This document shows, in pieces, positions 1 through 43,127 of a stretch of 43,127 bases of DNA. Numbering within the stretch: the stretch's first letter is position 1; each line of letters opens with the position of its first letter. The position numbers were made by a program, and so were the translations under genes. The stretch spans positions 1 to 43,127 of the forward strand of contig JALZWN010000091.1 in assembly GCA_023300235.1 (NCBI GenBank), read 5' to 3'. Below the pieces are notes generated by a model. It saw nothing but the letters and a program-made list of their open reading frames with translations. It ran no database searches and was not told the DNA's origin. Source of the stretch: Mariniblastus sp. (GTDB lineage Bacteria > Planctomycetota > Planctomycetia > Pirellulales > Pirellulaceae).

Positions 1-259
1 CAATCGCAATCGCAATCGGTACGCAGGTCTGACGGATGGCCGATCCGTTTATTGGCGACAAGGTTCGGCGGAACAGCGTCACAGGTGGCAAAAATGTCGC
101 GGTCGTCGCAAATTCCGGCCTTTTTTTGCTCTGTCCGCCCCGGCCAAGCCGATTCAGGCGTTAGCAAAGGAGTGGATTTTGCTAGAATGTCGCCTTCAAA
201 AATCAATTAGAACTCGAAATCCGTTCGCGAATCCGCAGGCGGAATTGATAAGGAATAGA
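1..259. other. Left-edge region upstream of lpdA, no gene recognised
   Basis: The first 18 bases are three perfect copies of the hexamer CAATCG. One frame is open from base 1 to 210, but it has no start and no recognisable motif, so I do not call it coding. The only functional signal I see is the candidate lpdA promoter at 161-188. Confidence 0.5.
161..188 (+). promoter_or_regulatory. Candidate extended -10 promoter for lpdA
   Basis: A -35-like TTAGCA (161-166) lies 16 bases before TAGAAT (183-188). TAGAAT is preceded by TG one base away (180-181), giving an extended -10 element. Transcription would start near 195, inside the longer reading frame that opens at the TTG at 179. This supports the downstream ATG at 260 as the real start. 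It is a sequence match only. Confidence 0.4.
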
Positions 260-1690
260 ATGCATACTCAACTTGTTGTCATCGGTGGCGGTCCTGGCGG
301 ATATGCGGCGGCTTTCTTGGCTGCCGATGAAGGTATGGATGTCGTTTTGGTCGAAGCCGAAGGAAAACTCGGCGGCACGTGTTTGCTGCGGGGGTGTATT
401 CCTTCCAAAGCGCTGCTGCATGTGGCACGTGTGGTTTCCGAAGCGGAAGAAATGCAAGCCGATTGGGGCGTTAGTTTCGGTGAACCAAAAATCGAACTGG
501 ACAAACTTCGCGAGCGTAAAAATAAAGTCATCAGCAACCTAACGGGCGGCTTGGGTGGCTTGGCCAAAAAACGAAAAATTAAAGTCGTCAAAGGCTTCGC
601 CAAATTCGTTGATGCCAACACGATCTCTTTGGAAGGCGATGACGAATCGATTCCAGCCGGCAAGCAAGTCACCTTTGACAACGCGATCATCGCCACGGGG
701 AGTGTTCCCGCGATGCCAGGTGCTTTCAACATCGGTAACGATCGGGTGATGGATTCCACCGGTGCTTTAAACCTTGCCGACATTCCAGAGACCATGTTGG
801 TCATCGGTGGCGGCTACATCGGTTTGGAAATGGGTACCGTCTACGCAAACTTGGGCACCAAAGTCAGCGTCGTCGAACTGCAAGGAGGTTTGTTAATGGG
901 CGCTGACCGAGACTTGGTCAAACCGTTGGCAAAGAAGCTGGACAAGCTGTTTGAAAAACGCATCTTCTTGAACACAAAAGTTGGTAGCGTTTCCAAAGCC
1001 GGCGACGACAAAGTCGAAGTTACTTTCGAAGGCCCAGGTAAATTTGGCAGCGAGAAATTTGATCGCGTGCTTGTGTCGGTCGGTCGTTGGCCTAACACCA
1101 AAAACATCGGTTTGGAAAATCTACCCGGTGTCGAAGTTGATGGCCGCGGCTTTATCGCTCACAACGACGACTTGCGAACCGCTTGCCCGAACGTGTTTGT
1201 GATCGGTGACGCCGCTGGCGAACCAATGCTGGCCCACAAAGCAAACCACGAAGGCCGCCACGCCGTTGAAGTAATTCTGGGCCACGCGACGACGTTTGAT
1301 CGTCAAGCCATCCCCGCGGTTGTGTTCACTGACCCTGAAATTGCCTGGGCGGGAATTACCGAAGAAGAAGCCAAACGCGATGGCGTGAATCACGAAGTCG
1401 TGACTTACCCATGGGCTGCCAGCGGTCGAGCCCAAGCTCTCGGCCGTACCGAAGGTTTGACCAAGTGGTTGGTTGATCCGGAGTCCGAGCGAGTGATTGG
1501 CTGTGGAATCGTTGGCCCAGGCGCTGGCGAGTTAGTTGCCGAAGCGACGTTGGCGATCGAGATGGGTTGTGAAGTTCGCGACATCACCGAGACCGTACAC
1601 GCTCACCCAACCCTTGGCGAAACCATGATGAACGCGGCGGAAGTGTTTTATGGCACGGCGACCGAAGTTTACAAACCAAAGAAAAAGTAA
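260..1690 (+). CDS. lpdA: Dihydrolipoyl dehydrogenase (E3)
   Basis: This 476-residue FAD/NAD flavoprotein reoxidises dihydrolipoamide in pyruvate and 2-oxoglutarate dehydrogenase or glycine-cleavage complexes in the cytoplasm. Visible features are the N-terminal FAD-binding VVIGGGPGG, the redox-active disulfide pair C41 and C46 in GGTCLLRGC, a second Rossmann motif VIGGGYIGLE for NAD, the late FAD segment VIGDAAG and the C-terminal catalytic HAHPTLGE. Length is normal for the family. The frame extends back to a TTG at 179. I chose ATG 260 because it lies five bases after AAGGA (250-254), begins directly with the FAD fold, and the candidate promoter overlaps the extension. No E1 or E2 gene is nearby, so the partner complex cannot be named. 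Confidence 0.95.
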   Translation: MHTQLVVIGGGPGGYAAAFLAADEGMDVVLVEAEGKLGGTCLLRGCIPSKALLHVARVVSEAEEMQADWGVSFGEPKIELDKLRERKNKVISNLTGGLGGLAKKRKIKVVKGFAKFVDANTISLEGDDESIPAGKQVTFDNAIIATGSVPAMPGAFNIGNDRVMDSTGALNLADIPETMLVIGGGYIGLEMGTVYANLGTKVSVVELQGGLLMGADRDLVKPLAKKLDKLFEKRIFLNTKVGSVSKAGDDKVEVTFEGPGKFGSEKFDRVLVSVGRWPNTKNIGLENLPGVEVDGRGFIAHNDDLRTACPNVFVIGDAAGEPMLAHKANHEGRHAVEVILGHATTFDRQAIPAVVFTDPEIAWAGITEEEAKRDGVNHEVVTYPWAASGRAQALGRTEGLTKWLVDPESERVIGCGIVGPGAGELVAEATLAIEMGCEVRDITETVHAHPTLGETMMNAAEVFYGTATEVYKPKKK

Positions 1691-1694
1691 CCGC

Positions 1695-1825
1695 GAACGC
1701 CGGATCGTTGCGGCGTTCAGCTAACGAGTCGTTTTCACCAATGCGTGAAAACGGCGACTAGGCCCTCGGTGCGGTCACGCCAGTTTTTGGTGGACCGCAT
1801 TGTTTGTTAGTGGCCTGTTTTTTTT
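1695..1825 (+). terminator. Hairpin cluster with T tract after lpdA
   Basis: Three inverted repeats follow the lpdA stop. They are a perfect 8-bp stem at 1695-1702/1711-1718, a perfect 9-bp stem CGTTTTCAC/GTGAAAACG at 1730-1738/1745-1753, and a 7-bp stem at 1770-1776/1793-1799. A run of eight T residues follows at about 1817-1825. The T run is not directly attached to a stem, so intrinsic termination is plausible but not certain. Confidence 0.5.
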
Positions 1826-1861
1826 ACCTCTCATTTTAATTTAACTCATTTGGATTTTGAC

Positions 1862-2953
1862 ATGGAAGCCGGAATCGTCGGACTACCAAACGTCGGTAAG
1901 AGTACTTTGTTCAACGCGTTGACTTTATCAAAAGCAGCCGCCAGCGAGAACTATCCGTTTTGCACGATCGAGCCCAACGAAGGCATCGTCAGCGTGCCGG
2001 ACCCTCGACTGGAAAAGATCACCCAGTACATCACGCCCAAAAAAGTCATCCCCGCGACACTGAAGCTCGTCGACATCGCCGGCATCGTCAAAGGAGCCAG
2101 TGAAGGTGAAGGGCTCGGCAACAAATTCCTCAGCCACATCCGTCAAGTCGACGCGATCATGCAAGTGGTGCGTTGCTTCGAAGACGAGGACGTGATTCAC
2201 GTTAGCGGCAATGTCGATCCGCTGGCCGATATCGAGACCATCGAATTCGAATTGATGCTCGCCGATATCGAAACCGTGCAAACGGCTCAATCCAAAGCCG
2301 AGCGGACTGCTCGCAGTGGTGATAAAGACGCCAAGGTTTTGGTGGAAGTACTGGCCAAGTGCCTGACACATTTGGAAGCCGAAAAGCCGCTGCGTCAACT
2401 TGAGCTTAACGAACAAGAAGAAAAAGCGATCAAGAGCTACGGCATGCTAACGGCCAAGCCGATCATGTATGTCGCCAACGTGGCCGAAGATGATCTAGAA
2501 GGTAAGAGCCCGTTGGTCGGGAAAGTTCGTGAGTACGCGGAAAAAGTGGGCGCGAGTGTGGTCAGCGTTTGTGCCAAAATCGAATCTGAAATCGCCGAAC
2601 TGGACGCCGGAGATCGTCAAGAAATGCTTGAAGCGGTCGGTTTGGCAGAACCGGCGCTCAACGTGCTGGCTCGCCAAGCTTATGAAACGCTTGGTTTGGA
2701 CAGCTATTTCACTGCCGGCGAGCAAGAAGTGCGGGCTTGGACGATTAAACGGGGCTTCACCGCTCCTCAGGCTGCCGGAGTGATTCATACCGATTTTGAA
2801 CGCGGATTTATTCGGGTTGAAGTGTATACTTTGGACGATCTGGTCGAGCATGAAACCGAGGTTGCGATCAAGCAAAACGGAAAGATGCGAGTCGAAGGCA
2901 AGACTTACGTGGTTCAAGACGGTGACATTTGTCATTTCTTGTTCAACGTTTAA
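1862..2953 (+). CDS. ychF: Redox-regulated ATPase YchF (OLA1 family)
   Basis: This 363-residue TRAFAC-class P-loop protein is related to Obg GTPases. The family hydrolyses ATP, associates with ribosomes and is linked to oxidative-stress responses. The sequence shows the G1 loop GLPNVGKST at residues 7-15, the G3 segment [10 protein letters not shown] and NVAE at the G4 position. The change from NKxD to NxxE is the YchF hallmark associated with preference for ATP. A coiled-coil segment sits in the middle, and the C-terminal TGS domain ends in [11 protein letters not shown], the usual family ending. A TTG at 1850 would add four residues. ATG 1862 gives the normal MEAGIVG start. No strong ribosome-binding site is visible. 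It is separated from lpdA by the hairpin cluster and is probably transcribed alone. Confidence 0.95.
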
Positions 2954-3262
2954 GTGGTGAAAAGTTTAGTTCGAAAGCGGCTGGTCTCTTTGGAGGCCGC
3001 AGCCTTAACAACAAGCCGAGTTATCACGAACCGAGTTATCAACGAACTGCTTGGTAGCCCGCTGCGTTAGCAACGAACCGAGCGTCAGCGAGCAGCGTGA
3101 TACCACGAGTCTTGAAGCTCACCACCACCCCAACGACGCAAACCGACGCCATCGCCAGACCGACATTTTTTTAAATGCCGACCGAAAAATAAAAACCAAC
3201 GTCGACTTCTTCGACCGCCAATGTAGGCGGGACTTGGAGCCGAACAAAACCGAAAGAATAAA
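2954..3262. other. Intergenic region between ychF and ygiQ
   Basis: These 309 bases hold no convincing gene. They carry a repeated CGAACCGAGTTATCA-like string around 3007-3045, a copy of the dispersed GGTAGCCCG repeat at 3053-3076, and a stretch rich in CGAC. A small plus-strand frame here is only a by-product of this composition. Confidence 0.5.
3053..3076. repeat. Dispersed intergenic repeat GGTAGCCCG...GTTAGC, copy 1
   Basis: GGTAGCCCG is followed within a few bases by GCGTTAGC. Related copies lie at 23339-23366 and 32496-32518, all in intergenic DNA. Function is unknown. Confidence 0.55.
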
Positions 3263-5356
3263 ATGAATCTACCCATCGTCGACCCACTGGCCACCGTCAA
3301 AAAAGAGTGTGCGAGACTAGAAGTTCTCAACGGCACTGCCGTCCCCACGCCCGCCGGCGACAACCCATTGCCGATGTCAATGAAAGAAGCCAAGGCTCGT
3401 GGCTGGGACGAACTGGACGTCGTGTTCGTCACCGGCGATGCCTACATCGATCACCCTAGCTTCGCGATGGCCATCCTTGGCCGAACGCTCGAAGCGGCTG
3501 GCTTCCGCGTAGGGATCGTGTCACAACCTGACTGGCACAACTGCGACGCTTGGCGAGAATTTGGCCGACCGCGGCTGTTCTTCGGCATCAGTGCTGGCAA
3601 CATGGACAGCATGATCAACCACTACACCGCCAACCGCAAGGTTCGCAACAGCGACGCATACTCGCCGGGTGGCCGAATCGGTGTGCGCCCCGACCGCGCG
3701 ACGTTGGCGTATTGCCACCGAGCCCGCGAGGCTTACAAAGGCGTGCCGGTCATTGCCGGTGGTGTGGAAGCGTCGCTGCGACGTTTGGCTCACTACGACT
3801 ACTGGGGCGACAACGTTCGCAAATCGATTTTGCTCGACAGCAAAGCCGACTTGGTGATGTACGGCATGGGCGAAAACCCGATCGTCGAAATCGCCCAACG
3901 ACTCGACGCCGGCGAAACCGTCAAAGATCTCCGCGACATGCGTGGGGCGGCCTACGTTTGCGGCGCAAAAGATCCAGTGCCCGAAGACGCGCTCGAGCTA
4001 CCTTCCTTCGAAGAAGTTCGCGAAGACAAATACGCGTTCGCCGAAGCGACCAAGATCATTCACAACGAAACCAACCCGTACAACGCTCGTCGGTTGACTC
4101 AAAAGCACGGCACGCAAACCGTCGTCGTGAACCCACCGCAATTCCCGATCACTCAAACGGCGATGGACGGTATTTACGGTTTCCCGTACACCCGCAAGCC
4201 ACACCCGAGCTACAAAGAACCGATTCCCGCTTTCGCAACGATAAAAGACTCGGTCACGATCATGCGTGGTTGCTTCGGCGGATGTACGTTCTGTTCGATT
4301 ACGGCTCATCAAGGTCGAGTGATCCAGTCGCGGTCGAAAGATTCGGTGATCGGCGAGATCAAAAAAATGGCCGAAGATCCGAGTTTTACGGGCGTGGTCA
4401 GCGACATCGGCGGACCGACGGCGAACATGTACGAATTGTATTGCAGCAAGCCAGAAGTCGAAGCCAAGTGTCGTCGGCAGTCTTGTGTGCATCCGAAGAT
4501 TTGTAAACTGCTGGGGACTGACCACGGCCCTTTGATTCAGTTGATGCGTGAAGCGCGTGAAGTCAAAGGCGTTCGCAAAGTGTTGGTTGCCAGTGGCGTC
4601 CGCATGGATTTGGCTCGTCGAAGCCCCGAGTACGTAAAAGAGCTGACCGAACACCATGTCGGCGGTTTGTTGAAGGTGGCTCCTGAGCATGCCAGCGACG
4701 GGGTGTTGGACAAAATGCGAAAGCCAAGCGTTGACGACTTTGAAAATTTCTCAGAGATCTTCCGCGAGCAATCCAAAGAGACGGGTAAGAAACAGTACCT
4801 CGTTCCTTACTTTATCTCCAGCCACCCCGGCAGTGACTTGAATTCGATGATCGACTTGGCTGTGTTTTTGAAACGCAACGGCTACAAGCCCGATCAGGTG
4901 CAGGACTTCATTCCAGCGCCGTTGGACGTGGCGACTTGTATGTATTATACGGAGATGGACCCGTTCACCAAGGAACCGGTCTTCATTGCCAAGAAGCTCA
5001 AGGACCGTAAGGCTCAACGAGCGTTGATGCAGTTCTTCAAGCCGGAGAATTACTTCGAGGTTCGCAAGGCGTTGCTAGAGGTTGGCCGTAAAGAGTTGAT
5101 TGGCAACGGTTGCGATTGTTTGATCCCGGCGACGGCTCCCAAGGAAGCCATCACGAAGCGTCGTACGATGGCGGGCAAGCAATTTCAGGGTCGCTACGTT
5201 CACCAAATCGACGGTCCCGGAAACGGTAGTGGCGGCAAAGGTAAAGACGGTTCTGGTGGCGAGCAGAAAAAGGGCAGCAAGAAGCAAGGCCGTTACGCTG
5301 CGGGCCAAGGTTACCGCCCCGATCGCAAGGCGGCCAAGAAAAAGAAACGACGCTAG
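3263..5356 (+). CDS. ygiQ: YgiQ family radical SAM protein
   Basis: This 697-residue cytoplasmic protein belongs to the YgiQ (UPF0313) radical SAM family, whose reaction is not established. The N-terminal region contains the family's opening VFVTGDAYIDHPSF and many conserved blocks such as GRIGVRPDRAT and GGVEASLRRLAHYDYW. The radical SAM cluster motif CFGGCTFC provides ligands C337, C341 and C344. A second cysteine-containing segment near residues 400-420 (RRQSCVHPKIC) is typical of the family. The last 45 residues are a low-complexity Gly/Lys/Arg tail ending KKKKRR, suggesting contact with nucleic acid or the ribosome, but this is only inference. The start at ATG 3263 has a weak purine-rich leader. 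Length is close to the usual 650-740 residues. Confidence 0.92.
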   Translation: MNLPIVDPLATVKKECARLEVLNGTAVPTPAGDNPLPMSMKEAKARGWDELDVVFVTGDAYIDHPSFAMAILGRTLEAAGFRVGIVSQPDWHNCDAWREFGRPRLFFGISAGNMDSMINHYTANRKVRNSDAYSPGGRIGVRPDRATLAYCHRAREAYKGVPVIAGGVEASLRRLAHYDYWGDNVRKSILLDSKADLVMYGMGENPIVEIAQRLDAGETVKDLRDMRGAAYVCGAKDPVPEDALELPSFEEVREDKYAFAEATKIIHNETNPYNARRLTQKHGTQTVVVNPPQFPITQTAMDGIYGFPYTRKPHPSYKEPIPAFATIKDSVTIMRGCFGGCTFCSITAHQGRVIQSRSKDSVIGEIKKMAEDPSFTGVVSDIGGPTANMYELYCSKPEVEAKCRRQSCVHPKICKLLGTDHGPLIQLMREAREVKGVRKVLVASGVRMDLARRSPEYVKELTEHHVGGLLKVAPEHASDGVLDKMRKPSVDDFENFSEIFREQSKETGKKQYLVPYFISSHPGSDLNSMIDLAVFLKRNGYKPDQVQDFIPAPLDVATCMYYTEMDPFTKEPVFIAKKLKDRKAQRALMQFFKPENYFEVRKALLEVGRKELIGNGCDCLIPATAPKEAITKRRTMAGKQFQGRYVHQIDGPGNGSGGKGKDGSGGEQKKGSKKQGRYAAGQGYRPDRKAAKKKKRR

Positions 5357-5362
5357 TCCATC

Positions 5363-5392
5363 GTCGCCTTTCGCTCCGCGAAAGTAGCGTTT
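5363..5392 (+). repeat. REP-like palindromic repeat, left copy
   Basis: This 30-base unit is centred on the perfect hairpin CTTTCGC-TCC-GCGAAAG (5368-5384), flanked by GTCG and AGCGTTT. It starts seven bases after the ygiQ stop. The right copy at 5548-5577 is the same unit inverted, identical at 29 of 30 positions. It might also act in ygiQ mRNA 3' end formation. Confidence 0.7.
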
Positions 5393-5465
5393 CCCTCATC
5401 GGGCTTGTGTGAAACGGTTAATACAGGATTGCCAGAACTCTCATGGGGTGAGGCTTCACGCCATC

Positions 5466-5495
5466 GTTTTTTGAATGGCAGTTTTTTGAATGGCA
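5466..5495. repeat. Perfect 15-bp tandem duplication
   Basis: The 15-base unit GTTTTTTGAATGGCA occurs twice head to tail at 5466-5480 and 5481-5495, inside the spacer between the two REP-like units. It looks like a replication-slippage product. Confidence 0.7.
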
Positions 5496-5547
5496 TTTTT
5501 TAATCGAATGAAGCTTCGACAAAATGTGGTCATGCTTGGCCCCATGC

Positions 5548-5577
5548 AAACGCTTCTTTCGCGGAGCGAAAGGCGAC
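5548..5577 (-). repeat. REP-like palindromic repeat, right (inverted) copy
   Basis: This is the reverse complement of 5363-5392 with one mismatch. Its hairpin is CTTTCGC-GGA-GCGAAAG (5556-5572). The two copies in opposite orientation, 155 bases apart, form a REPIN-like arrangement between the convergent ygiQ gene and ABC operon. Confidence 0.7.
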
Positions 5578-5649
5578 TTTATTTCACAGCCAGTGGCTGT
5601 GATCGCCAGACGTGGAGGCCATTGTTTTAGCTTTCGTAGACTCTTGTGT

Positions 5650-7464
5650 TTAACCCTCAGCCTGGTCAGTAGCTTCTTGCGTTGGCTCGTCTGTTTCTTT
5701 TGTCTCGTCATCAGCTGGTTTGGTTTCGTTGGAGTCCACTTCCTCTGGGGTCATTTCCCCAGGCGATGTTTCATCCAGATCTTCATCTTCATCATCATCG
5801 GCGAACTCATTCAGTTGTGCTGTCGTCGGCAAGTCATCTCGTTCGCCGGCCTGGTCTCTGGCGTCGATGAATTTTTGCATTGTAAAATCCTTCGGCCACT
5901 CGCGATTCGTAAAGTCCAGCATCTTTCGATACTCTTTGATGTGATCAACCAACACATCGCCAAGTTGGTTTTCCAGTAACCGCGGGTTAGCGGTCATGAT
6001 CGGTTGCCAGTATTCAAAGGCTTCGTTGTAGAGCGTGATCGCACCTTTACGAGTGACGGTTTTCTTTTTCGTGCGGTAGTCGTAATCGAATTCGTCTTCG
6101 TAGACCGATTGCTTCCATTTTTGCCGAGCATCGTGCAAAGCTTGTTGAGCGATGACGGTTGCGTTTTCTGATTCGGTGCGTGTTCGCGAATCCCAGTATG
6201 GAAAGTTGACCGTGGTATGCTCGCGGCTGATCGTCTTGAGCTCTCTTTGCTTGCGGCCGATTGCCCCGGCGATTTCCGTTGCCGCAACGAGGTTCTCTTT
6301 GACCGCTTCGGCAGCAACGCGTTGGTCAAGCTGAGCGAGTTCGTTTTTGAGGATTCTGGACAGGAACCGCCAGCGCTGCTGTTCATCGCTGGAAAGCTGG
6401 TCAGCCGGTAGCTCGGCAAGCATTTTGTATTCGTTTTGTTGTTCCACCGTCAGTTGTGAGTTCGGCAGGATTTCCTGAGTCATCTCACTTCGAGTCCCCT
6501 CAGGTACGAGGGTGTCCAATTCAGCGCGGAGGCGGCTGAGTTCATCTTCGATGCGAATGGAGCCGTTCAGTTTGATCCGCACGCCCAATGAATTGACTAG
6601 CTCTTGTTCGCCGTAATCCTGCCACTCTTCATAAGCGTCTCGCCAGACCTCTTGGATCACGGAGCCGGTCTGATGTTCGGCTTGCAAAGAAAGTCCCATG
6701 TTGCGGATTTGCGATGGGCGGAACATGTAAAATAGCATGTCACTACGGCGTTTTTTAGCGACGCCGCTAGCGACCATGTTTCGCGAGTAGTCGTACCATT
6801 GATAGGCCATCTTCCAGGTATCGTGGCCGTATTCCCGCAGTTCATAGCCTTCAGGGTCAATTCGATCGGACATCTCTTCGTGGAATTCATCGTCACTGCG
6901 GAAGATCCGGCGGAAGGAATCCTTTTCGTCGGACTTGCCAAACTTATTGCCGGTGAAAAAGCCGAGGTTGTCGGTGACGCGATGGTCTTGCTTGTTGTAG
7001 CGAATCCCGCCTTTGAGAAACTTCAGCCCCTTCTTTACCCAATGGTAACGCGATTCGTAGTCATCGAATTCCATCGATACGTTGTACGCCAAGTTGTGAG
7101 CTTGGTATTCCCAGACGCGGATGAAGTTCGGCTGGATTTTTGTCAGTGCTTGCAGTGTTGAATTCAGGCCGTCGTAGTCGCCGTTCTTTTTCTGTTCGGT
7201 GGCTTGGGACCAAAGCACATTGACCGCGATCCCGCGCAAACCTAGCGAAGCCAGTTTCATCGTCTCGCTGGCCGGGTCGACTTCGGTGAGTCGGGCTTGC
7301 GAGAGTTCGTGTTCGTTGCGCAGGCGAGACATCACGCCCCCAGCGTTTTTGATCGTACCGTCAGCTTTTCTTGTTTCCGGAAGCGCAATGAACGAGAGCG
7401 GAATGATCAGGACGCCAATTAAGGCGATGTAAATGATCTTGCGAATTAAAGGGCGATTGTTCAC
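5650..7464 (-). CDS. Conserved membrane-anchored protein of unknown function, third gene of ABC operon
   Basis: I do not recognise an enzymatic family. The 604-residue product begins with one membrane helix (about residues 9-28) and is otherwise soluble, presumably outside the membrane. Residues 60-190 are rich in Trp, Tyr and His, including VLWSQATEQ and WEYQAHNLAYNVSMEF, and look helical and TPR-like. A coiled-coil-prone Glu/Gln/Arg region spans about 310-450. The last 60 residues are strongly acidic (DDDEDEDLDE) and disordered. Translation starts at GTG 7464, which overlaps the permease stop as GTGA, with GGGAG eight bases upstream, so it is almost certainly translationally coupled to the ABC permease. 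I infer an accessory role in that transporter. A periplasmic scaffold or substrate adaptor would fit, but nothing proves it. Confidence 0.85.
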   Translation of the reverse strand: MNNRPLIRKIIYIALIGVLIIPLSFIALPETRKADGTIKNAGGVMSRLRNEHELSQARLTEVDPASETMKLASLGLRGIAVNVLWSQATEQKKNGDYDGLNSTLQALTKIQPNFIRVWEYQAHNLAYNVSMEFDDYESRYHWVKKGLKFLKGGIRYNKQDHRVTDNLGFFTGNKFGKSDEKDSFRRIFRSDDEFHEEMSDRIDPEGYELREYGHDTWKMAYQWYDYSRNMVASGVAKKRRSDMLFYMFRPSQIRNMGLSLQAEHQTGSVIQEVWRDAYEEWQDYGEQELVNSLGVRIKLNGSIRIEDELSRLRAELDTLVPEGTRSEMTQEILPNSQLTVEQQNEYKMLAELPADQLSSDEQQRWRFLSRILKNELAQLDQRVAAEAVKENLVAATEIAGAIGRKQRELKTISREHTTVNFPYWDSRTRTESENATVIAQQALHDARQKWKQSVYEDEFDYDYRTKKKTVTRKGAITLYNEAFEYWQPIMTANPRLLENQLGDVLVDHIKEYRKMLDFTNREWPKDFTMQKFIDARDQAGERDDLPTTAQLNEFADDDEDEDLDETSPGEMTPEEVDSNETKPADDETKETDEPTQEATDQAEG

Positions 7465-9473
7465 TTTGCGATCTCCCGCGTTTTCAATGAGAAGTAGCCA
7501 AGTAATGTAAAGCCGAAGCTGAACACGAGCGTCAATGACAACGCAATTAGCAGCCTGCTGTTGGACACTGAATAGCCAGCCGACAGCTCGTTGGAAAAAT
7601 TAAACTTCGAAAAGTCGGGTGCCAAGAAGGACAAACCATACAACAGATAGCTGATCCCGAAGTCGGCGTTTTTGACGATCGTAATGAACGCGTTGGTGTC
7701 CAAATCACTCGTCATGTTTTGTTGCGTGACCACTCGAATCAAAGACTCGATAGGACCGCCGCCGATGTTGTTCGGGCTGGCGAGTTCTTGAACAAAGCTG
7801 GAAAAGAACCCAAGAACGATGATCACGATCGTGCCCAGCATCGTGATCGGGGCGCTTAGCGAAGTACTCAACGCGACTCCAATCGCTATCACGATGATCA
7901 TCTGGCACCAAATGCCGACGTAGCCTTTGAAAAAGTTCCAGGCGTACGGAGCGTCGCTAGGGCGGAAGTACACGTCCGGTTGGGCGACTCCCAAGTATTG
8001 GTTGTAGTCGCGGCACTTTAAGGTAAGTTTTAGTTGGCCGTTTTTGGCAAAGTCATCGAACAGGTCGTACTGTCCTTGTTCGACCAGCGTGCCGTCGGGA
8101 GCAAAGACTTTGCCAACTAGCTTACGGCTGATCGGCAGTGTTTGGATGGTGAACTCGTTGGTTTCAAAGTCCAACATGTCGGAAACGAAACGGTTGCCAG
8201 CCTCGTTATTGGGTACGCTTTCAAACTGGATTCCCGCGGTGACTCGTTTTTCAACGTCGTCTTTAAAAGAGCGAAATACCGCAATGTCCATTTCCAGCGG
8301 CAACACTTGTTCGCCGTCGTCGCCTTTTTGTAGGTTCGGAAAACGGGTTTCGTAAAAACTACTGAAGTTAAATTGAACCTTGGCCAACGAGGTTTCTTGC
8401 CGAGGATTGCCACCGCCGATGTAGCTGCGGCGTTTGTTTTCGTTGCCGACATTGATGCCTTTTGTCTTGGGCTCACCTTCGCGATCGTAGAACTGTAGCG
8501 AATCACTGTAGATCGGGTTTCGAGCTCGAAAGAAACCAACCGGCGGCCCAAGCGTGATTTTGGCTGACTCGCCCTGCCCTTCCACGAAAACGCGGTGCGT
8601 GTGGCCGGCAGTCGCCGAGCATACGATCATCTGATATTCGGTGGTGCCGTCGTCAAGGACTCGTTCGTTGACGATATTGCTGGTGTTGGAGGGTTGGGGA
8701 TCGGAGGGTTTGCGGATGTCCACCAAAACTTCTAGCCGATGCGAGTGGCCATTCTGGCGGTTGGTTTGGGCTTCGAGAATTGCGTTTTCGGAGATTCGCT
8801 TTTTGTCCAGTGAAGAAAACTCACCCGAAACCGGCACAAAAGCGGCCAGCGTTTGTGTCTGGCCAACGATCTGGTGGGTATGCTCGAGTCCGCGTGATAC
8901 GAAGATAAAACTCAACACCCCCATCAACGCCAGCAAAGCGGTGCTCAACAAACCAAATCCCAGCAGGCGACCGATCACAATCTCAGTCGCGCGGACTGGC
9001 TTGGTGACGATCGTGTAAATGGTTTTGTTTTTGATGTCGTCCGGCAAACTAAATGAACTGATCAACATGCCCATCATTAGGACCAGCAGCTGCGTTCCGA
9101 ACATCACGAAGTTAACGTAGATCCGGTCCGGTTTCTCGCTGTTGGAGTTCATGAACCAACCGCCGAACAGTAGCGTCAACGCAAAGATCGCGAACGTGGC
9201 CAGCACGACCTTGCGGCGTAACGCTTCTTTGACCGCCAGCATCCCGATCGCCCAAATGCGTCGCGGCGAGGACTTAAGAAAGTCTGGAACGGCTTGGCCG
9301 ACCACCTGGGCCAGTACATAGAAACCCTCAAAGGGCCCGTGCCGAAACGCCGCCACCAAAAAACCAAACACGACGCTAACGATGATTGCTGCGACCACCA
9401 CAATCAAAAATAATAGCGAATTGCTGGCAAGCCAGTCCGGGAATGAAGTTAGCGTTTGTGTATCAACGTTCAT
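7461..9473 (-). CDS. ABC-2 type permease with large extracytoplasmic insertion
   Basis: This 670-residue membrane subunit belongs with the adjacent ATPase. Membrane segments are visible near residues 18-44, 88-107, 122-145, 165-190, 522-545, 548-568 and 640-665, with a shorter hydrophobic stretch near 612-625. The segment LPDDIKNKTIYTIVTKPV after the third helix is typical of ABC-2 permeases of the gliding/NosY type. Between the fourth and fifth helices lies an insertion of about 300 residues, hydrophilic and rich in beta-like sequence, likely an extracytoplasmic domain. The start at ATG 9473 lies 124 bases after the ATPase stop. The end overlaps the next gene by four bases. The substrate is unknown, and export is more likely than import because no binding protein is present. 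Confidence 0.88.
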   Translation of the reverse strand: MNVDTQTLTSFPDWLASNSLLFLIVVVAAIIVSVVFGFLVAAFRHGPFEGFYVLAQVVGQAVPDFLKSSPRRIWAIGMLAVKEALRRKVVLATFAIFALTLLFGGWFMNSNSEKPDRIYVNFVMFGTQLLVLMMGMLISSFSLPDDIKNKTIYTIVTKPVRATEIVIGRLLGFGLLSTALLALMGVLSFIFVSRGLEHTHQIVGQTQTLAAFVPVSGEFSSLDKKRISENAILEAQTNRQNGHSHRLEVLVDIRKPSDPQPSNTSNIVNERVLDDGTTEYQMIVCSATAGHTHRVFVEGQGESAKITLGPPVGFFRARNPIYSDSLQFYDREGEPKTKGINVGNENKRRSYIGGGNPRQETSLAKVQFNFSSFYETRFPNLQKGDDGEQVLPLEMDIAVFRSFKDDVEKRVTAGIQFESVPNNEAGNRFVSDMLDFETNEFTIQTLPISRKLVGKVFAPDGTLVEQGQYDLFDDFAKNGQLKLTLKCRDYNQYLGVAQPDVYFRPSDAPYAWNFFKGYVGIWCQMIIVIAIGVALSTSLSAPITMLGTIVIIVLGFFSSFVQELASPNNIGGGPIESLIRVVTQQNMTSDLDTNAFITIVKNADFGISYLLYGLSFLAPDFSKFNFSNELSAGYSVSNSRLLIALSLTLVFSFGFTLLGYFSLKTREIAK

Positions 9474-9597
9474 AGTTGTCAGGAATACAGCCGAACTGGC
9501 AATGATTTAAAATGGCATGTCTTGGAAAGACCGGGAAGCGAAGCACTGGATCAGTTGGTTTGACTTCGTGCGGGCCGATCGTGAAAACTCGGTTCGC

Positions 9598-10569
9598 CTA
9601 CTTCGATTTGCTTTTTGATTTATCAGATACACCGGCCGAACGGATGCCGGGGCGATTTTGGCTGTCACGCACAATACCCAAGAACAAATCCTCGAGCGTG
9701 CTCTTTGGGTTTTCGATCGACAGCGTTTCACCGCCATGCTTGGCAATCACTTGGCGGATCTCCGCTTCGGCTTCAGGTGAAATACCTTTTGCCCGGACTT
9801 GAGTTTCCTCGGTCACCTTCAGCAAGTCATCAACGCGGCCAAGTTCTTTCAAATCGCCTTGGTACAAAATCGCGATTCGGTCGCAAACGTCTTGGACGTC
9901 GGCCAGCAAGTGACTGCACATGACGACGGTTTTGCCTTGATCGCGAAGCTTGATGATCATGTCCTTCATCTCGCGCGTACCCAGTGGGTCCAGGCCAGAG
10001 GTCGGTTCGTCCAGCAGCACCAAGTCTGGATCGTTAACCAAAGCAGACGCCAAGCCGATTCGGCGAGTCATCCCTTTGGAGTACTCTTTTAGTTGGCGAC
10101 GTTTGGCGTGTCCCAGTCCAACCTGTTCGATTAGCTCCGCGGCTCGTTCTTTACGACGTTTGGCCGGCATGTCGAACAAACGACCATAAAAGTCCAACGT
10201 CTCTTCGGCGGTCAGGTACTTATAAAGGTACGACTCTTCGGGCAGGTAACCGATGCGTTCGTTCTTGGTGACTTCGGTCGCTTCTTGACCAAACACCAAC
10301 GCTCGGCCTTTGGTGGGGAAGAGTAACCCTAGCAGCAGTTTGATGGTGGTTGACTTGCCAGAACCGTTGGGCCCCAGCAGACCAAAGATCTCGCCTTTGC
10401 GGATCTCGAGATCCAACGCGTTCAACGCACGGACTTTCGGCCGGCCCCAAAAGTCTTTGTAGATCTTGGTCAGATTTTGGGTCTCGATGACGATGTTTGG
10501 ATCGTAATCGGGGTTTGTTTGTTTTAGCTTGTCGCTGTCGGTTGGTTCGGTTTTTGTATCTGTCGCCAT
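9598..10569 (-). CDS. ABC transporter ATP-binding protein
   Basis: This 323-residue nucleotide-binding subunit energises the ABC-2 permease encoded downstream. The sequence shows Walker [10 protein letters not shown], a Q-loop region LPEES, the signature [12 protein letters not shown] (an SGGQ variant), Walker [16 protein letters not shown] and the switch His in CSHLLADV. The last 90 residues form the C-terminal extension common in DrrA/CcmA-like exporters. The start at ATG 10569 follows an AT-rich leader without a clear ribosome-binding site. The gene is first in a three-gene minus-strand operon and is preceded by a good sigma70-like promoter at 10721-10749. Confidence 0.93.
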
Positions 10570-11001
10570 GGTATTTAAATAAAGCTATGAATTGGCGTCG
10601 AGGGAGTTCCACTTAACTGTACGGTTCGTCCCAAAAATGGTTCGTCGAATTCGTCCAAACAGTGGCGAAGGCGGAATCGGCTGTTTTTAAGCACAACCGT
10701 TCCATTGACCTAATCCACCTATCATAGATGCCGGTAAATTGCTGTTCAACCGGAGGCCGAAGCTTGAGGCGGATAGTATCCGTTTAAAGCTTGATTATTC
10801 GGGTTAGCGGCTTTAACGAGCCCGGCGGCTTTGGCCGAACTTGCGGGCCGGCGCCGGGAAAAACCGTCTCTGGCCCCCTCGTACAAATCGTTGGGTTAAA
10901 TTAAGGTTCGAATAGTCGCGGTGCCCATCAAGAACGCTTTTTAAGCCCGTGGTAATCAGCTCTTCAACCATTTGATCCTGTCGCCAGCTGCGATTCAAAA
11001 C
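10570..11001. other. Divergent intergenic region between the ABC operon and folC
   Basis: These 432 bases separate two divergent genes. The minus-strand promoter at 10721-10749 is the clearest signal. A GC-rich block at about 10826-10860 can fold locally. A TTCGAAT string near 10905 resembles a tRNA T-loop, but no acceptor stem or anticodon arm surrounds it. No plus-strand promoter for folC stands out. Confidence 0.5.
10721..10749 (-). promoter_or_regulatory. Predicted sigma70-type promoter for the ABC operon
   Basis: On the minus strand, TTGAAC (10749-10744) is separated by exactly 17 bases from TATGAT (10726-10721). Both boxes match the consensus at five of six positions. The ATPase start codon lies about 150 bases downstream. 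It is a match to consensus only. Confidence 0.55.
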
Positions 11002-12471
11002 ATGGACCACTTTCTGTCCAAACTCTACTCGCGTATCAACTACGAATTAAAAATTCGAGTTGGGCCCAGGGATTTCAAGTTGTACAACATCCGCGCATTG
11101 TTGGCGCGAGTTGGCGATCCGCATCTTAGCTATCCGGTTATTCATGTTGCGGGGACAAAAGGCAAAGGGTCCGTCGCAACGATGTCGGCCAATATCGCAA
11201 CCGCCGGCGGCCGAAAAACCGGGCTGTTTACTTCGCCCCACCTGCAGCGCATCAATCAACGTATCGTGATTGATGGCGTACCGATTTCGGATCAGGACTT
11301 CGAAGCTGTCTTGAAACAGCTGGACCCGCAGATCGCCGCGATGGATGAGCTTTGCGAGAGGATTCGAGAAGCGAGGTCAATCGAGAGGCCCGATCAAGAA
11401 GCCAACTCCGACGATTGGTTATCGCCGGATCCTGAAACGGGTCTGCCTCTAACGGGAAAGCCGTTGACGTTTTTCGAAATCATAACGGCCGCGGCGATGT
11501 TGCATTTCGCCAACTGTCGATGCGACGCCGTCGTGCTCGAAGTGGGACTGGGGGGGCGTCTGGATTCGACCAACGTTTGCCAACCCGCCGTCAGCGTGAT
11601 CACCAACATCAGCCTAGATCATACGCGGCAGCTCGGTTCAACGATTGAAAAAATCGCATTTGAGAAAGCCGGAATCATTAAGCCTGGCGTGCCGGTGGTT
11701 TGTGGTTCCAGCGATCCGCTGGCTGTCGAAACCATCCAAAACATTGCGTCCCAACGCAACGCGGGTATGTTTTTGCTCGACCGAGATTTCTGCATGGAAG
11801 AAAGGCAACTGCCCGAGGACGGTGGTTGTGAATTTGACTGCAAAGGTGATTTTGTTTGTGAGGGAAAGAAGGTTGTGTTTGATCGGGCAGGATTACGTCT
11901 GTCGATGTTGGGGCATCATCAGCGAAGCAACGCATCGCTGGCCGTTGCCGCCATCGAAGTCTTGAACGCCAGCGGGGATTGGGGCATTGGCGAGGACGCG
12001 ATCTCCCAGGGGTTGCTGAATTCGCGGCTTGACGGCCGAACACAAGTGGTGGGGCGTAACCCAACGGTCGTATTAGACGTCGCGCACAACGTTGCTTCGG
12101 CCAACGTTCTGTTGGATACACTCAGTGCAGAACTGACGGGTTGGTCAAATGCGAATCAAAAGTCGTTGATTCTTGCGATCAGCAAAGATAAAGATTGCGA
12201 AGGGATCTTACGGGGGTTGATACCCGCCTTTAATCGGGTCTGGATTACGAAGTATCAGAACAACCCACGGGGGGTACCGGCCGATGAATTGGCCGAATTG
12301 GCAAACAAAGTTGCTCAGCAAGAGTCGCTGAACATCGAAATTGACGTCGCGCCAACGCCTGATTTGGCTTGGCAAGCGGCCACTGATTTGCTGGGTCCGT
12401 CTGACGTGCTGTGCTGTACAGGATCAGTGTTTTTGATCGCCGAGTTGATCGATTTGGCCAAAGCTCGATAG
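11002..12471 (+). CDS. folC: Bifunctional folylpolyglutamate synthase/dihydrofolate synthase
   Basis: This 489-residue ATP-dependent Mur-ligase-family enzyme attaches glutamate to dihydropteroate and to reduced folates in the cytoplasm. Family marks are SRINYE near the N terminus, the P-loop GTKGKGSVA, the segment GLFTSPHL, LEVGLGGRLDSTN, ITNISLDHT followed by the Lys-containing FEKAGIIKPGVPVV, and DVAHN in the C-terminal domain. A TTG at 10972 would add ten residues. ATG 11002 fits the usual start just before the SRINYE block. The product is somewhat longer than the roughly 430-residue norm because of a charged insertion near residues 115-150. A strong hairpin follows at 12492-12515. Confidence 0.93.
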   Translation: MDHFLSKLYSRINYELKIRVGPRDFKLYNIRALLARVGDPHLSYPVIHVAGTKGKGSVATMSANIATAGGRKTGLFTSPHLQRINQRIVIDGVPISDQDFEAVLKQLDPQIAAMDELCERIREARSIERPDQEANSDDWLSPDPETGLPLTGKPLTFFEIITAAAMLHFANCRCDAVVLEVGLGGRLDSTNVCQPAVSVITNISLDHTRQLGSTIEKIAFEKAGIIKPGVPVVCGSSDPLAVETIQNIASQRNAGMFLLDRDFCMEERQLPEDGGCEFDCKGDFVCEGKKVVFDRAGLRLSMLGHHQRSNASLAVAAIEVLNASGDWGIGEDAISQGLLNSRLDGRTQVVGRNPTVVLDVAHNVASANVLLDTLSAELTGWSNANQKSLILAISKDKDCEGILRGLIPAFNRVWITKYQNNPRGVPADELAELANKVAQQESLNIEIDVAPTPDLAWQAATDLLGPSDVLCCTGSVFLIAELIDLAKAR

Positions 12472-12491
12472 ACGCCAAGCCGCTCTGGCCT

Positions 12492-12515
12492 GCGGGCGAC
12501 GGTTCCGTCGCCTGC
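12492..12515 (+). terminator. Hairpin after folC
   Basis: The arms GCGGGCGACGG (12492-12502) and CCGTCGCCTGC (12505-12515) pair over 11 bp with one G-T pair, and the core GGCGACGG/CCGTCGCC is perfect. It lies 20 bases after the folC stop. There is no T run, so it may act as an mRNA 3' stabiliser or a factor-assisted terminator. Confidence 0.55.
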
Positions 12516-12642
12516 GGATATTTCCTAGTCCGAAACGACTTCGCAAAGGTCATAATCGCTAGCACCCGAAAAGATTAACGATTTGGTGGTGCGTTGGAGG
12601 GGTTAAAGTTTGCTTTTTCTGACGCTTGGTCAAGAATCCTGC

Positions 12643-13353
12643 ATGATCCAACTCACCCCGAAACAGGAAGAAATTAAGCTTCGCGAACAGCGGATCCTCG
12701 ATGTTGCGCGGTCGGTGCTGATTCAGCACGGGTACCACGGGCTGAGTATGGAACGGATTGCGGCGAAGGTCGAATACTCCAAGGGTACGATCTATAACCA
12801 CTTTGCCAACAAAGAAGAAATCATCGTAGCGTTAGCGATTGAAACCGTTGGTAGGCGGTTGGAAATGTTCAAGCAAGCCGCACAATTCAGAGGCGCGTCA
12901 CGTTTTCGGATGTTGGCGATTGGTCAAGCCGCTGAAAAGTTTGTTCGCGACTACGCTGATTTTTTTACGCTAGAGCAAATCCTGCAATTGCCGTCAGTAC
13001 GTCAGAAAATATCTCAGCAACGCCAACATGAAATCAACAGCATCGAAGTTCGTTGCATGGACATTGTGGCCGGCATTGTCCGTGATGCCGTCGCCGCCGA
13101 AGACTTGGTGCTGGGGCCGGACGTCACTCCAGAAAAACTTGTTTTCGGAATCTGGTCGCTTACCAGTGGCGGTTTTGCCATCGCCGCTCGATCGGGCACG
13201 TTGCCACATCTCGGGCTAGACAATCCATTTGAATTGGTACACCATCACACCGCCGCCTTGATGGACGGTTTTGGTTGGGCTCCCAAGTCGTCGGAGTACG
13301 ATTCGAACAAACTTAATCAGAAGATTCATTGCGAGGTACTGAGCAATGAATAA
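12643..13353 (+). CDS. TetR family transcriptional regulator
   Basis: This 236-residue DNA-binding protein is predicted to repress the efflux genes it overlaps. The N-terminal helix-turn-helix is clear: ILDVARSVLIQHGYHG, then LSMERIAAKV and the recognition helix SKGTIYNHFANKEE at about residues 44-57. The remaining 170 residues form the helical ligand-binding part. The frame opens at a TTG at 12610. I chose ATG 12643 because it places the HTH at the usual distance from the start. The stop at 13351-13353 overlaps the start of the adaptor gene by eight bases, so regulator and pump adaptor are co-translated. Autoregulation is likely by analogy with other TetR-RND loci, but I could not identify a clear operator palindrome. 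Confidence 0.9.
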   Translation: MIQLTPKQEEIKLREQRILDVARSVLIQHGYHGLSMERIAAKVEYSKGTIYNHFANKEEIIVALAIETVGRRLEMFKQAAQFRGASRFRMLAIGQAAEKFVRDYADFFTLEQILQLPSVRQKISQQRQHEINSIEVRCMDIVAGIVRDAVAAEDLVLGPDVTPEKLVFGIWSLTSGGFAIAARSGTLPHLGLDNPFELVHHHTAALMDGFGWAPKSSEYDSNKLNQKIHCEVLSNE

Positions 13354-14707
13354 TTCATCTGAAAACAAAAATTCAACGCCCCGTTTGGTTGGCTTTATCG
13401 TCGTTCTTGCGATCGGGGTTGCTGCCGCAGTGGCGTACCAGGGCGGTTGGTTCGCTGACGCCGGCGCCAATGACAACAACACTATCGATCTCGCGAACAG
13501 CCAAACCGTGCTTCCGGTAAACGCTCAGCGAATTTGCTTTGTTGACTCGATTGAACAAACTCGCAGTTACACCGGCACGGTTCGAGCCCGCCGTAGTAGC
13601 GAACTGGCGTTCGAGTCGGCCGGGAAAATCAATGAAGTCCTTGTCGAAGACGGTCAGCAGGTGGAAGCCGGACAAGTAATCGCAACGATGGGCACAGCGA
13701 CGTTGCAAGCCCAGCAGGCAGCCACGTTGGCTCAGCTTGAACAATCGAAGTTTCTGATGAACGAACTGGATGCCGGGCCACGGAAACAACAAATCGCGGC
13801 CTCGACTGCCGAAACCGCAGCCGCCAAATCCGAATACGACAACGCGAAGATTCGCGCCAAACGTCGACAAGAACTATACAAAAAGAACGCCATCTCGATT
13901 GAAGAATTCGACCAGTCAAAATCCGAACTGCGAACGGCAAAGGCACGTTGGCAAGCCACTGCAGAGCGATTGGCCGAACTTACCGCTGGTACTCGCGAGG
14001 AACGTCTGTCGGCCCAGCAAGCAGCGATAACGCAGTTGCAAGCTTCCGCCCAAGAAATCGAAGTCGCGATCAGTAAAAGCAATTTGATCGCTCCGTTCTC
14101 GGGCACGATTACCAGGCGATACTTGGACCCAGGCAGCATCGCGCAGCCGTCGAGTCCGGTTTGTAAGTTGGTCGAACAGAGCAAGCTGGAAGCTTGGGTT
14201 GGCCTGCCAGTGAACGTCGCCAGCGAAATTAAGATTGGTCAGCAGTATACCGTTCAGGTTTTAGACGCTTCGTACGACGTCACCGCGACTGCCAAAATCC
14301 AAGAACTCGATACGGCCACGCGCACACAAGCGGTCTTGTTTGAATTCACTCCTGAAGCCGCTCGAACGATCGTCCAAGGGCAGCTATGCCGAATCCAAAT
14401 CACAATAGAAGTCAAAACCGCCGGCTGTTGGGTTCCAAACTCGGCCATCACGCGTGGCGTTCGCGGGTTGTCATCGTTGATGACGCTGGTTGCTGATAAA
14501 GACCAGCCAGAACTTTTCCGAGTTTGCCGTTGCGATATCGAGATCCTCAAAACAGACTCCAATCGCATGCTCGTCAAAGGCACCATTTCCGACGACGACC
14601 TCGTCATTGCCAACGGGCTTCATCGCGTTGCCTGCGGTCAGCTGGTATCTTTGGCCGAAGCAACCAAAGCGGCCAACGCTGCCACGTCGAAAGCACCAAA
14701 CCAATAA
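13346..14707 (+). CDS. RND efflux periplasmic adaptor (HlyD/MFP family)
   Basis: This 453-residue adaptor links an inner-membrane RND pump to an outer-membrane channel. One N-terminal membrane anchor (about residues 13-32) is followed by the first barrel-sandwich half with SYTGTVRARRSSELAFESAGKI, a long Gln/Ala/Glu-rich helical hairpin (about 105-235, including KKNAISIEEFDQSKSEL), the second lipoyl half NLIAPFSGTITRRYLDPGS and beta-barrel and membrane-proximal parts. The ATG at 13346 lies inside the end of the TetR gene. The RND pump begins 62 bases downstream. There is no lipobox, so anchoring is by the transmembrane helix. Substrate cannot be predicted. Confidence 0.9.
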   Translation: MNNSSENKNSTPRLVGFIVVLAIGVAAAVAYQGGWFADAGANDNNTIDLANSQTVLPVNAQRICFVDSIEQTRSYTGTVRARRSSELAFESAGKINEVLVEDGQQVEAGQVIATMGTATLQAQQAATLAQLEQSKFLMNELDAGPRKQQIAASTAETAAAKSEYDNAKIRAKRRQELYKKNAISIEEFDQSKSELRTAKARWQATAERLAELTAGTREERLSAQQAAITQLQASAQEIEVAISKSNLIAPFSGTITRRYLDPGSIAQPSSPVCKLVEQSKLEAWVGLPVNVASEIKIGQQYTVQVLDASYDVTATAKIQELDTATRTQAVLFEFTPEAARTIVQGQLCRIQITIEVKTAGCWVPNSAITRGVRGLSSLMTLVADKDQPELFRVCRCDIEILKTDSNRMLVKGTISDDDLVIANGLHRVACGQLVSLAEATKAANAATSKAPNQ

Positions 14708-14769
14708 ACTTTTTTTGCCCCTTGCCTTCTCCTGCCCGACTTTCTTATCCAACCTTGCTGCCCGTCTAA

Positions 14770-17700
14770 ATGAATACGTTCCACTCCAACCCGAGATTGC
14801 TGTACCTGACGATCAGCTTGATCATCGTGAGTGGGCTATCGGCGTTCATGATCCTGCCGCGGATGGAAGACCCGCAGTTGTTGGAGCGGGGAGCCTTCGT
14901 GCATACATTATTTCCGGGCGCCGATCCGACGCTGGTCGAATCGCAAGTAACGGAAGTGCTTGAAGACGAACTGTCAGAGATTTCTGAGATCAAAGAGTTG
15001 CGATCCACATCGCGCGAGTCAATCTCGACGCTCGCGATTGAATTGCGAGACGAAGTCGTGGATGGTGACCGAGTCTGGTCCAAAATCCGCGACCGGCTAA
15101 GCGACGCCGAAGGAAAACTGCCGGCTGGCACGATCAAGCCGCGTTTTGAGCGAATGGAGTTCAAAGCGTTTGCGGCGCTGACCGCGTTGAGTTGGGGGCA
15201 GACAGGTGGCGACGTCAACTATGCCGTATTGAAACGCTGGGGCGAAGTGCTTGAAGATCGGATCAAGTCGGTTTCCGGCACCGAAAAAGTTGAGTTCTTT
15301 GGGCAACCAACCGAAGAGATTTTGGTCACGTTGAACTCCGAGCAAATTGCTGCTTTGGGCTTAAGCGTTGCTGAAGTGTCGCGACAAATCAACGCCGCCG
15401 ATCCTAAGGTTGCCGCCGGGCAGCTACGAGGTGCATCGGAAGAATTACTGATCGAAGTCGCTGGCGAATTTGATTCGGTACAACAAATCGAAAGCCTCCC
15501 CATCCGCTACCAAGGTGAAGGTGGGTTCGTGAGGTTGAGTGATATTGCGTTTGTTGAACGCACGGTGGCGAACCCGCCTGAAAGCATTGCGATTGCCGAT
15601 GGCAAGCGCGCGGTTGTCGTGGGGACGTTCATCCGTAGCAACTTGCGCATTGACCGTTGGGATGCTGACTTTCAAGCGGCTTTGGATTCGTTCGAAAATG
15701 AATTGCCGTCGGGGATCGTTTTGGATCGTTTGTTTACTCAAAACGATTACGTTGCGATCCGACTGACGGCTTTGATTAATAACTTGTTGCTGGGTGCAGC
15801 TGCTGTTTTTCTGGTGATCTTGGTTTTGATGGGCTGGCGCAGTGCGTTGGTGGTCAGTGTGGCGTTGCCTCTGGCGGCGTTGATGGTGTTGTTCGGCATG
15901 AGAGTCATGTCGATTCCGATCCATCAAATGTCAATCACCGGTTTGATCATTGCCTTGGGCCTGTTGATCGATAATGCCATCGTGATCGTCGAAGAAATGA
16001 CAATCAAAATCCGCAGCGGAAAGAGCCCCGGTGACGCAGTGACGGCCAGCGTCAAACACTTGGCGTTGCCGTTGTTTGGTTCCACCGTCACGACGGCGTT
16101 CGCGTTTGCTCCCATCGCGTTGATGCCGGGGCCTGCAGGTGAGTTCGTTGGAGCGATTGCGGTGAGCGTGATCATTGCGATTTTCAGCAGCCTGTTTTTG
16201 GCAATGACGGTCATCCCCGCGATCTCCGCCAGATTGATTTCACCAGCACAACAAGGGGCTCAACGGTCCGCTTGGAATGACGGTTTCCACAGTGAACGAC
16301 TGGCCGGTTGGTATCGTTCGAGTTTGACGTTCGTTTTTAAACGCCCGATCGTGGGTGTTATTTTGGGCGTCGTCTTGCCGGTGCTGGGCTTTTTGTCCGC
16401 AACTCAACTGAATGAACAGTTCTTTCCGCCGGCCGATCGAGACCAATTGCATATCGAAGTTGAACTTGGGCCAACCAGTTCCATCGCCAGCACGCTCGAG
16501 ACGACGACGCAGATCCGTGAGTTGTTGCTGCAGGATTCTGATGTGCGTCGAGTTGACTGGTTTGTGGGCGAAAGTGCACCGACGTTTTATTACAACTTGA
16601 TTCCAAGACGCGCGAGTGTTTCTCAGTATGCCCAAGCGATGGTGCAGCTAAATTCGTTTGATGGCCAGAAAGAAAAAATCCACGAATTGCAAGCCTTGCT
16701 AAACGCAAATTTTGCTCATGCTCGCGTGTTGGTGCGGCAACTTGAACAAGGCCCTCCCTTTGATGCCCCTGTGGAAGTTCGATTGTTTGGTCCAGACTTA
16801 GATCGTTTGCAAGCCCTTGGTGCAGAGGTTCGGCAAGTTTTGGTGGACACCCCAGGCGTGATTCACACCCGCGCTGAATTGGACGATACGCTGTTGAAGG
16901 TTTCTTTGGACGTGGACCGAGAAGTGGCGCAGGCTGCCGGTCTTAGTTTGACCGAGATTGCGACTCAGTTCAATGCCGCGACCGAAGGTGAAGTTGGCGG
17001 TAGTATCATTGAAGCCACCGAAGAATTGCCCGTTCGTGTAAGGCTGGACGACCGTCGACGAGCGAAGTTCACGAGTTTGGCTTCGCTGGATATCGTCAAC
17101 CCAAACGCCAGCGGATCGACGGGTATGTATCGTGGTGTTCCGGTGACCGCGTTGGGGACGTTCAAATCAAGTGCCGATTTCAGTGCGATTCAGCATCTGG
17201 ACGGGATGCGAATGAACGAAATTCAAGCGTTTACGCCTGCAGGTGTTTTGCCTTCGAAGGTGTTGTCCGCATTTGAAACGCGTTTGGCCGATAGCGATTT
17301 CGTTTTGCCGGTCGGGTACACGTTGAAGTTCGGTGGCGAGTCTGCCAAGCGAGACGAAGCGGTGGGTAATTTGATGGCCAATGTTGGGATTTTAGGCGTG
17401 ATGATGATCGCCACGTTGGTGTTGTCGTTTGGTTCGTTCCGGATGGGAGCGATCGTGGGCGTGGTTGGAATGCTTTCGATCGGCCTTGGCTTGGGAGCGT
17501 TGTGGGTTTTCGGTTTCCCGTTTGGTTTTACGGCCATTGTCGGGGCGATGGGACTGATGGGCGTCGCGATCAATGACTCCATCGTCGTGTTGGCCGCGTT
17601 GCAGGGAAGCCCAGAAGCGAGTTCGGGCGATCGTGAAGCGGTCGTCGAAACCGTCGCCGTTGCGACGCGTCATATCGTATCGACATCACTGACCACGATG

Positions 17701-17862
17701 GCTGGCTTCGCGCCGTTGATCATCGCCGGTGGTGGATTCTGGCCGCCTCTTGCCGTTGCGATTGCGGGCGGCGTTTGCGGCGCCACCATCCTTGCACTGT
17801 ACTTCGCGCCGTCGGCTTATTTGTTACTGCTGTGCGACGGCGGAAACAATCGTCAGAATTAA
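14770..17862 (+). CDS. RND family efflux transporter permease
   Basis: This 1030-residue inner-membrane proton-driven pump has the usual AcrB/CusA-like architecture: a first helix at about residues 11-30, a large periplasmic loop, helices 2-6 (about 335-485), helix 7 near 520-540, a second periplasmic loop and helices 8-12 (about 855-1020). The proton-relay position in helix 4 reads LLIDNAIVIVEE with D401 kept and N402 where AcrB has its second Asp. Helix 10 carries VAINDSIVV. Both variants occur in RND subfamilies. It partners with the adaptor upstream. No TolC-like outer-membrane gene is in the window. It ends six bases from the convergent acyltransferase gene. Confidence 0.92.
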   Translation: MNTFHSNPRLLYLTISLIIVSGLSAFMILPRMEDPQLLERGAFVHTLFPGADPTLVESQVTEVLEDELSEISEIKELRSTSRESISTLAIELRDEVVDGDRVWSKIRDRLSDAEGKLPAGTIKPRFERMEFKAFAALTALSWGQTGGDVNYAVLKRWGEVLEDRIKSVSGTEKVEFFGQPTEEILVTLNSEQIAALGLSVAEVSRQINAADPKVAAGQLRGASEELLIEVAGEFDSVQQIESLPIRYQGEGGFVRLSDIAFVERTVANPPESIAIADGKRAVVVGTFIRSNLRIDRWDADFQAALDSFENELPSGIVLDRLFTQNDYVAIRLTALINNLLLGAAAVFLVILVLMGWRSALVVSVALPLAALMVLFGMRVMSIPIHQMSITGLIIALGLLIDNAIVIVEEMTIKIRSGKSPGDAVTASVKHLALPLFGSTVTTAFAFAPIALMPGPAGEFVGAIAVSVIIAIFSSLFLAMTVIPAISARLISPAQQGAQRSAWNDGFHSERLAGWYRSSLTFVFKRPIVGVILGVVLPVLGFLSATQLNEQFFPPADRDQLHIEVELGPTSSIASTLETTTQIRELLLQDSDVRRVDWFVGESAPTFYYNLIPRRASVSQYAQAMVQLNSFDGQKEKIHELQALLNANFAHARVLVRQLEQGPPFDAPVEVRLFGPDLDRLQALGAEVRQVLVDTPGVIHTRAELDDTLLKVSLDVDREVAQAAGLSLTEIATQFNAATEGEVGGSIIEATEELPVRVRLDDRRRAKFTSLASLDIVNPNASGSTGMYRGVPVTALGTFKSSADFSAIQHLDGMRMNEIQAFTPAGVLPSKVLSAFETRLADSDFVLPVGYTLKFGGESAKRDEAVGNLMANVGILGVMMIATLVLSFGSFRMGAIVGVVGMLSIGLGLGALWVFGFPFGFTAIVGAMGLMGVAINDSIVVLAALQGSPEASSGDREAVVETVAVATRHIVSTSLTTMAGFAPLIIAGGGFWPPLAVAIAGGVCGATILALYFAPSAYLLLLCDGGNNRQN

Positions 17863-17868
17863 GCCGCC

Positions 17869-19089
17869 TTACCCCTGATACATTTTTGACTCGGTTTGCA
17901 AACCCGCCATGGTCGTTGTCAATTGACTGCGAATCGCATCCATCAACGGATCCGAATCGGCGCCGCGAACTCGCTTGGACGAAACTTCGATCGCCTCGCC
18001 GACGTCGATGATGACCTTTGTTTGACCGTGCACTCGGCACTTGCCAAACAGGTCTTCTTCAAACTTTTCGACCGTTTCAAGAATTCGATCCACCGAAGGG
18101 TGTTCGACGATGTAGTTGTCTGGGTAGCAAGCGATTTGTTGAGCCAAATAAGTGGCGGCGAGATGTTGCCAGCGGCGTTCACGCTCTGCCGAGTCTAATT
18201 CCCCAGCCCGCGTCATCTCTGGGAAGATTTTCATCCGCAACGCTTTGACGCGAGTCTGAATGCCCTTGTCCGAATGTTCACCCAGCCATTCTGCTTCTAA
18301 CGGATTCAGTAAGTGGTTAACCATTTTGTCTTGTCGCTGCCGCAAGGTGAGCCCGTGGTCGCTTTTGACGCCATACTCAAGCTCCTTTAGCGTTAGTAAG
18401 GCATCGCCGACGCGAATGATCCGATCGATCAGTGGCGTGTTCGGGGTTGGTGTCCAGCTGAGTCGTTTTTCAATTGCGTCCAAGACGGGGCCGCAAGCCT
18501 TGTCGATGTTGCCTTCGAACAGGTATTTGATGGCGAGCGGATGAACCACGACTTTGCCGGCTTCTTTCTTTTCGCGACGCTTCGCGGCGGTACGTGCCAT
18601 GAACGCCGGGCCGTCCATGAACGCCATCAAACGATCGTTGATGCGACTGGTCGTTCCCGAAGGGAAAATCAATAGTGGCCGTTCGCCTTTGACCAGCACG
18701 TCGATCGCGTAGTCGACGGCTTTCCGATCCAATCCTTCGCGATTGACGCTGAATGCCCCCATTAAACGGATCATAAAAGTCGTGAACCAGTGTTGGTTGA
18801 ACAAATGCCAGCTGGCCATCGTGTACATCGCTACCGGAGTTTCACGGGCCAGGTGAAACATTGCAATCGGGTCCGAAGTTCGCGGGTGGTTGGGCGTGAG
18901 CATGATGCCATGGCCAGCATTGATCGATGCTTGTAGACGGTCCAAGTTGCGACACTCGTGGCTCACCACGCCGTGTTGCTTTTTCAATAACCCTTTGAAT
19001 TGACCGGCTTGCGTCAAAAGATGCTGTGGCCAATGCCAGCCTATCGGCGGGGTGAACTGGTAGGGCTTTTCGATCAGGATTTCGTGCAT
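17869..19089 (-). CDS. 1-acylglycerol-3-phosphate acyltransferase-like protein (PlsC family)
   Basis: This 406-residue protein carries the acyltransferase HX4D motif as NHPRTSD (H68 and D73), the glycerophosphate-binding block GAFSVNREG and the third block as LLIFPSGTTS, where the usual FPEGT Glu is Ser. The family transfers fatty acyl groups to lysophospholipid-type acceptors at the membrane. There is no obvious membrane helix. The C-terminal 200 residues are unusual for PlsC and hydrophilic. An in-frame GTG at 19098 would add three residues, and neither start has a strong ribosome-binding site. It is the last of four co-directional genes (activator, ApbE, Nudix, acyltransferase) spaced 60-90 bases apart. 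Confidence 0.82.
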   Translation of the reverse strand: MHEILIEKPYQFTPPIGWHWPQHLLTQAGQFKGLLKKQHGVVSHECRNLDRLQASINAGHGIMLTPNHPRTSDPIAMFHLARETPVAMYTMASWHLFNQHWFTTFMIRLMGAFSVNREGLDRKAVDYAIDVLVKGERPLLIFPSGTTSRINDRLMAFMDGPAFMARTAAKRREKKEAGKVVVHPLAIKYLFEGNIDKACGPVLDAIEKRLSWTPTPNTPLIDRIIRVGDALLTLKELEYGVKSDHGLTLRQRQDKMVNHLLNPLEAEWLGEHSDKGIQTRVKALRMKIFPEMTRAGELDSAERERRWQHLAATYLAQQIACYPDNYIVEHPSVDRILETVEKFEEDLFGKCRVHGQTKVIIDVGEAIEVSSKRVRGADSDPLMDAIRSQLTTTMAGLQTESKMYQG

Positions 19090-19176
19090 CACGCTCACTG
19101 TACTGAAAAAATGTCAACGGGTTCTTCGTCTCGAACCAAACCACTTCGCTCGCCATTGGCTTTCGCTCGCAGTTGG

Positions 19177-19629
19177 TTACCCCGGATCGTCCACCAGTGT
19201 GGCCTGGCCGGATTCCCAGGCATCCAAAAACGGAACTGCGCTGGCGATTAGGTTAAATTGTTCTCGCAACGATTCAGGGGTATGCCAAGCGTAGAATTCG
19301 ACTTCATCCGGATCAACCTTAATCTGTTGCTCGCCGTTGAAACGCACCTGCCAAAAATTCAATTCAACACCTCGCGGCGTGTGGCAAGTCCAAACTCGTT
19401 TGACTGCCGTCACGTCCACGCCAAGCTCTTCCTGCATTTCTCGGACGATCGCGTCGTCCTGAGCTTCATCGGGTTCGACGCCGCCGCCGGCAAAGCCAAT
19501 CGCGCCTGGAGCTTTGACATGTTGCGAACGCTTGATCGTTAAAAATCGCTGCCCGTCAAAAATAACGGACACCACAGCGCCCAGTGGATAGTCTCGTTTG
19601 ATGTGGAATTTGGATTGGGGTTGAGTCAT
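19177..19629 (-). CDS. Nudix hydrolase
   Basis: This 150-residue protein has a complete Nudix box with spacing G-x5-E-x7-REMQEELGV, the metal and pyrophosphate-binding site. The family cleaves nucleoside diphosphates linked to another group, and the substrate here is unknown. The core starts at YPLGAVVSVIFDGQRFL. The reading frame extends 74 residues further upstream through three copies of a 15-bp tandem repeat that read as Pro-Thr-Ala-Ser-Thr, and into the 3' end of the ApbE gene. I reject that extension and start at ATG 19629, which gives a normal Nudix length. It lies 73 bases after the ApbE stop. Confidence 0.87.
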   Translation of the reverse strand: MTQPQSKFHIKRDYPLGAVVSVIFDGQRFLTIKRSQHVKAPGAIGFAGGGVEPDEAQDDAIVREMQEELGVDVTAVKRVWTCHTPRGVELNFWQVRFNGEQQIKVDPDEVEFYAWHTPESLREQFNLIASAVPFLDAWESGQATLVDDPG

Positions 19630-19642
19630 GGAAGGGTGGGTA

Positions 19643-19687
19643 GTGGAGGCTGTTGGAGTGGAGGCTGTTGGAGTGGAGGCTGTTGGA
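19643..19687. repeat. Three perfect 15-bp tandem repeats
   Basis: The unit GTGGAGGCTGTTGGA occurs at 19643-19657, 19658-19672 and 19673-19687 without mismatch, in the gap between the ApbE and Nudix genes and immediately upstream of the Nudix start. Copy number could vary between strains and might affect Nudix translation. Confidence 0.85.
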
Positions 19688-19702
19688 GGTGACTTTGATC
19701 GT

Positions 19703-21091
19703 TTAGCTGGTTTTTGCGGCGTCCGTGACTTCGATGCAGTCGGTGACGGGTTTGGAGCAGATGCCGCAGCTCGATTCGCCATCTTCATTAGTGACATTCG
19801 CCAGCCCACCGCAACTGCCTTTGACGGGTTTGTTATTGAAAATCGCGCCAACGGCCATTGCTAAAATCATCAAGCCAAACACGCACAAGGATGCGAAAAA
19901 CACCGGCCAGATCGACGTTGCTTCACTCGCAGTCTCGTTGGTGTTGCTTGCAAGTTGTTCACGCTGGGCTTCGTCGATGAACGGAAAGGTCTCTGAGCCA
20001 TAGCGTTTGTACTGTCCGTTGAAGTCACCGGTTCGTTCGATCAAATAGAAGTCGTTGCCGAGTTGGTTCAGCAGGTCGATGGCGGGTTGTCTGCCCATCA
20101 CCATGGCGGCGGTTGCGAGCGCGTCTGCGGTCATGCAATCGCCAGCTAAGATGCAGGCCGACGCGAGGTTGTGTTCGACGGGGCGAGCGGTAGCGGGATC
20201 GATGGTGTGCGAGTAACGTTTCTTTCCGACTCGGCGGAAGTTCTCGTAGTCGCCGGACGTTGCCACCGCTCCGTCACTGACTAACGCGACCGCTTCAGGT
20301 TTACCGTCGGGGCGATCGGGGTGCCTGACGCCGACCTTCCAAGCGGTTTTGTCGGTTCGGTGGCCGCTGGCTCTTACTTCGCCGCCGACCATGACCAGAA
20401 CGTTTTTGCAGTTTAGTGAGATTAGCTTTTCCCAAACTTGGTCGACCGCGTAGCCCTTGGCGATCGCGGACAAGTTGATTTGAACGTCCGGGTGGATTTT
20501 TTTGATGCCCGGCGGATCCATGCGCACGGTAAGTTTTTGGTAGCCCACGGTTTCAAGGCTTTGTTTGATCGCTTCGTCACTTGGTGGTTCAAACGAATCG
20601 CCACGTTGCCAGTCGCCTCTGCCAAAGCTCCACCGTTCCACCGCTGGGCCGACAGTGATGTCGAAGCTACCGTTGGTCAGTTTGCTGATGTCGATCGCTC
20701 GCTGCACGACCAAAGCGGTTTCTGCGTCGCACGCAATGAAGTCCGTTGACTTGGATGCATTGAATTTGCTGACGTGCGAATCGTCGATGTAGGTCGACAT
20801 CCGCTCGTTGATGCGGTCAAGTGTTTTTTGGACTACCGTCTCCAGGTTGGATTCGGTTAGCTCCGTTGGCGGATCGACGACGGTGACTTGATAGTTGATC
20901 GGCCCCATGCACTTGCCGGTTACTAGCAATGAAGCCAAAGGCTCTTCTTGGGGCTGATTGGTTTCGGCAGTTTGTGCGTGCACAGCGGTGGTTGTCCAAA
21001 CAAGCATCAGCCAAGCCGCCGCAAAGACTCCGCGGCGGACTCGGCGACGTAGCGCGTGGTTGGGTGGCGTTAAATTAGCGATCCCATGCAT
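19703..21091 (-). CDS. apbE: FAD:protein FMN transferase ApbE fused to NqrM-like C-terminal domain
   Basis: This 462-residue protein joins two maturation functions. Residues 1-39 form a Sec signal peptide ending in VHA. Residues 55-370 are ApbE, which attaches FMN covalently to Thr/Ser of NqrB, NqrC or RnfG-type subunits: MSTYIDDSHVSKFN, GSFDITVGP, INLSAIAKGYAVD, GGEVRASG, VATSGDYENF and YSHTIDPATARPV are all family blocks. After a linker, residues 396-418 form a membrane helix followed by KGSCGGL (C427) and three further Cys (C442, C445, C452). This pattern matches NqrM, the small protein needed to assemble the iron centre of Na+-NQR. The fusion suggests that this organism matures Na+-NQR with one bifunctional membrane protein. 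No nqr genes are in the window. ApbE is certain. The NqrM assignment rests on the helix plus KGSCGGL and Cys pattern. Confidence 0.9.
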   Translation of the reverse strand: MHGIANLTPPNHALRRRVRRGVFAAAWLMLVWTTTAVHAQTAETNQPQEEPLASLLVTGKCMGPINYQVTVVDPPTELTESNLETVVQKTLDRINERMSTYIDDSHVSKFNASKSTDFIACDAETALVVQRAIDISKLTNGSFDITVGPAVERWSFGRGDWQRGDSFEPPSDEAIKQSLETVGYQKLTVRMDPPGIKKIHPDVQINLSAIAKGYAVDQVWEKLISLNCKNVLVMVGGEVRASGHRTDKTAWKVGVRHPDRPDGKPEAVALVSDGAVATSGDYENFRRVGKKRYSHTIDPATARPVEHNLASACILAGDCMTADALATAAMVMGRQPAIDLLNQLGNDFYLIERTGDFNGQYKRYGSETFPFIDEAQREQLASNTNETASEATSIWPVFFASLCVFGLMILAMAVGAIFNNKPVKGSCGGLANVTNEDGESSCGICSKPVTDCIEVTDAAKTS

Positions 21092-21152
21092 AGTGGATTT
21101 CGGGGGGGCGAAGGTTGAAATGGATTGCCGGATACTCCAAGCAGTTTACGGG

Positions 21153-23195
21153 CTAAGTGTCTTTTGCGATCCCGTACTTTTTAATTTTTCGGTCCAACGT
21201 GGATCGTTCGATTCCCAAAATCGAAGCTGCTTTGCTTTTGTTCCAGGTCATCGCTTGTAGCGTCGCTTCGATGTGTCGCTGTTCGACAAGCTCTAGCGAT
21301 TCAGGTTGGTATTCTTGGACGATCGTTTGCATGTCAAAATTGGACTCGCTGGCGGTCGTCAGGTTCGTCAGCGAAAGTTCATCCAATTGAATGATCTCAC
21401 CCCGCGCCAAAACTACACCGCGTTCGATCACGTTTTTCAGTTCGCGAACGTTGCCGGGCCAGCGATAGCGTTTGAGTTGATGTTGAGCTTGCGGAGAAAA
21501 CCCTTGGATCTTTCGGCCCGTTTCCGAGTTGTACTTTTGCAGGAAGTACTCGGCCAGTTCCATGATGTCTTCGGCGCGATGGCGGAGCGGCGGCACATCG
21601 ATCTGGACAACGTGCAAACGGAAAAACAAATCCTTTCGGAACGTTCCGTTGCGAACAGCCTCTTCCAGATTCCGGTTGGTCGCCGCGATGACGCGCACGG
21701 AGGCTTTAATTGCTTTGCTACCGCCGACGCGTTCAAACGGATGTCCTTCGAGCACTCGCAAAAACTTGGCTTGGATCGACGGGCTCATTTCGCCAATCTC
21801 GTCCAGCATCAGAGTGCCTTTGTCGGCCGCTTCAAACTTACCCGCCTTGCGGTCAGTCGCTCCCGTGAACGCGCCTTTTTCGTGCCCGAACAGTTCGCTC
21901 TCCAGCAACGATTCCGATAGCGCAGCGCAGTTCAGGCAAATGAACGGCCCGCGTTTTCGTTCGCTAGAAAAGTGCACCGCGCGAGCGACCAGTTCCTTGC
22001 CAACGCCGCTCTCGCCGCGAATCAAAACCGTCGCGTTACTCGGCGCGGCACGGCCGATTTGTTCGTGGACTTTGAAGATCGCGTTACTGGCCCCGACAAT
22101 CTCGCTCTGCACGCCCAGTTGGTCTTGGAGTTGATCGATCTGGTCTCTTGTTTTGGAGAGATCTTCGACCAGCTTTTGTTCGCGGAACCGAGTTCGCAGC
22201 GCAAGTGCGACGGTTTCGGCCACCGCTAGCGCGAACTCGAGGGCTTCAGAGTTCAAACCTTCTTTTGCTTGAGTCGAATACAAATGAACCAGCCCGATGC
22301 TGCGATTGCTCATCCGAATCGGAGCGGCGATCACGCTGGTGGCTAATACATGGCCAGATTCGTCGCGCATCCCCAACGCACTGTCGTCTTGAACGTCTCG
22401 AGCCAGCACCGCCTCGCCACGTCGCAACGCAGTCTCCGACAGGAACTTCGATACTCGTTGGTATTCAGGCTGGGCATCACTTCGCCAAGACAGAATCTCA
22501 AGGTGTTCTGGATTGACGGTTGTCGGTCGGTTGGCGGGGACCATCAAAATACCGCCCGCATCAACGTTTGAAATCTTAAACAAGCAGTCCAGCGCCATCT
22601 TGGCAATCGAACGTGGGGTACGCTCGTTGGCCAATTCAAACGCCAATCGGCATAGCCGCGTAGCGATTCGGGACTCGCCTGCTTCTTCCGAGGCTTCGTC
22701 GCCGATCAGCAAGTCCGGTCGTTGCTTGCGGTCTACGATGTTGGTGGGTTCGCTGATCGTCTTTGTCGCCAGCGTGTTGTGGGCGTCGCTGTCTTGGACC
22801 TCCAGGCCGACTACGGTTGGGCCGCCGATTTCGACTTTTGAGTATACTTTGCGTTCGTAAGCTTTGGACAGGTCGGTCACAAACGCCAGTTGAGAACCGG
22901 CGATCAAGATGATGTCGCCGGGTTTGAGGGTTTGGTCTCCGGTGACGCGTTCTTTGCCAATCGCGGTTCCGTTGCGACTGTTCAGGTCTCGCAAAACCCA
23001 ACTGCCCTCCGACAAAAAGATCTCTGCATGCTGACGACTGGCTTGATCTTCTTTGATGACGATCTGGCTGTTGGTAGAGCGTCCGATGGTGCAGGTGCGA
23101 CCGGGCATGAGTCGAAAAACGTCCGACCAGTTTTTGCCATCGCGAATTACTAAGTAAGCGATGCCCGGCGAGTTCTGATGGTTTTTTGGAGGCAC
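21153..23195 (-). CDS. FHA-GAF sigma54-dependent transcriptional activator
   Basis: This 680-residue regulator has four parts. A FHA phosphothreonine-binding domain (about 30-105) carries [14 protein letters not shown] and NSRNGT. A GAF sensor domain spans about 180-336. A short coiled coil (336-362) leads into the AAA+ sigma54 activator domain with Walker A GESGVGKE (394-401), the GAFTGA loop that contacts sigma54 (441-446) and Walker [10 protein letters not shown] Fis-type helix-turn-helix lies at 639-680. FHA input implies control by a Ser/Thr kinase, a signalling style abundant in planctomycetes. It starts at GTG 23195, with no better upstream codon. It is the first of four co-directional genes, but no sigma54 promoter was found in the intergenic DNA here, so its targets are unknown. 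Confidence 0.92.
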
Positions 23196-23559
23196 AGGCT
23201 GCAGTGGTCGTTAGGTCAAAGGCTAGTGGCTTAACACAAGTTGCTTGGCTTGCCGCGGGGCACATTCCAAAATGATCAAGCGGTTTGGTATCGCAATGTC
23301 AGGTACCGCCTGGCCTGCGAACCGCACAAGCCAGAAAAGGTAGCCCGCTGTGGCGTTAGCAAGCGAGACCAGCGGTCGGTCCCCATGTCGTCAATAGAGC
23401 AAAACTGTAACTGGGGCAGGCCTGCCGCGTTGATCGAAACCGTCCAATATAGTGTGCCCAACGCTCAGGTTCAAAGGTCTTGGGCCGCAGGTGCGAAGTT
23501 TGCTTCGAATTGATAGATTTTATCAGCGAAGAAGCCGCCCCAAGCAACCAGAAACGTGC
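23196..23559. other. Intergenic region between the activator and SulP genes
   Basis: These 364 bases contain the dispersed GGTAGCCCG repeat at 23339-23366. A purine-rich stretch sits nearby, and I see no convincing gene. It holds the presumed promoter of the activator, but no box pair is good enough to call. Confidence 0.45.
23339..23366. repeat. Dispersed intergenic repeat GGTAGCCCG...GTTAGC, copy 2
   Basis: GGTAGCCCGCTG is followed by GGCGTTAGCAAGCGA. It matches the copy at 3053-3076 apart from a four-base insertion and shares the same core with 32496-32518. Confidence 0.55.
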
Positions 23560-25389
23560 CTAAGCCAAACGATCCGAAGCCACGTGGTAATGGGGATCTT
23601 CCGAAACGTTTACCTCAACCAAATCACCGGCAGTGTCCAGCAACCCGCGACACTCAGGGCTCAGGTGCTGTAGATGCAAACGCTTGCCCGCGGCTTCATA
23701 ACGCTCGGCCAAGCCATTGATGGCCTCTAGGCCCGACTGGTCGTAGACGCGGGAGTAGTAGAAATCGATCACGACATCGTCAGGGTCTTCTAAGATCGTG
23801 AACATGTCTTTGAACGAGGTAACCGAAGCAAAGAACAGGGGCCCGTGCAGTTGATAGATCTTACTGCCAAACTTGTTGTATTTGACGTCCGCACCCATGT
23901 GCGTGGCGTGGTTCCAAGCGAATACCAAAGCGGAAATGATCACGCCCAAGATAACGGCCGAAGCCAAGTCGTGCATGAACACGGTATAAGCAGTAACGAA
24001 CAGCATCACCAAAACATCGGCTTGGGGGATTCGGCGGAACATTTTCAAAGACGCCCACTCGAATGTTCCGATCACGACCATGAACATCACGCCAACCAAA
24101 GCGGCCATCGGAATCTGAGTGATCCATGGAGCCAAGAACAATACGAACGCCAGCAAGCAAACTGCCGCGGTGATTCCCGAAAGTCGTCCGCGTCCTCCGG
24201 AGTTCACGTTGATCAACGACTGGCCGATCATTGCACAACCACCCATGCCGCCGAACAAACCGCAGATCACGTTGGCGGTGCCTTGTCCGATACACTCGCG
24301 ATTGCCTTGTCCACGCGTCTCGGTGATTTCGTCGACCAGCGTTAGCGTCATCAATGATTCGATCAGGCCAACACCACACAAAACGATCGCGTACGGGAAA
24401 ATGATCCGTAGCGTTTCGAAGTTCAGCGGCACGATGTTGTCTGGGTTTAGGAAGTATGGCATCGGCAAACCACCAGCGATCGAAGCCGAGTCGCTTTCGG
24501 ATGCCAACACTTCAGCGATGGCTGCTTCTTGTTCTGCGTCTAAAACGATTTCGTTTTTAGTTGCAGCGATGTCGTTTTTAGTCGCAGATTCAGGATCGGC
24601 AGCAACGGTGAGAGCCGTTTTCGTGATTTGTGATTTGTGAGCATCTTCGGTTGCCGGTTCGTGACTAGCGATGGGGTGCCCATGTGCATCGACGCCTTTG
24701 ATCTCGTTGATCTTCTGGGCTTTATCGTTGGTTGACAGCATGTCGCCAACGGTGGCCAGCAAGTTTGTTTCGCTGCCGGTTTCTTGTTTGTGGTACTGAT
24801 TCATGCCCGAACAAATCAGGGTGACCGACAGAATCGCGGCCAGTGAAGCTGGAACGGCTTGGGTTACTTTCGGCAACAACCAAATGATCGCCATCGTCAA
24901 CGCGACCATCCCCAGCATCCAGTACAGCGGTGCACCTTGCAGGAAAACCAATGCCCCGTCGGCGGCGAGCGTTTTGAAGCTTCCGAGTTGCGCCATTCCA
25001 ATCACGATTGCCAGTCCGTTGACGAAACCGAGCATTACTGAATGGGGGACCATGCGAATTAGTTTCCCCAATCGGCCAATGCCAATCGCGATTTGCATGA
25101 TGCCGCACAGGATCACAGTCGGGAATAGAAAATTCACTCCGTGCTGCATGACCAAGGTGACGATCACGACAGCCATCGCTCCGGTGGCTCCGGAAATCAT
25201 TCCCGGTCGGCCGCCAACGATCGCTGTGATCAAACCAAGAAAGAACGCCGAGTACAAACCGATGACCGGTTCGACACCCGCGACAAAGGCGAACGCAATC
25301 GCTTCTGGGACAAGTGCGAGGGCAACCGTTAATCCGGACAGGACATCACTTTTGATGGAACCTGAACGTTGTCTGAAATAGTTGAGCAT
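23560..25389 (-). CDS. SulP family inorganic anion transporter with STAS domain
   Basis: This 609-residue membrane protein resembles SulP/SLC26 transporters, which carry sulfate, bicarbonate or other anions. The N-terminal family segment [20 protein letters not shown], followed by GLYSAFFLG and [11 protein letters not shown], is clear. Further hydrophobic helices run to about residue 495. A C-terminal STAS domain follows, with [15 protein letters not shown] and DQSGLEAI. A hydrophilic, charged insertion (about residues 195-320) splits the membrane core and contains short internal duplications (ATKND/ATKNE). The substrate cannot be deduced. I start at ATG 25389. A TTG three codons upstream is the only longer option. 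Confidence 0.9.
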
Positions 25390-26057
25390 GGACGGCAATG
25401 CGAAGAGGAGTTGCAGAATCCTGAACTATACTTGCGCCCTTAGCACCGTCAACGTTGCTTTCTGCCCCACTGTAGCCACTCAAAACGGTGTTTTCGAGGA
25501 TTCTCGCCCCGTCTTCAGAGCTATGGTGGAGATAGTCGCCAAAGTGGGCTCCTGCGGTTGCGATGCCGCACGCTAGGTCAGGGGTTGTTTACTGAGTCAA
25601 GGATGAGCGTCGATATTTTTTTTGGGCGCGGCGTTTTCGTTTTTCCGATCGTGACGCTTACTATCGGGCCGGTGCCCAGATCAATCGGTCGGGTAATCGT
25701 TGTGCGCACGATGGGAGCATGAAAGCAAACGGATGTCTAAGCGAAAGCAGATAGCGTGTTTGGGGGGCGTTGGCTGCTTTACATCGTTTGTACGTGCCCC
25801 GTCGTAAGCGGCCGCCGTCAAAGCCTGCGATAGCAAGCAGCCGAGCTTCAAGATTCGTAGGACTCGTTGATTGTTATGTATTGGCTTTGCCCAAGCGGGC
25901 AGCAGCGGTCAGCTAAAACGCAAACACTCCAGCGTATGAAATTTACCCCAGCCATTTGAGAGGTTTGAGAGGTCCGCTATCAAACGGCACAAAAAAAGGC
26001 CGCTTGATAATTCAAGCGGCCTTTCAGGTGTTGCGTTTAAGCAAAGGTCAGACTGGC
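25390..26057. other. Intergenic region between SulP and the HU-like gene
   Basis: These 668 bases contain the HU terminator at 25991-26024 and otherwise no supported gene. Short frames inside have no starts or motifs. A T-run beside a GC-rich block near 25615-25635 may be regulatory for SulP, but no clear promoter pair was found. Confidence 0.45.
25991..26024 (-). terminator. Strong intrinsic terminator of the HU-like gene
   Basis: On the minus strand, a perfect 13-bp stem (26024-26012 pairing with 26007-25995) with a four-base loop is followed directly by a run of seven T residues (25997-25991). It sits 34 bases after the HU-like stop codon. This is the clearest intrinsic terminator in the window. 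Confidence 0.9.
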
Positions 26058-26381
26058 TTAAACCATGTCCTTCAGACCTTTAAGAGCACGTACCTTGACT
26101 GCTTTGCTTGCAGGACGAGGCTTGGCCCATTGCATTTCGCCAGTACCTGGGTTGCGAACTTCGCGCTTTGGCAAAGCTGGTTTGTCTTGAACGACAACTT
26201 TGCAAAGGCCAGGGATGGTGAACATGCCAGCTGAACCTTTGCCAGCGATGTTCTTTTGGATTTCAGCAGTCAATGCGTCAAAGAATACTTGGACTTCTTT
26301 TTTAGAAGTGCCAGTTGCTTCGGCCATGCTGTTTAGGATTTCGGTTTTTGTTGGTGGCTTCGGGCCTGTTTTCTTCGCCAT
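26058..26381 (-). CDS. HU/IHF-like DNA-binding protein
   Basis: This 107-residue small basic nucleoid protein bends and compacts DNA. The N-terminal helices (TKTEILNSMAEATGTSKKEV) match the HU family's dimerisation region. IPGLCKVVVQDKPALPKREVRNPGTGE corresponds to the beta arms with the intercalating Pro in RNPGTGE, and the end ASKAVKVRALKGLKDMV fits the last helix. It is longer than the usual 90 residues because of a Lys/Pro-rich N-terminal extension (MAKKTGPKPP) and an extended arm. The start at ATG 26381 has GGAG about 11 bases upstream. It stands alone, with its own strong terminator, as expected for an abundant protein. Confidence 0.9.
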   Translation of the reverse strand: MAKKTGPKPPTKTEILNSMAEATGTSKKEVQVFFDALTAEIQKNIAGKGSAGMFTIPGLCKVVVQDKPALPKREVRNPGTGEMQWAKPRPASKAVKVRALKGLKDMV

Positions 26382-26932
26382 GAGACGGTTCTCCGGTTTA
26401 GTTAGTAAGAGTGGATTGAGTGTTTATTTTGGGAATCGGTGATGACTGCTCAATACGGTGAGATTGATGGTCGTCGATCCGATGCCTCGTAAAACCTAAT
26501 CGTTGATTGGGTTCTGCGATATTCGTTACGGCTGAAATTAGATCGATTCAGCGATAGGATTCAAGACAGTTTGCACTGAAAAGCCCGGTGTTGGGGTGAT
26601 TTTCGACTAAAAAAAGCCGTTTCTCCAAGGGTTTTTGTGATTTTGAGCCGTTCGACCGGGAGAAAGCTCAGTTTCGGACCTAATAACTACTGTTAGCCTT
26701 TGTCTGTTTTTCACGTTGAATCGGTTGTGTGGGCGTTCAGGTTGACACCATTTAACACAAGTTACGGGCCATCCGGATTACTCCGCAGGCAACGGATGTT
26801 TGGGTGTTTCAGAATGGGTATAGCAATGCAAATTTTTTCGCTTATCAGGAACGAACCGACGAAAACTGTTCTAAGTATCAGAGGTACCCACTCGCTCCTC
26901 AGCCCAGACTAGCTAGAACAAGGATGTTCTCA
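26382..26932. other. Divergent intergenic region between HU-like and PDZ genes
   Basis: These 551 bases carry the leaders of two divergent genes. A TTGACA at about 26741-26746 lacks a matching -10. A minus-strand TTGAGC near 26443 with an A/T-rich box 16-17 bases downstream is only a weak HU promoter candidate. A run of A residues near 26610 precedes a GCCG-rich block. No gene is supported. Confidence 0.45.
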
Positions 26933-27901
26933 ATGAAATACCCGTCGCTTACGTTTATCTGCACCTTTGCAATTGCCGCGATTTCTTTTCAGTCGATTGG
27001 CATTCAATCGGTTGATGCTCAAGAAAAAATGTTTGGTAACGGCCGCTTTTTGAAACGAGTCTTCAACGATCTCGTTCCCCAATCAGCGTCATCCAAGCTC
27101 CCGACTCCAGTTCCTGCCGTTAAAAAAGTAAAAGAGCAACCGAAGTCTCAGCAGCCAACTCCGGTTCGTCGTCCATCGCTGGGCACGAAGCCATCACTGG
27201 CCAATCAAGCGGTTCGTCCTCGAACTGCTGACCCGCGATCGATTCAGCCAGATCGCACTGAAGTTAACCGTGCAGCGGTCAACCGATTGCCGAAATCAAC
27301 TGCGGTTGCCGATGCAGACGGTTTGCCAACTCGTTCAAGCGCGAAAGCAACGCTGGGATTCGGAATGCTGGTCACGACGCGAAACGAAAAACTTTATGTG
27401 GCTCAGCTAGCCCCCAAAGGCAATGCCGCTACCGCTGGAGTACGCATTGGCGACCGTTTGGTGGCCGGCGGTGGAATCGAGTTTGAATCCTTGGCTGACT
27501 ACAACGGAGTCGGCGATATCCTTGAAGACGGAGACCAGCTTGAGTTCGAACTCGAACGAGGTGGACGTGAGAAGGAGATGATGATCGTTTACGGAAAGGC
27601 TACCGAAGATCAGGCAGCGATGATGCAAGAAAGCTTTGAGGAAAAGCCAACGCCTGAAACCACTCAACGCCGATCGCTTTTGGCTCCCAAAGTCAACCGG
27701 ATTAACATTCGTGATAACAATAGCTTCATGCCGACTCAGCAGAACGTTCAAGTGCGACAACGAAATCAATCGTTTTCGTCGTACCAGCAACAAACAGCTC
27801 AACGAGGGGGGAAGCCACAGACGATAGGAAGCCAACAAGGTGGAATGATTACTGCTCCATCTTTGCAGTTGCCAGCACTCGCTGAATCAGTGCTTAACTA
27901 G
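26933..27901 (+). CDS. Secreted PDZ-domain protein
   Basis: This 322-residue protein begins with a Sec signal peptide (hydrophobic residues 8-24, likely cleavage after SVDA near 32). A Pro/Lys/Gln/Arg-rich linker follows, then one PDZ domain at about residues 140-225 (GFGMLVTTRNEKLYVAQLAP, AGVRIGDRLVAGGGIEFESL). The tail is rich in Gln and Ser. There is no protease domain, so it is likely a periplasmic or envelope adaptor. The frame opens 43 codons earlier. I chose ATG 26933 because AAGGA (26920-26924) lies eight bases upstream and the signal peptide begins there. ATG 26924 is the alternative. A hairpin terminator follows at 28017-28060. Confidence 0.8.
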   Translation: MKYPSLTFICTFAIAAISFQSIGIQSVDAQEKMFGNGRFLKRVFNDLVPQSASSKLPTPVPAVKKVKEQPKSQQPTPVRRPSLGTKPSLANQAVRPRTADPRSIQPDRTEVNRAAVNRLPKSTAVADADGLPTRSSAKATLGFGMLVTTRNEKLYVAQLAPKGNAATAGVRIGDRLVAGGGIEFESLADYNGVGDILEDGDQLEFELERGGREKEMMIVYGKATEDQAAMMQESFEEKPTPETTQRRSLLAPKVNRINIRDNNSFMPTQQNVQVRQRNQSFSSYQQQTAQRGGKPQTIGSQQGGMITAPSLQLPALAESVLN

Positions 27902-28302
27902 CTGGCAGCTCGTTACAAAATAGTTTCGTGCAGAATCGTTGTCCCAGGCCATTTGCCGCTTCTCAATTATTTGAGCTGGCGAAAAACGGTCGCTAAAGGA
28001 CAACGGAGTGCACTTCAAAACACGGTCGACACCAAAAAGTCGGCCGTGTTTTATTTTGTTATGGCTGGATTCCAGCGTTTTGTCCTTCAATCGGCAGGTG
28101 GCATTAAAACTTCTTCGTAGAGATCTGGTACGTTGTAGAGCTCCGGTACATGGTTAAGTGCCTATCTCGCAGCCTTGTTGAGCGGCGGTTACTCAGCTCT
28201 GTAGCGAAGTATTCGGGTAAGCACTACTCGCCAGCGATCAAGCCGATCGCGAAACTGATCGCGAAACTGACCGCCGACGCTTTACGCCCGAAAGAGTTTC
28301 TG
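27902..28302. other. Intergenic region between the PDZ and M28 peptidase genes
   Basis: These 401 bases hold the PDZ gene terminator at 28017-28060 and a region after it that is open in the peptidase frame from an ATG at 28150. That extension includes a 12-bp tandem duplication (ATCGCGAAACTG, about 28246-28269), lacks motifs and is probably leader sequence. Confidence 0.45.
28017..28060 (+). terminator. Intrinsic terminator after the PDZ gene
   Basis: AAAACACGGTCGAC (28017-28030) pairs with GTCGGCCGTGTTTT (28039-28052) over 14 bp with one G-T pair and an eight-base loop. The T-rich run TTTTATTTTGTT follows. Confidence 0.8.
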
Positions 28303-29541
28303 ATGAACACAAGTTCCTCCGCCTCCGCCCTGCCGATCCTGCGGCACATTCCTCAGCCCAAGCCACACATCAATTTGTTCCGGCTGATTCTCGGAGTGGC
28401 ATTCGCTGTGGCGAGCGGTGCTTTTGGTTGGTGGGCCTTCAATATTCGCCAGCCGGCAGAGGCTTATCAAGCATCCACTGCGGCTGCACCGGCCTTTATG
28501 CAAACGGCTTTTATGCAAACGCCGGTGGAACCTCCGTCTCCAACGAGTTCGCCCAGCATCGTGGTCACGAGTCAAGCCACGGACGCGGCTGCCGACAAAC
28601 CGCTCACGACCGCACAGATTCTTAAAAAGCATGTCGACCACTTGGCGACGAAGATCGGCGAGCGAAATCTGCGAACCTATAAGAAACTGTGCGAAGCGGC
28701 CGATTACATCGAAGCCGAATATAAGTCTTACGGTTACCAGCCCGCACGGCAGACTTATCAGGTTCACGGTCGAGATTGTTTTAATCTTGATGCGGAAATC
28801 AAAGGTTCAAAGTTTCCCAAAGAAGTCGTCATCATCGGTGCTCACTACGATAGCGTTGTTGGGACTCCGGGAGCAAACGACAACGGCAGCGGAACCGCAG
28901 CGATGTTGTTGTTGGCCCAGCACTTTGCCAAATCCAAACCTGAACGTTCGTTGCGATTCGTCGCTTGGACCAACGAGGAACCACCGTACTTTCAAAACCG
29001 AGGGTTAATGGGTTCGTGGGTTTACGCCGAAAAGTGCCGGGCGGAAGAGCAAAACATCGTGGCGGTGTTGAGTCTTGAAACGATGGGGTTTTTCACCGAT
29101 GAAAAGAATTCGCAGAAGTATCCAGCGCCTTTGAATTTGTTGTACCCTACGACCGGAAACTTCGTTGGTTTCGTTTCCAATACGAAGTCACGCGCCTTTC
29201 AACGTCAGGTGGTCAAAGTCTTTCGTCAGCACGCCAAGATTCCTAGCGAACGCGCCTCGCTACCGGATTCGGTAAAGGGCGTCGGCTGGTCGGATCACTG
29301 GTCGTTTTGGCAAGAGGATTATGTCGGCTTGATGGTCACCGACACCGCTCCGTTTCGTTACCCGCACTATCACCGGGCCACCGACACGCCGGACAAAATT
29401 AACTTTCCCGAAATGGCCAAAGTGGTCGAAGGGCTGAAGTTCGTGGTGGAAGACCAAGCGAAAATCAAACCAAAGGACACGTCGGAGGAAAAGAACGACG
29501 GGAAAAAGCTGGGCAAGCGAAAGCTCAATAAAGTCAAATAG
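28303..29541 (+). CDS. M28 family zinc aminopeptidase, membrane-anchored
   Basis: This 412-residue protein has an N-terminal membrane helix (INLFRLILGVAFAVASGAF) and a Pro/Thr-rich linker. The M28 peptidase fold follows: VVIIGAHYDS (first Zn His and bridging region), the Zn-ligand Asp in GANDNGSG, catalytic Glu in TNEEPP, a further metal Glu in SLETMGFF, and HYHRATDTPD with the last His ligand. The family removes N-terminal residues from peptides, and the anchor suggests action in the periplasm. The tail is Lys-rich. The frame opens at ATG 28150. I prefer ATG 28303, which follows an AAAGAG and opens just before the anchor. It converges on the SUFU-domain gene 44 bases away. Confidence 0.85.
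   Translation: MNTSSSASALPILRHIPQPKPHINLFRLILGVAFAVASGAFGWWAFNIRQPAEAYQASTAAAPAFMQTAFMQTPVEPPSPTSSPSIVVTSQATDAAADKPLTTAQILKKHVDHLATKIGERNLRTYKKLCEAADYIEAEYKSYGYQPARQTYQVHGRDCFNLDAEIKGSKFPKEVVIIGAHYDSVVGTPGANDNGSGTAAMLLLAQHFAKSKPERSLRFVAWTNEEPPYFQNRGLMGSWVYAEKCRAEEQNIVAVLSLETMGFFTDEKNSQKYPAPLNLLYPTTGNFVGFVSNTKSRAFQRQVVKVFRQHAKIPSERASLPDSVKGVGWSDHWSFWQEDYVGLMVTDTAPFRYPHYHRATDTPDKINFPEMAKVVEGLKFVVEDQAKIKPKDTSEEKNDGKKLGKRKLNKVK
28492..28521. repeat. 15-bp tandem duplication inside the peptidase linker
   Basis: GCCTTTATGCAAACG (28492-28506) is followed by a copy differing at one base (28507-28521), giving repeated AFMQT in the linker after the membrane helix. Confidence 0.7.
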
Positions 29542-29585
29542 AGCTGTAGCCAGGATGCTCTCCGGCTTTCTCTTTGGCCTCGAAC

Positions 29586-30734
29586 CTAAATCCATTGCCC
29601 CACAAACGACTCCAAGCTGGCTCGGCTCATCGGTTGCTGGGTCAAGGCTTGACGCTGAGATTCATCGACCGGCAACAGCCATAGCAAGTTGACGGGATCA
29701 TCGCGGAAATTATCCGGCGGTTGGTTTTCGGTGTTGCGAACAAGTTCGTCTTGAACCAGCACAGCATTAACGCAACTTTCTTTTACGTTAGAAAAATTGC
29801 AGGTATGCCCCGCCCCGATCCAGGTAAAGTTTCGCCAAGGGTAGGCGGCCAGCTGGCTCAGGTTGTTGCGTGCGTTCGTTAGCGTGGATTCATCGGCAGC
29901 ATGCTGTGGCAGGCGGACTGCGAGTTCAATGCGTCGAATTTGGCTCGGTTGTTCCGTCGCGAGCTCCACCATCGGCAGCGGCAATAGGCTCATCCCAACC
30001 GTTGCCAGGACAACGGAATCATCCAAGTCGTACTGGACGAGCCCGCGTGGTGGGAACTTTCCGCCGTCGATCGAAAAATACGATTCGTTAGGGACTGCGG
30101 TGTCGCTGGCGGTTTCCGTTCCTAGAAAACGCCGGCGATGTGATTGCAGCTGAGTCTTCTGCAAACTTGCAAAGGGATTGTCTGCGTTTTTAAAGCCACT
30201 CCAAAATTCATCCGCTCGACTAATTCGCGTGGTCAACGCCTCGTTGAGCGGCATCGGCCAGCAGACTTCGTTTTCAACCGCGCACTCGGCAGCGTATCCA
30301 TGAAAACCTTCTTGGCCGCTCCATGGTGGGATCACGGCCAGTACTTTTTCGATTTGTTGTTGATCGTTTTGCAAGGTCAGCGCCGCGCCGTTTCCTTCTT
30401 CGAACCAAACGACCACCAGACGATCGGCGTCGGGTAACGGCTCGCCTAAGCGGTTGCGTGTGTGCGTGCGAGGCAGCAGTACCGGCAGCCCTTGCTGCAT
30501 TTCCGCTTGGTCAAACACTAGCGGTCCGGCGGTTAGGTTTTGCACCCAGCAAGCTCGGGTACCGAACTTGGGTTGGCCCAAAATCGAATCCGGGTTCTCG
30601 TTCAAGTAAAAATAAACGGTGCGTTGATCGTGTTGTACGATGGCGTCGATGTTGCCCAGCGGAGACGATTGAAACAATATCGTCACGGGATCGTTTGCAG
30701 AAGTTTCGGAATTCGAATCAGTTGTCTCAGGCAT
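29586..30734 (-). CDS. SUFU (suppressor of fused) domain protein
   Basis: In this 382-residue protein the last 180 residues resemble bacterial SUFU domains: AAYPWRNFTWIGAGHTCNF, then VNLLWLLPVDESQRQAL near the end and the terminal ESFVGQW. Bacterial SUFU proteins are known mainly as immunity proteins in polymorphic toxin systems or as stand-alone proteins of unknown role. The N-terminal 200 residues form a separate alpha/beta region that I do not recognise, with a Trp-rich stretch (VVWFEEGNG, IPPWSGQEGFHG). There is no signal peptide, so it is likely cytoplasmic. The frame opens 33 codons earlier. I chose ATG 30734, which drops a low-complexity leader. No toxin gene is adjacent. Confidence 0.65.
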   Translation of the reverse strand: MPETTDSNSETSANDPVTILFQSSPLGNIDAIVQHDQRTVYFYLNENPDSILGQPKFGTRACWVQNLTAGPLVFDQAEMQQGLPVLLPRTHTRNRLGEPLPDADRLVVVWFEEGNGAALTLQNDQQQIEKVLAVIPPWSGQEGFHGYAAECAVENEVCWPMPLNEALTTRISRADEFWSGFKNADNPFASLQKTQLQSHRRRFLGTETASDTAVPNESYFSIDGGKFPPRGLVQYDLDDSVVLATVGMSLLPLPMVELATEQPSQIRRIELAVRLPQHAADESTLTNARNNLSQLAAYPWRNFTWIGAGHTCNFSNVKESCVNAVLVQDELVRNTENQPPDNFRDDPVNLLWLLPVDESQRQALTQQPMSRASLESFVGQWI

Positions 30735-30973
30735 AGTCGTGAATGTTCGGTCGAATCTTGATTCTTGTTTGGGCGGTCCGCAGGGAGTGGAAATCACAGT
30801 TGGCGGGCGTTCAGATTGTAGCGGGGAAATCAAAGTCTGCCCTGCCCTCTAACCGTTAAGTGGTACCAAAGCCAATAAATAGATTCGTCCTAGGGGTGAG
30901 GTTGGTTAATAGGCGTCGGTGATTTGTGTGTCGTCCACAGCCTTGGTCGCCGTCCTGATAGTCGTCCAGCGTC

Positions 30974-32428
30974 CTAGTTCGCTTCGGTGACGGGTTTTTC
31001 GAAGGTGACTTCTCCTTCGGCCCAACGCTGCAATCCCGCTAGGCGATCCTTGGCCCGTTGAAAGTACAAGAAGTTCAGCGATTCGAGGTGCTGATCAAAC
31101 AAAGTGGCTTGCCGGTCGGCATCGACGGTTCCGGTCACTAGTTTCTGACGCTTCATTTCCGCCAGCAGCAAGTCCGCGATTTGTTGGTGCCCTCGAATCG
31201 TCGGGTGGACGTGGTCGACGAGTGATTCATGGCCTGGCAATCGATTGGGCGATTGTGATTCGAAAAAGTCTTTGGCGTCCACGATTGGCACCGAAGAACT
31301 TCGTTGGACGTTTGCAATCGCCGCATAGATTGGCTCGGTAGCTCGTAACGGGCAGATGTCTTCTTCTTTGGCGGTTAGCAAATGTTTTTTTGCTGAATCG
31401 AAATCGCCGGTCAACAAGTACGCTTGGCCTAACTGAAAATGAAGCTCCGCATTGCGAGCGTTATCGGCGAGCAGAGCTTTCAGCTTGGCGATTCGATCTT
31501 GAGTCGGAAGCTCTAATATCCCTTGCGATGGTAAATCTAAATCAGCAACGCTCTTGAACGGCGCAACGTCTTTTAAATTGCAAACCGGATTCATCAAAAT
31601 GATCGGCACGTCACGCGTTTGTGCGGCGGTGACCATGCGTTGCAAGTTGTGTTGGAAGTGTGCAACAATATTTTGTTTCCAGACGTCGTTTTGTTTGTAT
31701 TTCGCTAGGCCACCTCTGTAGTCTAGTCTCGCTTCCACGTCGGCCGGCAATTGGTCGGTTTTAGCCTGCGTGTTTTCGTTCGAAACAAACTGTTGTCGCA
31801 AAAACGAATACGCGCGGCTGGCCGAGAGTCGCTCATGCGTACGAGCGATCCAAGGAGCGGTTTGGCGAACCGATTCGTACTGGCGGTCTTCTAAAAATTC
31901 GTTTTGACCGGTGTACAGTACAATCAAGTCCGGCTCGTAACCTAAGATCTCATCGACGATCGGCGCCAGCCGGTAACTCGCGTACGAAACGCCACCACAG
32001 TTGACGACTTTCCAGACTTTGGAATCGTTTGTTGCTTTTAAGCTTAGCTCCAGCCATTTCGAAAACGCCGTCTCGATGGAAAACGGTCGGCCTTGGACGG
32101 TAGATCCGCCAACGCAAAAAATCCGAAACTCGTTATCTCGCTTGGTTGCCGAAAACGAATCCGGTTGGAACAGCGGTTTACGGTTGGCAGCGATCTCGTA
32201 TTCGGTCTGTGTTTGATTCTTGACAAACAGCGGTCGAATCTCGCTGAACCCAACGTAAGGATCGGCCACGCCTCCAGCAGGCTGCCAACCGGTGAAAATC
32301 AATGCCAGCTCGAAGATGAACAGCGGTGACAGCCCCAACAAAACGGCTCCGAACCGAAAGGCCATGCGTTTCCACAGCGAAGCTTTTGGCAGATGAGTTT
32401 TGTCGGGATGCGGTGGGGCGTCGGGCAC
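30974..32428 (-). CDS. SGNH/GDSL-type hydrolase with inserted TPR, membrane-anchored
   Basis: This 484-residue esterase-like protein has one N-terminal membrane helix (about 24-46). The SGNH core carries block I GGST with the likely nucleophile S109, a block II Gly in NCGGVSYASY, block III GQNE with N176, and block V DHVH with D405 and H408. A tetratricopeptide-like helix pair (NAELHFQLGQAYLLTGDFD, about 324-353) is inserted between the core and block V. The family removes acyl groups from glycans, lipids or small molecules. Its position divergent from the carbamoyltransferase suggests a shared pathway, by inference. It starts at GTG 32428. An ATG at 32365 is possible but cuts into the basic flank of the helix. 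Confidence 0.82.
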   Translation of the reverse strand: MPDAPPHPDKTHLPKASLWKRMAFRFGAVLLGLSPLFIFELALIFTGWQPAGGVADPYVGFSEIRPLFVKNQTQTEYEIAANRKPLFQPDSFSATKRDNEFRIFCVGGSTVQGRPFSIETAFSKWLELSLKATNDSKVWKVVNCGGVSYASYRLAPIVDEILGYEPDLIVLYTGQNEFLEDRQYESVRQTAPWIARTHERLSASRAYSFLRQQFVSNENTQAKTDQLPADVEARLDYRGGLAKYKQNDVWKQNIVAHFQHNLQRMVTAAQTRDVPIILMNPVCNLKDVAPFKSVADLDLPSQGILELPTQDRIAKLKALLADNARNAELHFQLGQAYLLTGDFDSAKKHLLTAKEEDICPLRATEPIYAAIANVQRSSSVPIVDAKDFFESQSPNRLPGHESLVDHVHPTIRGHQQIADLLLAEMKRQKLVTGTVDADRQATLFDQHLESLNFLYFQRAKDRLAGLQRWAEGEVTFEKPVTEAN

Positions 32429-32495
32429 GGTTTTTCTGATGCAAAGAGAACAAAAAGGGGAGTTAGTGAAAATCAGTTTTGAATCTGGGGGTTCT

Positions 32496-32518
32496 GGTAG
32501 CCCGACGCATTAGCGAGG
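32496..32518. repeat. Dispersed intergenic repeat GGTAGCCCG...TTAGCGAGG, copy 3
   Basis: GGTAGCCCGACGCATTAGCG followed by AGG shares its core with 3053-3076 and 23339-23366. Its TTAGCGAGG end recurs in inverted form in the hairpin 100 bases downstream. Confidence 0.55.
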
Positions 32519-32620
32519 AATCTGTGGTGTTGGGCTTCCCGACTGTCATGCGCGCAGGCAGGCTGGAAGCTCAGCTCCACATTTTTTAGGCTTTGCCAAA
32601 ACACGCTAAATCAACGGGCC

Positions 32621-32655
32621 CGTTAGCGAGGGGGCCGTGGGGATCCTCGCTAACG
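32621..32655. repeat. Perfect 11-bp hairpin from TTAGCGAGG repeat halves
   Basis: CGTTAGCGAGG (32621-32631) and CCTCGCTAACG (32645-32655) are perfect inverted repeats with a 13-base loop. The arm sequence is the same as in the dispersed GGTAGCCCG repeat, so this looks like two partial repeat copies in opposite orientation. Confidence 0.7.
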
Positions 32656-32673
32656 CGTCAGGCTGCCAATTGT

Positions 32674-32711
32674 AGGGACTTCCTGAATTGTAAAACTGAT
32701 TCGCCCTGAAA
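32674..32711. repeat. 38-bp direct repeat, left copy
   Basis: Begins AGGGACTTCCTGAATTG and ends CCCTGAAA. It matches 35146-35183 at 32 of 38 positions in the same orientation. The pair brackets the carbamoyltransferase and SxtK-like genes. Confidence 0.65.
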
Positions 32712-32781
32712 GGGATCGGTATCTCTGGATGACTGCCAAGTAAGTATAATCAAGGTTTTCTCCTTCAACACGCCCAGCACA

Positions 32782-34809
32782 TTGACCCGCATTCTCGGCA
32801 TCTCCGCTTTTTATCATGACTCAGCAGCGGCGATCGTCGTTGACGGGCAAGTCGTTGCCGCGGCGCAGGAAGAAAGATTTTCGCGGAAGAAGCACGATGC
32901 GTCGTTTCCATCGCAGGCGGTAGAGTTCTGTTTGGAGCAAGCGGGGATATCGGTCGAGGAGCTTGATCACGTCGTGTTTTATGAAAAGCCATTCAAGAAA
33001 TTTGAGCGGATTCTAGAAACGCACCTCACGCATGCTCCGTTTGCACTGCGGCAGTTTTGTCAGTCCATGCCGGTGTGGTTAGGTCAGAAACTTTTTTTGG
33101 CCCGAGAGATTCAATCGCAGTTGGGCGGTCGGTATCGAAAACGAATCCTGTTCCCTGAACACCATGAATCGCATGCGGCGAGTGCGTTCTATCGTTCGCC
33201 GTTTGAACAAGCCGCGATTTTGACGGTCGATGGAGTCGGCGAATGGGCTACGGCTACCTTGGGGACCGGTAAAGGGAACCGGATCGAGCTGAGCCACCAG
33301 ATGGAGTTTCCAGATTCGCTGGGGTTGTTGTATTCGACGTTCACCTACTTTTGTGGATTCCGCGTCAACGGTGGCGAAGGAAAGTTGATGGGGCTGGCGC
33401 CGTATGGCGAGCCTATTTACGCTGACTTGATTTTGGGGAAATTGATCGATTTGAAACCCGACGGTTCGTTCCGGATGGATCAAAGTTATTTTAACTACTG
33501 TCGCGGTCTCACGATGACATCGTCGAAGTTCGCGACGTTGTTCGGCGGCCCTCGACGAATCGCCGAAACTGAGATCACTCAGCGCGAACGCGATCTGGCT
33601 GCGTCGATTCAATCGGTCACCGAAACGATCTTGCTACGGATGGCGAACCATTTGCATGAACGGACTGGCATGAAGAATCTATGCCTTGCCGGTGGAGTCG
33701 CGTTGAACTGCGTGGCCAACGGACGCTTGCTCCGAGAGAGTCTTTTTGAAAACGTCTGGGTTCCGCCCGCGGTCGGCGATGCTGGCGGCGCGTTGGGAGC
33801 GGCTTTGTTTGTTTCGCATCAATTGCTCGAAAGCGAAACATACGAAACAAGACCGCAAGCCTTCGCAACGCCGTATCTTGGCCCCGGTCCAACTGGCGAT
33901 CTAAAAGACAGTTTAAACGATTTCGCAAAAATTTCCTCGGCGGTCGAGTGTTTTGGTGCTGTCGAAGAACTGGTCAGTCCCGTCGCTGAGTTACTAGCCG
34001 CTGGAAAGATCGTCGGCTGGATGCAAGGGGCAATGGAGTTTGGGGCTCGGGCATTGGGGAATCGGAGCATTTTGGCAAACCCCAAAGACCCGGCGATGAT
34101 GGATCGGTTGAACGAGCACGTCAAGTTTCGCGAGTCCTTTCGGCCGTTTGCTCCGGTGGTGCTGCAAGAAAAAACTGACGAGCTGTTCGATCTGGAACGT
34201 GAGTCGGCTTGCATGACTCTGGTTGCAAGCGTTCGAGATCGGGAGTTGATTCCCGCGGCGACGCATGTGGACGGCACGGCCCGAGTCCAAACGGTCACCG
34301 AAAATCAGAATTATTCGCTTTATCAGTTGCTGCGAGCGTTCGAGTTAAAAACCAATTGCCCCGTGTTGCTCAATACTAGTTTCAATGTGCGCGGCGAACC
34401 GATTGTTTGTTCGGTTGAGGATGCGGTGGATTGTTTTTTTGAAACCGGTTTAGACGTGTTGGTGGTGGGCAATTCACTGCTGCGGAAATCGGATTTGTCT
34501 GACGAACAGATCGCGGCATGGCGAAACGGGAAGGCAGTTCGACTTGCTGCGGCTAAAAATTCGATCAAGCCCGCAAGTGAGCCCATGTCGTGGTTCAAGC
34601 GGGGCCATAGGTTGGTGCATTACGCGAGTTTTCCGCTGCGATGGTTGGTGTCGCGTCTGTTTTTGACGACAATCTATTTATTGTTGGTCACACCGATAGG
34701 ACTTGTTCGGCGTTGGTTCAATCGATCACCAGTGGATCAACAAGCAACCACGTATTGGAAGCCGCGTTCAACCATCAAAGACAAGACAAGTTACTTCAAA
34801 CAGTATTGA
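32782..34809 (+). CDS. NodU/SxtI-type carbamoyltransferase with SxtJ-like membrane tail
   Basis: This 675-residue enzyme transfers carbamoyl from carbamoyl phosphate, via carbamoyl-adenylate, to a hydroxyl of a sugar or metabolite. The N terminus ILGISAFYHDSAAAIVVDG, the metal-binding HHESH (H127, H131) and DGVGEWATA form the Kae1-like part. GWMQGAMEFGARALGNRSIL and NTSFNVRGEPIV belong to the C-terminal carbamoyltransferase domain. Residues 603-675 go beyond the usual family end: a membrane helix (about 619-642, LTTIYLLLVTPIGLV), then WFNRSPVD and a tail with TTYWKPR and SYFKQY. This resembles the C-terminal part of SxtJ proteins. The start is TTG 32782, required to include the conserved N terminus. 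It is followed 11 bases later by the SxtK-like gene. Confidence 0.9.
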   Translation: MTRILGISAFYHDSAAAIVVDGQVVAAAQEERFSRKKHDASFPSQAVEFCLEQAGISVEELDHVVFYEKPFKKFERILETHLTHAPFALRQFCQSMPVWLGQKLFLAREIQSQLGGRYRKRILFPEHHESHAASAFYRSPFEQAAILTVDGVGEWATATLGTGKGNRIELSHQMEFPDSLGLLYSTFTYFCGFRVNGGEGKLMGLAPYGEPIYADLILGKLIDLKPDGSFRMDQSYFNYCRGLTMTSSKFATLFGGPRRIAETEITQRERDLAASIQSVTETILLRMANHLHERTGMKNLCLAGGVALNCVANGRLLRESLFENVWVPPAVGDAGGALGAALFVSHQLLESETYETRPQAFATPYLGPGPTGDLKDSLNDFAKISSAVECFGAVEELVSPVAELLAAGKIVGWMQGAMEFGARALGNRSILANPKDPAMMDRLNEHVKFRESFRPFAPVVLQEKTDELFDLERESACMTLVASVRDRELIPAATHVDGTARVQTVTENQNYSLYQLLRAFELKTNCPVLLNTSFNVRGEPIVCSVEDAVDCFFETGLDVLVVGNSLLRKSDLSDEQIAAWRNGKAVRLAAAKNSIKPASEPMSWFKRGHRLVHYASFPLRWLVSRLFLTTIYLLLVTPIGLVRRWFNRSPVDQQATTYWKPRSTIKDKTSYFKQY

Positions 34810-34820
34810 TTGGTTCAAAC

Positions 34821-35081
34821 GTGCCTAAGACACCAAACAGCGAAGTCAAGCAAGAAAGCCTCGGAGACCCGCAGGCTTCGGACGCCGTTGCGTCGAAGAA
34901 GTCTGATTTCGAAGCCGCGGCTCAGCGACCGGCTCCGAACGTGATGGTTGAGTTCATGGACTTCCTGTTGCACAACAAAAAGTGGTGGCTGACACCGATC
35001 GTTTTGGTCTTGTTGGTGTTTAGCATTTTCATCGCCTTGACCAGCAGTGCACTCGCCCCATTTATCTACGTTTTGTTTTAG
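34821..35081 (+). CDS. SxtK/DUF5989-like small membrane protein
   Basis: This 86-residue protein has a hydrophilic N-terminal half and one membrane helix. The C-terminal block EFMDFLLHNKKWWLTPIVLV, then LVFSIFIALTSSALAPFIYVLF, matches the small DUF5989/SxtK family found next to carbamoyltransferases, including in saxitoxin clusters. The biochemical role of the family is unknown. It starts at GTG 34821, 11 bases after the carbamoyltransferase stop, so the two are probably one operon. The frame is open back to 34641, but that part overlaps the upstream gene and has no family similarity. The assignment of the C-terminal block is firm by eye. The exact start is not. Confidence 0.75.
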   Translation: MPKTPNSEVKQESLGDPQASDAVASKKSDFEAAAQRPAPNVMVEFMDFLLHNKKWWLTPIVLVLLVFSIFIALTSSALAPFIYVLF

Positions 35082-35145
35082 GGGCCTCGAGGAACTTGGT
35101 GGCAGAGTTAAACGACGATCCGTAAAGCGTTGAGCCACCACTGAT

Positions 35146-35183
35146 AGGGGCTTCCTGATTTGCAAAACTGAGTCACCCTAAAA
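35146..35183. repeat. 38-bp direct repeat, right copy
   Basis: Begins AGGGGCTTCCTGATTTG and ends CCCTAAAA. It is 32 of 38 identical to 32674-32711. It lies between the SxtK-like stop and the end of the convergent dockerin-protein gene. A 7-bp inverted repeat TGGTGGC/GCCACCA (35097-35140) precedes it. Confidence 0.65.
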
Positions 35184-35209
35184 CGGCACCACCTCAAATG
35201 AATGCGTTT

Positions 35210-37921
35210 TTATTGTGTGCTAAGCAAGACGATGAAAGATGCGATGTCCAAAAAACTCACCATTCCATCTCCGTTGATATCGGCTTCCTCTTGAAAATTC
35301 GAAGTCGACAGAACACTGATGAAAGGTGCGATGTCCAAAAAGTTCACTTCGCCATCGCGATTGATATCGCCCAGCAGGAAAGAGTCATCGGTCACGGCTA
35401 GTGAGACAGTCGAACCTGAATAGTTGACTTGCACATTCATGCCTTCAGGGGCAATCACATTGTCAAAGGTGCCTGTGACTGAATCTGCGGTGATGATGTC
35501 AAAAGATTGCCCGCTGGCTCCATCGAACCCATCGATCAATGATACATCCAACGTTCCGCTTAGCGAGACATCGCCGGCCACCTGAAGCTGGTCGAATTCT
35601 CCGGGGTGGGTTCCACCAAGATCTATTTCTAGCGTGGCGAAATCGGCTTGAGCATAACTGCCGCCCAGTTGCATAATGCCAGTTGGATCAAAAGCAATGC
35701 TGTTTGGGTCGGATACGAAGCTGGCATCGAGAGAAACATTGGTCACGCGGAGGTTGCCGGTTCCACTGTTGGCGGCCCATCCATAAAGTCGGATTTCTAC
35801 CGGATCAGCAGTGGGCACTGTGTTCGTGAAATTTGCAGTGAACGTGGCTGTACTGGTGTCATTGGTGGAGAAAAACCTTCCATCTGCAAAGGTGTTGAAT
35901 CCAGTAATCGAGTTGAACATGCGAAATTGTTTCGGTGCATTTTCGCCGTTGCGGCGTACCACGAAAGTCGCATCTTGCAGTTGTATTGCCAGACCCTCTA
36001 CCGGTGCCACGGTGAATGTGAGGTAATCGTTGGCAGCGTTTGCTGCATCAAATGACAAGAGCGTCGTGAATCCGGCGACATTAAATTCATTGCCAGAATT
36101 AGCGGCGTTGCGAGGGTTAAGCCCCGGTCCGAAATCGAGTCCCGACACGACTTGGAGAGCTTCATTAAGTGTGCTGGTTTGTGTTAGCGGTGCATCGTCT
36201 TGGACACCGGTGAAGTCAAAGTCGATCGCGTCAACTACTTCGCCTGGGGTGATTGACGGTGGGGTAGTTGTGGATCCCGAACCGCTTTGGGTGACTCCCG
36301 GAGCCACTGTCGCATCGGCTGTAACAAACACGTTTCCATCGACCTGCCCAAAGCCACCCAGTCGTCCCGAACCGGCGACCAAAACGATCCCCGGTCCGGT
36401 TGCCGACGCATCTGCGTTGGCGACGATCAAACTTCCCGCAGATACTTGAACCCCAGACGAGTGCGAACCAGCGCCCGACAAAAAGAGCGTGCCGGGGCCT
36501 GATGACACAATCCCACCCGTTCCGGTCGTGGAGCCAGAGATGACAAGGTTGCCATCGGTTCGAATCTCACTTGAGCCCGATAACTCCAAGCCTTCGGCCA
36601 TTGTTGTGCGACCATTTTTGACATGTAACAAGCCTTGATTCAGAGTCATGGCGGGCAACTCGATCGCCCCCAAACGATCGAAGGCGTTTGTCGACGTTGC
36701 CAACGTGCCGTTCGATTCAACAAGCATTGTGCCTTGGCCGAATATCTCTGTACCGTCTTCTAGTTGCAGCGTGCCGCTTTCGATTGACAGGGTGCCGTCG
36801 TTGGTGATGGGCGTACCCGGCAAGGTGATCGTGTTGTTGCCTTGCTTGCGAAGATTGGCACCGGGGCGAATCCGCAGGTAGCCAGGATTGTCTAATCGGA
36901 ATCCATAGTCCGCCGTGCCGCTAATAATACTGCTGCCTTCGGGGGCGTCCACGTATCGGATAGCCTGTGGGGCCGAGTTTCCGGTGTTCGTAAGCTCTCC
37001 TCCTCGAAGATAGAAAACATCGTTACCTTGGCTCTGCCCGTCGATGTTGAACCGCTCGCCACTGTCAACAATGGTGTCGATCCATGCTTCGCCAGTCACG
37101 GTGGGCAAATCGGTGTTGGTTGCCAGCAATCTTGATTTATCGTTGTGATTCCACCATGCATAGCGAGTGACATGAGCACGTCTTTCAAGTTCAGGAATGA
37201 CCCGTTCAAGAAAAATTCGATTGGCCTCTTGCATCGTCTCTTCATCAAATTCGCCTTCGAAGTCTAGTCCAGCAAACTCTGTGATCCACACCGGACGCCC
37301 GTATCGGTTGTGAAAGAAATCAACTCGGTTGAGGAATGTGTTTGCGCTCCCCGTCGGATTGCTCGGGTTTACCCTGCCGTACCAATGGAAGGCGACTTCG
37401 TCCACTGCTAAATCTGGATCAGCGTCGACGGCCGCCATGAACTCGTCCAGCCAAGCTCGCCCATCGACGGTGTCAGAGGGAGCCGGGCTGACTAGTCTGA
37501 ATCCGTTGTCACGTAGAACTTGCAGCGACCTCCATCTGGTCAAAGCCGTCGCTACAGTCATGTTCGACTGATCCTCTCGCTCCGGTTCGTTGAAGCCCAG
37601 CACGAACTGAGACGGTGAGTTGTCGATAACGTTTTCGATGTTTGCAGTGTTTACCGTACCGCCGGACCAGAACATGGGAACATATTGTGCGTGTTCGATG
37701 TCTCCATTGATCCCCAATCCCCAGTTGTAGTACCAATTCGAATTGATGCCGGTGACTAAAGGGTTGTTGTTGCCGCCAAGCCCTCGCTTTCCTTGGGCCA
37801 GCGTGCAGTCGACGGATGCAAACGTTACTGCAACTAACGCCAGTGCCGCTACGGTGCCACGCAGAACCACCGATTGGATTGGACGGGCGAAATTCAGGAG
37901 AGATGTAGGTGATTGGTTCAT
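35210..37921 (-). CDS. Secreted GH128-like glycosidase with beta-repeat region and C-terminal dockerin-type repeats
   Basis: This 903-residue exported protein has a signal peptide (cleavage near TLAQG). An Asl1-like/GH128 TIM-barrel covers about residues 45-300, with NWYYNWG, the acid/base Glu in LGFNEPE and the nucleophile Glu in WITEFAGL. This family cleaves beta-1,3-glucans. A beta-helical region (about 330-560) includes an autotransporter-type repeat, GPGTLFLSGAGS and SAGSLIVANADA. A beta-sandwich-like region follows, and the end carries two Ca-binding EF-hand/dockerin units, DINRDGEVNFLDIAPFI and DINGDGMVSFLDIASFI, a hallmark of planctomycete exoproteins. ATG 37948 is an alternative start. 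I prefer 37921 because it gives a compact signal peptide. A target such as laminarin is plausible for a marine bacterium but is inferred. Confidence 0.88.
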   Translation of the reverse strand: MNQSPTSLLNFARPIQSVVLRGTVAALALVAVTFASVDCTLAQGKRGLGGNNNPLVTGINSNWYYNWGLGINGDIEHAQYVPMFWSGGTVNTANIENVIDNSPSQFVLGFNEPEREDQSNMTVATALTRWRSLQVLRDNGFRLVSPAPSDTVDGRAWLDEFMAAVDADPDLAVDEVAFHWYGRVNPSNPTGSANTFLNRVDFFHNRYGRPVWITEFAGLDFEGEFDEETMQEANRIFLERVIPELERRAHVTRYAWWNHNDKSRLLATNTDLPTVTGEAWIDTIVDSGERFNIDGQSQGNDVFYLRGGELTNTGNSAPQAIRYVDAPEGSSIISGTADYGFRLDNPGYLRIRPGANLRKQGNNTITLPGTPITNDGTLSIESGTLQLEDGTEIFGQGTMLVESNGTLATSTNAFDRLGAIELPAMTLNQGLLHVKNGRTTMAEGLELSGSSEIRTDGNLVISGSTTGTGGIVSSGPGTLFLSGAGSHSSGVQVSAGSLIVANADASATGPGIVLVAGSGRLGGFGQVDGNVFVTADATVAPGVTQSGSGSTTTPPSITPGEVVDAIDFDFTGVQDDAPLTQTSTLNEALQVVSGLDFGPGLNPRNAANSGNEFNVAGFTTLLSFDAANAANDYLTFTVAPVEGLAIQLQDATFVVRRNGENAPKQFRMFNSITGFNTFADGRFFSTNDTSTATFTANFTNTVPTADPVEIRLYGWAANSGTGNLRVTNVSLDASFVSDPNSIAFDPTGIMQLGGSYAQADFATLEIDLGGTHPGEFDQLQVAGDVSLSGTLDVSLIDGFDGASGQSFDIITADSVTGTFDNVIAPEGMNVQVNYSGSTVSLAVTDDSFLLGDINRDGEVNFLDIAPFISVLSTSNFQEEADINGDGMVSFLDIASFIVLLSTQ

Positions 37922-39098
37922 GGTGATGTTCTTGGTTGAGTGCAACATGACGTAAATGTTGATTTTTTAAGCTTCGGTGTCCACCGTTTTCAGTTTAATG
38001 TCTTATCTGCGAGTTGAATTGAATCAAGAGCGACTTCATGAGTGCGATCGTGGACGCTATTGTCCGCTAGGTACGGCACATTGTTGGAAAGCATAAATGG
38101 CAGTTCCTAAGTGTTAAAACGGCAGACGTGACAACGCAGTTGGAGCGGTTTGAGCAGTTGATGCATCGCGTTTCGTTTAGCCCAACACCGGTGCGGTTGA
38201 GTGAAAGGCTAACATATTGTTGCTAAACGCCCACTTTTGTACAGCGGCAATGTTTGGCAGTGTGCCACTGCCCAAACGATACGCATCCGGATTATCGGTG
38301 TTATTCCAATGAATGCTCCTCTATCGCCTTCGTTAGCCATTGATGTGAACGAAAAGTTCAGGGCGTTGCGGGTAGTGGGTGTGACTCGTTCGGCAAGTCG
38401 GCTGTTGCAAAGTGGATTGGCTCTTAGTTGCCGCCCATGGATTTTCGAGGGTCCTCCCGACCAAGTGTTTTTTTAGATAGGCACAAACAGTTTTCTAACG
38501 CTGTTCATCAGTTCAGCGTAATAGCCTTTGTTTGAACCAAACAGAAGACTCGCCTCAACCGTAAGTTTGATCTTCTTTTTTGAACTCGAACTCGTCTGTC
38601 GTGCGGAGGCGAACCTTGGATTCAGGTTTGGCCATTTTTTCAAACATAAACTTGTCACGGTTCGAGAGAGTCGAGAGCTCAGGCAAGTTATCGTCCCGAG
38701 ATTTTAAAGTGCTCGGTCTGCCAGCGGCATCGAGGTTCGGGACTGCATCACCTAGGGAAGAGGCGAGTGTTGAAGGTCGCGGTGCCAAAGGGCGGCACAA
38801 GCCAAAAACTTGCCGACCGTCTCGGTCACTCGATTGCGATTGAGAGTTGTGTGAGATAATCGTCCTTTTGCTTACGAGTCCTTCAGGCTTTTCTTGGTAG
38901 GCAATGGCCGAGACAAAGGTTGTTTCGTAATCTGCCCAGATTAAAATGTTACGGCCAAACGCCGGCCACCATTGCCCAGCCAATGGATCTCGCAAACTGT
39001 CGTTCGTTGCCCCGCAGAACGAACTAACGCAGGTCAGCATGCCCCCACCGAATCCCCACCCCCTCTCGAAACCTCTCGTCGCCTAAAGACTACACTCC
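37922..39098. other. Large gap between the dockerin protein and the NRPS gene
   Basis: These 1177 bases hold no gene I can support. They contain one hairpin (38252-38277), a short plus-strand frame with ATG 38311 to 38476, and a 161-codon minus-strand frame (38555-39040) with no motif and poor coding character. The size of the gap is unusual here, so a decayed gene or an unrecognised RNA remains possible. Confidence 0.45.
38252..38277. repeat. Hairpin with perfect 7-bp core
   Basis: GGCAGTG (38256-38262) and CACTGCC (38266-38272) pair perfectly around a three-base loop. After one bulged C the flanking GTTT/AAAC extends the stem. Isolated in the gap, its function is unknown. Confidence 0.6.
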
Positions 39099-42000
39099 AT
39101 GATTACTCGCCAACAACATGCCGATCACAATGAAGCGGCCCAGTCATTTCAGCAGTTGCTTGAGGGTGCGGACTCGCCGCTGCCGTTGAATCTCAAAGAG
39201 CTAGACCGCGCTCATGAAAATTCGGTTGTGCAGCAAACGATAAGGGATGCAAGTTACGCACAAGTTCGCAGCGGAGTGCTGGATGCGGAATTCAATGAAG
39301 ACACGCTCGTCCAGTTGGCTTGGGCGGTTGTGTTGGGACGCTATGGAGCTGGGCGTGACGTAGTGTTCGGCGGTAGCTCGTCTGCACCTGCCGAAGAACT
39401 GGACGATTCGAGCGGTGCTGCCCAGCCATGCTGCATCCGCAGGCCAATCGTGGTGCAAGTCAATCCAGACCAAACGGTCCGCGACGCCCTGCAGGCTTTA
39501 CACGTTCGGCAATTGGCGATGGTCCAGACTCATGGGACTGCATTGCAGGAAAATCAGTCGCAGCTGACTGAATTATTCCAAACAGATGTCACCTACCAAC
39601 GCGAGCGATTCACTTCGGATCCATCCAATCGCGAGGACCTTCGTTCAAGTTTGCACTGGAACTGTCCGCTCAGCCTTCTGATTCAGGATGACGGAACTTC
39701 GCTCTCGGTCGCCCTCAGCTATGACATCGGGATTTACGACTTACCAGCGGGCACTCAGTTACTAAACGATTACTGTCATGTTCTGGTCGAACTGACAAAA
39801 GACTTAAACCAACCATTGGGTAAGCTGGACGTGCTGTCGCCGAGCATGCGGGAGCGGTTAATCGATCAGCAATGCGCACGCGAGCAAGTGCCGCCGCATC
39901 CGAGCGCTTTGACGCGCATCATGCACCAGTGTGATTCACGGCCGGATGATCTGGCGATTAGTGATTTCCATGGTTCAAGTGTTACCTATGGCGAACTGGG
40001 CCAGCGCGTCAGTCAGCTTGCCAGGACGCTACACGGCTACGGTGTTCGTGAAGGAGACATTGTTGCCATTCATGTCGACCGTAGCATCGAAGCGATCGTA
40101 AGCATGCTGGCCACTCACGCTGCTGGTGCCGCCTTTCTGCCGTTGGAAGTAAACAGCCCCGGTAGTCGGCGAGGCTATATGCTCGACGACGCGCGAGTGC
40201 GGCTTGTCCTAATGGGCGGTCCTGAAGACCTTGACACCGATGTGCAAAAGTTACGAGTCGACCAAGAGCTGGATACTCGTTTTAAAAGTTCACTTGAAGA
40301 ACTGCCGTCAGATCCGGCGCCAGCCGATGGTTTGGCTTACGTTATTTACACGTCAGGATCCACTGGCAAACCCAAAGGAGTTTGCATCGAACACCGGTCA
40401 CTGGCGAACCACATTGCGGAGACCGCAGCGTTGTATGATGCTTCTGCTGAGGACCGCTGGCTTCAGTTTACGTCCCTTTCGTTTGATACTTCGATGGAGG
40501 ACATTTTTGCGTCACTGGCCGAGGGGGCCAGTTTGTGGCTACGCTCGGACGAAATGATCACCAGTGCGAGAGCCTTTTTAGAAGCCCTAGGAAAAACCAA
40601 ACAGACGATCATATCGATCCCCACCGCGTTCTGGCATCAGCTGGTGCATTCGCAGCTTCCGTGGCCAGAGTCCATACGGGTGGTCGTTGTCGGTGGCGAA
40701 CGCGTTGACCCGGGCTTGCATGCCAACTTCCGTGAGTTGGTCGATGATCAAGTTTGTTTTGTTAACAGCTATGGACCAACCGAAGCCACCGTCGCGTGTA
40801 TCGCTTATCTGGATGCTGAAGGGGACCACGATTCAAGCATGCTTCCGATCGGACGGCCGATCGGTGGTGTTTCCAGTTTTGTTTTGGATGAAAATCTGGT
40901 TCCAGTGCCTCCCGGAGTGGCAGGCCAGTTGTACGTGGGGGGTGCCTGTTTGGCACGGGGCTACTTGTACCGAGAGTCCTTAACCGCCGAGCGATTTATT
41001 GCTCATCCATTTCGACCTAACGCGCGTCTATACGCCACCGGTGACGTGGTCCACCAAACGGCCAAAGGGAACCTTGTCTACATCGACCGCATTGACAACC
41101 AAGTGAAAGTCCAAGGCTTTCGCGTGGAACTCGGCGAAATCGAAACTCGCCTGCGAAGTCACCAAGCGGTGGAAGAGGCGGTGGTGGTTCCGGCGAGCTT
41201 TGGAGGGTCAACACGGCTGATGGGTTTTGTTCAAGCATCTGGTCACAAGGCCGTCGATGGAAATGAGCTGCAAGGATTTGTGGGCGACACGCTGCCGCCG
41301 TACATGGTGCCGCGACGCATCGAAGTCCTGCCTGCGTTGCCACAGACTCCCGTTGGTAAAGTCGACCGAAAAGCGTTGACCGCGATGAGTGCCGAATTGT
41401 TACAGCAAGCATCAGCGGCGGCTCAAGACTCCAGCTTGGAGGTTAACGACTCGTTACACAAACAACTGTTGAGTATCTGGTCGGAAATGCTCAATCAGCC
41501 GATTGCTGACCCGCGTGCTAACTTTTTCATGGTCGGTGGTGACTCGCTTTTAGCCGTTCGCTTGTTTGTTGAAATTGAACGCGAGCTTCAAATCCAATGC
41601 AATCCTCAGGAATTCTTCAACGAACCCACCGTCGAAGCGCTCGCGAAACTTATTAGAAGTAACGACACGACTGACTTCAAAGCTCCAGTGCTTCCTCTTG
41701 CCAAGGAACCGGCAGGTGTCCGGCCGTTGTTCTTTGCACCGACCGTCAGCGGCCAGGTTGCGGATTACTTCCATCTGTCCAAATTGCTCAAAGGCGTCGT
41801 ACCAATGTATGGTTTGCAGATGCGGGGCCTGCGGGAGGGCGAGGAAATGCACGACAACTTACGCGACGCTGCCGAATTTTACATCGAACGCATGCGAGAG
41901 ATACAACCCAAGGGCCCCTATCGCTTGGCCGGTTACTCCGCCGGCGGTACTGTTTGCTTGGCAATCGCAGAAGCGCTTCACGAACAAGGAGAAACGACGG

Positions 42001-42527
42001 ACCCGATCATCGTGCTGGATGCAGTCCCAGCAGGTATCAACATCGCGTCACCCTTTAGTAGCCCTCGTCGCTTCTGGCGTTTTGGGAGTACGACGATCGA
42101 CCGGGTGAAGGAGTTGTTTGAGGGACAGAACTTTCTTCGGAACCTAATCAACCGCGGCAAGCCTGCGATACAACGCTTGTGGGCTAGGATTTGGCCGTCA
42201 GTTCAAGAGCCGGGCATTGACGTGGTAAATCTTTTCATGCGAGCGGGCATGAGTGAGCTTACGCCAGAAGAGGCAGCTCGAATGCAAGCTCACCTAGACA
42301 CGACGATCGACTTCCAGCCTCGCCATCGTCCGCTAAACGTGGTGCTGATACGCAGCAGCTACGATCCATTCGATGGCCCATTCGAGCTTGACCTAGGTTG
42401 GAAGCAAGCGATCACCGGCAAGACCGAGGTCGAAGTTGTCCCACTACGGCATCACGACTTCTTAGACAAAAACTGCATCGGACTTGTCGCTGAAATAATG
42501 AAGAACCATCTCAACTCCGATCACTGA
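39099..42527 (+). CDS. Single-module NRPS: partial condensation, adenylation, carrier, thioesterase
   Basis: This 1142-residue protein activates an amino acid as adenylate, loads it on a phosphopantetheine arm and releases it. Residues 1-265 resemble only the C-terminal half of a condensation domain (LAWAVVLGRYGAGRDVVFG). The catalytic HHxxxDG is absent. Adenylation motifs are A3 YTSGSTGKPKG (417-427), A5 NSYGPTEA, A7 LYATGD, A8 KVQGFRVELGEIE and A10 PVGKVDRKAL. The carrier domain has GGDSL with S816. The type I thioesterase has GYSAGG with S947 and a catalytic His at H1118 or H1119. By alignment to GrsA I read the pocket as D-T-E-S-V-G-S-V-A-K, whose acidic third residue hints at a basic amino acid. 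No tailoring, transport or phosphopantetheinyl transferase gene is adjacent. A weak leader precedes ATG 39099. Confidence 0.92.
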   Translation: MITRQQHADHNEAAQSFQQLLEGADSPLPLNLKELDRAHENSVVQQTIRDASYAQVRSGVLDAEFNEDTLVQLAWAVVLGRYGAGRDVVFGGSSSAPAEELDDSSGAAQPCCIRRPIVVQVNPDQTVRDALQALHVRQLAMVQTHGTALQENQSQLTELFQTDVTYQRERFTSDPSNREDLRSSLHWNCPLSLLIQDDGTSLSVALSYDIGIYDLPAGTQLLNDYCHVLVELTKDLNQPLGKLDVLSPSMRERLIDQQCAREQVPPHPSALTRIMHQCDSRPDDLAISDFHGSSVTYGELGQRVSQLARTLHGYGVREGDIVAIHVDRSIEAIVSMLATHAAGAAFLPLEVNSPGSRRGYMLDDARVRLVLMGGPEDLDTDVQKLRVDQELDTRFKSSLEELPSDPAPADGLAYVIYTSGSTGKPKGVCIEHRSLANHIAETAALYDASAEDRWLQFTSLSFDTSMEDIFASLAEGASLWLRSDEMITSARAFLEALGKTKQTIISIPTAFWHQLVHSQLPWPESIRVVVVGGERVDPGLHANFRELVDDQVCFVNSYGPTEATVACIAYLDAEGDHDSSMLPIGRPIGGVSSFVLDENLVPVPPGVAGQLYVGGACLARGYLYRESLTAERFIAHPFRPNARLYATGDVVHQTAKGNLVYIDRIDNQVKVQGFRVELGEIETRLRSHQAVEEAVVVPASFGGSTRLMGFVQASGHKAVDGNELQGFVGDTLPPYMVPRRIEVLPALPQTPVGKVDRKALTAMSAELLQQASAAAQDSSLEVNDSLHKQLLSIWSEMLNQPIADPRANFFMVGGDSLLAVRLFVEIERELQIQCNPQEFFNEPTVEALAKLIRSNDTTDFKAPVLPLAKEPAGVRPLFFAPTVSGQVADYFHLSKLLKGVVPMYGLQMRGLREGEEMHDNLRDAAEFYIERMREIQPKGPYRLAGYSAGGTVCLAIAEALHEQGETTDPIIVLDAVPAGINIASPFSSPRRFWRFGSTTIDRVKELFEGQNFLRNLINRGKPAIQRLWARIWPSVQEPGIDVVNLFMRAGMSELTPEEAARMQAHLDTTIDFQPRHRPLNVVLIRSSYDPFDGPFELDLGWKQAITGKTEVEVVPLRHHDFLDKNCIGLVAEIMKNHLNSDH

Positions 42528-43127
42528 GCGAGGCCAAGAGAGTTTAACGGCCAGCCGGAAGGCGACCGTGCGATCCAATGGCAGAGCGCGACCGCCTGCC
42601 GGATCGTCGTTAAGCTCTGACCTACTGACACCGGCAAGATGAGCCACCTACACGAACCCAACGTCCGACGACATGCGGGCTCAGACAACCCACTGTCAGC
42701 AGCGAGCATCAAACCTTTTTCTTGCCAGCGAAATGACAATCTGCTAGGCTGAAAACATGTCGACCGCCAGCACTCAACTAAACATCCACCAGCCCCAGTG
42801 CACCTACTGGCCGGCAGTCGCGACCAATAACCAGTTCTTCACAACTGTCTTTTTCACACGACATTTCTCAGGCATCCTGCCGTCTGTCCACGCCGTCCTA
42901 CAACGACTACTCGTACAATTACTCTTTCAGCGATTACTCGCTGGACACCAACTACGATGCACGGCACCATCGCCCCAGTGCAACAGCACCGGCAACCAAT
43001 CAGCATCAACGAATCTCCCACTACGATTATGGGCGGCAACAATTCGTCTCTTTCGCAGACTAAACCAACGACTGCCAAGTCCGAAGGCTCTTCCGCCGAC
43101 CACCGCAACGGGTTGCCCCCATAGTTA
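42528..43127. other. Right-edge region with conflicting open frames
   Basis: After the NRPS stop I find no confident gene. A plus-strand frame opens at ATG 42757 and stays open to the window end (123 codons). In another frame, 42782-43063 is open, lacks an ATG and encodes a Tyr/Asp/Asn/Ser-rich end (NDYSYNYSFSDYSLDTNYD). The second has the more natural codon use. A frameshifted or partial gene may begin here. Confidence 0.35.

Follow-up and report, generated by a model that had tools for sequence, protein, structure and literature searches.

Do the two factors that finish the sodium-pumping respiratory enzyme, which many other bacteria make as separate proteins, exist as a single polypeptide in some organisms, and if so, what would such a polypeptide do? 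In those bacteria, ApbE is the flavin-attaching enzyme that acts on the outside, and NqrM is a membrane factor whose cysteines are thought to serve the iron centre. To our knowledge, NqrM is the sole known factor for insertion of the iron-sulphur centre of the sodium-pumping NADH:quinone oxidoreductase (Na+-NQR), a poorly understood step. The question is raised by one reading frame in the window, the whole 43,127-nt stretch of Mariniblastus sp. DNA analysed here.

This frame (P0001; 19703..21091, minus strand) runs from an ATG for 462 amino acids without internal stops, as seen from the frame and its translation, and matches two Pfam families. Residues 1–40 (20972..21091, minus strand), with an Arg-rich start, a hydrophobic stretch and VHA-Q, are read as a predicted cleavable signal peptide that lacks the lipid-anchor Cys; [AGS]C was not found in the N-terminal hydrophobic stretch tested. 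The ApbE flavin transferase domain follows at residues 67–344 (20060..20893, minus strand), where PF02424 scored 265.2 bits against a cut-off of 25.6, covering profile positions 5–258 of 266 (266.6 bits in the whole-genome search). The NCBIfam ApbE model also matched, with a score under its cut-off, and solved ApbE structures matched residues 49–373 (best E 9.8e-55). Across the 18 fused rows of an alignment of relatives (A3), Asp323, Thr327 and His295 of the motif YSHTIDP (aligned as SH.IDP) were invariant; we take His295 to be the counterpart of Vibrio His257, in line with PMC12052999. The ApbE fold is completed within residues 345–395 (19907..20059, minus strand), which also include a linker that differs among the same 18 fused frames. 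The single membrane helix, residues 396–418 (19838..19906, minus strand), was assigned by hydropathy, the hydrophobic stretch spanning residues 391–421 (19-residue windows, ≥1.6). The NqrM part, its extent set by a planctomycete profile (A1), lies at 19730..19909 (minus strand) and carries KGSCGGL (Cys427) and then exactly three cysteines, Cys442-x2-Cys445 and Cys452. An earlier note on this DNA had claimed the complete secreted ApbE domain, the helix and the cysteine motif with three further Cys, and the order of ApbE, then membrane helix, then NqrM in one frame is hereby confirmed.

The identity of the tail was examined further. Comparison with the NqrM profile (PF04400, the former DUF539), which the earlier note had named beforehand as a check, gave a score above the cut-off of 22: 27.1 bits on residues 417–448, a modest value, and 28.8 bits with the tail alone. 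An NCBIfam search of the tail returned no NqrM match. We also used an HMM built from 44 unfused planctomycete NqrMs and zero fused rows, the broken row from genome G483 being left out. With it, 30 of 30 fused tails scored 76.8–112.3 bits (83.1 for the window tail), while 600 whole-tail shuffles peaked at 7.3 bits, and a further 600 in which the two tail halves were kept apart peaked at 13.9 bits, the top of all 1,200. Profile A1, which includes the window's own row, gave the window NqrM part 88.8 bits. Cys427, the CxxC and the third Cys after it were retained in 30/30 fused tails, with GSCGG or GTCGG as the motif. A search for solved structures of NqrM found none (best chance match, E 0.18). 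The tail thus resembles NqrM in its one membrane helix, basic stretch, GSCGG and three more Cys; it differs in forming the C-terminal end of a 462-residue ApbE chain instead of a small stand-alone protein, and in the C-x2-C-x6-C spacing of its last cysteines.

The nqrABCDEF operon that the earlier note had proposed to look for is complete in the window genome: its six genes, nqrA to nqrF, stand in order on contig C292, each above its NCBIfam cut-off. A pattern search located the ApbE substrate motif SGATIT at 242 in NqrC and missed that of NqrB, DGYTGAT, which was spotted by eye; FMN_bind matched NqrC alone in this genome. Cys27/110 of NqrD, Cys42/136 of NqrE and Cys68/74/77/109 of NqrF are present. 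Given a constant offset, these presumably sit at the Vibrio ligand positions. The fusion is unlinked from nqr in this genome, and the nqr contig extends 1.2 kb beyond nqrF with apbE absent from that stretch. A 14-pair hairpin with a T-run lies 3′ of nqrF, and the post-nqrF stretch has 2 terminator-like sites, not above shuffles (1.7).

Neither PF04400 nor profile A1 detected a second NqrM in the window assembly (94.8% complete), the single match being the fusion, as the earlier note had predicted. A second ApbE, without an NqrM tail, is encoded on contig C294; it could serve NQR, and this, like the position of the fusion away from nqr, counts against the fusion's role. This second ApbE (L030 2526-4706) adjoins a gene with a cytochrome c′-like end that scores just under the Pfam cut-off. 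In the 30 fused genomes, profile A1 likewise found no second NqrM, each having one, the fused one, and 29 of the 30 had one or more further ApbE matches. In G665, a genome from the window's genus (91% complete), the fusion was the sole ApbE and the sole NqrM found.

We surveyed planctomycetes in a phylum draw of 392 genomes and an order draw of 296 genomes. PF04400 matched in 22/392 genomes of the phylum draw, and all 22 were among the 67 that bear nqrF. Profile A1 added an NqrM in 33 of the 45 remaining nqrF genomes, in frames of 61–195 aa that are hence unfused, and found none in 13 chosen genomes without nqrF (0/13). The 67 nqrF genomes therefore divide into 8 with the fusion, 47 with a separate NqrM and 12 in which neither Pfam nor A1 found an NqrM (e.g., G024, G357, G054, G125 and G383). 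These 12 may have an NqrM-free Na+-NQR or a divergent factor, or their NqrM may have been missed. In the order draw, PF04400 matched in 55/296 genomes, 24 of the 55 being fused. The two draws together gave 75 NqrM-positive genomes: 30 fused, 39 with apbE and nqrM as neighbours on one strand, 2 with the genes on opposite strands and 4 without ApbE beside NqrM. All but one of them (74/75) had nqrF, the exception being G602 (72% complete). The NqrM part lay within 5 kb of nqrF in 23/30 fused, 36/39 adjacent, 2/2 opposite-strand and 0/4 other genomes. We had considered that fusion accompanies exit from the nqr operon, as the fused genes among the 22 genomes matched by PF04400 in the phylum draw are mostly unlinked, yet the order draw reversed this, and with 23/30 fused genomes linked overall we rejected the idea. 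Two lone NqrMs with an N-terminal extension and no neighbouring ApbE, L103 (G544) and L104 (G584), lie 170 kb and 996 kb from nqrF, respectively. The survey of planctomycete ApbE proteins for the same tail, which the earlier note had suggested, shows the tail to be shared; the interpretation of the frame as an ApbE-NqrM fusion is supported, with the fusion common in planctomycetes and not peculiar to the window organism.

A set of loci from named organisms extended this picture. A first contig scan with the whole fusion protein as query yielded zero relatives, and a later scan yielded the loci, of which we considered the best 80 of at least 523 confirmed, ranked by likeness to the planctomycete query; 16 of the 80 overlap the 75-genome set. 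Among the loci listed, 48 are labelled Planctomycetota (27 fused, 20 adjacent and 1 without ApbE), and two without a phylum label (L169 and L172, with apbE and nqrM adjacent) are the same DNA as G528 and G025. Rhodopirellula baltica BR-MGV, R. sallentina, R. maiorica, Stieleria sedimenti and Roseiconus nitratireducens have the fusion, as do the chromosomes TBK1r and K23_9. Among these best 80 of at least 523, the 30 that belong to other phyla (25 Pseudomonadota, 2 Gemmatimonadota and 1 each Latescibacterota, Bdellovibrionota and Omnitrophota) include no fusion. In several proteobacterial plasmid records, apbE and nqrM annotated as separate genes align to the fusion as one piece in one frame.

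PMC12052999 describes the Vibrio-type ApbE as a separate lipoprotein. The fusion resembles the ApbE of the Vibrio nqr operon (PF02424) in its whole catalytic domain, with motifs invariant among aligned relatives, and its relatives usually share the position after nqrF; it differs in having no lipid-anchor Cys and a C-terminal membrane helix instead. We scored a lipid-anchor-like Cys as [AGS]C where the first hydrophobic stretch ends, a post hoc rule that was loosened after stricter rules missed visible cases, the pattern having been noticed before the criterion was set. Such a Cys was present in 32/39 separate ApbEs versus 3/30 fused ones (Fisher p 1.3e-9, uncorrected for kinship). The stricter rules gave 22/39 and 18/39 for separate ApbEs and 3/30 fused under both, and the separate ApbEs that fail the rule mostly have, by eye, N-terminal membrane helices. 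Among the named loci listed, the contrast was weaker, the Cys being found in 7/25 fused, 13/19 separate planctomycete and 21/24 Pseudomonadota ApbEs, with 4 too short to score. Well-supported independent tree pairs for this trait numbered 4, very few, with a mean of 1.8 in the expected direction and 0.2 in the opposite one. Our reading is that, because the NqrM helix follows ApbE, a lipid anchor is no longer needed, and that the helix has probably replaced the anchor of separate ApbEs.

In a tree built from 71 ApbE domains, the fused and separate states changed at least 12 times (about 23 with shuffled labels), 4 of these changes being forced by well-supported branches; gains and losses, fusion or fission, are counted alike. 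Fusion in place would be easy, because the genes run nqrF-apbE-nqrM with overlaps or short gaps. We rejected programmed frameshifting in the overlapping frames of G483, G507, G546 and G558, where GTG or TTG starts suffice by eye. In G483 (L115), the NqrM frame stops soon after GSCGG, by either an assembly frameshift or gene decay, and its ApbE neighbours that of the fused genome G511 on the tree.

What might the fused protein do? We think it probable that it is a two-headed maturation factor for Na+-NQR. The ApbE domain would be exported and would transfer FMN from FAD onto a Thr of NqrB and of NqrC; the chain would cross the membrane once, N-terminal side out and C-terminal side in; the four Cys of the NqrM domain would help form the NqrD/NqrE iron-sulphur centre from the cytoplasmic side; and the NqrM helix would keep ApbE at the membrane, standing in for the lipid anchor. 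The cysteine tail is placed inside because ApbE would be outside and there is one helix, and the charge pattern agrees: 0 Lys/Arg in the 15 residues before the helix and 2 in the 15 after, with a mean of 2.1 between helix and GSCGG in fused NqrMs and 2.5 in unfused ones. Replacement of the anchor would likewise put the NqrM cysteines in the cytoplasm. With its two domains predicted on two membrane faces, one chain could therefore serve both maturation steps, and it is plausible that it couples the flavin and iron steps. A bolder version, which we hold only tentatively and consider rather doubtful as a whole, would make the fusion a one-piece platform on nascent NqrBCDE that loads the periplasmic flavins and the intramembrane iron-sulphur centre from both faces simultaneously, with the two steps coordinated; planctomycetes would have fused the genes repeatedly for that gain, the helix would have replaced the lipid anchor, and the fusion would be genetic proof that NqrM acts cytoplasmically.

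A fusion can exist on paper only, with NqrM also or mainly made from an internal start, or with the chain cleaved after synthesis. The fused genes descend from neighbours that are still apart in 39/75 genomes, some fused tails (e.g., G291, G397, G503 and G550) keep a Met at the would-be NqrM start, and the window fusion has a GTG at codon 397. Yet in the window frame no ATG lies close to where NqrM begins, and by eye no purine run resembling a ribosome-binding site precedes GTG 397. The scarcity of lipid-anchor Cys in fused ApbEs is also consistent with a chain that the NqrM helix tethers, so we regard separate production or cleavage as unlikely. The same scarcity would make the helix useful to an ApbE that had kept the tail as a mere membrane anchor after the loss of NqrM activity, and the 12 of 67 nqrF genomes without a detected NqrM lean the same way. 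The part beyond the helix, superfluous for an anchor, nevertheless keeps its motif and three Cys in every fused tail, and no other NqrM was found in any of the 30 fused genomes, which makes an inactive tail less probable still.

An error of assembly, joining two genes or bringing in a foreign contig, might be suspected from the 311 contigs of the window genome and from a fusion that, unlike that of most relatives, is unlinked from nqr. But G665, of the same genus, bears the fusion too, its ApbE pairing with the window's at a support of 99, and the recurrence in 30/75 genomes, with isolates and complete chromosomes among the carriers (R. baltica BR-MGV, Stieleria sedimenti, K23_9), leaves an artefact scarcely credible. 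We favour the two-headed maturation factor.

The fusion is a real, recurrent gene fusion of known parts. It goes unmentioned in the open literature searched, as far as the parts available of PMC12174285, PMC6209661, PMC12052999, PMC4014512, PMC8238504 and PMC11334425 go, and the founding NqrM paper or Pfam architecture lists may show it. According to PMC12174285 and PMC6209661, NqrM is tied to the intramembrane iron-sulphur centre, and apbE and nqrM follow nqrF in V. cholerae. ApbE also shares a chain with a partner in a kinetoplastid fumarate reductase that bears it as its N-terminal domain (PMC12052999); in that case the partner is the substrate of ApbE, whereas the planctomycete ApbE is fused with another maturation factor. 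With NqrM naturally attached to an exported enzyme, its cysteines are expected to lie inside, a testable orientation, and the flavin and iron steps can be knocked out separately within one chain, with G665 as the clean case. For annotation, the fusions pass for ordinary ApbEs, and the NqrM part is readily missed.

Two further features flank the gene in the window. A same-strand gene for an FHA-GAF-sigma54 activator (21153-23195, minus strand) lies upstream of the fusion, with about 60 bp between its end and the fusion gene. On the other side, a Nudix gene follows, with its likely ATG at about 19632, and the gap between this ATG and the fusion stop contains a G-rich 15-bp sequence repeated in tandem as three perfect copies (19642-19688).
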